Below are positions 1-64,000 of a stretch of 64,000 nt of DNA, one piece after another (the first letter of the stretch is position 1; each line of letters opens with the position of its first letter). Origin of the DNA: Odiellus spinosus (Eukaryota > Arthropoda > Arachnida > Opiliones > Phalangiidae). The notes beneath the pieces are model-generated. The model was given only the letters and a program-made list of their open reading frames with translations. It had not been told where the DNA came from and did no database searches. The stretch lies in NCBI GenBank assembly GCA_963920705.1, contig OY987236.1:12758190-12822189 (forward strand). Direction: 5' to 3'. A program made the position numbers and the translations under genes.

Positions 1-1202
1 AAAGAAATCTTACTCACCAACTTATAATCAAAATTGCACCAACTTCTTAAATTAAATTAAATAAATCATAATATCATAGAAGAACGCTAGCGGAGTTGCT
101 AACGTCTATAATAATTAAGATTTAATTAAAGAGATGTAAGGAATCCGAGAAGATCACAGCCTCACTCTCTGACAGATCCGTCGGTAATAAAATACATTGT
201 ATAGGGAACATTTCAAAACTTTTTCTGACTAATTTTTGCTTGAGCGATTCGAGATCCCCCTACTATTCCAATGACCTTGATATTTTTGTTTTGTACCACT
301 TTTGAAGAACGGGAAACCCACGTTCGATACACGCACCCAAGCGGCAAAAACCTAATCAAGAAGCTATCTAGCAATTAATGACAAAAAACAATTAGAAACT
401 AAATTACCAACACAGTGAGAAACATTAGAAACAGAATAATTATTTCCCCAAATCAAGAAGGTTTTCCTTACTCGTCAATTATAACTATTTTCAAAAGGTC
501 AAACCTTTCATTTTTAACACGCATTCCCCAGGAACGTATTAAAGGGACTAAAAGAACCCGCATATACCCCTAAGGGCCCTACAATTCTTTGAAACATACT
601 ACGTGCATTGACGTCACACCCCCTAAGGGGGTAAGCAATATTACATACTCTGATGACGAGTTTGACACGTGATTTTTTATCAAAAAAATGGGGGGTTAGT
701 CGGCAGATTTACAATCCCTTTAAAAAGGGGGCCCTAGGGAAAACGGACTCCAGGTAAAAAGGGCTCCTCAATATCGAACCTATCCCAGGGCTCTCACCTA
801 TTCCCAAAAAAATTTATATTTTTCAAATTATAGGATAAAAATCTTAATATGATGTATATTGGGTCAAAATAACAGATTTATATGATCACTTTTATAATTG
901 AAGCAACGCCATATTGCATTAAAATTATAAATTAGGCCTAATTTTTTAGAAGAAATTGAAAAAGATTTGAGAATAAAATAAGTACGCTTATTTTGGAGCC
1001 CAGAAAAACAAACCCTATCGATCTGTATTATCCTTGATTTCTATTAGTGGCAAAAGTCCTTTCGCAAATGGCTCGTTTCAATTTTATTATTTTAACATAA
1101 TCTACATGTCTCCTTTCTAATGGTGCAATCGTTTAACGACCTCTTAAAACCACAAACACATTTAAACACCTCTCTACGAGCACAAAATGTTTAAAAGAGG
1201 TC
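1..1202. other. AT-rich intergenic DNA, no gene seen
   Basis: I see no open frame with a recognisable domain and no credible exon pair here. A few short CCCTTTAA/TTAAAGGG motifs (near 540 and 715) resemble the ends of the small transposons found elsewhere in the window, but no matching second end is present. Confidence 0.5.
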
Positions 1203-1625
1203 TTAAAGTGAGAATGCAATCTAACAACAAGTGGTTTTTTTTATCGATTCCTTATCGTTTAAATATTCCTAATCCAACAGTAAAAGTATTTAGAAACAAA
1301 TGTTAAACTAGAAATAAATTTAAAACCTACAATCAAAATAGGCTTAGCTGGATTCATGGAGATAACCTGAACTCCCCATATAAGGACTAGCGACAAATGG
1401 CTTTGATCATGGAGCTCCCCATATAAGAGCCATCGATCAATGTCATTGGTCACTAGTCACATACGGGGAGTTCAGGTGATCTCCATGAATCCAGCTAAGC
1501 CTATTTTCTGGGTAAACTTTAAATTTATTTCTTGTTTAATATTTGTTTGTAATTTTTTTAACTGTTGGATTAGGTCTATTTAAACGATAAGGAATTGATA
1601 AAAAATGACTTTTAGGTTTTACAGC
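1203..1625. repeat. Group B foldback MITE, long copy
   Basis: The left arm starts TTAAAGTGAGAATGCAATC and the right arm returns as its inverted complement (motifs for a TTTAAACGATAAGGAAT block and an ATCCAGCTAAGCCTATTTT block appear on both sides). The centre is a hairpin built on CCCCATATAAG. Other copies are at 13762, 37449 (short), 48991, 55697 (end only) and 59130. It has no coding capacity, as expected for a non-autonomous DNA transposon. The terminal bases are decayed compared with the 59130 copy. Confidence 0.75.
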
Positions 1626-2080
1626 TCCCCAGAGCTCCCGAAGAAATTTAGGTTTTGGCCAAGTAGTTGGACAGAAAAATTCTTCAAATATTGTCAAAAC
1701 TGAAGTATTGCTCAATAAAAATTGTTATTAACGATGAGAAGCAAAAAAGGTGTTTCATCAAAACAATAAAAATTGATATTGGGAGGTTAGTGGGGGATTC
1801 TTCAATTATTTAAACAGAAGCTTGACATTGAGAACTAAGGCATATGTTTTTGATTTCCAATTCTTATATTGCCACTCAAAAATATTCCCATCTTTTTCAA
1901 ATTTTATTTTTCCAACCAGTGATTTAAATAAAATGTATCACGGTTCCAGAAATATAGACCCTTTAGGCTTCACCATTACATAACATTCGTTTCAATCATC
2001 TTTTTCGTTAACTCAAAGGGGGTTAAGAACTAGCAAAAGTTTATAACTTATTCCAGAAAAGTAATTAACGCAAAAATAAA

Positions 2081-2438
2081 TAAAAGGGAAAATGAAGCTA
2101 ATTTTAAATTCATTTCTACAGTATGGTAAAATTCTATAAAAGTAAATAAAAAGGGTCAATCATTATTTCAGGCTTCAACAGTGCTTGTAATGTCTTAAAA
2201 CTAAAAGAATAGGCCCAGCGTTTGATGTCTAAGACCTTGGGTATCAAACGCCGGCCTATTCTTTTAATGTTAAGACTTTACAAACACTTTTGAAGGCTGA
2301 AATAATCTGATTGGTCCGATTATTGAACAACAAAAGTGCCTAAATTTGTTTGAAAATTCTCGAATACGTTTTTTGGCATGGTGATTCCGAAATTAAAATA
2401 AAAAGCTGTTCCATTTTTAGCACCTAGATTCCCTTTAA
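2081..2438. repeat. Group C foldback element, copy 1
   Basis: This is a ~358-bp inverted-repeat element. The core hairpin runs from about 2165 to 2315 (arms containing CTTCAACAGTGCTTGTAA and AATAGGCC...GGCCTATT). The outer right arm ends ...TTCCCTTTAA at 2438 and the degenerate left arm starts TAAAAGGGAAAAT at 2081. The second copy is at about 61.6-62.06 kb and shares both core and outer arm. No reading frame is present. Confidence 0.7.
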
Positions 2439-3801
2439 AGGTAGTCTGCCAATAGAAAACACGTTATATAACCAGGCAATCAAAATCCATTTTGATGAAG
2501 TTATCCGTCCCGGGGAATATCACAAGTCTAACGCGACCTTAGTGATGACGTAGTCATTGTAAAAATAAAATATATTTTTACTATCAATGCGGTAACATTT
2601 TCTATCACATATGTATATATTTATGCTACTTAATTTCCATTTGGGGTTCATGAAAAATCCGTGACAGCCTCACTTTAAGACTAACGCCATTTTGGAAATA
2701 TTTAATATTGATAGAATCGATAGAAGTCGAATTAAAAATGTGAGAAATTTGAAATATTCCTTTTTTGTAGACAGTGAAAGATCGCGTTTTTCGGTTTCAA
2801 AATTTTAAGATCAATATATACGGAGATCACGACAAGAAACTAACGCTTCAAAATATTTTATTTATATATATATATTGATTGATTTTTATACAATTGTACT
2901 TTTATAGTTTGTTGTTTTGTCTTCTATATATTTTTGTAATATAAATTTAACAATGTGTTTCTTAATAGTCATATTTCATTAAAAACATACATTAAATTTC
3001 CCTGAGAAAAAAAATATATATATATGATAAATGAATTGCTAATATATTGTTGCTTTTTGATTATAAAAGGGCAAACCTCACGTTTTTTCAATAACTGATA
3101 CGCTCAATTAGTTTTAAAATTAAATTAACTAGTTTAAAATGAAATATACCTTTTCAATTACAATGTAAAAAGCTTTTAAAATTACTATCTAATTAATTTA
3201 AATTAATAATTTAATTATTTTAAAATGATATAAAATTACCAATAATTTTTTAAAAAGTAACGCTGTCACAATTTTTTCGAAGACCTATGGAATATATTTT
3301 TAACTTTTTCATAATACCAAGAACGAATTGAAGTCACTTGTGAACCTTGAAGATGACTAATTCAGTCAGAATCCTCGTCTACTTCACCGTCATTTTATTA
3401 ATTGGCGTTGCCTCATTACGGTCAACTTAAATCAGCTCCGTGATTAAGCGGCCAATAAATTAGCAGACGCCGTATTATTATTAAGTATGTGGGGATGATA
3501 CTTGAGGCTAAAGATATCTTTCATGATTCTCAGTGGGCTTCAATTTGTTCGTGATACTATCAAAAAAATAATTTTTACACCTTTTAGGTTGGGGCATTTT
3601 TAAAAAACTTCGATATTAAAATGGCTAAAAATGTATAAACTTTCTTCTCTTACTGATGTAGAATGTATGGAAAACGTAATTTAACGTTCATTTAGTAATG
3701 AAAACATAAAATTCTGGATTAAGTATTTTCACAAAAGAAATCAAGTGAAAGAAACCTCATCAATGTGGCTGAACGCGCGAGAATCTGGTTTCTGTACATA
3801 C
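2439..3801. other. Intergenic DNA with simple AT repeats
   Basis: The stretch is very AT-rich with short (TA)n runs near 2860 and 3015. I found no exon, RNA gene or inverted repeat I can support. Confidence 0.4.
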
Positions 3802-4060
3802 GGGGTTTGTACAGATCCTGAATAGGTCAGGGATTTACAAAATGGGATCAAAAAGGTCAGGGATATCTCCTGGATTAAAAAATTTCACAGAAAGTGAAGG
3901 ATTCATTTAGGTCAACCACAACGCGCCTCTCCGAGTAATAAGAGTATTTTTTTTTTTTTTTTTTTTTTTCGTTAATTATAAGCTAACTTTAAAAAAAAAG
4001 CCACAAATATAGTCAGGGATAAGCTTGCAATTTTTAATTCAAAAACTTCGTACGAACCCT
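3802..4060. repeat. Group F inverted-terminal-repeat element
   Basis: The left end reads GGGGTTTGTACAG and the right end CGTACGAACCCT, an imperfect inverted pair of the AGGGTTCGTAC type also seen at 5791-6136, 47568-48008 and (right end only) 31001. Inside are CAGGGAT-type phrases repeated at short distance and a poly-T tract at about 3949-3969. It has no coding potential. Confidence 0.55.
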
Positions 4061-5790
4061 ATAATAGTTATATATATATGATGTCAGGAACTTCCGATTA
4101 TTATAATTCCTATTTGATATAAGATGCTACACAAACTACTTAAAGTTTTCCAGAGAAATCAGTGACAGCGTAACTTTAAATCAATTTAAATTTATCTTAA
4201 AATAAACGTAACTAAAATTCATGAGTTTTGCCCTTTAACTTAAAAGTATTTGCATGATAATATCGGTTGATCACAGCATTTTTTAATTTATTGGTTTTTG
4301 TACCAAATAGGTAATAATTTTTAAGCTAATTTATTTTTACGGACAGGCAACATTTACTAACTCTCTTCGGTATGTAGAAAACAAAACTACTTCTAAGGGC
4401 GTTATTTCATTTTATACGTGATACTCTGTAGATCCTATTATATACAATTTTGTACAATTTATAGCTGATTTTGGGGGTTTTTATTACATAAAAAACAACA
4501 AAATATAGCATTATATATATGGATGAATAATATCATAAGTCAATAATAATATTGATGTAAAAATATCCACCAAACCGTGGTTAAAAGAACCGTAAATAGA
4601 GTAATTAATTGTAAGTATGCAATTAAGCCCATATCAAATAATGAGTGTTGAGAACATTTATTCACTACTGATCATATAGTGGACTACATCGCCACGTGAT
4701 AGCAAATGTTTCCCCTTAGGAATGCATGCGAAGATTTTACATGCACTTGGGGTAATGTAGTATAAGCAGACGACATGAAAATCAGTTCTCGTCGAATAAA
4801 ACTATATAGGCATACTTATGTTTAATTATTGTACTTACTGTAATGCGAATCTTGTAATAACACTACAACAATCCGCGTTTATACCACAAAGCCGTTCAAA
4901 CCCTTAATTATTAGATTTAAGCTAAGATATCTTTAGATAGCGGATTCTAGGAGAATTAATAATGAGGGGTCAGACACTTGCCATTTTTGTGTACGGGATT
5001 TTAAGATTTTGAAGAGATTTTAAAGATATTTTTGGTATTTCAATGCTAATTTCCCACAGAAAAAGTTTAAAGATAATGGGATTTTGGCCAAAATATATGT
5101 GTTTTTGGCAAGTGTCCGACCAGTAAAGCAATAAAAAGTATCCCCTCACAAGGAGTCGAAGGTTCTGAAGCAGCTTTCAAAGGCAGACATTTAATATTAG
5201 TGGACAAGGACTTAAGGAAGACTAAATTACTGGCTTAGTGATGTTACAATCAGATTTGAAATTTTTTAATTTTAATCATATTTAGAAGACTAATTATGAG
5301 AGAAAGATATAGATCTGTTTATTAAAAAGCATATAACGATTTTTAATTTAATAATTATTACTGCACAGGTGCGTAATCGAGGCAAGGATCAATTCACTCT
5401 GGATTTGGTTAACATTACACCATATGGTGCTCAATGTTTACATTCTTTCGCATACTCTTGAGAAATTCCAACTATTCAAACTATTATTCGAATACATAAT
5501 AAAATATGTCTAAATTACCGAGGTTAATAGAAACTTTGGAATCCTTCTGTGAGGGGGCTGTTTATTACTAACGAGCTTCAAATGAGAGCAAAGAAAACTA
5601 ACTGAAATAAATTGGCCTGAAAAAATTTAATTCTAAAAAGTAACTTTCAGTTAAAGGGCAAGTAAAGAGTGGTAGATAGTTGTGGAAATCCATACTAGTA
5701 TTGCTTAGCGGATGTCGGAAACTTGTCACGTAAGCAATCAAATCACTACCTAGGAGGCCTTTTCGGTTATTCTGTACCTGAATATGTAGC
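4061..5790. other. AT-rich intergenic DNA, no gene seen
   Basis: No frame with recognisable domain content. The stretch is mostly low-complexity AT sequence, with a short TTAAAGGGCAAGTAAA phrase near 5652 that recurs near 23525 and is probably a repeat fragment. Confidence 0.4.
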
Positions 5791-6136
5791 AGGGTTCGTA
5801 CAAAATTTTGGAAGTTAATTTACCTGACCATTTCTAAATAATTTCCCTGACAAATTTAAATATTTTTCATGAATTTATTCTTACGAGCGTGCTCTTGGAA
5901 ATTCCCACTTTTTATATGACATGGATTATCAATCAGTGTCGATAGTTTACTCAGAATGAGAAAAAATTCATCTTTAAGCAAATATTTTCAGCTTAAGAGC
6001 TTAAGATAATTATATTTAAATTATTTGGTCAACCAAGCATAAACACTATACAGTCCCTTAACATACAAAATATTTAATTTCTGATATTTTCAAATTCCCT
6101 GACACTTCCAGGTTCTCCAGGTCGTGTACGAACCCT
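5791..6136. repeat. Group F inverted-terminal-repeat element
   Basis: The ends are AGGGTTCGTACA at 5791 and TGTACGAACCCT at 6136, nearly perfect inverted repeats. The interior (phrases TTTCCCTGAC, GAATTTATT.TTACGA, CAATCAGTGTCGATAGTTTACTC) is shared with the 30.56-31.0 kb copy. No flanking target duplication could be fixed. Confidence 0.65.
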
Positions 6137-6650
6137 ATGCAGATTCTCCTCAACACTTTATACTTGTCCATTAATTGAAATATTTTTATTAGCCTTGAGC
6201 CAGTTCTAGCCATATGTCAAGTTGTTTAAACTTTGAATATAATTTTTTTTTTTTGATTCTGTACCAATTTAGATATAATTGGGGTCTCATTTGAAAGCTC
6301 AATGGTATCTGAAATCCTCTAAGATAATTTTTTCCCCTTAATTTATATAAAAATCATATTTTTACTCTGTATTTTTGAATATTTTAGATAAGGTTAAGAT
6401 CTTGAAAGTAAATTGGGGTGCTTGTAGAAGATGAATAAAATCTGAACATTCCTCATATTTTTTTCACTTAATGTGACCAAGATTTTTTGAAAGGCTTTTT
6501 TGGTATTCACAAAATTAAAACATTAAGAACAATAACTGTGGACAGAAATTTTGAAGCTTGAATTCGCTGATTCCGGATAGTAAAAATTCATTTTTTTAAT
6601 GAATCATACAGTGTTTTTAGAAATGCTGATTTGCCCCTTCTCTTTGTCTA
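6137..6650. other. 3' flank of the HR96 gene
   Basis: This is the downstream side of the minus-strand HR96 gene. A TTTATT on the plus strand at about 6185-6190 (AATAAA on minus) is a possible distal poly(A) signal. Nothing else is recognisable. Confidence 0.3.
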
Positions 6651-9385
6651 TTATTGTTGCAAGTGTTTCAAGTCGAATATTTCGATCAACAAAGGTTCAA
6701 CGTCATTGGGATTTACATCCAATAGTATTCGTATGTGATTTTCGTTCAAATCTTGCAATTCTTGCAATTTCTGAATCAGGCGCAAGTAAATAGTTTTACT
6801 ATCGCAAGGAGGGTAGATAGTTTCAAGGTATCGTCGCAGTAAATAATAGTACATGCACTGTTCCATTTTTATGGCATCTTTGTGAACCGTATTTGGGCGA
6901 GTGGCCGAAAATAAGGTGATGGCACTCAGAAGTAGCATAATGTTTTCATTTGACCTCCACAACGGGTCAAATGACATAATGAATCTTTTATGTTCTTCAT
7001 ATAAATTTCCCCGAGCTTCTTTCAAAATATCCACTTTTATGGAGCTGCAAGAAGGACCCTGTAAACCTTGCCAACAATTTTGCTCCTGATCATATATCAT
7101 AGCTGATCGTAATATCATCAATTCTATACAACCGCCTTTCAACAACGCTATCTGATCTTCCTGACACAAAGTTTTGAAACTTCCGATTCTTTTGGACATT
7201 TTAATCAGTCTTCGAATGGCATGATCAGTCATATTGATGACGTCTAAAAGGCTAGGGTCAAGGACCTCGCAAATTACGGGAATTTTGAGCACTTCATTAG
7301 CCACGACCAATTCATCCAATTTACTTTTCTCCAAAGGAGTAAGTTGAACCGAGTTCCAGCTTGCTGGTCTAATGGCAACCGGCGTCATTTCAACTTCGAC
7401 GGCGATATCTATCACTTCTTGAGCAATTGGAAGGTAATCTTGCTTCGATTGATAGCTAGATTTTACAGTTACGGGACTACCCGCCCTCGAAGTAGAATTA
7501 TCCGGTGTTTGGGGGCTAGGAGTTGGCAATGACGTGTATTGCATTAAAGTATTAACGGGCGACGTTGCTCGAATCAAATCCCCCATGATGCCGGATGAAG
7601 AAGCTTTTGATAACAAATCAACCGAACTGATTTCTCGCTTAATTCTTATCACCTCCACCTTTTTCACTACAGAGAGAGCGTCTTTCTCTACTTCTTTCGA
7701 AACGTTAACGACTAAACCCGAAGGGCTGGGTAAGCCATGGACATTGTTTTCACTCTCGTCTTTCACTGGAATTGGACAAAGATCAATTTCAGATGCGTCA
7801 TCATCTTGGGAACAAGTTGAGAAAGTACGTGATCTTTTAGAAGGAGGCTGGCTACTACATTCGCTTTCCGAGCACATAGAAGAAGTGTCTTGAGAAAGCG
7901 TCGACATTTGAGCCAATTCAACGGCAGAAACTGAGGGAGGTGGACTCGAGAGAGAGGATCCACTGGGAGAGAGTAAAGATGCCATCGATGTCGAGGCTTT
8001 TCGAGTCGATTTGTGACTAGGTTTCTTTTTATGGCGGTTTTCCTCTATTTTGGCTCTTTTGACTTTTTTCTCCTCCTCCGTCATAATCCATTCTTTTTTC
8101 ATTCCAATATTGAAACATTTTTTTAGACGACACTTTTGGCAGAAACGCCTCGTGACTACGTCTACAGTGCAATTATCACTGAAAGGGCATTTGAAGTCCT
8201 TTCAACGAAGAAAAAAATGGATAACCAGTTAGGGTGTTTTTTTTTCCCAACTTTAGCGAAGACAACAGAGACAATGATGAAAGCGAATACGACAAATCCA
8301 ATGACCAATGAAAACAACCAGATGTGTGCGGATTAACCATCAAGGGGGGATAATTCCGTTAAGTGACCCCCTGTAGCGAGTGCGGATTAGAACTCAGGGG
8401 CTCTTGTCATTCTGCTAAAGGTGGAGAATATCGGGACTTATCGAGGGGTCCGTTCAACGGAATTCATGCCCATCAAGATATTGATACCACTACAAGCAAA
8501 TGAACTAGTGTGGAAAACTATAGCAAACCATGGGATTTTTAAAACAATGCCTTAGTGTGTTACGTAACGTTGAATGGTGCAGTATCAAGCAAAAAAAGTA
8601 GTATTAAAAGTGCGGATGAACCATTGCAATGTACAAACTATTGGTATGAATATGTGAATATTTGAATGGTACTAAATTGTCTGGTATTGCATTGCGATAA
8701 AGGTTACTATGGAAAATAATATTCAAAGCCTACCAGTCAACCCAATAAAAAAAAAAAAAAGGAGACAAAACATTATTCCAACAAATTAGGAGGAATACGA
8801 AATAAATTCAAAGACTTTAACTATAAAGATCCATGCAAGACATTGAAAAAACTTAAAAGGATTAGTATAAACTGATTTTTAAAAAACATTCTTGTGCGAC
8901 CGTTAGCAAGTTGCACACCTTTTCCGATCGATCACACTCATTCTTGAGAGTGAAAGATCAAAATTGGTTTAATTTTCTCAAGTCTGAGAAGTGGTTTCAA
9001 ACTTAGCTCTATTTGTAAGCGACTCATTCTACCGTGCTTGAGACCATAAACTGCAGTAGCAGACCTTAATTGGTCTACAAGAGACCAGACAAAACTGAGA
9101 ATAAACTCTTACACGGTCTTTGGCATACAAAGACCAATTACAAAATATATCTTAAAAATTAACAGGTGATCATAAATGTAATGACATGATCAAGCTCAAA
9201 ATTCACCGCAAAGCAAATGCTAGGTAAAAATTACAACTTACCTTAGTTTTCAATGCATTCCGTCTGAAGAAAGCCTTGCAAGACTCGCAAGTAATAGCGT
9301 TAAAATTGTATCCTAGAGCCCTGTCTCCGCAAACGCCGCAAATTTTAGAATCAACTTTACTCGACGCAGTAGAGTCATCTGACAT
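6651..9385 (-). CDS. Hr96: Nuclear hormone receptor of the HR96/NR1J group
   Basis: Exons on minus: 9242-9385 and 6651-8198; donor AAG|GTAAGT and acceptor AG|GACTTC join in phase 0 to give 563 aa. The start is the ATG at 9385; an in-frame upstream GTG is not used. Zinc finger 1 has Cys16, 19, 33 and 36 with P-box ESCKA; finger 2 (after the intron) has Cys52, 58, 68 and 71 followed by [10 protein letters not shown]. The ESCKA P-box is known from HR96, DAF-12 and NHR-8. A long Ser/Pro-rich hinge (about 90-340) leads to a ligand-binding domain over roughly the last 200 residues, ending with the helix-12 motif PLLIEIF. The family acts in the nucleus as a sensor for xenobiotics and sterols; that role here is inferred. 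It is shorter than Drosophila HR96 because the hinge is shorter. Further 5' untranslated exons may lie upstream. Confidence 0.95.
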
Positions 9386-11554
9386 GGTCACAGATCATTA
9401 TAAAGTTCTGTCAACCTGTAATTAACAATCCAATTTCTATAATGTTCAATTATTATAAGAAATCTTGAACAAGAAAAAAAAAAAAAATGTCTAAAGTGTG
9501 TAACATGATTAAATTTTGTTCTATTAGAGGCTCTCTTTATCACGTATCCAGATGATGTCATAGATATTCTTATCTACAGCTTTACTGTGATAATAATTAC
9601 GCTACCCGAAGCCTTTTTGGATTTTTTTTACTAACGTAGATCCTAAGCAAATTTAATAAAAGCCCCCAAAAAAAAAAAAAAAAAAAAAAAAATGGGGGGG
9701 GGGGGGGGGGGAACCCTAGTAAAACTTGTTCAGAAAAAAGAAAAAAATCACATCAGGGTGCTTGAAATTGGGCTCTATGAGCAAAATTAGAACATGGATA
9801 TCAATTCAATGACCAACCAAGGTTAGTAACTAATACAAAAAGGACTTTGACCGTGAAATGATTTCCGTCACCTGTTATCCTACTTAAGATTAGCAACTAT
9901 GATTATTTTACGAGTCTAAGTTTGAGATTATAATTCGCTACGAGCAGCGTATGCTGACTTAAAAAGGTTATTTAACCACTTAACTTGGTTGGTTACAAAC
10001 TGTTTAAAAGAATAATGGTGCGTAAAACCAATGACATTATACTGAATTTTTAAATATATTATTATAAGCTAATTGCAACAATTAGTCAATGAATTTCATT
10101 AAATTTAAAAGCTAATGCATCTTGTCACATTGGCAATGACGCCTTCATAGGATGTCTACTCATTTTTTTTTTTTTACTTTTGAAGCATCTACATCATAAA
10201 TTAACTCTAAAAGAATACACAAAAGGTTGATTACCATATAAATAGAAATGAAGAAGCAAGGAATTTTTAGAATTGAGATGTTTTCAACCACACTTCAAGC
10301 CAGTGTTTTTGAAGTAACATAGTCGGTTTTAAAATATACGGGTCCATTATTATTTGACTGGAAATAGGGAGGTCTGTAAATTAAACGCATGATATAAATT
10401 GAAAGAGAAATAAGAAGGAAACAAAATAAAAACTGGAAAGAAATAACCTTTTTCCTTTTTGCCTTTGGGCGCTAAGCCAAGGCTTAAAGAAAATGATGCG
10501 TATTTACAACCAGGCAACCACGTTTATAAAGTACTACAATAATACTTACGTTATTTCAGTACAATCGTAGAACAATGATAAATTTAATTAAATAGTTAAT
10601 GATAGAGGAATTATGGCGTATTTAAGTTTTTTCGTGGTTGACTCGGATTTAAAAATCTTAAAATTTGTACAACACCATTTTTTTGAGCTCTTCTTGTTGA
10701 ATCCTGAAATGTAACTTCCCGATTGCTCTCGCGTGATATCCGCGAGAGGGCGTAGTCTGAAAGGTGGGTGGGGCCCCCAGGCGTTGGGAAATAAGCACAT
10801 GGCATGACTTCTATTCATATTTAAATTAATGGAAACAAAAATCATTATTTCGATACAAACATCATCGATTAAATATTTATTTAACAACGATATTCCAGAC
10901 AGGCGTAACATTTTTTTTATTTGTATATGTCCACAAAAGTGATACCCTTATGACCAGCATCACCTTTTTCAACGTCACGAAAAACCAAAGTAAATCTGGG
11001 GTTCAGAATTTTAAATTTAAATTAATTAAAAATAAAATAATACCATGAGTGAGCAAAGCAAAAAGGTTGGAGGATATTATTATCTAGCTCCACCCTTGAC
11101 CTCCATTTTGGGGGAATCTCTGGACGATGAGGTGAGGACCATAACTCCTCCCACCAAGCCTACTCCCATGCTTTTTTGCAAGCATTTTTTCAACGTTTGC
11201 TTTCATAGTAATAGTTGTTGACCTTGAATCCTTTTGATGATATAAAATTGGATACGCCCCTCATATGCTTTTTAAACAAGGATTACTTTTTGCTGGATGG
11301 GCGTGTCATCCCCTCTCTTTTCACGGGAGGAAAAAAAAATATCTACTGTCTACAAGGGGTAAAGCTAAAAAAGGTGAGAAACGTCTCGAAAGTCACCTTT
11401 ATCCCATTGGTTGGGAGGTAATGGCTGCCCCCCAGTCGACAATATCCAGCAAAAAGTCTATAATATATTATGGAGTTTATCTTATGGCTGCTCATGAGAC
11501 TTGCCCTTTTAAGATAGATAAATTTAAGAACCACACAAAGTTTTTATGGTGCCT
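9386..11554. other. Intergenic: HR96 5' side / MIF 3' side
   Basis: This should contain the HR96 promoter and any 5' untranslated exons. A local GC-rich patch at about 10720-10800 (GCGATATCCGCGAGAGGGCG and a GGGTGGGGCCC block) is the best promoter-like candidate. A poly-A/poly-G tract lies at 9668-9711. On the plus strand a short frame from 11044 (MSEQSKKVGGYYYL...) reaches a possible donor GAG|GTGAGG at about 11130, but I found no partner exon, so I do not call a gene. Confidence 0.3.
9668..9711. repeat. Homopolymer tract A(25)-T-G(18)
   Basis: A run of A from 9668 to 9692, one T, then a run of G from 9694 to 9711. Such junctions are error-prone in assembly, so the exact lengths should not be trusted. 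Confidence 0.8.
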
Positions 11555-11560
11555 TTTATT
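11555..11560 (-). promoter_or_regulatory. Candidate poly(A) signal of MIF
   Basis: TTTATT on the plus strand is AATAAA on the minus strand, about 115 bases downstream of the MIF stop codon. The position is right for a cleavage signal. Confidence 0.45.
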
Positions 11561-11674
11561 AAAACTCTTAAATTATACCACCTAAGCAAATGCATTATTT
11601 TCAATTTAAAAAGACATTATTTGTAAATTTTTTTGCTCCAATTTTCGAATGCTTTTATAGTTTGTTAATCTTCT

Positions 11675-12257
11675 TTAAAGCAAATCATCGAAAGTTTTGC
11701 CCACGTATCCCACATTAGCTTTATCCAAATCTTGGAAATTTATGTACATCCTATGAAGCACCGATAAGTATCAATAACACTTTAGGGAAGATGCTAGTGT
11801 GCAGCGACTTTCAAGAGTTTTATATAACTTACTTATCACCAGATATTCCAAGCTGCTTTTCAATGTGGGCAAACAAAGCAGCCGAATGTTTTTTGTTCTC
11901 TTCGGTCGATATTCTTCCAATGCTGCCCAACTGTCCATAAGCGCAGGGATCCTTTCCACCCCCGAAACCGATTATTTGACCAGGATTAACATGGACAACC
12001 ACATACTGGAAAAGTGTTTTGGCTTCATTATTATTTGGGCAATAACCAAGACCAAACTATGTATACATGTACATACCGACAATGGTTTTCCAAGCGTTTT
12101 AGCAACAACATCAGCCGTTGTTTTCACAAAATTCTCGGGAATTTTATCGGCTGAAAAACAAAACATTAAACCACCAATTGAGGGCTGAATAACGATATTA
12201 AACCAATTTTGGAATACTTGTACCTGGTAAATTTGTAATCAAAGTAAAGACCGGCAT
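11675..12257 (-). CDS. MIF: Macrophage migration inhibitory factor (MIF) family tautomerase
   Basis: Four exons on minus: 12224-12257, 12077-12150, 11833-12005, 11675-11750. Phases match and give 118 aa, the usual length for the family. The start is the ATG followed by Pro (MPVFTLITN), because Pro1 of the processed protein is the catalytic base in this family. Other tautomerase residues are visible: Lys in LGKP, Ile in SIGRI, and Tyr/Asn in MYINF. The human CxxC pair is reduced to one Cys (DPCAYG). The C-terminal DKANVGY matches the family end. MIF proteins are leaderless secreted cytokine-like trimers with keto-enol tautomerase activity; activity here is inferred. The frame stays open for about 180 bases upstream with hydrophobic residues, which I treat as chance. 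Confidence 0.95.
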
Positions 12258-12596
12258 GGCTAAAGCGGCGAGGAGTGAGAGAGTCCAGAAAATTAAAATT
12301 GGTAGATAGACAGCAATATACCAAAACTTACTGATAATTCGTCTAGACTTTATATTCCGACTTATTATATTAATTATCTCGAAGTCGATAATGAGATAAA
12401 CGAGCGCGAAAAAACCGAAGGCCACTTGGCTCGAAAACAAGATGCATAAACAAGGTTCGCCATCTAGTGTTCAAAAATATCCAATTGAGATCTGTTTTAA
12501 AGGGAGGCTGAAATGCAGAATATCAAAATTATATTTTGTCTGTTACTTGAATTGGCAACGGTTTGTCTATAAATATCAATTCGTTTGGGAAGTTCT
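12258..12596. other. MIF 5' flank
   Basis: Presumed promoter side of MIF. A TTTTAAAGGGAGGCTGAAA phrase near 12493 is a transposon-end-like fragment that recurs near 29306 and (inverted) near 58090. No other feature is seen. Confidence 0.3.
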
Positions 12597-13045
12597 TAAA
12601 GGCCCTATCTGCTCTTGAAAATCATCTTCCCTTATGCACACAACCTTGCTTTGACTGTACAATTATGATGACCAACGTCGTGATTAATGAGCTCAAAGGG
12701 ACTGTCTGCGATTTTAAACCCCTTTTAAAGTCGCCTTCTTTTCTAGCTTAGCAGACGACGTTTACCATAACAAACTGTACAATCAAAGCTAGGCTGTGTG
12801 CATTTTAAAGGTACAAATTTCAGAGCAGATGGGGCTAGATCTGAAATTTGCCCCTTTAAAATGCTCTTGCCTTCTGCACTCGGCTAGCTTTGACTGTACA
12901 ATTTGTTATGAAAAAAGGCGACTTTAAATGAGATTTTAAAACCGCGATAGTCCCTTTAAACAGACTATCTGCCTTTTTTAAATTCCCTTTAAAGTCAGCT
13001 TCTTTTCTAGCTTAGCAGACGACGTTGACCATAGGAAATTGTACA
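12597..13045. repeat. Cluster of nested group A MITE copies
   Basis: Several partial copies in both orientations are jammed together: TTAAAGGCCCTATCTGCTC at 12597, AAAGGGACTGTCTGCGATTTT near 12697, an inverted copy from about 12833 to 12962 ending GCGATAGTCCCTTTAA, and a further fragment to 13045. The diagnostic interior phrase TAGCTTAGCAGACGACGTT occurs twice. Complete copies are at 19362, 22756 and 29361. Confidence 0.7.
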
Positions 13046-13761
13046 TAAAGGAAAAGCATTTTTGAGGGGGCCAAATTTGAGAGGAAGTATAAAGCTCTGG
13101 CCCAAGGTAGGAGGTAGAGCTTGACATTCCAGCCACTACATCTAACAATATGCTCTAATAATGGGTGTAAACAAGAAATCACGCATATTAGATGAATTTT
13201 AGTTGAGGTTTATACTTCTTTCTTACTCTGAGTACTCTCTTCTATTTACTTCTGCAATTTAAATTATCACTTCACTTTCTTTGTAACGTAAAATTAACGA
13301 AATTGATTAAATTTCAACTTTTAATCTTTAATGAATGAATTTAGATAATATTACTACTTTCACTCATGGCTTGTACAAATAGTCAAATACATTTTAACTC
13401 TCGTCAGCGAGTCACACGCGACAATTTTCTCATAATGATACATTTTGTATAAAAAAGTTCAGTTTGGCCAAAAATAAACCAAAAATTACATTTTGTCATT
13501 TCACTGTTTAAGAAATTAAGAATGTTGGAAGATTCTAAATATTTGTAATAATCTTACCTCTAACTTAAACTCAAAATTTTGGGAGGTTTAATATCTCATA
13601 TGTTAAAAGTTTCTAAGCGTAACGTACATATCAAAATATTTTTTTCCTTGACTATCGAAAAAAAATGGAAAACTGCTCTGGTAAATCAAAATTCAAAATG
13701 CAGTATCTTTTATACAAAATAAACTCTCGTTCGACTTATGAATAGTTTCATTCTAATAAAA
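13046..13761. other. Intergenic, no gene seen
   Basis: AT-rich sequence between the group A cluster and the ankyrin/SOCS gene. No exon or repeat I can support. Confidence 0.35.
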
Positions 13762-13942
13762 TTAAAGGAAGAATGCAACCTAACAATGATTTTCTATCAA
13801 TTTAAATAACACTAATCCACTAGTAAAGAAAAATATAACCAAATATTTGGTTTTAAATTTGTTTAGTAGAATTGGGGCTTATTTAAAGATAAGGAATCGA
13901 TAGAAAAATCACTCGTTGATCAGGTTCTATTCTTCCTTTAAC
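13762..13942. repeat. Group B MITE, short complete copy
   Basis: It begins TTAAAGGAAGAATGCAACC and ends ...TTCTTCCTTTAA, with inverted arms containing TCTATCAATTT / AATCGATAGAAA. It lacks the central block of the 59130 copy and lies just past the stop codon of the ankyrin/SOCS-box gene. Confidence 0.75.
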
Positions 13943-13963
13943 GCTTTAAAAGAGTAGAAAATT

Positions 13964-16164
13964 TTATTTGTGTTCATCGTACTCTAAAAAGAGATATTGC
14001 TGGATACTAGTTGGTATTGGTAAATCTTTAATGTGTCTTAATCGCTTATGTCCCATTGAAGTTCTAATAGCGTAACGACAATAATGTTGTAGAGAGCGCG
14101 GTTTAGAAGCTATTTCCCTATACCATTCGTATTTATTCCTAAAACTAATCGATCTAGAGCTATTTTGAGCACTCTCCGTTGCCCCGCGGCGATTCGAATT
14201 CGAAGCTGCGGCCCAATTGTTACCGGGAGCATCTTCTCCCCCAAATTCTTGAAATCTGTGCCTACGAAGACCGTCGTTATTTACGCCTCCGTTGTCGAAA
14301 AACTCCAAATTAGGATTTTCATTCTGATTATGGTTCCAAAAGGGAAAACGGGGTAAGAAGTAATTGTGATGAGCCAGTTCATTATGATTTTGCGCGGCAG
14401 CGGCTGGCTGCAAATGGGGAAATTCTTCCGGTGGTGGATTTTGCCGTTGATCGAAAGGACGCGGTGATGTTGGAGGAACGGTCAAATTAAGGGAAGACAA
14501 TGGAGGAATGTGCAAGGAACTTTTGATGATTGCTTTTAATATAGTAAGATCCGTATTTCCTGGTCTCATTTCTGACTGAATCAACGTATAACCTCGTTGG
14601 TTGCAAATGTTGAAATTGGAACCGCATGATATTAAAAAGGCAGCCAAATCAGGCCTTCTTCGGAAGCGTACGCCATCGCTGAAACTAACATAGTGAAGCG
14701 GAGTTAAACCTGGAATATGAAGAATAAAATAAAATGAAGGAAACATAATAATTTCAAAACAAATTTAAAGTAAACATGGAACCTGACTCGAATATGGCTT
14801 GTCAAATTTATCAAGCAGAAAACTCGCGAATTTAACCATAAGAAATTCCCAAGGCTGTTTTAAAGTGTTTTTAATTGGCGCAAGATCAATTTGACAAGGC
14901 CAGACTAGAGTCAGGTTGCGTGTCTAATTTAAAATAATTGGTTTGAAAAAATTACGATAATGACCGGCGTAATCCGGCAAATTAACGTCGCAATTGTAGC
15001 CTTTCAATACTAGAAGTTTAAGTATCTCCGGAACCACGGCTTCCATTTCAAGATTATAAAGGACTGCATAGTCCAGAGAAGAGAATCCCGAACAATTTCT
15101 TAAATTAACATCAGAGCCGTGTCGCAAAAGTTCTTCCACACATTTTACCAATCCATGCATGACACAGAAATGCAATGGCGTATCTCCTACGCAAACACCG
15201 GGAAATTTTATAAATCTTTAATGTTTTATTAAAAAATTATGAAAAAAAGGATTCTAAAATCTTACCAGACTCTGAACCGGGTAGAGATAGGATATCTCTA
15301 CCAATGGCATTGTGCAAATGGGCTAAAATGCATTCTTCCAACCCTCGTTCAGCGGCGATGTACAGCGATGTTCTACCCTTTTCATCAACAGAATTGTAAT
15401 CGGCACCATATTGAATAAGTTCTTTAATACAAGCTGTATGACCATTAGCAGCGGCTAGGATACCAGAAGAAGATATTTAATAAGAATTAATGATTTTTAT
15501 CTTTATAAAAGCTCACCATACCTAAATGGAGAGGCGTGCTCCCACCGAGAAAAGGGACAGCTGGAATAACCGAATACAAATTCAAGTGGATTCTTTTAAA
15601 TTTGCGAGGATTTTTGTTACCAGTATAACAGCCTTTTTTGGAATATTTTGTCGAGACGCAACAGTCCGCTCCCGCATCAAGAAGCATTTTCAGGCACTCG
15701 TACTGGCCATTCTCCGCAGCCATATGAACTAAATTTAAAAAGTAGCCAAACTTAACATGGATAATAAAATAACTTAATAGACTAAATAGAGTAAAGTTTG
15801 ACGTACCTGCAGTTACATCAAATCGATCCTTGGCATTTAAATCAGCTTGAATTAATGATAAATATTAAATCCCAGCTCCTGGTACAATGTTTTATACCAT
15901 AATTTAAAAAGAAACAAACTTACCCCCATATTCGATTAAGAGTTTCAAACATACAGCATGGCCCTTTGCCGCTGCTGTCTGACACGGTGTTAAGTAATTT
16001 AGAGACATGTAGAATTGAGATTTCGTATATTCTTCCGCATTTACATTTACGTTTGATTCTAATAGACTCTTTAATAATAGAAAATTACCATTTTCTGCCG
16101 CTTCAACTAGGCTTTTACCCCTTTCAATCTGATTTGAATTTCTTCGATTATTATCAACCTCCAT
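13964..16164 (-). CDS. Ankyrin-repeat and SOCS-box protein (ASB-like)
   Basis: Six exons on minus: 15924-16164, 15807-15845, 15522-15728, 15266-15455, 14965-15186, 13964-14709; the junctions are phase 1. The start is ATG 16164 (MEVDNNRRN). The expected product is about 547 aa: some seven to eight ankyrin repeats (TPLHL, NGHTAC, GDTPLHF and GLTPLHY motifs), a disordered Asn/Pro-rich stretch, then a C-terminal SOCS box (SLQHYCRYAIR, LPIPTSIQQYL). SOCS boxes recruit elongin B/C and Cullin-5, so a substrate-adaptor role in ubiquitylation is inferred. Exon 4 has one extra base (run at 15420-15422): read literally, IKE is followed by a frameshift and an early TGA near 15385, although the repeat consensus continues in the next frame. 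The exon 5 donor (GTCATT) is weak; GTAATT nearby would add four residues. Confidence 0.88.
14780..14917. repeat. Group E MITE in an intron of the ASB-like gene
   Basis: Inverted ends AACCTGACTCG... and ...AGAGTCAGGTT flank a 138-bp unit whose arms share GGC(C)TTGTCAAATTGATC. A longer relative lies at 39835-40330. It sits in the last intron of the ankyrin/SOCS gene. Confidence 0.7.
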
Positions 16165-16663
16165 TCTCTTCGATTGCAAGGAAATAAATGAAAAACCGAG
16201 ACCAGACTCTTCAAACTAAAACTAAGCCTACTTTCAAAACTCCAGATGGCACTAAACGCCTTTTTTATTCAGGAGCCAAAAGCCGCGAAATATAAACTAC
16301 CTTTTTGCGTGTTTTATTTCCAGCATAGCGGGTAGAAAGAATAGTAGTAGAAGGCCATGCTCTAATTGGTTGAAAACCAACCAGTGTAAGGAGACAAATT
16401 TAACTAATAAATGAAACAAGATGGTCAAGCCCATAGGAATAGCTAGACCCCTGACATTGTAAAAGAGGCTGAAAGGAATGATTCTATAGCAGGGGTGTGT
16501 TATGCAGGCATAAACGCTCTTTAAACAATTTGAATGGCGTCTCGAGATTCCTTTAAACACGAAGTTGCGGAAATTTCTCGAGCCGACTATATGACCGTGA
16601 TCGTTTTTATGCGATATATTGAAAAAGACGAATATCCCCGCAGTCATTGCATTCAAATAATGT
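16165..16663. other. 5' flank of the ASB-like gene
   Basis: Presumed promoter region. It has no recognisable element and no coding frame with a domain. Confidence 0.3.
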
Positions 16664-17060
16664 TTTCCAAATCATGTTTTCCAAATCATGATTTGAAAAA
16701 CATGTTTTTCAAATCATGTTTTTCAAATCATGTTTTTCAAATCATGTTTTTCAAATCATGTTTTTCAAATCATGTTTTTCAAATCATGTTTTTCAAATCC
16801 TGTTTTTCAAAACCTGTTTTTCAAAACCTGTTTTTCAAAACCTGTTTTTCAAAACCTGTTTTTCAAAACCAGTTTTTCAAAACCAGTTTTTCAAAACCAG
16901 TTTTTCAAAACCTGTTTTTCAAAACCTGTTTTTCAAAACCTGTTTTTCAAAACCTGTTTTTCAAAACCTGTTTTTCAAAACCTGTTTTTCAAAACCTGTT
17001 TTTCAAAACATGTTTTTCAAAACATGTTTTTCAAAACATGTTTTTCAAAACATGTTTTTT
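16664..17060. repeat. 14-bp minisatellite, about 28 units
   Basis: Tandem units of TGTTTTTCAAAWCM. Variants lie in blocks: units ending TCATG first, then CCTG, then three CCAG units, then CCTG again, then CATG. Because 14 is not a multiple of three and the unit lacks stops, all three plus frames stay open; these frames are not genes. Confidence 0.95.
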
Positions 17061-17061
17061 A

Positions 17062-17527
17062 TTACTGACAGACTAGAACTCAAAACCGCATATGCTCCCT
17101 TCGCGACGACTTGTTTATTGTTTTCGAGTTTTCATTACTGACAGACTAACACTCAACACGCATAAGCCCCCTTACTATCTCGTTCGCGACGACTTGTTTA
17201 TTGTTTTCGAGTTTTCATTACTGACAGACTAACACTCAACACGCATAAGCCCCCTTACTATCTCGTTCGCGACGACTTGTTTATTGTTTTCGAGTTTTCA
17301 TTACTGACAGACTAACACTCAACACGCATAAGCCCCCTTAATATCTCGTTCGCGACGACTTGTTTATTGTTTTCGAGTTTTCATTACTGACAGACTAACA
17401 CTCAACACGCATAAGCTCCCTTACTATCTCGTTCGCGACGACTTGTTTATTGTTTTCGAGTTTTCATTACTGACAGACTAGAACTCAACAAGCATAAGCT
17501 CCCTTACTATCTCGTTCGCGACTAGTT
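17062..17527. repeat. 83-bp tandem satellite, about five and a half units
   Basis: The phrase ATTACTGACAGACTA starts at 17062, 17134, 17217, 17300, 17383 and 17466. The last five starts are exactly 83 bases apart; the first unit is 72 bases. Each unit has CTCGTTCGCGACGACTTG and GTTTTCGAGTTTTC. It directly abuts the 14-bp minisatellite. Confidence 0.95.
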
Positions 17528-18022
17528 GTTTTCGATACGATGACGTTTTTCGTCATTTCTGGGACACCGACTTCAGACTTCAGACTTCAGACTTCAGACT
17601 ACCAGCACGACTCAAAACACTAGCTAGAACCTATACAAGTATAGGGTCTAGCTAAAAATGCGAAAATTCTAATATTGCCTTGCCAAAGCAAGGCTTTCTA
17701 CTCCTCTTCTTTTTACTCTCTATATTTCCAGTGACCATCGGAATAATAGAAAATCATGTAGAAAAGAAAAAAAAGACCAACTCGTAATTTTTCTTTAAGA
17801 AATTTATTCATTATTAAATCCTACATTAGTTTCTTATAAGTGTACCTAGAATTCATTGTACTAAACCCAACTCCACGATTCACCCTGAGAGTTCCCCTTC
17901 TAAAAATGGCCACATGATTAATATTTAGAAATATTTAACACAGTTTCAACTTAGTAATATCATCATTTTGGCCAAAATATTGTTCGATAGTTAAGCCTAT
18001 TTATGGCAGACTTCTCGCGCCG
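17528..18022. other. Spacer with small hairpins
   Basis: It holds a short CTTCAGACTT repeat at about 17570-17598 and two hairpins: 17621-17654 (TAGCTAGAACCTATAC and its complement) and about 17675-17695 (GCCTTGC...GCAAGGC). No gene is seen. Confidence 0.45.
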
Positions 18023-18030
18023 GTCTTGCC
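18023..18030. repeat. Left 8-bp target-site duplication
   Basis: GTCTTGCC directly precedes the left inverted repeat and is identical to 19212-19219 just after the right one. Confidence 0.85.
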
Positions 18031-19211
18031 CATAGATATCGTATATATAACTGGCTAGATACATTTCCCTGGGTTAGGCCCGAGGAGTAAAACGCGGAGG
18101 GGACAAATAGCAGACGACGGCTATTATCTGGGGAAAAATCTGAACAGCGCCATCTATATTAGATACCTGGAACCTCTAATTAAGTGCTTTTTCAAAAACC
18201 CGCGGGAATTTTTGTTTCTTTTGTAAAGAAACTATAAGAAATAAAACTCGGCTATTTTTGAAGCAAGTGTTTTTTTTTAATACAAAATGGTTAAAACCTG
18301 TTCGTTTTCACATTGCCGTAATAAGTTAACCACTAGAAAAGAAATATCTTTTCACATGTATGAACAAAACTACTCAAGAATTAAGTAAATTAATAACTAA
18401 TATCATGCAAATTTATAGATTTCCCATATCCAACCCGGAATTACATGCCAAATGGATTGAGGCTGTTGATTTAGATGATTTTAGGCCTAATTCCAATTCC
18501 TTCATTTGCAGCGAACATTTTTTGGAAAGTGATATTGTCCACCGAAATGGCAAACGATTTCTTTCAAAGCAAGCAATACCTTCCAAGGTTTATACTTAAG
18601 CAATTACACTTTTTCGTAGTGTTTAATCAACAATTTTTTATTTATACGAAGAATCTGCAAAAACCGACGTATTCTGATGTTTTACCTCTAAATTTTGATC
18701 ATGAAACTTTGCGTGTAGGTAATTTAATTGAATCTATTTGAAAAGTATTACGGTTCCCTTGTCATGCAAAGTCAAAATATTCACCCATTTTGCTCGTCTT
18801 GTAGTCAGTTCTAGAACTTGTATCGTAATTGTAAGCAGAGTTAAACTGAAATTCCATTATAGAGAAGGCCAAGGGTTAGCGAACCAAATAATATTTATTG
18901 ATTTAAATAATATATATGTTATATTTACCTTTTAAAAATTGATGGATCATGTAAAAAACAACTTTTTTAACACGTTTTGAGCCGATTTCATTCTCTTCTG
19001 TCGAATAATATTAAAAAAAAAACATTTTCTGGCCGAAGCGGGAAAATTAAACTTCTCGCATTTTGAGCTTTCCATTTTCGGGTATAGATGGCGCTGATCT
19101 GATTTTTCCCCAGCATTGTAGGTCTCCATAGCCGTAGTCTGCTATCTATACCTCCCGTATTTTCCCTCGATTTAATACGGTATCTAGCCAGTTATATATA
19201 CGATATCTATG
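18031..19211 (+). mobile_element. P-element-like DNA transposon, short derivative
   Basis: The 1,181-bp unit begins CATAGATATCGTATATATAA and ends with the exact complement. Imperfect terminal inverted repeats of about 128 bp run 18031-18157 and 19083-19211, with perfect outer ~32 bases and an inner perfect block around GCGCCATCTATA. It is flanked by an identical 8-base direct repeat GTCTTGCC (18023-18030 and 19212-19219), the target-duplication length of P elements. The only gene inside encodes a THAP zinc finger, the DNA-binding domain of P-element transposases. No catalytic region is present, so the copy is non-autonomous. hAT elements also make 8-bp duplications, but the THAP domain favours P. 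Confidence 0.85.
18287..18714 (+). CDS. THAP-domain protein inside the P-like element
   Basis: Exon 1 18287-18357 (MVKTCSFSHCRNKL...) ends ...CACAT|GTATGA. A 61-bp intron ends TTTATAG|A, and exon 2 starts at 18419. Joined, it reads ISFHIFP then WIEAV...FICSEHF...AIPS, the complete C2CH THAP signature: C-x4-C, then C-x2-H, plus the AIPS box. A possible third exon 18652-18714 (after AAG|GTTTAT) ends at a GTAGGT donor, with a final mini-exon (7 codons and stop) near 18840. If exon 2 is not spliced onward it stops at 18599. In all cases the product is little more than a DNA-binding domain of about 80-110 residues. THAP domains bind transposon ends; a truncated one could act as a repressor, which is inference. 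Confidence 0.75.
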
Positions 19212-19219
19212 GTCTTGCC
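19212..19219. repeat. Right 8-bp target-site duplication
   Basis: GTCTTGCC follows the right inverted repeat and matches 18023-18030 exactly. Confidence 0.85.
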
Positions 19220-19854
19220 TTGGCTTCCATTCGATAAAATATTTTTAAGTTAATAAAAAAAAAAACCTCCAAAAAGGAGAGTGTAACAAAAAAAAAAAAA
19301 CAAACTTTATGGAAATCCGAGGGTACATTTATTCGGGTATGGACACAAAGATAGAACTTCATTAAAGGGACTATGTGATTTTGAAATCCCCTTTAAGTCG
19401 CCTTCTTTTATAGCTTAGCATACGAAGTTGACCATAACAAATTGTACAGTCAAAGCTAGGCTGTGTGCACAAGGGAAGAGCATTTTAAAGTGGCAAGTTA
19501 CAGAGCAGATAGGGCCTTTAAAGGGAAATAAGCCCATAAATAAAACCCAGGCTCTACAGTCTATACGTAAACAGCGCCACCCCTACCTCAAGTTGGCCGT
19601 TGCATTAACCTCAACTAATTATGCATTTCTAATCGAAGTTTTCTATCTTTCGAGAAGTAGTAGATATGCGAAGCGTTCGGGTGAAACTATTCCAATCGAG
19701 GCTACTGTTCCGTAACTATCCCTGCAACTTTATAGTACAATTTTGGTGGAATTCTGGAGCTAGGATAAAGTTAGAGGGGATATTTACGATAGCCCGGCTT
19801 ATCATCAATACCCGAATAAATGGACCCCATGAGAGAAAATCCAATTTCTTTTCT
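19220..19854. repeat. Mindin-like gene 3' flank with a complete group A MITE (19362-19522)
   Basis: The MITE runs from TTAAAGGGACTATGTG at 19362 to GCAGATAGGGCCTTTAA at 19522 with interior TAGCTTAGCATACGAAGTT and a Cys-free, stop-rich sequence. The rest of the interval is unremarkable; two A-rich runs lie near 19255 and 19290. Confidence 0.7.
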
Positions 19855-22800
19855 TCACCAAACAAAATAGTCCTTGGTCGATCTACAATTTCGGGTACTA
19901 CCACACCATCTCGTTTCCCTAACAGGGGGGCATTGTTTTCCACCCGGTTGTGGGTGTTTTAGTATTTGTTTGTGTCTGGTTGACTCGCCGAAGGAACACG
20001 TCTTGCTGCAGGGACTCCATTCGGACCATTCACTCACTTTACAAGGTCTGGGTAATTTTGGCTCTGGATCAAAATCAAATTTAAAAGACGAGACGTTTTT
20101 TGTAACCATTTGCATAAAAAAGTTAAAAAAAACGTAACCTTCAATCAAAAAATAAACCGTGTCAATTTATAAAAGTCAAGATTTTATTTAAAATCTAGGC
20201 GGAAAAAGGGTTGTACTGTGATAAGGTCAAAACTTTCAATAAGAAAATATTCAAGGGCGATACTAACCAAAAATTTAAATTGAAAATATTTGAATATTAT
20301 AATAAAGATCAACGTTTGCTTCAATCCTTCAAACTGACATAAAGAGTTGCTAAACTGGTAATAACTTGGGTTATTAGAGCAATAAAATCAGCTTCAGAGG
20401 TAGAGTCAAGCGAAACCACAAGTAAAATCGAGGCTAGGATTAGACCACTGGACTAATTATATATAATTCGTCCATGATCGACCCAATAAATGAAAATGTC
20501 ATTTTTTTCCGCTAATGGGAGGGCAGTCTTACTTTAAAGTTAAAATAATACAATATGAAACTTAAAACTTACTCTTTTTAATTTTATTTCTTCTATATTT
20601 CTTTTTGGGTTCTTGGTCATCCAGGGCCGTCGGGCTCGATACTTTATCAACCAATTCCCGCGCTAGGCCGTCTCGAGTGACGACGTCATTGTTGACCCTA
20701 GAGCCCAGATTCACTTTAGGAGGTGAAGTAACAGCGGTGCGTCCATCGTGTACCGCCGTGTCTCTCTGAAGACCCAAGAGCCTCTTCAACTCAAAATTAT
20801 CCTCCTTCTTTACAAAGTCTAATTCCTCAGTTTCAACAATACGCGCTTTGTTCTTATCGTGTCTGTGATGATGCGAACCCACATCCGTCAGTTTGCTATA
20901 GGTTAGACAAATACACCCGAAAGAAGTTACGGATAAGTAAAGAAAAAGGTGGAAGGACAGGGCATCATCCGAGGTCCCAAATACCTTTGAGCCCCGATGG
21001 GTTTCTTCCTGGTTAAGGGGATTAAGTGATGCACGTCGTACGTCTCTAAGAGCGTCAAACGGACGAGTGCTAGCTTGGGAAGATTCTTCTTGTGGGGGTA
21101 GAAGAAGGAATTGGCAGGGTGGCTCGGGAAATGGGCCGTGATGCGTGTCATCTTAGTCCTGGGCACCGTGTCCCAATTGGGCGCAGTAAAAGTGAACCCG
21201 TTATCAGTCCCGCCGTCGACCAGTTCCGAATCAATTTGAATCGATTTCACCCAATTGTGACGCCCTTCGTGCGAAGGACAAAGCTCCAAACTGTCCACTC
21301 CCACGAACCAATCGGGACTGGGAACGATTCGACTCATCAGCGATAACTAAGTGAATTCAAATAAGCTTAATCACGCCCAAAAATACAAAAGAATAAATTT
21401 CAGGTATAGATAGAGCATTCTTGGCGTGAATGATTCTAATTCCAAAAACCATTGCAAAATTTTGTTCGTGAAAAACTACAAGCGAATTTAACTTAGTGCT
21501 CTAGAGTAAGAGAAATCACCCTGAAAGCAAGCTTTATATTCCTCTGAGCGAGTCAGTCTAGACCATCGTCTAGCAACCTTTTTTTGTTCGACTCGCTGGG
21601 CAACATTTTTTTTCTGTTTTTGTCGAGATAACATTGAAAAAGAGCATTTTATTATTTAAAAATTGACTTTCCATTGCTCTATATAATATTGAATAAGAGC
21701 AAATAAACTTTCTGCAAGATTAAATGGAATTCGCTATAAACGAAAATAAATATATACAATAACCAATGAAGATAAACAGATCATTCTGATATTTACACAT
21801 TGTTATTGAATGACTGTTAAAAACCCGAACTGCGGCGTACTCGTGTTTAAAGTGAAAATAACTCTATTAATGCTAAAGAAGTGTTTCATCATATTTGCGC
21901 ATCATGTCACTGTGTTCATTGCGAGAAGTCATATATCTAATAATTTGAAATTACTTTCAAGGTTTTCGGATGGTTCCCCAAAAATGACCAATTGATATAG
22001 CATTTCTGCAATTATCAATTTAATAAGCTTTAATAAGTATTATAAACGGCCGTTTATAATCTTTAAGCCATTTATAATCAAAACAATAAGGTGTTTTTGA
22101 CTGCCAAGAATGCTCCGAATGTCCGTGTTAGTTTCTGTTATTACCCTGGTATGGTTCGTATCGACCATGAACTCTGATTCCGATATTCCCGCGCCTTGCT
22201 GGATTTCAGGCGAATAGAACTCGTCAAGTATGCCAGAGTGTCCACCTTGGGCCTCTTGAACCAGGCGATCCGTTTTACCCGTCTCCAGGAACAGTTTCAT
22301 GCCGTCCGAAGCCGTACCTCCGATCCTCCATAGTCTATATTTGTTATCGTGGCTACGACCTATAACCGAGACATGATACGATTAAGGTTATTTTCCAAGA
22401 ATTTTAAAATTACTCTTACACCTGTTCGGGGAAACTTCGAAAAACCCTTAATTTACATAATTTCCGTTACGCTCGAAGCTTTTTACCTCACGATTTTTTC
22501 TGGAATTTTGATTTTGAAAAAGGCGCAGGGCCAATAATAGCGTAACGACTTCGTACTAATAGTAGATGTTAAATTATTTAGAAGTAGAAAAATGAAGTTA
22601 TATCAACAACAGACTAATTTCTGAGCAATAGTGGCGTTCACATTTAATCGAAACTTTGAAACCTTTCTCAATCGTTTTGGAAGTTAGGTCAAACCGTGAA
22701 ATTTTGAGGTTAACTGTAGAGGTGTTTCGTCAAAAATGCCCAGTGTGAAAGTAGCTTAAAGGCCTCATCTGCTCTGACATTTGCCCCTATAAAATCATCT

Positions 22801-25800
22801 TTCCTTATGTACACAGACTCGCTTTGACTGTACAATTTGTTACGATCAACGTCGTCTGCTAAGCAAGAAAAGAAGTCGAATTTAAAGGGGCTTTGAGAAT
22901 CGCAGATAGTCCCTTTAAAGTTCTAGGATTACTTCTGCCTGTCACCTTGGAAACAAACTCACCCTCTAGGCTTTCTCTTGCCTTGCTACCCAAGAGGAAG
23001 GTCATAAGGTGAGCCCACTTTCAGTGAAACAGGCAGGTGACTGACAGGTAGAAGAAATCCTAGGCCTTTAAGAAAATTAATATTTCGAATAAATCCGTCG
23101 CAGTTTTTTTCCCATTTGGTACACTCAACTTGATTACTTGAACATATGTGAAGTCAATAAAGAATAAAGTGTCCCAAAAAGAATGGCTACATGCCCTGGC
23201 TCGTCAATAATCTGGAGCAAAACAAAATGGCAACTACTTCGAGTTGGCCTTCCCGTTATCCCTAATGATTTATTGAGTCCCAAAATAAAGGTAACCTAGT
23301 TTCCTGCCAACTCGAGGTGGGATATAGACTATTATCAGAGATAAATTCCTGTCGAAACCAATAATTTAATTATCTAAAAATTCGCCGGATAGATAGAATC
23401 TCTAATGCGTGATACCATAAGTTATAAACTTACGATGATATTGACAAGAAAGGAAAGTGTATTATTCTCCAAGAGAAGAGGTTGTAAAAAATAGGCTACT
23501 TTCTCGCTGGGATGAAACAAATCTAGTTAAAGGGCAAGTAAAACGGAAAAGAAGATCTACCCTTTCAGGTAGAATAGCGCACAAACTTCTAGCAACAGCA
23601 AATAGTTTACTGTTGCTTAAATAAACTATTCTATTTGTAGTTACAGTTTATATAAATCATTCTCAGCAAAACTGGCGCTCATCACTTCTCTCGCGTTCGA
23701 ACATTATCACTAAGTCTCTTGTGAGTTATGAAAAAGAGGGGATTTATTCTCCCGAGTTGCGAATGATTTAAAGAGCTTCGCGTTGCGTTAACTTTGAGGA
23801 ACTTGGGATGAAAAACGTGATAAAAGTTGAAGTTTTTCCTCGGTTCGCTGGTCGTTTAAAAGAGGGGGTGGGCGAGCTAGTCAGGGGAAGAGGGAGTGGT
23901 AATTATAGTCAAGACAAGCCGGCTTAAGAGGGTTTTATATTTTCCCCCTATGTCAGGGTTTAACAAATTATATGACGACCGGGAGGAATCTTCCGTTGGG
24001 CCTAGGCCAATTTAGTTACTTTTTTCTCCTTTCCCTCCCAAGTGTGTATAACAGTGAGACGCGTAACACCGTGGAAAGTAAATGTATCTATCCTTTTAAA
24101 CAAGAAACATCTCCCAGAGCTCCCGATAAAACATACTACGAGTTTCGATTTTCAGGGATTATCTCTTCAAATGAATACCATCTCGAACTAGACTGTAGCC
24201 CTAATAGTTTGTTTTGGTTCAAATTATTTTACGTGTGCCGTAAGACAATTATCTAATAGGAAAAAAGGATACAATGGAAAGAAATACTTATTTTTCTAAC
24301 TTCAAACTACATTCAAACTCATAAAAAAAAATGCCTAAAACAAAGTCAAACAAAGTTATAGGTCTAAATCCTATTCATAAATAAACAATGTAATATGATT
24401 TAAATGAACAAAGAGCCAACATGGCTTAAACAAACTAAGATCAATATGGTTTTAACACATAGAGTAATTAATCACTCAGATCAATTACGCGGTTTAATCA
24501 CTCCGGAGTAATTATATGGTTTAATCACTCGGAGCAATTACATGGTTTAATCACTCGGAGCAATTACATTGTTTAATCACTCGGAGCAATTACATGGTTT
24601 AATCACTCGGAGTAATTACATGGTTTAATCACTCGTAGTAATTACATGGTTTAATCACTCGGAGCAATTACATGGTTTAATCAGCCCGAGCAAATGCATT
24701 GTTTAATCACTCAGCCAATTACGAGACTTAAACAAACAAAAAATAAATATGTAATAAGCATTCGAAGATACAATATGTTTTAAACAAACTGAAACTATAA
24801 ACAAACTCCCATAAACGCTAAAATAAACAAAGACAAATATCAACTACATATATAGCTGAAGAAATCGAACGAATATCAATGTGGTTTAGACAAACAAAGA
24901 CTAAATATGGCTTAAACAAACAAATACTAAATATAGCTTAAACAAACAAAGACTAAATATAGCTTAAACAAACAAAGACTAATTATGGCTAAAACAAATA
25001 CTAAATATGGCTTGAACAAATACTGAATATGGCTTAAACAAATACTAAATATGGCTTAAACAAATACTTAATATGAATTAAACAAATACTAAATATAACT
25101 AAAAACATTAACGTGCAGTGAATGAGTTATATGGCTTAAAACGTGCAATATAACATGGCTTAAATACATCGACCCTCGGGGCTGACTTGGATAACACACT
25201 CTTGCACGGTAGCAATAATATATCTCATATCCACACAATACCGAGGGGTTAACCACTCGTAAAATCTCTACACAGATAACGGCTTTACGCGATTACAGAC
25301 TTTGGTAATGCTAAATACGTATCAGTTTCGTAATTACTTTAATACGGCAAAGGTACATGCTTGAACACCTCACGATTACACGGAGCTATCAGCTTCTCTT
25401 GCTAAATAGGAATATCAACAATACACCGGAAGCTGATTAGGGAGATGCTTAGCTGACACCTTTCAAATATCAACTTTTTCTATTAAAGGAGATCGTTTCG
25501 GGTTTCATTATTCCTTTAAAATAAAATTTTATAGTCCGCTCCATCTTCAATGTCCTAGCTACGTAAGCTATAAGAGTTATCTAAAATATACTGGCAATAC
25601 GTGATATAATAATAATTGATTATATGAACTCTGAAAGTTGTTTCAGGAAGTTTTTGGGATTTGTTTCGGCTACAATCGCCGAGCTTATTTCTTGAAAAGC
25701 ATCGTGTTTTTAAAGGCCAATTAGGCTTTTGACGCGGTTATAATTGAAAACTGTATACTCTCCGCTCTCTCTGGGAGTCAAACTCCTGGTTTATACGTCT

Positions 25801-27617
25801 GGGAGATAGTTGTCGCGCTTGGAATGTTTGTGTTTGATGCGCAGGCGAACGATATTAATCACTCGAAGGAGACAATGCCACTATAACCAAGTTCAAACTC
25901 TTTCTTCGCGATGATTTCCTAACACGCGGTTGTGGAGGCAGCTTTCTACTTTCCTAAATTAGTTTATCAAATTCCGTACCTCGATCCCCTAGAGTGACGT
26001 CCGTAATACTGGCTCGCGTCCCATAAGAAAATAGGCGCAAACAAAAATAAATAATTAAGCTAATATTTTTAATGAGTTTAGACAAATCAACTTATTAATT
26101 AGTATAGTTTTTTTTTTCTACCAATTAAACTTCAGGTAAAGTTTTTATTGAAAAGCTTCATTTGCCCGAGAAAGCTTTGCTTTCAACCACGGAAAGTCTT
26201 CTTCAATCTAATCTGCGCAGTAGAAACTTTTAAGTTCGTAATTACCTTCACCATAAGTACTATAATAAAACATATTATGATAGTATTTCGATTTCCCATA
26301 ATAATGAATGTATAATTGCTTCACTACAGATCAAGTAGCGGACTATGCTACGGACTGTATAGTGATCTTTAATATCGTCAGAATAATAAGCCTTCCACTG
26401 TACTAAACTTCGTGAAACATGTCCATCAATGTGTGTCGGATAGAGTTTAATTGGCATACTTATGTTTACTTATGCTCCAATCATTTCATCATTTAATAAA
26501 ATTTTCAATATGTAGGAATATAAAGTTATAAATACTATGGATTTTAAATCTAGAAAATCCAACAAATAAAACTCTTTCGCTATAAAGTGGGTTGTTCCAC
26601 TTTTGCAAATAGATCCAAAAATATATATTTCATATTAAATTTTTCTAAATTTTTACAAAATTATCCTCTAGATGGGATTTCTACTCATCTTATAATCGTG
26701 TTTTCAGTTTAAAATACCTTAATTATATCCAGACAGATTAGATTATAATAGCTGATTTTACTGCCAAGGGACTTGGAACTGTCCGTAATATGGGCAATCA
26801 CTACATATATATTGAACTATTTAGTAACTATAGTTGTGAGCAATATAAAGTTGATAATTATTGAAAGAAAAATACTCATATTATTACCATATCATTTTAT
26901 AATACCACTTAAGTATTATCAACTTTAAATTCTTCTTTAAGATGTAATTTATATTACATTCTTCATTAATGACTAAGGTATCAGCCAAAGTTCAATCAAA
27001 ATTCCAGCGCGTTCTTAATTTTGCGATTTAAACTTTTTTTCTTCAATTTATTTACTCTGAATCAATTAAAGATTTGAGTTTTCTACGAATAATCGACAAA
27101 GAATTTGATTTTTGTTTTAAAGACTTTGATTTAAAATTTCATTTCTTTCAAACAAAATTTAGTAAAATATTTAATTTATTCATCAAACATTTTGTATTTT
27201 TCAAATCTAAAGATTTAGTTCAAAATTAAATTAGTTAAATTTAAGCTTTTCCCGAATTTGTTTTTTTTTAAACGAAATTTTTCTTTCTTCAAATATTTTG
27301 TCTAAAATTTCGTCTTCATTGAAAATAATAATTTTTACTCCAGACAACACTTTATAGCGAGTTTTGCGCTTTTTAAATTTTTCCAACTTTTAATTAATTT
27401 GAATTAAATATTGGAAAAAAATCATCTCACCAACTATAGTTGACCACTGTGCCCGTGGTCTCCATTTGGGATAATGTTTAGGAAAGCGACTCTCCGTCCA
27501 CTCTGTAATGAATTCCATTTTATACAAGGCTGCTTGTTGACCGACGTCATCCTGACATCCGCATTTGACCGCGCGAATCAAATGCAACAATCCAAGAAAT
27601 AACACCAAATTTGACAT
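19855..27617 (-). CDS. Spondin-2/mindin-like secreted matrix protein (spondin domain plus one TSR)
   Basis: Five exons on minus: 27431-27617, 22145-22359, 20985-21346, 20573-20895, 19855-20063; all phases agree and give 431 aa. Order: signal peptide (MSNLVLFLGLLHL), spondin domain across exons 1-3 (FPKHYPKWRPRAQWS, YRLWRIGGTASDGMK, PSPDWFVGVDSL, DGGTDNGFTFTAPN, SHPANSFFYP), a basic linker of about 110 residues rich in Lys/Arg, and a C-terminal thrombospondin type 1 repeat (WSEWSPCSKTC, ETRWCGSTRNC). This architecture is that of mindin/M-spondin, extracellular proteins that bind matrix and, in vertebrates, microbial surfaces and integrins. F-spondin is excluded because there is no reeler domain and only one TSR. 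The linker exon is the least conserved. Intron 1 is 5.07 kb and carries tandem arrays and MITEs. Confidence 0.93.
22756..22928. repeat. Group A MITE in intron 1 of the mindin-like gene
   Basis: Starts TTAAAGGCCTCATCTGCTC and ends CGCAGATAGTCCCTTTAA; the interior AACGTCGTCTGCTAAGCAAG identifies the group. Both ends contain TTAA. Confidence 0.8.
22929..23064. repeat. Palindromic MITE (group G) nested at the end of a group A copy
   Basis: Inverted ends TTCTAGGATTACTTCTGCCT and AGAAGAAATCCTAG enclose about 135 bp, with GTCACC / GGTGAC in the inner arms. Flanks CCTTTAAAG (left) and CCTTTAAG (right) look like a duplicated target taken from the end of the adjacent group A element. Confidence 0.6.
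24476..24725. repeat. 26-bp tandem array in intron 1 of the mindin-like gene
   Basis: About nine units of GGTTTAATCACTCGGAGCAA plus TTACAT, with scattered substitutions (TCGTAGTAATT, CAGCCCGAGCAAATG). Non-coding. Confidence 0.9.
24885..25115. repeat. Degenerate 23-27-bp tandem array
   Basis: Units of AAACAAATACTAAATATGGC plus TTA, with some longer units carrying AAACAAAGACTAAATATAGC. Lies just past the 26-bp array in the same intron. Confidence 0.8.
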
Positions 27618-29360
27618 GACGATTTCGACAAAATTAAAAATGTATCTATCTTTCCAACACGAAGAAATTGCGACGTAATTAATCCATTTTTGTTTCGATA
27701 TTATAACCAAAAATTCGAAGATTAATTTAAAATTTATCCCGGCTGTTGAGGAGTCGCGAAATTGACGAATTTCTCCATCATTTCGCGATATTTTAAGAAG
27801 GGAAAAAAACCCGCCAAATTTTATATAATCGCGAAGTAAAAACGCGGGAAAAAATCTTTCAGCGAACTCGTGAGAAGTCTCGCGCCAAAAAATACTAATC
27901 TCCTTCGTTCGGTATCTTTTTTTGAAAAATTTTCGCCACCGGCAGAGATGTAATGCGAAAAAAAAAAAAAAAAGCAAAACGATAGAAGCGCCTCTAGTTA
28001 GTAGCGAAGCCCCCCGCTTCTTTCAAAACGATCAAAAAAGTTGCAAAACATTTTCTTTCAACAAAGTTTCAAGTATAATTCAATCATCAACCGTTTTTTC
28101 TCATTTCTATATTACCTTTTAAATTTCGGGAAAATTAAACTTTAAACACCCACTATTTCACGCTGATGTAATTTTTATTACGTAAAACCGCTTTAATTCT
28201 AAACAGCCTTGTCAATCTTTATTTAAATTTAGGTTAATTTTTTCCCCCCACTTTCTTTGTTATTTTTAAGATTCTTAAGCCTTTTTCGGATTATAAATTA
28301 TCGCGTGATTAGCGTAACCCTTTCTTTCCATTGTGTTTTGGCGGGAAATCCGCCTCCTACATTATTACTCTCAAACATAAGCGAGGGATCATATTTATAC
28401 GGCTGGTTTTATTTTTAGCCTAAAAATTCGAGACGTTTTCTTACAAGAGCTGACTCACAGACTAATACGTTAAACACACAAGGTTTTCGACGCGAAAATT
28501 TGTTCGTGAAAATATTCACGCATAAACCTGACAGTAGCCGACTTAAAATAACAGAATTCAAACCTAGATACTTTCAAGAATGACGGTGCAAAAAAACAGC
28601 TCGTCGCGATGATGGACAGTGTTTTTGCAACACGAGTGAGACACGCGTAAGGTGATTCTAGCCTTAATATTTAAAGGTCGTGTGATATTTTTAAAGGTAC
28701 TTTTTGCTTTTGCGAAATTCATATTATTAATATCCGCCTGATGTGGCTAATTATCTTAACACGTGATCAAATAAAATATATGATATCGAAATAAAATTAG
28801 CATCGCATTGGCAAATTATACTCGCGCATTTTTTTAACGCATTAAAATCAAACTGTAGTAAAAGGTTGTATGGACTGACGCTGACACTGTCGCGAATAAG
28901 TCATGGGATCTAGATTTCGCGCCAAAATCTCCCGCGTTTTTTTTTTTTTTGTTTTCTTTGGCGCGCGCATTTTCTCTTTCTCTAACAAACGCGCTAATTT
29001 TCTCGACAGATTTCTTTAGATTGGAATTAACGGTATTATACCCGGGGGGTTACGGCTATCAATAGAGAGCTTCTTCTACAATAATAATAATAATAATCTA
29101 GAGCGAAAAAAATAGGGACCTATTTTTTTTGTTGGCCATAATAAAAGAAGGCCCGGGTTTTTAGATCCGTGCGCTCGCTTCTAGCATAGTTGCTGCAGGA
29201 AGTCATCTATTATAGCCGTTTTGCAGCAATTGGAAAACCGCTGTATCGCTATGTCACTGGTTTTGGTAGAAGCGACTTAGCGAGTTGATTTTTTATACAT
29301 AATCTAGTTAAAGGGAAGCTGAAACGGAACTAAATATCGTAATATTTTAAAATCAATTAC
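27618..29360. other. 5' flank of the mindin-like gene
   Basis: Presumed promoter side of the secreted-protein gene. It has a poly-A tract near 27957-27973, a GGCGCGCGC patch near 28960 and an (AAT)n run near 29080. No further exon is recognisable. Confidence 0.35.
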
Positions 29361-29523
29361 TTAAAGGGACTATCTGCGATTTTCAAATCCCCTTTAGAGT
29401 CGCCTTCTTTTCTAGCTTAGCAGACGACGTTGTACAAAACAAATTGTACAGTCAAAGCTAGGCTGCGTGCGTAAGGGAAGAGCATTTTAAAGGGGCAAGT
29501 TTCGGAGCAGATAGGGCCTTTAA
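29361..29523. repeat. Group A MITE, best-preserved copy
   Basis: 163 bp from TTAAAGGGACTATCTGCG to GAGCAGATAGGGCCTTTAA. Terminal inverted repeats TTAAAGG..CTATCTGC are clear. The interior has TAGCTTAGCAGACGACGTTG and ACAAATTGTACAGTCAAAGC. Confidence 0.85.
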
Positions 29524-30308
29524 CCCCTAAATCTTAATAAGTAATAACTAATATACATGTTTAGGTTCGAACGTCGAAATTTGTGTTCAATAGGAAAGTA
29601 ACTTGTAATCACGGTGGTTTGAGTGCATTTAGCTTCCCTTGGAGTTAGCTTCTCCCGAACACCTTTCGGAAAATTTTAATTTTGTAACTCTCAACGGTGA
29701 TGTTAATTTCTTAGATTTTCTAATTATTACTGCACTTTAAATGTAAAAAATAATATGTTTTCAATGGGAAATTCTAATAGGTTTGCAATCGTGTTGAGGG
29801 TCAATGAAAATCAATTATCATCAACCCCTGGTGGTCAGCTTCACTCTGAACATGGAAGCGCTACTGTTGGAACACTTCTACAGGCGGCGGCAAATTAAAA
29901 ATATACTCAAATGCTCGTAAAAACCACTTGAAATAGCCTCGTAATTCTGATGTGCTCGAGAATTGGTGGTTAATATCAAGTTTGTGAAAGATCTGTCCTT
30001 TGGCAAAGCTTCCAAGGGACTACTCACCAACGCCAACAATACTAACAGTCATAGAAGGGGTGAGAAATATTTAAACATTTGAAATTCAAACACAAGACCA
30101 ATAATTAATATTAAAATATTTACGAAAAATTAAGTAACCTCTTGTGAAACATTCTATGCTAGTTAGACCTCTAAATAGATAAATGTATATAATGTAAAGC
30201 AAAAAACACAGAAGTTACTTCTAGCGGACTCTTAAGATTAAAGTTATCATTTAATTTTCCAGTAGGGCTTAATTACCGGCGTGCATATAGCGCCGACAGG
30301 GCCCAGGC
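29524..30308. other. Intergenic, no gene seen
   Basis: No exon, RNA gene or repeat family could be supported in this stretch. Confidence 0.35.
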
Positions 30309-30425
30309 TTTAAAGGCCCTATCTGTTCTGAACTTTGGCCCTTTAAAATACTCTTTCCCTGTCTGATAACATAGAAAATAAGGCGTCTTCAAAGGGGATT
30401 TGAAAATCGCAGTTAGTCCCTTTAA
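30309..30425. repeat. Group A MITE, internally deleted copy
   Basis: TTTAAAGGCCCTATCTGTTC at one end and CGCAGTTAGTCCCTTTAA at the other; about 50 bp shorter than the 29361 copy. Confidence 0.75.
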
Positions 30426-30559
30426 ATTGACACCTTGTAGAGGAAAAAAACGTCATGAGCTCCGCCTCGGAAAAAATTGTAACAATAGTACGCCTTGGTC
30501 GTTCGAATGCATCTTGGGTAAAATACTATTTTTTACAGACAAATCTTTGGATACAAATT

Positions 30560-31001
30560 ATGCTAGTATGGCACCAATGTTCTTTCTAAATAATTTCCCT
30601 GACCAATTTGAATTTTTTACACGAATTTATTGTTACGAAGCTCTTGGTAATTCCCACTTTTTATTGGACATAGTTTATCAATTAGGGTCAATAGTTTACT
30701 CGGAATATTTGCAGTTTATCAATTAGGGTCAATAGTTTACTCGGAATATTTGCAGTTTATCAATTAGGGTCAATAGTTTACTCGGAATATTTGCAGTTTA
30801 TAATTATAACGTTTCAATTAATTTATCAACCAATCATAAAAGGTTCCTTGTCATGTAACAAATATTTAATTTCTCTGACCATTTGGGCTCATTTTCTAAT
30901 TCCGGACTTTTCCCTGACCTTTTGGGCCAATTTCCAAATTTATTGATTTTTTCCTGACCTATTGGGCCAATTTCCAACTTTCCAGGTCGAGTACGAACCC
31001 C
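30560..31001. repeat. Group F element with 41-bp triplication
   Basis: The sequence matches the 5791-6136 element (TTTCCCTGAC, TTGTTACGAAGCTCTTGG phrases) and ends GTACGAACCCC at 31001. At about 30676-30800 a 41-bp unit containing CAATTAGGGTCAATAGTTTA is present three times almost identically. The left end is not clear. Confidence 0.6.
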
Positions 31002-31839
31002 GTTTAATTTTCATTTTATCTTCCCTTTGAACTTCGGGTTGACTTATAGTGAAAGGATGAGAAAAAAAAAAAAAAAAATGATCGTAAACGATATAACACC
31101 ATGCTTTGTTGTTATTGCGTAAAATAAGTCACCCCTTTTTCTAGAGAAATCCCTCCTCTCCCCCTAATTTGTAGAAAGTGGTTTGAAAACTTGGGTACGT
31201 TTAACCTACTTGGGCCCACACTGTCTAGTAATAATCGGCAGTTTTTTTATTCTAAAAGATTCTGGGAGGAAAGAGGTTTTGATTTTTGAAGCTGTCAAAC
31301 CTATAACATTTTTTATAGTATCTGTCAAAAGTTTTTTTCGGCTTTGAACCAATTTCCTGAAGGGGATATCCCAATTTTGTAATTTTTTTATCTTTAGGTC
31401 TTAACGGTACTACTTGTTACTTTTTTTCTTAAACTACGAAATATTTATCATTCGTAGTTCCGTTTTGATATCGCCACATTACGCGCAGATGGTCGAAAAA
31501 CGGACCTTACATTTACAACAACTCCTTTAACTCCAAGCAACGTGTAAAAAAACGTGACGAGGGAGGTTTCTTAAGCGTCTATCTTTATCTCCTTCCACCA
31601 TTGTAACTTAGTTTTTTATTGCCAAACATGTAGAACCATATTTGTACGGATTATAATAGTTTATAACTTCAAACAAATTCTCCATTGAGTTAAACTAGTC
31701 TCTTAGATGTAAATAAGGGTATAATAGGAATTTTATTAGGGTAGAAGAGTACTATATAACCATAAGTAACACGTTAGATAAGTATGACAATTAATGAAAA
31801 ACCAAGTAATGGTGTGTTTCGAAGTACAGCACTATATCC
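31002..31839. other. Intergenic, no gene seen
   Basis: Low-complexity and AT-rich, with a poly-A run near 31061. Nothing else can be supported. Confidence 0.35.
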
Positions 31840-32425
31840 GCGGCATAAGGGTATGAATGGTGGCCGTATAAGGGTATTTTTGGGGCCGTATAAGGGTATG
31901 AATGGGGGCCCTATAAGGGATGAATGGGGGCCCTATAAGGGTATGAATGGGGGCCCTGTAAGGGTATGAATGGGGGCCCTGTAAGGGTATGAATGGGGGC
32001 CCTATAAGGGTATGAATGGGGGCGCTATAAGGGTATGAATGGGGGCCCTATAAGGGTATGAATGGGGCCCTATAAGGGTATGAATGGGGGCCCTATAAGG
32101 GTATGAATGGGGGCCCTATAAGGGTATGAATGGGAGGCCCTAAGAATATGAATGGTACCGTATAAGGGTATGAAAAGGGGCTCTATAAGGGTATGAAAGG
32201 GGGCCGTGCAGGGTATGAAATGGGGACCTATAAGGATATAAAAGGGGGTCGTGTAGGGTATGAATGGGGGCCATATAAGGGTATGAAAGGAGGCAGTATA
32301 GGATATAAATGGGGCTGTATAAGGGTATGAAAGGGGGCCATATAAGGCTATAAAACAGGGTCGTATAAGGGTACAAAAGGTTAAGTATAACTACCAAAAT
32401 AGGCCAAATAAGGGTATAAAAGGGG
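31840..32425. repeat. 23-bp tandem array downstream of BROX
   Basis: About 24 units of GGGGGCCCTATAAGGGTATG plus AAT. The first half is nearly uniform and keeps the palindrome GGGCCC. The distal half decays (CCGTATAAGG, GGCAGTATA). Frames across it (MNGGP... or PYTLI...) are products of the repeat, not genes. Confidence 0.93.
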
Positions 32426-33090
32426 CAGTATAAAGGCAGATGTACACAGACACATTTTTGTGTGTATATGGGAATAAAGTTTTTCTTATAAGTGTATAAA
32501 ATAATCCATACTACATTTTTCTTATGATAATACAAGAAACTTTTAAGATAAAAATAAGGCCATATCAGAAAAAACGGTACTCAAGCTAATGTAATTGAAT
32601 TGAAGTTACTTCATTATTAAGTTAAGATTTTTAAACTGAGTCCACCGCCATAGCTTGAGTTTCTTTAATCAGTCATTTATAATAATCTGAAGGTTTAAGA
32701 CTTAAATCGGTGTACAATAGTAAAGAAACAAATTATCAGTTAAAATTTTCGTAACTAAGTGAGAAGGCTCCCAAAAAAAATGTAGCACTAACGAAAAAAT
32801 AGCTTATTATCAATAATGGGCTCTAGTTTTTTTCAGTCAATATGTGTCACGAGTTATTTGGTTAAATTATATACTTTATTTATATAAAATTTTTATACAT
32901 ATCTTGTAAATATTTCTGTAAAGAACTAAAGGATAAGAAGGAATTATTGTAACAAATAAACATAAAATCTAGTTTCAATTAAAACCGTTAATCTCGAAAG
33001 CTACAACTTTTTAATTAGTGTACTTCAGCAGAATAATTTACATATTTTTTTTAAAGATCACGAAAAGGCAAATCTGTGATTATTAATTTG
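32426..33090. other. BROX 3' flank
   Basis: TTTATT at 32875-32880 (AATAAA on minus), about 210 bases past the BROX stop, is the likely poly(A) signal. No other feature is seen. Confidence 0.4.
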
Positions 33091-34353
33091 TTATTGAAGA
33101 TTACATCCGCTCGATGTTTTGGGGTCATTTGGACTTTGATGTACTGCGGCTTCCTTAACAGGTGGTAGTTCTCCTTCGACTTTAGCAGCTGCTTTGGAAT
33201 TGGCCGCATCAAAAGGGTTTTGCTTGACACCATCAAAGGCGGCGTATGCTGTGGGTGTCCAGTTGAGACTTCTCGATGGGAAGGAAAAATCCTCGGGACT
33301 AACTAATCCGTAAGTCGCCTTTAATTCCAATTCGGGTGGTGTAGTTGGTACTTTCTGGTGATATATAAATCCATTTTCTCTCTGACATTTCTCTAAAGTA
33401 CGATGTACGACCGGTCCCAGTTTACGAAAGAAAGAGTGTTGATCGACTTTAGCACCCATCCCAACTCCCTTAGCTTGAGTATAGTCTTTGCAAAGAACTT
33501 CAGCCTGTTTGTGGTATTTTTCACTCTCCAAGAGAGCGCAAACGGCGTCCCCACATTTTTCCTGAGCCAATAAATTCTCACCGCAATAGCAATAAGCGAA
33601 ACTCAAGTAGAATAAAGACTTCATTTGCAAGTACTTCCTCCATTTTCCGGCTTTGACAGCGTCGTATCTCAGCAAAGATTCCGAAGCTGTTTTAAACATC
33701 CTCGAAGTTTCATTAGCCAAAGCCGAAATAAGACTAGCGGCATGTTTAAGCTCAACTGCTCTGGCTAGTGTTACTTCTTGAGCTTCAGCTGTGCATTGGT
33801 CAATGTAGGCGTTGATTATATTTGGGTCTAAATCAGATCCAAATTCCCCTTTATCTACTAACTCTGGCAAATATTTATCTCTAACAGTGGTAAACATTCC
33901 AGCGGCTTTTCTCAAGCAGGTATGAACTTCTTTCGCCTCCTCCATAGTTATTTCATCTTTACCAGCAATCATAGCGGCGTGTTTCATATACCAAATTCCC
34001 ACATCTTGAAGTAGAGATACTAGTTCAAAAACAGAGTCTTGTTGGGCCAGGGGCGTGTTACCCATTAGTGTTTGGGTCCAGCGAAATCTTACAGTGTATC
34101 TTAACTTGCTTTCTACGTTACTGTCATCAGGGGCTTTGATGAATCCTTGAAACAAAGCCAAATAGTTGTTCAGGGCTTCAATCACTGTCATGGTTTCGTT
34201 ATTGGGGTTCTGCAGTTTATCCAGAAGAGCGTTGCGACTAGCTTTAAGCTCACCACATAATTTCATAGCTTCAGTGTCAACCACAATCATTTTTACATTA
34301 AAGTTAACAATGGCTGTGGCTTTGAGAGGGTTTCTATGGTACCAATATGCCAT
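33091..34353 (-). CDS. BROX: BROX, BRO1-domain protein with C-terminal CaaX box
   Basis: A single uninterrupted frame of 420 aa starting MAYWYHRNPLKATA, close in length and sequence to human BROX (411 aa). The BRO1 domain fills about residues 1-360, with family blocks ESKLRYTVRFRWTQTL, AEAQEVTLARAVELKHA, GKWRKYLQMKS and LEKCQRENGFIYHQK. The tail after about 365 is Ala/Pro/Lys-rich and ends CNLQ, a CaaX motif expected to be prenylated (human BROX ends CYIS and is farnesylated). BRO1 domains bind the ESCRT-III subunit CHMP4; BROX acts at nuclear and other membranes in ESCRT-linked repair. Unlike all neighbours it has no intron. It faces away from CCDC186, with about 710 bases between start codons. 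Confidence 0.96.
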   Translation of the reverse strand: MAYWYHRNPLKATAIVNFNVKMIVVDTEAMKLCGELKASRNALLDKLQNPNNETMTVIEALNNYLALFQGFIKAPDDSNVESKLRYTVRFRWTQTLMGNTPLAQQDSVFELVSLLQDVGIWYMKHAAMIAGKDEITMEEAKEVHTCLRKAAGMFTTVRDKYLPELVDKGEFGSDLDPNIINAYIDQCTAEAQEVTLARAVELKHAASLISALANETSRMFKTASESLLRYDAVKAGKWRKYLQMKSLFYLSFAYCYCGENLLAQEKCGDAVCALLESEKYHKQAEVLCKDYTQAKGVGMGAKVDQHSFFRKLGPVVHRTLEKCQRENGFIYHQKVPTTPPELELKATYGLVSPEDFSFPSRSLNWTPTAYAAFDGVKQNPFDAANSKAAAKVEGELPPVKEAAVHQSPNDPKTSSGCNLQ

Positions 34354-35062
34354 AATGATTCGGACTCAACGAGTCAATGACTCACAATTAAGTTTTTCAG
34401 AATTTCACAACTCTGGAGTCTGAACTCAAAAAAAAAAAAAAAAAAGGTGTATTAGCAAACAAAGGCTTACCGTTTTGACAGTATTTAAACTTTAAAACTT
34501 TTCGGGATTAACTAACACGGCAAACTATATTTATAGTTTCAGAGTTGACAACGATTTATCAATTATTTAAACGTAATTAATCCTATATTTAACACGTCTA
34601 ACAGTAAAACTTGCGTCACGTCACAATCACAAAACATCAATTTTGGACATATTCTGTGATTTCGACTTCGAGATGTCGCGTACATCGTAAATTTGGTCAA
34701 AGGTTAGATGTCACGTCATCTGCTGGAATGATAATGTAGTTGAGTTGGCAGGCTGAATTTAATTCGCGGATTGGTGTTACCATAGTAACAAATTAGTCAA
34801 GTTTTTATTTATTTAGCCCCGTTTAATTGAATTTACATCTCATTTATGTTATAAGTAATTCGGAAAAACCGAAATTAATTTTCTTATGACCGTGAGAATC
34901 GATGAATCAATTTCAGTTTAAAATGTTCACAACAGCTGTTTTAGGGATTATGTTAGGGAAAACCAATTTAACCCATTTCTTGGGTCTTCGAACTGCGTAA
35001 AAATTAATTATATCACGAAAAGATAATGTATTGGTAAATTTTTGCAATTCCAAAGTTGTATA
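34354..35062. promoter_or_regulatory. Divergent promoter region, BROX / CCDC186
   Basis: The start codons of two oppositely oriented genes lie about 710 bases apart, so their promoters must overlap or adjoin here. Two copies of a CRE-like core GTCACGTCA occur (near 34614 and 34708). A poly-A run at about 34428-34445 lies on the BROX side. No TATA box is evident. Confidence 0.5.
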
Positions 35063-39637
<4,575 letters not shown>

Positions 39638-39776
39638 GGATGATCTCTGTTACGGTGTAATGATGTGTGCATTTCTCGTTTTAAACGTTTTTGTGTTGTA
39701 AATATCTATTATCTGTACAGTAACTTATCAAATTGATGAAAAAGTATTATGAGGCTGAAGACAATTTTTTTCAGAA

Positions 39777-39799
39777 AATAAAAATTGCGTTTAAATAAA
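39777..39799 (+). promoter_or_regulatory. Candidate poly(A) signals of CCDC186
   Basis: AATAAA at 39777-39782 and again at 39794-39799, 140-160 bases after the stop codon. Confidence 0.5.
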
Positions 39800-39834
39800 A
39801 GGTTTTTTAAATAATTTCATTGAAGTAGTCTTGA

Positions 39835-40330
39835 AACCTGACTCGTTTCTGGCCTTGTCAAATTGATCTTGCGCCCAACTCGCGAATTAAATTACGAAGG
39901 CAGTTTCTACATATGCATATGTTGGTTTTACTTTTCATTCCAAAGTGCTCCCAAAGAATAACGAAAGATATTGTTAATAAAAATGGGGAATAATCCAATT
40001 TGCTCCAAAAAAATGGTCAAAGTTGCAAAATGTCAACAGAATTCCACCAAATAGACCAAATGAAATAACATGAATTGGACAAAAGACAATTAAATTTTGA
40101 TCCACGTTTGTTGAATTCAGGTTTTTAATTTGGTCAGATAATTTGGAAAATTTTTGACCAAATTGGGTAAACCAATTTATTTTATTATTCTATGAACTGA
40201 AAAGTAAAACCAGCATCACGCATATCTAGAAACAACCTCAGTAGTAATTTCTGAAAATTAAATTCACGAGGTTGGCACGGGATCAATTTGACAAGGCCTC
40301 AATCAATTCTACTAGACTCTGATCACGAAA
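39835..40330. repeat. Group E foldback element, long copy
   Basis: The left arm starts AACCTGACTCG and contains GGCCTTGTCAAATTGATC. The right arm carries the inverted GATCAATTTGACAAGGCC, and an inner pair is GGTTTTACTTTTCA / TGAAAAGTAAAACC. It is a longer relative of the 14780-14917 copy. Confidence 0.65.
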
Positions 40331-41658
40331 ATTGGGCCTAACCGAACCTTCATAAATTTTGATGTCTTACATTTTTGGGCCTATATCTGCAGAGGCTTCT
40401 ATGTACACCAAAATTTGGGTTTAATTATCATTTAAGCCTAAAATTTAGTCGCCACCATGGCTGTTATTATCTAGGCCCAAATATATAAAGACTTAAATAT
40501 TTGGCGTAAATAACAACGGCCTTATTTAATCATTTTGACTATAATAATTAAATAGAAAATCACGAAAGAAAGGGAGTATTAAGTGTGTAGTTAATGACGT
40601 TCATTGCTAAGAATCTACGTGTTTGGCAAAAGAATGTAAAAGAAACCAAATTTGTTTATTGAATTCTATAGAAAAACGTATCATAATTGCCCACAATTTA
40701 ATTATTATTCCCCCCAACTCCAGCGTCAATATGCACCCGAAAAGTGAGGTGATATTTCATTTCACATTTTACCGGTATCTGCGTACATTCTTTTCTGACT
40801 AGCTTTTTTTTTTACTGTTTCGGATTAACTTTTATGCTTTAATATTAATACCATTTTTTTGTCTTTCAGAATTGGGTTTTAAAAAAAAAACAAAACATAA
40901 GCTCTAATTATCTATGATACATTTAATATTAATATCATCTATTGAACAACTGATATGCCTTTCTTTAAACGTTTCAATTTTTAAATTTCATTGAATTAGG
41001 GGAAAAAAACCCAAACGAAACGTTTCATTTTATTATATTTTAATAATTAACTATAAATAGTTAATTAAAATAAGTTATTAACCAGGGGTGTGCGAGTCTG
41101 AAGCCATATAAAACTTATTTCTTTATCAATTTAAAGGGAATATAACTCTCAAAGCTTTCTTTTAGGGACGATCGATTCACAAACCAGCGTCCAAATGCGA
41201 TTAGGAGGTGGATGTGAAAAATATTGAACCTTCCGGGGGAGAGTAACAAAACTGGGGCTATATTCCCTTTAAAGGCCCTATCTGCTCTGAAATTTGCCCC
41301 TTTCAAACTACTAAGCCCCCCCCCCCCCCCTTTTTTTTTTTTTTTTCTTATCCAAATTATTTCTTAACCTGGAAAAATAAATATGGTTCAAATTTTCCAA
41401 TAATTTTCTGATTTTCTTAAGGTAGGAGCCAATTTTTTTTTTTTTTTTTTTTTGGTTTTCTTAAGGTCGGAGCCAATTATTTTTAAATTTTCAAACTACC
41501 AAGCCAAATTAAAATTTCTTAAGCCATGAAGCCAATCATTTTTTAATCTTAAGCTATGAAGCCAATTATTTTTTAATCTTCTTATGCTAAGAAGCCAATT
41601 ATTTTTAAATTTTCTTAAGCTAATTAAGAAGCCAATTATTTTTTAAATTTCTTTAGTT
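40331..41658. repeat. Repeat-rich spacer: group A fragment, homopolymers, degenerate ~28-bp array
   Basis: A solo group A end lies at about 41266-41310. A C(15) run at 41316-41330 is followed by T(16) to 41346, and another T run is near 41431-41452. From about 41405 to 41650 the phrase AAGCCAATTATTTTTTAAAT recurs every 25-35 bases in decayed form. No gene is seen. Confidence 0.55.
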
Positions 41659-41830
41659 TAGAGATCGGGGTTTGGAGAAAATAATCCACAACTATCAGTT
41701 AATCATAAAAAAATAATCGTGAAATTATTCGCGATTACATTGGATTTATCATAGACTTTCCTCGAAAAATTTGAAGTTATGAATAAAGATAAAATAATCA
41801 GAAATTTTCTTGTCCAAACCCCGATCTCTA
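41659..41830. repeat. hAT-type MITE (group D), copy 1
   Basis: Inverted ends TAGAGATCGGGGTTTGG and CCAAACCCCGATCTCTA are flanked on both sides by the identical 8-mer CTTTAGTT. It is inserted in the degenerate ~28-bp array. Confidence 0.88.
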
Positions 41831-42939
41831 CTTTAGTTACAAAGCCAATTATTTATTTCTTGAGTTAGTGGGAATTGAATTTGAGTGAAATCTCAAGATC
41901 TAAAGCCAATTTCCTATCATCAACCCCCCCCCCCCCATTTTGTTTTGAATTTACTAAGATTACTCTCAAGATTCAAGAGAAAGTTTGCGTCTTCGGACCC
42001 TATAATCAAGTGGGACATTCGGATATAAGCACTTGAAACATTTCAAAGCTCGCAACACCCCTTATTAACAAATCTACCACATTATGTATTTTTTTTTGTT
42101 AGTTTTTTTTCTTCATATTTATAACTTGGTACAAAACTTTTGTTAACTAATTTTCATATTTATAGCTGTTTATATTATACAAATATGAAAAAAATAATCA
42201 AATTTGAAATAAGTTTTGTTATTGCATTGTTTTCTTAAAATTTTGCCCGTTTTTGAGTTTAATTTCAATTTTATATTGAAGTAAAAAGTTAAAATGATAA
42301 AAAGTTAGTTGTATATGAATCATTTTATTTTAATGTAGATCGTTAACGAGATTCCTAAATGAGATTTTTTTTTTTTGCGATTTAGCAATCGGAAGATCTT
42401 TAAAAAAATCCTTTAAATGGTTTTATAGACCTACTATTTATAGGAACCATCGCGCAACTTAAAAATGACGGTGTTTTAAAAAACGAATTTTAAAATTATT
42501 AATAACTATCAAACCTAATTTAAAATCTACTATATTTTAAATGTAAATATAATACTCTTTAGCCTGTTATAATCTCTTAATTAGTACTAAATGCCTTATA
42601 TAAGGATGTAAAAATCAAATGTTAAGCCATAAAAATAACCGGTACTACCGGACAAAAAATTTCAAATAAATATATATAGGTCAAATCTTAGTTACCGGTA
42701 ATCTTTTACAGTCAAAACCGGGATCATACCATTTACCCGTTAATAATGGGAAAATAAAACGTTTTTTTCTTCTGATATGCGTGTTTTTTTTCTTTTCAAA
42801 ACGAAAAAACTAAATCCCCGCATGGTCGTGTTTCCGTTAAAGTTTGTATCAAAACAAAAGTTACATTTAACGGAGAAAGAAATGGAAGGGGGCTTAAAAT
42901 GATATATATTTATATGTAAGAATGTTAAAAATTGTCATT
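41831..42939. other. Intergenic, 3' side of the nucleoside transporter
   Basis: AT-rich with a poly-C run near 41925. Nothing coding or structured is supported; the poly(A) signal of the minus-strand transporter should lie near its right end. Confidence 0.3.
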
Positions 42940-45900
42940 TTAGAAAAGTCTGGTTTCCACCAGCCAAGAGATGAACATGGAAAAGTTGATTCCCGCAAAT
43001 ATCCCAAGTATAAGAAACAATGATGCCATCATTCCGGCATAAGGAGCATGCTGAGGCGCTACGCACCTTGCATAAAAAACACACAAAGACATGTAATACG
43101 CTTGTGTTTTAAAATAAGTAGTGTAGGAATGCAGTTTTCTCGGGTTGTAAATACTTCTATCGTCAAAAACTTGGATAGCTTTCAGCGTCCTAGCACCTTA
43201 ATAATAACTAAAGTAGTCAAGTAACCCGTGGAACCTAATTAGTGACAGTTTGCAGACAAGATCTGGAAAAAGTTTGCTGACAACTCCTCTAACAGGATTT
43301 CGTTATACCACGAGATTACCAATTCAATTTTCGAAGTAGTAGGTAGAGTCAAGACCATAACAAGTTTCTGTTTTGAATCAGCAAATTCTGGTCGGGGGCA
43401 ATTCAAAATTAGGGAGGATGTCAACTTCAACGTTCAACACAGAGGTTAACGAAAACTCTGTCTGGGAACTGTCCCCAAGTTAGTAAGTAGTCTTACTAAT
43501 CTCACTTATGGGTTCCTTTTCACTCAAATTTCAAGATTAAGTTAAGTATCAAGGCCTTACTTATAAGCTCATTGATTTACAGATAATATTTTAAAATGCA
43601 ATGGGTATAAGGAAGTGGATTTGATAATTTACAGCATGTGGCTGAAAGTTGGAGCAAGAAGGATCAGACAAGGAGAGGAAAAGTGGGAACGGCGCGGCTC
43701 CTACTGCGTCGGCCTAAACTCCCACTCTGGGAGAACGGGGGACAGACGGGGGTAGAGATGCTTTGTGGTAAATTGTTGTCACGTGGGTGAAACGAATCCT
43801 TTATGAGGCGCGCTAGCTAGCGACCACGTGACAACAGTTTACCTCGAGAATTTCCTATCCCCCCCTTTCCATCCGAGTGGGAGGTTGGCTCTTCTCTCTC
43901 TAACTCAACGCAGCCCCACTTTTCCTCTCCTTATCTGATCCTTCTTGGTTGGAGCCTCAGATTTTCTACAAATTTATATATATATATCTAACAACAACAA
44001 AAAAAAATCCCGAAGAGTACACTGAGGCTTGATGAATATAGTTTAGATTCGGGCTACCTTAGGTGCTACCACAAATAGATTTTGTGTTAAATCTATTCTT
44101 GGTGGTACAAAATAGTACTGCCTTATGTATAAAACCAATGTAAAACTATTATAAATTACTTACTTTGGTGCGTACATCATGGCTAATGAACTAAAATAGC
44201 CACTGCTCAGTCCTAAGAAGGCCCCTACGCCAAGAAAGGCCCAATCTTGGTCGATAAGAACGGGCAATACTCTTTTGTCAGGTTTATAATTGCACAGCAT
44301 GAAAAATGGGATCAACAAAGCTCGAAGCAACACAGGCAACCACAAAAATCTCGGACCCGGCTTTAAAATAGTAATTCCCGATTAAAAACTTAAATTTAAC
44401 ACAAATATTACGTTAATCCATTTCAGCCACGCGGTTATCACGGTGTAACACATTTCCTTTGTTCGACTTTGTGATTGCCAAACGCGTTCAGCGACACGTA
44501 CCGGAATTACCACCATCCCCAATAGAAAATACACATTAGCCGGTGCTTTTCGGTACGTGAAACTGAACCGGAAATAAAAAGCACTGAAGTGCTGCCCTCT
44601 ATTAGCCCCTGACAAAACTGTCATTTCTCGATTGGCTGAAATATATTAGCGCCAAAATTGAATCACAGAAACAAACGTGGCCTACAAATCTGATCCAGTT
44701 GGGGAAAATATTGCCGATCATGGCAAACAAGTTAAAATTGAGGAAGCAAGCGACAGAAGTGAAATATTTGGCTGAAAATTTGAACAGAATTAAAACTTGA
44801 AAAGTAATATTTGGTGTATGAGAGTAAGATCGATAAACTTACGCGTAAAGATAAAATGGCTATCAACCGCTTTGACGTTGGCTTGCACTGCCGGAAATAT
44901 GGACAGAGTGACGAAAAATATGAAAAAGACATTGAAGCATTGAGGCCAAGTCTGCGTAAAGTCACGAAAAATATGATTATGAATGACTAAATGACTGATG
45001 AAAATGGATTTGGATTAAGAACCTTTTTAAAGATCTTCCAGTAAGGAGGTCTGCCTGAGTATCCCTGACTTCCGCCGGAAGTAGCGGCCTTTTTCGCTAA
45101 GCGATGATAATAGCGATAGTATCTCTGAAAGAAAAAGGGCGGAATATAGTCACATCTATCCTTTCATCCCACAACGAAAACTTCCTTCTATCATTATTTA
45201 ATAATGACAGATAGAGGAGAAAAAAAAAATAACTAACCGAAAACGGAAGCGCGAAATAGGTGTCGAAACAAGTGAGCAAGAAGAATAGGGCCGTCAGAAA
45301 ATAGTAAATAGCGGCTGTCCTCAGATTAGGTGACGCTAAAACGGTCACGATAACGAAATATGTCACGATAAAGTTATAGCTTGTAGTGGTTCAAATGAAT
45401 TAAAAATAAACCTCAAGGAAGCTAGGTCTTACAAGTAAAATCAAGGTAAATTCCTATAACCTCGCCTATAACCATTGTGCTGGGAAAATATAATAAGAGA
45501 AGAATTTCCCAACTCAAAGGAGCCTATTCAACTTTTTCCTGATCGATTACTTAAATATGGTTAATCCCATTTTAATCTACGTACAAAAAATAGTTAAGCC
45601 TATTTTAATCTACGCATCAAGAATGGTTAAGGCTATTTTAATCTACGCACCAAAAATGGTAAAAATGTTTATGACGGAAGTTATAACTCCACTAATGTTC
45701 TGTAAAAAAATTTAACGTTACATTATAACTAAGTTGTATTTAATAATTCTTTGGATTTGTTATAAAAGAGAAACTTACGGATCCAAATATAATCGCGTTG
45801 GTATATCGCATGGGTAATTTGGCCGCCAACCCAAATATACTACTTTGGTATACTCCAGATGCCACTATATTTATTATAATAAACGTATATCAATTGAAAT

Positions 45901-48900
45901 AAAATTTGATAGTTAAAGATCCTGCTGTTATGGAAAAAAATAAAATATATTTACTGTTTAGAACCACCACACTTGCCAATGTGATATAGAAGAATATTCC
46001 AGCCCCTGGTTGTTAGGATATTAAACAATAAACTTACTACAAATAAAGATTATTTTTTATATAAGAAATCAGGCTTACATGACGCGGTATCGAGCATGGC
46101 GAGAACAACGGTGAGAACGAAGATGACCACTTCCACTAAGATGCTAGTGACGATGCGAAAAGTGACACTCCCACCCCTATAGAAACAAAATACAAAAAAT
46201 GACAGTAAATAAACAAAAAGAAAAAGGTGTTGAAAGGTTATGATTTGTCTAAGAGGGTTATACATTCGCTGAAATATAACAGAATGTTTTTCTATATTCC
46301 CTTCCAAAAATCAAAGTCAGTTTCACATTGCGTGCCAAATCAGTTCAGTTAAAAGCTTCAATATAAATGGAAAACGAACTACAAGGCTTTATATATGTAA
46401 GAGTCCCATTATTTTAGGGAAAATCCTAAACAATAAACCTCAAACTAGCGGCAAAAATTAGCATAACAAAGTAGTCAGTGGCAAACACTTGTACCGAGAG
46501 CCCAGTCACTCGGCGTAATCGTTGTACAGGCTGTACCTTTGACTGTACGCGTAATCTTTAAAATCCCTGCCTTTGACAGTGCTAAAATGATTACGCGTAA
46601 TCTGTGTACAGGGAATCATCACGGGTCGCGTAATTTTACTAAGCCAAAGCGGCTCGTCGTTTGATATAAGTGGGAGGTTCTCCATTAATCATAATGTTTA
46701 ATTTTATCGCCATGGTGTTATGTAATATTATATTTTTTTTTAAAGACGGTTACTTCATGGTTGGTTTATTTCGGGAGCTTTAGATCCATGGTCTTTCTCA
46801 AAACATTTCAAATCTATCAATACAATTCTAAAATGCAAACATAATCACTTTCGACCTTGGTTTCCAGTGTTCAACAGTTTCTATTCCCAAGAGACACTTC
46901 ATGAATGTTTTACTAGGCCTACACAAGTTTAATTTTTAGAAGCAGGCAGAAACAATAGACAAAATGACTTCATTTTCCTCTTCACCCTCATTTTATTGGG
47001 AAAGGCTTTAGAAGAATTGATACCCAACTTTTTGAATTTACAAAGTTCAAACACAAAAATACCTTACACCATCAAAGAAACCTTTTTCTAATTTAGAACC
47101 CAAAATTTAAAAGGTTGAGAGCATTATCTATAGCTTTGCAATTTTTTGAAACGTAATAATGTAATAGTGTAGTTTGTGAACAAAACGTGCTATATCTCTT
47201 CTAAATCCATAAAAAGGTTTGAACTAATGAACTTCCCATAATCATATACATTTCTACCTGAACTGTACGGAAATAATTTAAATTCATGGGTATATATAAA
47301 TAATTGATATTGAAATGTCTGCCTATCGAAGCGTTCTTTCGTTCATCATTCCATAATCTTCGTTCCAAAATTGTGAAATGTTGGCTTTGCCCTGAGCACC
47401 GAAGCCAAAAGGTTGGAACATTGCTACAGGCATCGTGTATTAATAGAATTGGATAATTATACCCTGAAAATTTCGCTTCTCACTAAAGAAGAATTCAATA
47501 CAGAACACACTTTCTTCGGCGAGAAGATAAAAAGTTTTGTTTTAAATAATTTATCGTCTGTATTAACAGGGTTCGTACGACATTGGAAAACAAATTTCAT
47601 ACTTTTTCAAAATTTGAACGTTGAATTTAGCATGTTTTTCAAAGTGTGAACATTGAATTTAGCATGATTTTCCATGGTTTGAACATTGAATTTATCATGA
47701 CTTTTCAAGGTTTGAAAATTGAATTTACCATGATTTTTCAAGGTTTGAACATTGAATTTACCATGATTTTTCAAGGTATGAACATTAAACTCAGCATGAT
47801 TTTTTCAAGGTATGAACATTAAACTCAGCATGATTTTTCAAAGTTTTTTGAACATTGAATTTACCGTGACTTTTCAAGGTTTGAACATTGAATTTACCAT
47901 GAATTTTCAAGGTTTGAACATGGAATTTACCATTTTATTTAAAGGTTAACCAAAGTTTTGAAAAAACCTGATAAAAACTTAATTTAGCTGATTGAGGTCG
48001 TACATATTCTAAATTTTTGTTTTCCCTAATATTTCACATTTTTTGTCAACATTTAAAATTCCCCCGAAATATCTAATTATTCCAATTTTGTATGCTCCAT
48101 GTGTAATAAACAAGTATTTGAATGTAAGTTCATGATACCAATTTTAAAATACTGTACTCTTTTGTAAATTACCGTGGTGAGCTACAAATTACCAGTAACT
48201 TTCCACCTACTTTTATTCGTAAAGTTTTTAAATATTCTGGTCAAAAATAAACAATAAATTATCGGTAAATTACCGATACAATAATTTCACTTCTCTCGGT
48301 CTTTTATGTTTTTTTACACCATTGAAGTCGACAATTAATTTAATAGGTTTTGCCTTATGGTCGCCTGTAATTTGATATTGCGATAAAAATAATATTAGAC
48401 TAACCCAATTTGGACGAATAAGTTGAGTGCGTTACAAATGACATTTGGTAATTGAGAAGCGATCCCCACATACGACAAGAAGTTCTTGCTGTACTCCTCC
48501 GTCGCACCGTCGGTACTATTAACCGCCAGTTTATAGTCAACGAAATACTGAACAAGAAAAAGAATTAAACATAAACATTAATTAGACTAATTAATTTTAA
48601 ATTTAGAGAAAAAGCGATATAAGGTAAATCCTTATTTGAACTCCATAAACGTTTGAACTTAAAAAAAAAATGAAAACATAAAATTTGAGTATATTTGTAA
48701 TTTCAGAAATTGTGCGCAGTTATCAAACATAACTGAAATATTTTGGTCAATTTATTTTAAATTTAGAGGTAAACCCTTATTTGAACTCCATAAACTTTTG
48801 AACTTAAAAAATAAATTTAAAACGTAAGAGCATATCGATAATTGTGTCTGACCAGTGTGTGACTGATGTTAAGCGACATCAGCTAAGTAAAACTAGTGTT

Positions 48901-51900
48901 AACTATGCAACTCTACGAGACATACAATGGCGACTGAGATGGGATTCGAACCCACGAGGGAAATGTTGAAAAGCTCGCTAAAACGTTTATTCAAAGGGAG
49001 AATGCAACCTAACAACAAGTGATTTTTAATCGATTCCTTATCGTTTAAATAGGCCGAATCCACCAGTAAAAAAAACATATAAACAAATATTAAACTAGAA
49101 ATAAATTTAAAACTTACCAGAAAAATAGGCTTAGCTGGATTCATGGAGATCCTGCATTGAATTCCCATGTAAGGGCCATCGATCCTTACATGGGAAGTTC
49201 AGGATCTTCATAAATCTAGCTAAGTCTATTTTGATGTTAAGTTTTAAATTGATTTTTAGTTTAATATTTGTTTGTAATTTTTTTTTACTGTAGGACTAGG
49301 CCTATTTAAACGATAAAAAATCGATAAAATATCCATTTAATATCAGTCTCTTTAATATAAGTTTATCACCATGGTAAATCAGTTTCGTGTAAAAGATTTT
49401 TAACAAATCTTTAAAAAAGAAATTTGTCTAGACAGTTTTCAACGTTTTAAAAAGTAGCCTTTCATATAAGATGATTTTTTTATGGTGAATTCTTCTTTTA
49501 AAGTCGGTAACTGCACCTCTATACAAATAAGGATCAATTTTAACAGTCACCCTGTATAGATGAGAAGCTAAAATTATAAACTCGCAATGGAATTAAGCCT
49601 GGCCATTCAGATCACGTAGCTCGGTGGCGCGTTATTTTAATATAATGCTGAGCTCGACCAAAAAATAAATCAGGCATAAAGCCAAGTCATTCCATTATAT
49701 ATCCTAACACCCATAAAAAGTATAGCGGTATATAGAGCAAAATCCCTGTTTTTAACCTTCCTATTATCAGTTTGTAAATTCGATTAGAAGGAGCTCATGC
49801 ACGTCTCAAAATAAATCTCGCCGTTTTGCTCTCAAAATTCTACTTTAAAGGGGCTATCTGCGATTTTTAAATCCCCTTTAAAGTCGCCTTCTTTTCTGTA
49901 GCTTAGCAGACGACGTTGACCATAACAAATCGTACAGTTAAAGCTAGGATGTGTGCATAATGGAAGAGCATTTTAAAGGGGCAAATTTCAGAGCGGATTT
50001 GGTCTTGCTTTGACTGTACAATTTATTATGGTCAACGTCGTCTGCTAAGCAAGAAAAGAAGTCGACTTTAAAAACCAGAGAGTCCCTTTAATAGGCATAC
50101 ATTCAAATATATAAAGAAATTTTACATATTAAATCAGTATGAATGAATTTCATAACTATAATTGATTTTTTATTACAGACTTCCACTGTAGAAATTTTAC
50201 GCCGCAGAAAGAGAGATGTTCTTCTGATAGGGGCGTCGGACGCAGAGGGGGCAGGGTGGGCTCAATCCTCCTCAACCGTCGGACCTAGGGCAACTGATCC
50301 CCATATATTTTGGTCTTCACCAACTTCTTCAGCTCACCCACTTAAAAATAACTTCCGACTCGGCGCCCCCTTATTCTGTGGTGTTTTGTAGTTTTTTTTA
50401 CAGTGAAAGGCGCGCATGAGAAAATATTTTCTATTTCTGACGTTTTTCTTCGACGAAAATACATTTTAATTTAGCCAAGGATATGGTGAAGAGCCTAGTT
50501 GAAATTAAACATTTTTACAGAGAAAACTACGAATAACTTTAGTTACATAGTATAACTAACGATCGACTAGAGATCGGGGTTTGGACAAGAAAATTTCTGA
50601 TTATTTTATCTTTATTCATAACTTAAAATTTTTCGAGAAAAGTCTATGATAAATCCAATGTAATCGCGAATAATTTTCCGATTATTTTTTTATGATTAAC
50701 TGATTAACTGATAGTTGTGGATTATTTTGTCCAAACCCCGATCTCTAATAATTGGAATGACTATCGAAATTTTGTCCTAACAGTTATTATGATTTTTTAG
50801 AATCAATTAGTATTTTCCACGCTGTTTTAACAAACTTACACAGGCTGTTATAATCTTTAAATAAACTAATAAAAGCGGCGTAGTTTTTCCCAGAACACCA
50901 ATCATTTATTTACATCGGGGAGAAACTCAAATATAACCTCTTTTTTTTTTTTTTTTTTGTTCAGATAAAAACTTTCTCGAGTTTATTTAACTTTTTAATA
51001 GCTTTTTCATATCCTGATGCTCTTTGAAAGCGGAAAAGCAAGAGCAAATATTTTACTCTTAATTTATGTCATCCAAAATGTTAAATCCCTCGATACATCT
51101 TTATAGAGTTGAAAGAGGAGAATTTATCTTTCATCTTATCTTTGGTTCTATAAACGTTTGTTTGTCTGGCAAAGGCTTAAAGTAAAAGTCTTTAGGCCCC
51201 GACAACATATTGGTGTTTAGGGAGAAGCTACCTTCCAGGATGAAGTAGAGTTAGAATGAGTGTTCACCACGTAAAAAGATAACGCTGCGATGTAAAACTA
51301 TTGGTTAAAACAAAAGGCTATCACTTTATTCCATAAAAGGTAAACGTACTACCCCATCACTTAAAATTAGCCAAAAAAAAGTCATCACCCCTGTCTGGCT
51401 CGAGGTAATTGGACTCTTCCACGATATTTTGAGTTGGGAGAAAGGGACGAAATTTAGGCGGGCCGCGCTTGGCTATATCGTTTTCCGAGTCCTAACTCAA
51501 AATTTCTTCAAACAATGGCGCTTTAGATTTCAATCCTTACACCAACTGCGGCCGCTAAAGTGTCTCGATTCCTCGAATTAGAATCTGCCGGTACATTTAC
51601 CTCGACCTTTGCTGATAGTATTAAGCTACGGGCGTTGTTTACTTTTATGGAATAAAGTTATAGACTTTTGGTTAAAATCATAGAGGGTTAATTGAGACTA
51701 TCTTTATACGCGCTGAAACGACAAACTGATCCAGACCATAATTTAAGATAATATTTTGTTTAAATTAAGTTTTTAATGCTCATGGCACAAAATAATTTCC
51801 GAAATGTATATATTTAGAAAATAAAGAACATTTATAATTCATAAAAGTGAAGTTATAAGCCTAATATATTAAAATAAGAAAATAAAATCGTCATACTGAA

Positions 51901-53991
51901 TTGGCATTGATGAACATGTTCCAAGGCATAAGGGTCCCGATTCCATGAAGCATCAGGATCAAATAGACTACGTTACATCTGAAAAAAATATAAAATACAT
52001 CACAAATAAGTTTAGTTTGAAAGAATTGCGCTGTAAATACAGTTTACAAGAAAATAAACAATTTTAATGTTATTGAACATATAATTATTTATGGGTCTCA
52101 TGTACATTTCACAGGATAGGTTTAAAGGGTTAGTAATCATGATTTTACTAATTTGGAAACATTTTTTTATATTTCAGCGTTTATACTTTGAAGATCAAAA
52201 TTTCTGATGGTTTCGCCAAAAAAAGACTTTCTAATGTCGTAAGTTTACCCATTTGATGACGTCAGAGCATTGTCATTCACTAAGGGCAACTACAGGGCAA
52301 GTAAATCGTGGATATGGATCTATGTTTACATATAGAGTAACACAAACTTCTGGTGAGTGACTGTGATTTGGTAGGTCACGTGATAAGCTTCCAGCTTCAA
52401 ATGTCGATGGCCAACTTAGATCAGCTCTTCCGTCACCTGTATCAGGCTGATCTAAGTTGTCAAATTCTCATTGAACTTTAATTTTCATTTTAATTAACTT
52501 TCCATTTTAGTATATCTATTTTGTGAGTGAATACAACTTTGGTTGTGAAATAAATCTAAATTATTATTATATAACACTGATCCGTAAATGAATTTCCACC
52601 ACCGCTTTCCTAGCTTCACTTGCCATTGGTATGATTTCATTTTGTCCTAGACACAACCAATAAAATAAATAAGAGGCTTAGGATTGGCAGGTCTCTAGGC
52701 GTTTAAACTTTAAATGTTCTCAAAACGTTTTACTCAGCAGTATTACTATTTTATTGCACGGACTGTAGTTATATTTTGAAAAAGAAACTTGGAGAAACTT
52801 CGAAACGACTTCAAGGATTGTTTAGTTTATATCGTGAAACCCATAAAAACCCTAAACAGTTTCCATAATATACTTTGAGGAATTTTTAGAACAGCATGTG
52901 CGAAAGTACTTTACACGGATTACCCGAAAATTCCAATCTATCCAAAAATCTCATTATACTAAGTTCAACGACCCCATTTAGGCCCAGTACCAAAAAAGCT
53001 GCGTAATAATTTAATTTGGCGAGCCGGAGATACTGTTAAAATTTAACAGAAAAGGTAAAATATTCTTTATAAGTTGTTCTAAACTATTATAGAAATTGAA
53101 AAATCGTACTAGGAACGTTTTACAGATAATTTTAACAAAACTAATGCCTTCACGTGACCAAGGCAATGCGCATGCGCGCATTCTTTGCAAACAATAGAGC
53201 TTAAAAGATCCTCTTTAGATGATAAAGTGCTACGAGCTCGAACGCTCCGGTTTTAGTGAATTCAAGTTAAATTTTTAACTTCCACGAGTAATTCTTCTAT
53301 TGTGATTATTTTTAAAATAATCTAAAAATTAATATTTTCTACATTTATAAGGACCCACATCTAGCTGCCACCATGATGCCTAGACGAGTCACGAGTGCTA
53401 AAGTTAGCGCTGGTTACGTTAGGAAACAAGCCGGCGCGTGTAATTAGCAGACGATTTTTTTATTTTGTTTTTATTCCCTTATCGTTCGATGATTTGCCCA
53501 TTGAGTTTCGCTTAAATACATCGTGAAACGTTTTTGTTAAATGTTTCCGTCTTTATTTCCAATTTTTAAAGTTATATAAATGTTAAAACTACCTCTTTTC
53601 GGTAAGGGGGGACGGTACTTAGATTCCTGCCACTTCTTCCAAACTATCCACTACTACCCGCTCGCCTTTTAATACCGTGTCCGAGAATGGTGGTGCGGCC
53701 CGTAAATTAATGATAGTCAATTAAGAGCGTCGCGAAAGCGCACGTGGCCCGACTATTTAAACCTCTCAACGCTATTATACACCTATAAACTTACCTATCG
53801 ATGGGCGGTTTTCTAACAGGTTCGGTACTGGCAATGCCATCCACGGCATCGGGACTTTCAATGGGTCTATAACCCACTTTGGAACCCGGGCTGGCCCCGG
53901 GTCGAAAAGACACGCGTGGAGAACCGTTTATATTCAGCTCCTCCATGGAAGCCAACGGGATGCGGTCTTGGGCCTTGGCTAAAGTCGTCAT
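42940..53991 (-). CDS. Equilibrative nucleoside transporter (SLC29/ENT family)
   Basis: Thirteen coding exons on minus: 53795-53991, 51897-51978, 48405-48547, 46079-46176, 45955-46005, 45779-45864, 45651-45699, 45238-45335, 45023-45124, 44843-44951, 44686-44771, 44164-44360, 42940-43066. All phases agree; the product is 474 aa with 11 expected membrane spans. Family marks: LHGIGTLMPWNMF (TM1), YFVDYK then an NST glycosylation site in the first large loop (Asn103), SQLPNVICNALNLF, AKLPMRYTNA, NISGVITSVINIF, SPNLRTAAIYYF, CFDTYFALP, RYYHRL, SIFPAVQANV (TM7) and GYFSSLAMMYAP. ENTs move nucleosides down their gradient across the plasma membrane. The cytosolic N-terminus (1-66, ending KPPIDR) has an alternative version encoded by 60641-60846. 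Most introns are short; introns 1-3 hold repeats. Confidence 0.95.
43639..43963. repeat. GC-rich ~325-bp foldback element in the last transporter intron
   Basis: The left arm has AGAAGGATCAGACAAGGAGA then GGAAAAGTGGG; the right arm has its complement ending TCCTTCTTGGTTGGAGCC. An inner palindrome at about 43771-43843 has TTGTCACGTGG / CCACGTGACAA. It differs strongly in GC content from its surroundings. Confidence 0.75.
45560..45665. repeat. ~34-bp triplication spanning a transporter splice donor
   Basis: Three units carrying TATTTTAATCTACG followed by CACC, CATC or TACA lie in tandem. The rightmost unit contains the donor of exon 45651-45699 (minus-strand TTTTTG|GTGCGTAGATT). The other two units put similar sequence, including a GTACGT, into the intron. 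Confidence 0.65.
46177..48404. repeat. Transporter intron 3 with TIR element and 33-bp array (47568-48008)
   Basis: At 47568 an AGGGTTCGTACG end opens a group F-type unit whose interior (about 47600-47945) is roughly ten tandem copies of a ~33-bp unit (TTTGAACATTGAATTTACCA + TGATTTTTCAAGG). The unit closes near 48008 with a decayed GGTCGTACAT. Elsewhere the intron has repeated GTAATC/GTACAGG phrases near 46520-46640. Confidence 0.75.
48929..48985 (-). other. tRNA-like 3' half (SINE head or tRNA relic)
   Basis: On minus, GTGGGTTCGAATCCCATCTC is a good T-arm with an intact B-box, followed by AGTCGCCA. Upstream, where an anticodon arm and 5' half should be, lies the end of a group B MITE, so no full tRNA can be folded. 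It could be the remains of a SINE. Confidence 0.35.
48991..49335. repeat. Group B MITE, long copy
   Basis: Begins AAAGGGAGAATGCAACC; arms share TTTAAACGAT and GGCTTAGCTGGATTCATGGA with complements on the right. The central hairpin is TGTAAGGG..ATCGAT..CCTTACATG. The right end has lost the terminal GGTTGCATTC segment. Confidence 0.8.
49844..50092. repeat. Composite group A MITE
   Basis: Starts TTTAAAGGGGCTATCTGCG and ends AGAGTCCCTTTAA. The interior contains the TAGCTTAGCAGACGACGTTG block and, further on, its inverted form AACGTCGTCTGCTAAGCAAG, so two copies are joined head to head. Confidence 0.75.
50568..50747. repeat. hAT-type MITE (group D), copy 2
   Basis: Perfect terminal inverted repeats TAGAGATCGGGGTTTGGACA / complement. 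The flanking 8-mers (CGATCGAC, ATAATTGG) do not match, unlike in the other three copies. Confidence 0.85.
51301..51678. repeat. Element with ~40-bp inverted ends in a transporter intron
   Basis: Left AACTTTATTCCATAAAA-type sequence (actual TCACTTTATTCCATAAAAGG) with flanking TTGGTTAAAAC matches the right end TTTTATGGAATAAAGTTA and CTTTTGGTTAAAA inverted. The interior is GC-richer and includes GAGTTGGGAG / CTAACTC hints of inner pairing. Confidence 0.55.
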
Positions 53992-54560
53992 GTTGATGCC
54001 GGCACCGACGTTGTCGTTTCAACAGCCATAGAAGAGGAGGGGAATGATATCCCGGAAAAATAAACCAAACACGCGCCTCGACGAGTTTTTATCTTCCAGA
54101 GAGCAGAAGGAAAACTCTAAGGTCAAGGGGTCAGTTGGCGCGCGCGCCTTAGCTCGCCTTTTTTTCTTTTCTCGCCTCTTCCGAGACTCGTTCCGAGTGA
54201 TGCGCGGACTAACGAAACTCACTAGCTAAAGTCTATACCGAGAAGAAGCTGAGGTTAGGGTGAGAAAAACAGAAATTTTACGCGCGCCGTCCTAGGCTTA
54301 GAGAAACGCGTCCATTACTGGGATCTAAAAGAGAGATCTTCGGAGAGCGCCAGAGCCGCGGCTAGGCTAGAGAGACGGAGCGGGCGGAAGAGGAGAGTGG
54401 AAGAGAAACCCAAAAATCAATGTCTAGTTGGAGCTGGAATAGCGCGAGCGACTTTAGTATAGAAGCGGCGTTGGAGGACGCGGGGAGGGGGGTCCAATTT
54501 CAACCAATCACAACGCGTTCTTTTTTAAGGCACGCCAGGATTTATATATATATATATATA
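53992..54560 (-). promoter_or_regulatory. Promoter/5' UTR of the main transporter isoform
   Basis: Directly upstream of ATG 53991 the base composition turns GC- and CpG-rich (GCGCGCGCC near 54140, CGCGCGCCG near 54280, repeated CGCG to 54485). This is unlike the AT-rich rest and typical of a promoter. A (TA)n tract at about 54541-54560 follows. Confidence 0.5.
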
Positions 54561-57349
54561 AGATTTTTTGTCCGCGAGCGTGCCTTATAACTGCCGCTAT
54601 TCGGGATAATGCCGCTATTCTTTGAAGGAACGCTGAAAAGAGGCTGAAGATATATCCGCGTTCTTGATGCCAGAAACTTTCTCCGATTCGTCCACTGCGC
54701 CGGGGTTGAGGGATTTTAGATGAATCTCACAGTTCCGTGGATTTAACGCGGGCTATCGAACCGCCACGATTCGTATACATGTTTCAAAACTCCGTAAAGA
54801 AAGTTCATTCCAAAGGAGGTTGCAACGATGGAAATATTTGTATTCGTCGATTGCATTTTAGATGCGATTATACCAGTTGTGTTAAGTTTATAATGCTAAT
54901 CATTGAATGGCTTAAGTATAGGTTGATATTTATGATCTGAATTAAAATCCAGCTAGGAATTACTGTTTACCAACCAATAAAAGTTTCTTTACGAATGGAC
55001 GGACAATAAAAAGTTAGCAAATTAAGCAGAGGTCGCCCAGGTTAAAACTTTCTTTAAATTTTACGATTGCGACTGCAGTTTCAATATCTGACACGAAACA
55101 TTATTCATTTTAATGATCTTTAGTCATGAAAAATGACAAAAACATTTAAATACTCCATTTTCCATTTATATAAATGTTTTGTAATGGGGGTCGAGAGCTT
55201 AATGCTTCCCTTATCTTGAAATATGTTCCTTTAACAATTTTTCAATTTTTAATGATTTATTTTAGGAAACCTAACTTATTATGGTCAGTTCTTCAATAAC
55301 ACTAGGCCAATAAAATAATGATAATAATAAAGGAAAAAACATTTCATATAAAATATTTCATCAGCTGCTTATTTTGGAGTGGGTTTGAGAGCTTTACACT
55401 CTATTGTGTTTTCAGTTTGAATTCATAGACCGAAAAATGTAGAGAGGGGGCAAATGAATCGAATGTTTTTTCGTTTCTTTTTTAAAAAAAAAATAAAAAA
55501 AAATAGGCTTAACGTTTTCTAAAACACCTGACTGTATAAACCTCCTGAAACGTTTTTGTTTTCCTATTTCTCCCTCTCTTCCGTCTCTCGTCAATAAAGG
55601 TGCCTTCACGAAGACGATATAAACGGATGAAACCGACTAATTTGAGTCGAAGGGCAATGAAAGCCTTGACATGTTTTTTTTTAGATAAATATACTTGTTG
55701 TTGGGTTGCATTCTCCCTTTAACCCAGAAAAAGCTTCGAGTTTCTATTAAACAAGAATGAACAATTCAATGGGGGAAAAGAAGCACGTGATCGAGCCATG
55801 GTACCACTGTCTGTTTTTGTTCTATAGTTTCCCATCAGAAGAATTGAATGAAGCCTCGTACAACCATTCTTTTAATCCATTCTTTCCATTGATTTAAATA
55901 AATATAACTCACGTCAGACCGCGATACTTTTCTTCCCCACTATGTAATGGCCAGAACTAATAACCAGAAATGAAAGCAATTGCATGATCACTTTTTAACC
56001 CACTCGCTTTAATAGTTGATATTATAAAAGAACTTGTGGGTGCAACATCTTGTTCGAATGTTGCTAACTACGTCACGAAATCACGTGGCGTTAAGGTTAT
56101 ACAGGTGAGCTATTTCCGTTTTCATAAAACGCTAGGGGCCAGACGGCTCAGAAGTCACTCGGGAGTAGACCTGACCTTGAGAGCTGACACGGATATAGAA
56201 AAAACTAAGCTTAAGAAATGCTCGGTGCTCACGTCGATGGCAACATTCCCTAAGTAAGCTCCTCCTCTTTTATGATAGCAACTATTGTCTGGTAAAACGA
56301 TATCAAATGGAATGGCGGTTAACTTTCCCATTAGGTTTAAAGCTATGATAAACAACACCAGGCCTTCGTGGTCTGTCCCCAAATAATAATATTTTTTAAA
56401 CTATTTTACAATAGCTGTAACTCTTTATCATTCGGTTTATAGTTTCCGCTTTTTGACAATGAATTTCTGGGATTCTGGTAATCTTGTTTAGGCACCCTAA
56501 CTTCGCCGCTTTCTCTCTTGTCTCCTCTACGAAAATAAAAGTTTTTTTTTACACCATCTCCCCGTGTACCCGCAGCTTCCTGAAAACCCCTTAGGGATGG
56601 CAAAATTGCATTTAAAATCAATTTCGTATTGAAATTCGATTTATTTATTTTTTACGTCTTCTACCATTTTTTTACTTCCTATTCTTTTTTCCCTCAAAGT
56701 TTTTTCACCAACTGTATGGAACAACTGATGGGTCGAAGTTTGGGCTTAACTAAAACGAAAGAGAAAGTAAAACTGCGTGAAATAAAAAACTAAATTAACA
56801 TATCTTTGTCACTAGTATTTTTTTCTGTTGAATTAAAATACTTCTTTGTTTTAAATTTCAATTTTTTTGGTTTGTAAAAACTATCGCTAATTTTCAGCAG
56901 GCAATTTTTCGCCGCGAATATATTTCCTTCCGCCACAAATATTGTTAATATAACTTATAATACCACGAAATCACTAATATGAAATCGAAAATCCCACGAA
57001 AAATTCAAAATCACTAGAAAAAATCCCCGTGAAATCCAAAATCTCTAGTAAAATTAGATATGAAATCAAAAAAGTCACGAGAATTTCATTATTTCGGAAT
57101 CAAACTGATTCACGAAATCCTGTACCATTTTCTTATAATCTGTCGATCGACCTATGGGCTTATTAACGGAACCCGGGAATGATTTAAAAAGATACTTTGT
57201 CACAACGTATAATTTCTCTGATTAAGATGAAAATGAGAGACAGTTAGGCTTAGCACCTTGAAGTTTGAGACTTTGAAAAGGATTTAAAAATTGATCAAAA
57301 ATATATATTAAATTTATAATTTACCGTGGTTAAGATATAGAGTTGAAAT
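54561..57349. other. Upstream region between the two transporter first exons
   Basis: Contains a solo group B end at about 55697-55722 (GGTTGCATTCTCCCTTTAA). On minus at about 56210-56390 there is a frame with a hydrophobic start then PDNSCYHKRGGAYLGNVA up to a possible donor GAC|GTGAGC. I do not recognise it and cannot join it to another exon, so it is not called as a gene. Confidence 0.3.
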
Positions 57350-57538
57350 TAGAGGTCGGGGTTTGGACAAGATAATACATAAATATTTGGTTAATCATTT
57401 GTTTGTGAATAGTAATCGATAATAAAGAGTTAATTATTCGCGATAGGATGTATTTATCATAGGCTCCCCGTGGATAATTTCAAATTATGAATAAAGATAA
57501 AACAAACTGACATTTTCTTGTCCAAACGCCGAGCTCTA
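57350..57538. repeat. hAT-type MITE (group D), copy 3
   Basis: Ends TAGAGGTCGGGGTTTGG and CCAAACGCCGAGCTCTA; flanked on both sides by the identical 8-mer GTTGAAAT. Confidence 0.88.
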
Positions 57539-57623
57539 GTTGAAATGACGTTTTAATACAGAGGAAACGACATTGTATTTTCATTAGTCTTAGCATTGAA
57601 CTACGATGTAGTTTTCTCTTTAA

Positions 57624-58019
57624 TTTTCAGACGAGGCGTAACTAGCCTGTTTAATCAGATTTAACCGAGGTTTAATCAGATTTAACCGAGGTTTAATCAG
57701 ATTTAACCGAGGTTTAATCAGATTTAACCGAGGTTTAATCAGATTTAACCGAGGTTTAATCAGATTTAACCGAGGTTTAATCAGATTTAACCGAGGTTTA
57801 ATCAGATTTAACCGAGGTTTAATCAGATTTAACCGAGGTTTAATCAGATTTAACCGAGGTTTAATCAGATTTAACCGAGGTTTAATCAGATTTAACCGAG
57901 GTTTAATCAGATTTAACCGAGGTTTAATCACAATTAACCGAGGTTTATTGAACTGAGAAGGCTATGAAAACCTCGGTTAAATCTGATTAAACCACGGCTA
58001 ATTACACCTCATCTGAAAA
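57624..58019. repeat. Inverted-repeat-bounded 21-bp minisatellite
   Basis: Left end TTTTCAGACGAGGCGTAACT and right end complement of TTTTCAGATGAGGTGTAATT enclose 13 nearly identical tandem units of TTTAATCAGATTTAACCGAG (+G), 57650-57945. A single unit in inverted orientation (57968-57992) precedes the right end. The open minus frame (IKPRLNL repeated) is a product of the 21-bp period. Confidence 0.88.
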
Positions 58020-59129
58020 GGGTACTATATTACTGATTTTGACCTAATTTTATCAATTTAAATCGATTAAAAATTGGTCTCTATTAAATTTAAAATCCCT
58101 TTCAGCCTCCCTTTAAGCGGGAGGATTGAATTGAGGGTGGATATATAGGGTGCAGAAAAATAGGATGACATCGAACTGCGCTTTACCATTTCTATTCTCC
58201 CTTCAACCCTCCTCCATCAGTACAGTAGTATCTACGTTCCAAACATATCGGAGCTGTCTCGGACTACTTTTCTCTTTAGGTATAAGTACACTACTAAACA
58301 CTTGCAGCCAAGGTTCGGCTTTAATGCAAACTTATAGGAGACGTGTTAAGTGTATAAAGAACCTCTAAGCGAACGAACACCTGCTCTACAACGTCACAAC
58401 ACGATTGGTTTCTATAGTATCTTTTCGTGTACCAGTTTGACTAATATTATACAATCGTATATTTTGTAGCCTTATATACACGCTTACGATTAATCGAAAG
58501 ATATTTCTGCTGAAGTTATACAGAGGTTTAATTAGTAGAATACTTAATTAACAGCGTAAATCAAACCTTATCCCGCAAAGAATGCAATACAGTTTCCACT
58601 AGGCTATGCCTCTGTGGCTGCCTGAATTTTGGCGCGAAATAAATATTATTACTAAAAGGGCTAGAAATATTCCACATCTCTTGATGCGCCAAAAACTGAA
58701 CTGAACTGCTAGCATTTCTCTCCGTTTCGTGGAAAAACTGGCAGCCGGTATTTTCCGCCTTTAGTTATGATATTAAGATTTAAAGTGTATCATCTCTAAG
58801 TTACACAGGTAGAATAAATAAACGAAAACTGATTTTCAGATAGTCTGCTTATGCTCCAGTCACCCCAGCGCATTGGCCACCCATCGACCCCAAACGTTAG
58901 GCCTAATGTACCTTTAAAAAACCTCCCCCAGGTTAACTTTCCAGCAGTAGTACTGGTTTTTCTATTGGAGAGAGAGGGTAGAGAGTGGTCCCCTATGCAT
59001 AGTCTTAAGTTCGCCGCTTTTTGCATTTTTGAACCGCTTAACCCTGGATTAATTAATAGGGAACCTATTAATTAATACATGGTTCAAAGTTAACTGCATA
59101 CCTTAACCATGGTCGATAATAAGTTTAAA
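58020..59129. other. Intergenic/intronic, no exon seen
   Basis: A CCCTTTCAGCCTCCCTTTAA phrase near 58097 is a transposon-end fragment seen also near 12493 and 29306. No exon is supported. Confidence 0.35.
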
Positions 59130-59456
59130 TTAAAGGGAGAATGCAACCCTATCAATACATGATTTTATCGTTTCCTTATCGTTTAAATAGGTCTAATCCA
59201 CCTGTAAAAAAATTACAAACAAATATTAAACCAGAAATAAATTAAAAACTTTAATTCATGGCGATCCTGCACTCCCCATATAAGGACAATCGACCAATGT
59301 CATTGGTCGATAGTCCTTATATGGGGAGTTAAGGTGATCTCCATGAATCCAGCTAAGCCTATTTTCTGGGTAAGTTTTATATAGTGGATAAGACCTATTT
59401 AAAAGATAATGAATAGTTAAAAAATCACTTGTTATTAGGTTGCATTCTCCCTTTAA
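59130..59456. repeat. Group B MITE, most complete copy
   Basis: Runs from TTAAAGGGAGAATGCAACC to GGTTGCATTCTCCCTTTAA with long inverted arms. The centre (about 59268-59328) is a near-perfect hairpin: ACTCCCCATATAAGGAC.. CATTGG ..GTCCTTATATGGGGAGT. Confidence 0.9.
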
Positions 59457-60279
59457 AATTAAGGAACCACTCTTCATATTATTCTAAGAGTTTTGCCTTA
59501 AATGTGGCACGCGCATGTAGTACTTAATGTACTTTGAAAATAATTTTGTATTAATGTACATGGAAATTTGGGGGAGAGGGGGCTGTCTCTTGTATATTGT
59601 CATGACAACTATGTTATGGTGGCGTGACGTTAACTTGGAAGAATCATTTTCCTGGAAATGAATTACGTGGCTTTACAGTCGGAGTCGCGTCTATAACGAC
59701 ACGGAATTAACTCTTATAAGATCGTTAGCTACACCTTTAAGCGACCGCCAATGTATGATTTCCTGAATAGAAATTTACTCGTGCTCTTTAAACTATACGC
59801 GACCAAAGTGAAACCCTGGTCAAACTAAGTACTAATTTTGTTCAAGAGTGGTTTGCAATTTAGCGAAACCTGAAACGTATTTACACACAATGTAAAACAT
59901 TATAGCTAAAAAGTAGTCGTTATAAATTGTTTTTGATATGAAGAATAAGAATTGATTTTGGAAGGGCTAAGCCTAACACGTGTTCAAGAGTAATTTTGAC
60001 GTTAAAGGAAACTATGGGTGGATTGATATACAATATTAATCCTCGCATAAAGGAAAATTGTCGGTGTTAACTACTCTTGAACAACTGCATTTTTGTTTAT
60101 TTCAATATTTGAGGACTCAAATGGTATTATATCAAACTTGATATTATACATTTGCGTGTAAAACGTTGAATATTATAGCAAATGAAACCTATGGAAACGA
60201 TTCCCACATTTTTTAAATGTATACATTCTAATAGAAAGTTAGAAACTCTAAAAGTTTTTAGGTATTTTATATATTGTAA
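59457..60279. other. Intronic/intergenic, no exon seen
   Basis: Between the group B element and the minisatellite. No recognisable structure. Confidence 0.3.
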
Positions 60280-60596
60280 ATATTTTTCATAGTGTATGTA
60301 AATATTTTTCAAAGTGTATGTAAATATTTTTCATAGTGTATGTAAATATTTTTCATAGTGTATGTAAATATTTTTCATAGTGTATGTAAATATTTTTCAT
60401 AGTTTAGGTAAATATTTTTCATAGTGTATGTAAATATTTTTCATAGTGTATGTAAATATTTTTCATAGTTTAGGCTAGGTAAATATTTTTCATAGTTTAG
60501 GTAAATATTTTTCATAGTGTATGTAAATATTTTTCATAGTGTATGTAAATATTTTTCATAGTTTAGGTAAATATTTTTCATAGTTTAGGTAAGTAG
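60280..60596. repeat. 22-bp minisatellite next to the alternative transporter exon
   Basis: About 14-15 units of GTATGTAAATATTTTTCATA + GT, with a variant TTTAGGTAAATATTTTTCAT interspersed. It ends only 44 bases past the splice donor of the alternative first exon (60640). Confidence 0.92.
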
Positions 60597-60640
60597 AAAC
60601 TGTCGCGCATCTGAATTCAAAAGAAATAAACGCTACTGAC

Positions 60641-60846
60641 CTATCAATCGGTGGTTTATCTGATATGTCATCGTCCTCGTTATTAATTGGTGTTCCTTTT
60701 GGTCCTGGAGTCCTAACGTTGCGAAAATTGAGCTCGTCATGAGGGGCATTCCTGGACTCCCAACCGGGGGCCAACTTGACGGGTCCCGGGTCCCCGCGTC
60801 TAAGAGTCGGAGGAGTCGAACGCAACAGGGCTTCTCTTTGCTCCAT
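60641..60846 (-). CDS. Alternative first coding exon of the nucleoside transporter
   Basis: This minus-strand exon ends ...SDKPPIDR at AG|GTCAGT in phase 2. The 53795-53991 exon ends ...RKPPIDR at AG|GTAAGT, also phase 2, so either joins exon 51897-51978 cleanly. From the ATG at 60846 (MEQREALLRST) it gives 68 residues plus the shared Arg, Pro/Gly-rich then acidic (NNEDDDISD). An acceptor TTTTCGTAG at about 60867 suggests a further upstream non-coding exon. Isoform length would be 477 aa. The shared KPPIDR ending shows that the exons are paralogous or convergent ends of one N-terminal domain. Expression of this form is inferred. Confidence 0.8.
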
Positions 60847-60867
60847 ATGACCGACACCCAAATCTAC

Positions 60868-61609
60868 GAAAAATAAAATCAATAAAAACATTATTAATAT
60901 TTTATTCCATAGTTTCACATTTTCAAAATTTTACAGATAAACCTAGTTTTAGACTTCAAAATTCATTTATTATAACAGGAGTATGTAAAATATGTTATTA
61001 GACAATAAGTTCACCGTTGAGGCAACTTCTTCGCGGTATAAGTAAAAGGGACCATTATTAAGAGATCGCCGAATTTCAGTCACCCCAAAAGGTCAGAGAC
61101 CTCTAGCTAGTGGTGATTAAATATTACTTTATGTAAATATCGCAAAGCTATGCCCCAGAAAGTGGACATAAATTTAGGGTCTTAAGGTGGGAAAGAAAGC
61201 ACTCTACACAGGTATAGTAGGTGTCGTTATAAAAACAAAATGGTTCACGTACTACGTCAGTTGAGCAACGAGACTTTTAATTAAAATCGTGGCCAAAGTT
61301 ACAAATTTAAAAAAGTTGCAAATTTTTGAGTTAAGCAGTTTTCTAGTTTAAAAGACAAATTATCCTGGTAACGAACGATAGCGTATTTTCTTTCGTAGGC
61401 CCCTGTCGTTGACAGTGAAGGCGGAGAGGAGCAAATGGGCAAATTGGAATAGTTTTAGGGTAACTTAAAATGAAAAGAATGTTGAAATACTATCGTTAAA
61501 ATAACAAGGGCTGATTATAAGAAATGGACTTTACTCATGTTTGCTTCTTTTTTGTGGGGAATTCTTCAGTAATGTTGGAAATAGATTTGAGTTATCAAAT
61601 TCGTTGTGA
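60868..61609. other. Upstream of the alternative transporter exon
   Basis: Should contain the remainder of that isoform's 5' end. No exon, TATA box or GC-rich promoter patch is evident. Confidence 0.3.
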
Positions 61610-62057
61610 TAACAGCTTTTGAATTTATTTTCGGAGTCACCGTACCAAAAAACGTATTTGAAAATTTTTAGAAACGTTTTTGGTTTTTAAATTAACTTCT
61701 AAAGTTTGATAAAGTTTGAATATAAGTGAATGAAAATTCGGGCCAATCATATTATTTCAGCCTTCAACAGTGCTTGTATTTTCCTTACATTAAAATAATA
61801 GGCCGGTGTTTGATGCGTAAGACCTTGGGCACCACACGCCGGCCTATTCTTTTAATGTTGAGATATTACAAGCACTAATGAAGGCTGAAATAATATGATT
61901 GGCCCGAATTTATATTCACTTTTATTCAAACTTTATAAATTAATTTAAACACCAAACTAAAAATTGTTTGAAAATTCTCGAATACGTTTTTTTGGCATGG
62001 TGATTCCGAAAATAAATTTAAAAGCTGTTCCATTTTTAGCTCCAAGTTTCCCTTTAA
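61610..62057. repeat. Group C foldback element, copy 2
   Basis: The outer arms AACAGCTTTTGAATTTATTT (61610) and AAATTTAAAAGCTGTT pair with each other, as do the core arms around AATAGGCCGG...CCGGCCTATT. The right end is TTTCCCTTTAA at 62057. The central core is also flanked by GGGCCAATCATATTATTTCA and its complement. The left terminus is not identified. Confidence 0.7.
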
Positions 62058-63103
62058 TAAAAAATAAAATGCCAAATGCAGTACGGAAAAGGTTTCAATA
62101 TTTAAATTAATGTAAAAAATGTTTTGATTTCGATCATTCATCTTTATTTACAATTTAAACCACCTTAAATTGTCAGCACCTACAATACTAGACTATTTAT
62201 TATCTTGGTAAATAATTCCTTTATAGATAAAGGAAGCCTATCTTTGTACACGCTGCAATTCAAGATGGAAAAGATAATATAAAATCCGAGTTCAAATTAG
62301 CATAAACATATTACGCCTATTCCCCTTCTCACGTTTACATACCCAACCGTGAATATATTTTTGCCTGCCATTTTCCCTTTAAAATACGCTTGACTAGAGG
62401 ACACTGATGCTAACATAATCCTGATCGTGATGGAATGCGGTTATTCATTGTGGCCAATGACCAAGAAAAGAGACAAAAAAAAAAAAAAAAAAAAAAAGAG
62501 GAGGAGGAAATGGAGAATGATGGCTAGGAGGAAAGGAAAATAGATGGATGAGTCGCGAGCCCCGATTTTTTTAAAGTTTTTCATCCCCATCAGTGCGAGC
62601 CAAATATCAAACGCCTTTTCCTTGTCCAAGTTAGAATGGTCACCCCCTTCTCACTCTCCATCACCCACTCTTTGCGCGAATCGGAGAATACATAACAGAC
62701 GATACTAAAAGCAAAGTTTTTCGCAATGATTAAGGGTTAGGGACTTCATTTTTTGCAAAAGTGTTTCTTTTAAAATATTTGATACGAATATCATCCATTT
62801 GAAGGGATTTCTGTAAAATCTCTCCACCAATTACGCGATTACGTAACTGATTCCAGCCTTTGTTCATGCAAAATACGTACTGAGAAAAATTCTAATGATA
62901 TCGGCAGTGAACACGAACTAAGCCTAAAAAATCGTAGTTCATATGGCATAAATATTATTTAAGAAAAACGATTTTAGTTGCACGCGCCATCTGATCGTTA
63001 CGTCAGCCAAATTCAACTACTCTATAAACAAATTCTGCGATGAGTTTGCTAAAAAACGTATGTTTTGATTAAAAACAATTATAGCGCTATATTCTGAATT
63101 CGC
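62058..63103. other. No gene seen; poly-A tract
   Basis: Contains an A(22) run at about 62478-62499 followed by GAGGAGGAGG. No exon is supported. Confidence 0.35.
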
Positions 63104-63240
63104 GAGACTTTTTGTGAGACATTGTAGTGAGACTTTCTATAGAGACTTTGTTGTGAGACTTTGTTTTAAGACTTTGTTGCGAGACTTTGTTTTGAGACTT
63201 TGTTGCTAGACTTTGTTTTGAGACTTTGTAGCGATGGGTC
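63104..63240. repeat. Short GAGACTTTGTT tandem tract
   Basis: About nine degenerate units of GAGACTTTGTTGT/TTTT. Similar phrases (GTGAGACTTTTTT) resume at 63585-63660 on the far side of the group D element, suggesting one tract interrupted by later insertion. Confidence 0.7.
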
Positions 63241-63318
63241 AGGCACTCTTGAATTCGCTGAACACCTCACTGAGTTCAGCTTTGACAGTGCATTGAGTTC
63301 GAACTCTTATGAACTCTG

Positions 63319-63495
63319 TAGAGATCGGGGTTTGGACAAGAAAATTTCTGATTATTTTATCTTTATTCATAACTTAAAATTTTTCGAGGAAAGTCTATGA
63401 TAAATCCAATGTAATCGCGAATAATCCGATTATTTTTTTATGATTAACTGATTAACTGATGGTTGTGGATTATTTTGTCCAAACCCCGATCTCTA
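63319..63495. repeat. hAT-type MITE (group D), copy 4
   Basis: Perfect ends TAGAGATCGGGGTTTGGACA / complement; flanked by the identical 8-mer GAACTCTG on both sides. Confidence 0.9.
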
Positions 63496-64000
63496 GAACT
63501 CTGAGTTTAGCTTTGATAGTGCAATGAGTTCTAAAATTTTGTACACCTGAGTTCGCTAGTGTCTGCCCCCTCGCTTTGTAGTGAGGCTTTGTATAGTGAG
63601 ACTTTTCTGTGAGACGTTTTTGTGAGACTTTTTTGTGAGATCTCTCTATTGAGTCATTTTGTCAGACCTAGTTTTGCGTACCTAAAAATGTCAACATTTT
63701 GAATGCCTGAAAACCAACTCCAAAAAAAAACTTTTTCTAACCGATTTTTGATTTCTTCTAAGATTAAAACTGTAAAGCAACTATGAACTATATTTATTTT
63801 CAAAATGAATTGACAAAAGGGATAAATGCTGATACACAATATTAAACCTCATATGTAAAAAAAACTTGTCGTTGCTAACTCCCCTTGAACAGGACAGAAG
63901 TATATAGCCACTAGCGTAATGACTTTTCCTATTAGTTTCCCATATGACCGCGGGGGAGGGGGACAAGGGTAAGGAGAAGTGTTGCGTGTAATGGAAGCGT
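63496..64000. other. Window end, no gene seen
   Basis: Continuation of the GAGACTTT tract to about 63660, then unremarkable AT-rich sequence. Confidence 0.35.

Follow-up and report, generated by a model that had tools for sequence, protein, structure and literature searches.

We detected a 1,181-bp insertion unit at positions 18031-19211 of the window, i.e., the whole 64,000-nucleotide stretch of Odiellus spinosus DNA that was analysed, and we consider it quite likely that this unit is a P-type DNA transposon that is non-autonomous and reduced in its interior. Provisionally, the element is regarded as an added example of a known element type and as a fairly ordinary one, although its subterminal blocks are somewhat unusual in how large they are and in that one of them (block A) is displaced by 10 bp.

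The outer ends of the unit read CATAGATATCG...CGATATCTATG, and they are bordered by two perfect copies of GTCTTGCC (18023-18030 on the left and 19212-19219 on the right, neither assigned to a strand), an 8-bp target-site duplication as made by members of the P superfamily. In a scan for perfect terminal inverted repeats (TIRs) of at least 10 bp combined with a perfect 8-bp repeat, two of the five rows obtained in the window corresponded to this element, and the same scan returned nothing in all 20 of the 20 Markov-1 simulated windows that served as the control for chance. With 8-bp ends and an 8-bp repeat, seven rows were found in the window vs eight summed over the 20 simulations. The base preceding the left copy, a G at 18022, is also repeated, which extends the direct repeat to nine bases (GGTCTTGCC at 18022-18030 and 19211-19219). 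A duplication length of 8 bp rather than 9 bp is preferred, not proved, because 9 bp would take the last G of the element and result in unequal ends, and because only 8 bp leaves symmetrical ends (CATAG...CTATG). Both the coordinates and the simulations confirm what a preliminary description of this DNA had reported, namely a 1,181-bp unit whose ends are inverted and whose 8-bp duplication is perfect.

The outermost 32 bp of the two arms are inverted perfectly, with no mismatches (left TIR at 18031-18062 on the + strand; right TIR at 19180-19211 on the - strand). They start with CAT, and their length is in line with the approximately 30 bp of P-superfamily TIRs (27-31 bp in Anopheles, 31 bp in the fly). 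Local alignment of the 300-bp arms gave a score of 172, vs a maximum of 69 among 500 base shuffles, and inside the TIRs the inverted similarity is concentrated in two blocks. Block A (ATAGCAGACGACGGCTAT; 17/18 identical) is separated from the TIR by 44 bp in the left arm (18107-18124, +) and by 34 bp in the right arm (19128-19145, -), corresponding to offsets of 77-94 bp from the left end and 67-84 bp from the right end, i.e., 10 bp further in on the left. Block B, which is 31 bp long and holds GCGCCATCTAT, starts in the left arm 3 bp past the end of block A (18128-18158, +) and is identical in 29 of 31 positions to its counterpart in the right arm (19083-19113, -), with offsets of 98-128 bp from the left end and 99-129 bp from the right, i.e., 1 bp nearer on the left. 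With the TIRs removed from the arms, block B scored 26 and the stretch with block A 16, vs a simulated maximum of 13, and in this region neither score was equalled in any of the 200 simulated arm pairs. Blocks A and B are, as in the P superfamily, subterminal inverted repeats with an end-specific spacing.

The arms had previously been described as imperfect TIRs of approximately 128 bp, four times longer than those of the fly P element, which would represent an unusual P architecture. The inverted similarity over approximately 128 bp is real, but it consists of a 32-bp TIR plus blocks A and B, and one continuous TIR of that length was rejected because the inner blocks sit at different offsets on the left and the right. 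The claim of an unusual architecture is not supported in the form given either, as the perfect TIR of 32 bp is close to those of the fly and Anopheles, and the inner similarity represents separate subterminal blocks, which also occur in P, with 11 bp, and in Pdre2, with 12 bp, but are larger here. Besides, long TIRs would be no novelty in the P superfamily, with the 0.5-1.2 kb TIRs of Galileo already published. Such large blocks with one 10-bp shift were not found described in the accessible parts of the open-licence literature.

The core of block B, AGATGGCGC, occurs three times in the window vs 0.14 times expected; since two of the three occurrences are the two arms, this excess amounts to one element. 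The third occurrence is located outside the element, at 62984-62992. The core presumably resembles the insect CTCF core. Sites of the fly P transposase type, scored against the fly consensus, were found within the element four times at 8/10 vs 3.8 times expected, and a fly-type THAP site was discarded as no more frequent than by chance.

The element also contains an 83-codon frame for a complete THAP DNA-binding domain, distributed over two putative exons, which was absent from the preliminary description. Putative exon 1 runs from an ATG to the donor GTATGA (18287-18357, +), and is followed by a putative 61-bp intron, GTATGA...TTTATAG (18358-18418, +), and putative exon 2 (18419-18599, +), with the stop TAA at 18597-18599. 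Joined across this putative GT...AG intron, the two exons would encode 83 residues, of which residues 5-79 match the THAP domain (Pfam PF05485) with an E-value of 3.1e-15 and 57.1 bits, vs 43.6 bits for the unspliced frame; the frame and the domain score both suggest splicing. All eight key THAP residues are kept (C5, C10, P26, W36, C54, H57, F58, and P78); the key residues given for the THAP domain of the Galileo transposase, in the accessible part of its description, are two C, P, W, C, H, F, and P. A possible donor at 18587/18588 (AAG followed by GTTTAT) could lead to another short exon, and with an alternative last exon the THAP frame would comprise 109 or 126 codons. A third, transposase-like exon was considered and rejected, as the 17 acceptor positions listed gave at most 126 residues in total and the 109-residue variant contained THAP only. 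On the + strand, no AATAAA is present 3' of the stop within the element, where only ATTAAA occurs, at 19010 and 19046.

When compared with the sequences in the PDB, the THAP frame matched THAP1 with an E-value of 2.7e-14. The nearest solved THAP chains were those of THAP1 and THAP2, which are host-type THAP proteins, and the six sequence matches up to E 10 included no chain of a P-element transposase. Since the THAP domains of P elements diverge, this result argues neither for a P identity nor strongly against it.

The AT-rich interior of the element (18600-19082, not assigned to a strand) has no protein domain detectable with Pfam in six frames, and besides THAP no Pfam family was found in six frames of the whole element up to E 10. 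Neither an RNase-H-like domain nor any other transposase domain was found in the six frames of this copy, and with THAP as the only domain it cannot make a transposase. The missing transposase domain is what would be expected of a non-autonomous copy, and most likely the element cannot move without help. As the search of this copy did not reveal the defining transposase, we file the element as P-like and not as a proven member of the superfamily.

The combination of a THAP domain and an 8-bp duplication favours P, because among the groups with THAP domains in the accessible literature, i.e., P, Kolobok, and ISL2EU, only P makes duplications of 8 bp. Together with a CAT... terminus like that of Pdre2 (CATACCTGTCAAC), these two features support the P-like identity that had been suggested earlier. 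Kolobok and ISL2EU transposons can carry THAP domains too, but it is exceedingly improbable that the element belongs to either type. In the accessible descriptions, Kolobok makes a TTAA duplication, with ends that are AG in the copies listed (PMC6004289) and are otherwise described as 5'-RR, and ISL2EU makes an AT duplication (PMC4482050), whereas the element studied here is flanked by the 8-bp GTCTTGCC and has the ends CA...TG. The duplication already contradicts both identities, and on this basis they were rejected.

Another explanation, which we regard as rather unlikely, is that the element is a MITE of a different superfamily with duplications of 8 or 8-9 bp (hAT, Merlin, or Phantom-type Mutator), with a THAP exon captured from a host gene or a transposon. 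As the transposase is absent, the ends and the THAP domain are all that indicates the superfamily; the duplications given in the accessible literature are 8-9 bp for Merlin and 5-8 bp for hAT, the repeat comprises nine bases when the last G is counted, and the nearest solved THAP sequences are host-type proteins. On the other hand, the CAT terminus, the 32-bp TIR, the subterminal blocks, and the THAP domain jointly fit P, the THAP frame is located on the left, 5' side, where a P transposase would have its N-terminal exon, and a 9-bp duplication would leave the ends unequal. We give very little credence to a dead P-like shell with a domesticated THAP gene, the peptide of which would be kept for host use: the frame is open and all eight key residues are intact, but the ends and the duplication are also still perfect, which better fits a young insertion. 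A non-autonomous transposon of the P type is thus the reading that we retain.

Comparison with known P-superfamily elements, for which we draw on the accessible parts of the papers cited, indicates a general plan that the element has in common with the fly P element, namely a TIR of approximately 31/32 bp plus subterminal inverted repeats. The fly element has been described with a 31-bp TIR, 11-bp subterminal repeats, 8-bp duplications, and unequally spaced transposase sites that lie further in than the TIR, by 9 bp at one end and 21 bp at the other, the 9 bp being at the left end (PMC7776569), while these sites have elsewhere been placed at 53-63 (5') and 41-51 (3') (PMC3688188). As these two sources assign the longer spacing to different ends, we make no claim of a shared polarity with the fly P element. 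The P elements of Anopheles gambiae have 27-31-bp TIRs, perfect 8-bp duplications, and THAP domains in all of their putative transposases, and they give short P-MITE derivatives with ends conserved over about 100 bp (PMC1562414). The element resembles these mosquito elements in its TIR of approximately 30 bp, its 8-bp duplication, its THAP domain, and its shortness, but the interiors of the P-MITEs are described as unrelated to P, whereas the element retains a THAP frame.

The closest plan appears to be that of KP of Drosophila melanogaster, which is without the canonical bases 809-2561 and encodes a 207-residue repressor (PMC4938643). KP is a short P derivative that retains its two ends together with the coding part for the N-terminus, which the element would resemble; unlike KP, the element has a different sequence and a THAP frame of 83 codons, or 109/126 with the alternative last exon, and the 83-codon frame may lack the part involved in the dimerisation of KP. 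The zebrafish Pdre2 shares with the element the CAT start, a TIR combined with subterminal inverted repeats, and 8-bp duplications (PMC10983969). Its TIR is 13 bp, its subterminal repeat 12 bp, and its spacers about 400 bp long, whereas the element has a 32-bp TIR with blocks of 18 and 31 bp near it. Galileo, a further member of the P superfamily, makes duplications of 7 bp. It is similar to the element in having longer-than-usual inverted repeats with THAP sites inside them (PMC3688188), but its long TIRs contain tandem repeats, in contrast to the 32 bp plus two short blocks found here.

No second copy of the element was found elsewhere within the 64-kb window. The collections scanned beyond it are viral and prokaryotic, and an animal transposon is therefore unlikely to be present in them: the exact TIR was found in neither viral_contigs nor genome_contigs (0 in both), none of the pattern-matching stretches for the THAP protein was confirmed (0 of 9 in viral_contigs and 0 of 108 in genome_contigs), the THAP protein had no match to phages, and block B was not found in viral_contigs. 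Block A was found at three loci in viral_contigs, with isolated alignments to the element of at most 20 bases, which we take as coincidence. The genes in the window, which point to an animal host, encode a nuclear receptor, a BRO1-domain protein, a protein with a spondin-like TSP1 domain, and an ankyrin/SOCS-box protein, and the element is flanked by the SOCS-box/ankyrin gene region (13964-16215, -) and a TSP1 exon (19855-20166, -). Two adjoining tandem arrays are found shortly before the element, at 16661-17059 (14-bp unit, 28.5 copies) and 17100-17531 (83-bp unit, 5.2 copies), and another array, with a 21-bp unit, 14.2 copies, 99% matches, and both strands open, is located at 57649-57947.

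The window also contains a pair of MITEs in opposite orientation (41659-41830 and 63319-63495; 172 and 177 bp), with the ends TAGAGATCGGGGTT and differing perfect 8-bp duplications (CTTTAGTT and GAACTCTG). The alignment of the two copies contains gaps of 8 and 3 bases and 169 aligned bases, of which 165 are identical; the pair looks recently mobile. Based on their ends and duplication, we assume them to be hAT-like. A palindrome-like unit of 111 bp at 12783-12893 is perhaps another MITE; its inverted ends (TCAAAGCTAG) are 10 bp long, and its 8-bp repeat (CTGTACAA) is perfect.

Considering the structure of the element, we hypothesize that a full-length relative would supply a P-type transposase. 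The THAP domain of this transposase would bind subterminal sites, for which block A, with its unequal spacing at the two ends, is a candidate, and the enzyme would cut at the 32-bp TIRs, with insertion at a staggered cut giving the 8-bp duplication. With less certainty, a THAP-only peptide, if made, could hold the same sites and dampen the activity of the full transposase, in the manner of the KP polypeptide in Drosophila. A more specific scheme can be drawn for a P-type lineage with two large and well-preserved subterminal blocks at its ends, in which block A would be the equivalent of the asymmetric 9/21-bp sites of the fly, block B a second signal, and the THAP peptide a built-in repressor. 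This scheme, which we consider unlikely, is a joint one: a THAP-only peptide would compete for block A, which lies 10 bp (about one helical turn) further in at one end than at the other, and block B, fixed at 98/99 bp with AGATGGCGC inside, would act as a signal for the transposase or for a host protein.

As it stands, the element is a single copy of an expected kind. If it is P-like, it would add to the superfamily a derivative of about the size of KP that has kept its THAP frame and in which the TIR and two subterminal blocks are defined. The well-kept ends could be used for finding an autonomous partner or working relatives. With the unequal spacing of block A, it could be tested directly whether asymmetric synapsis, as proposed for the fly P element, also applies elsewhere in the superfamily.
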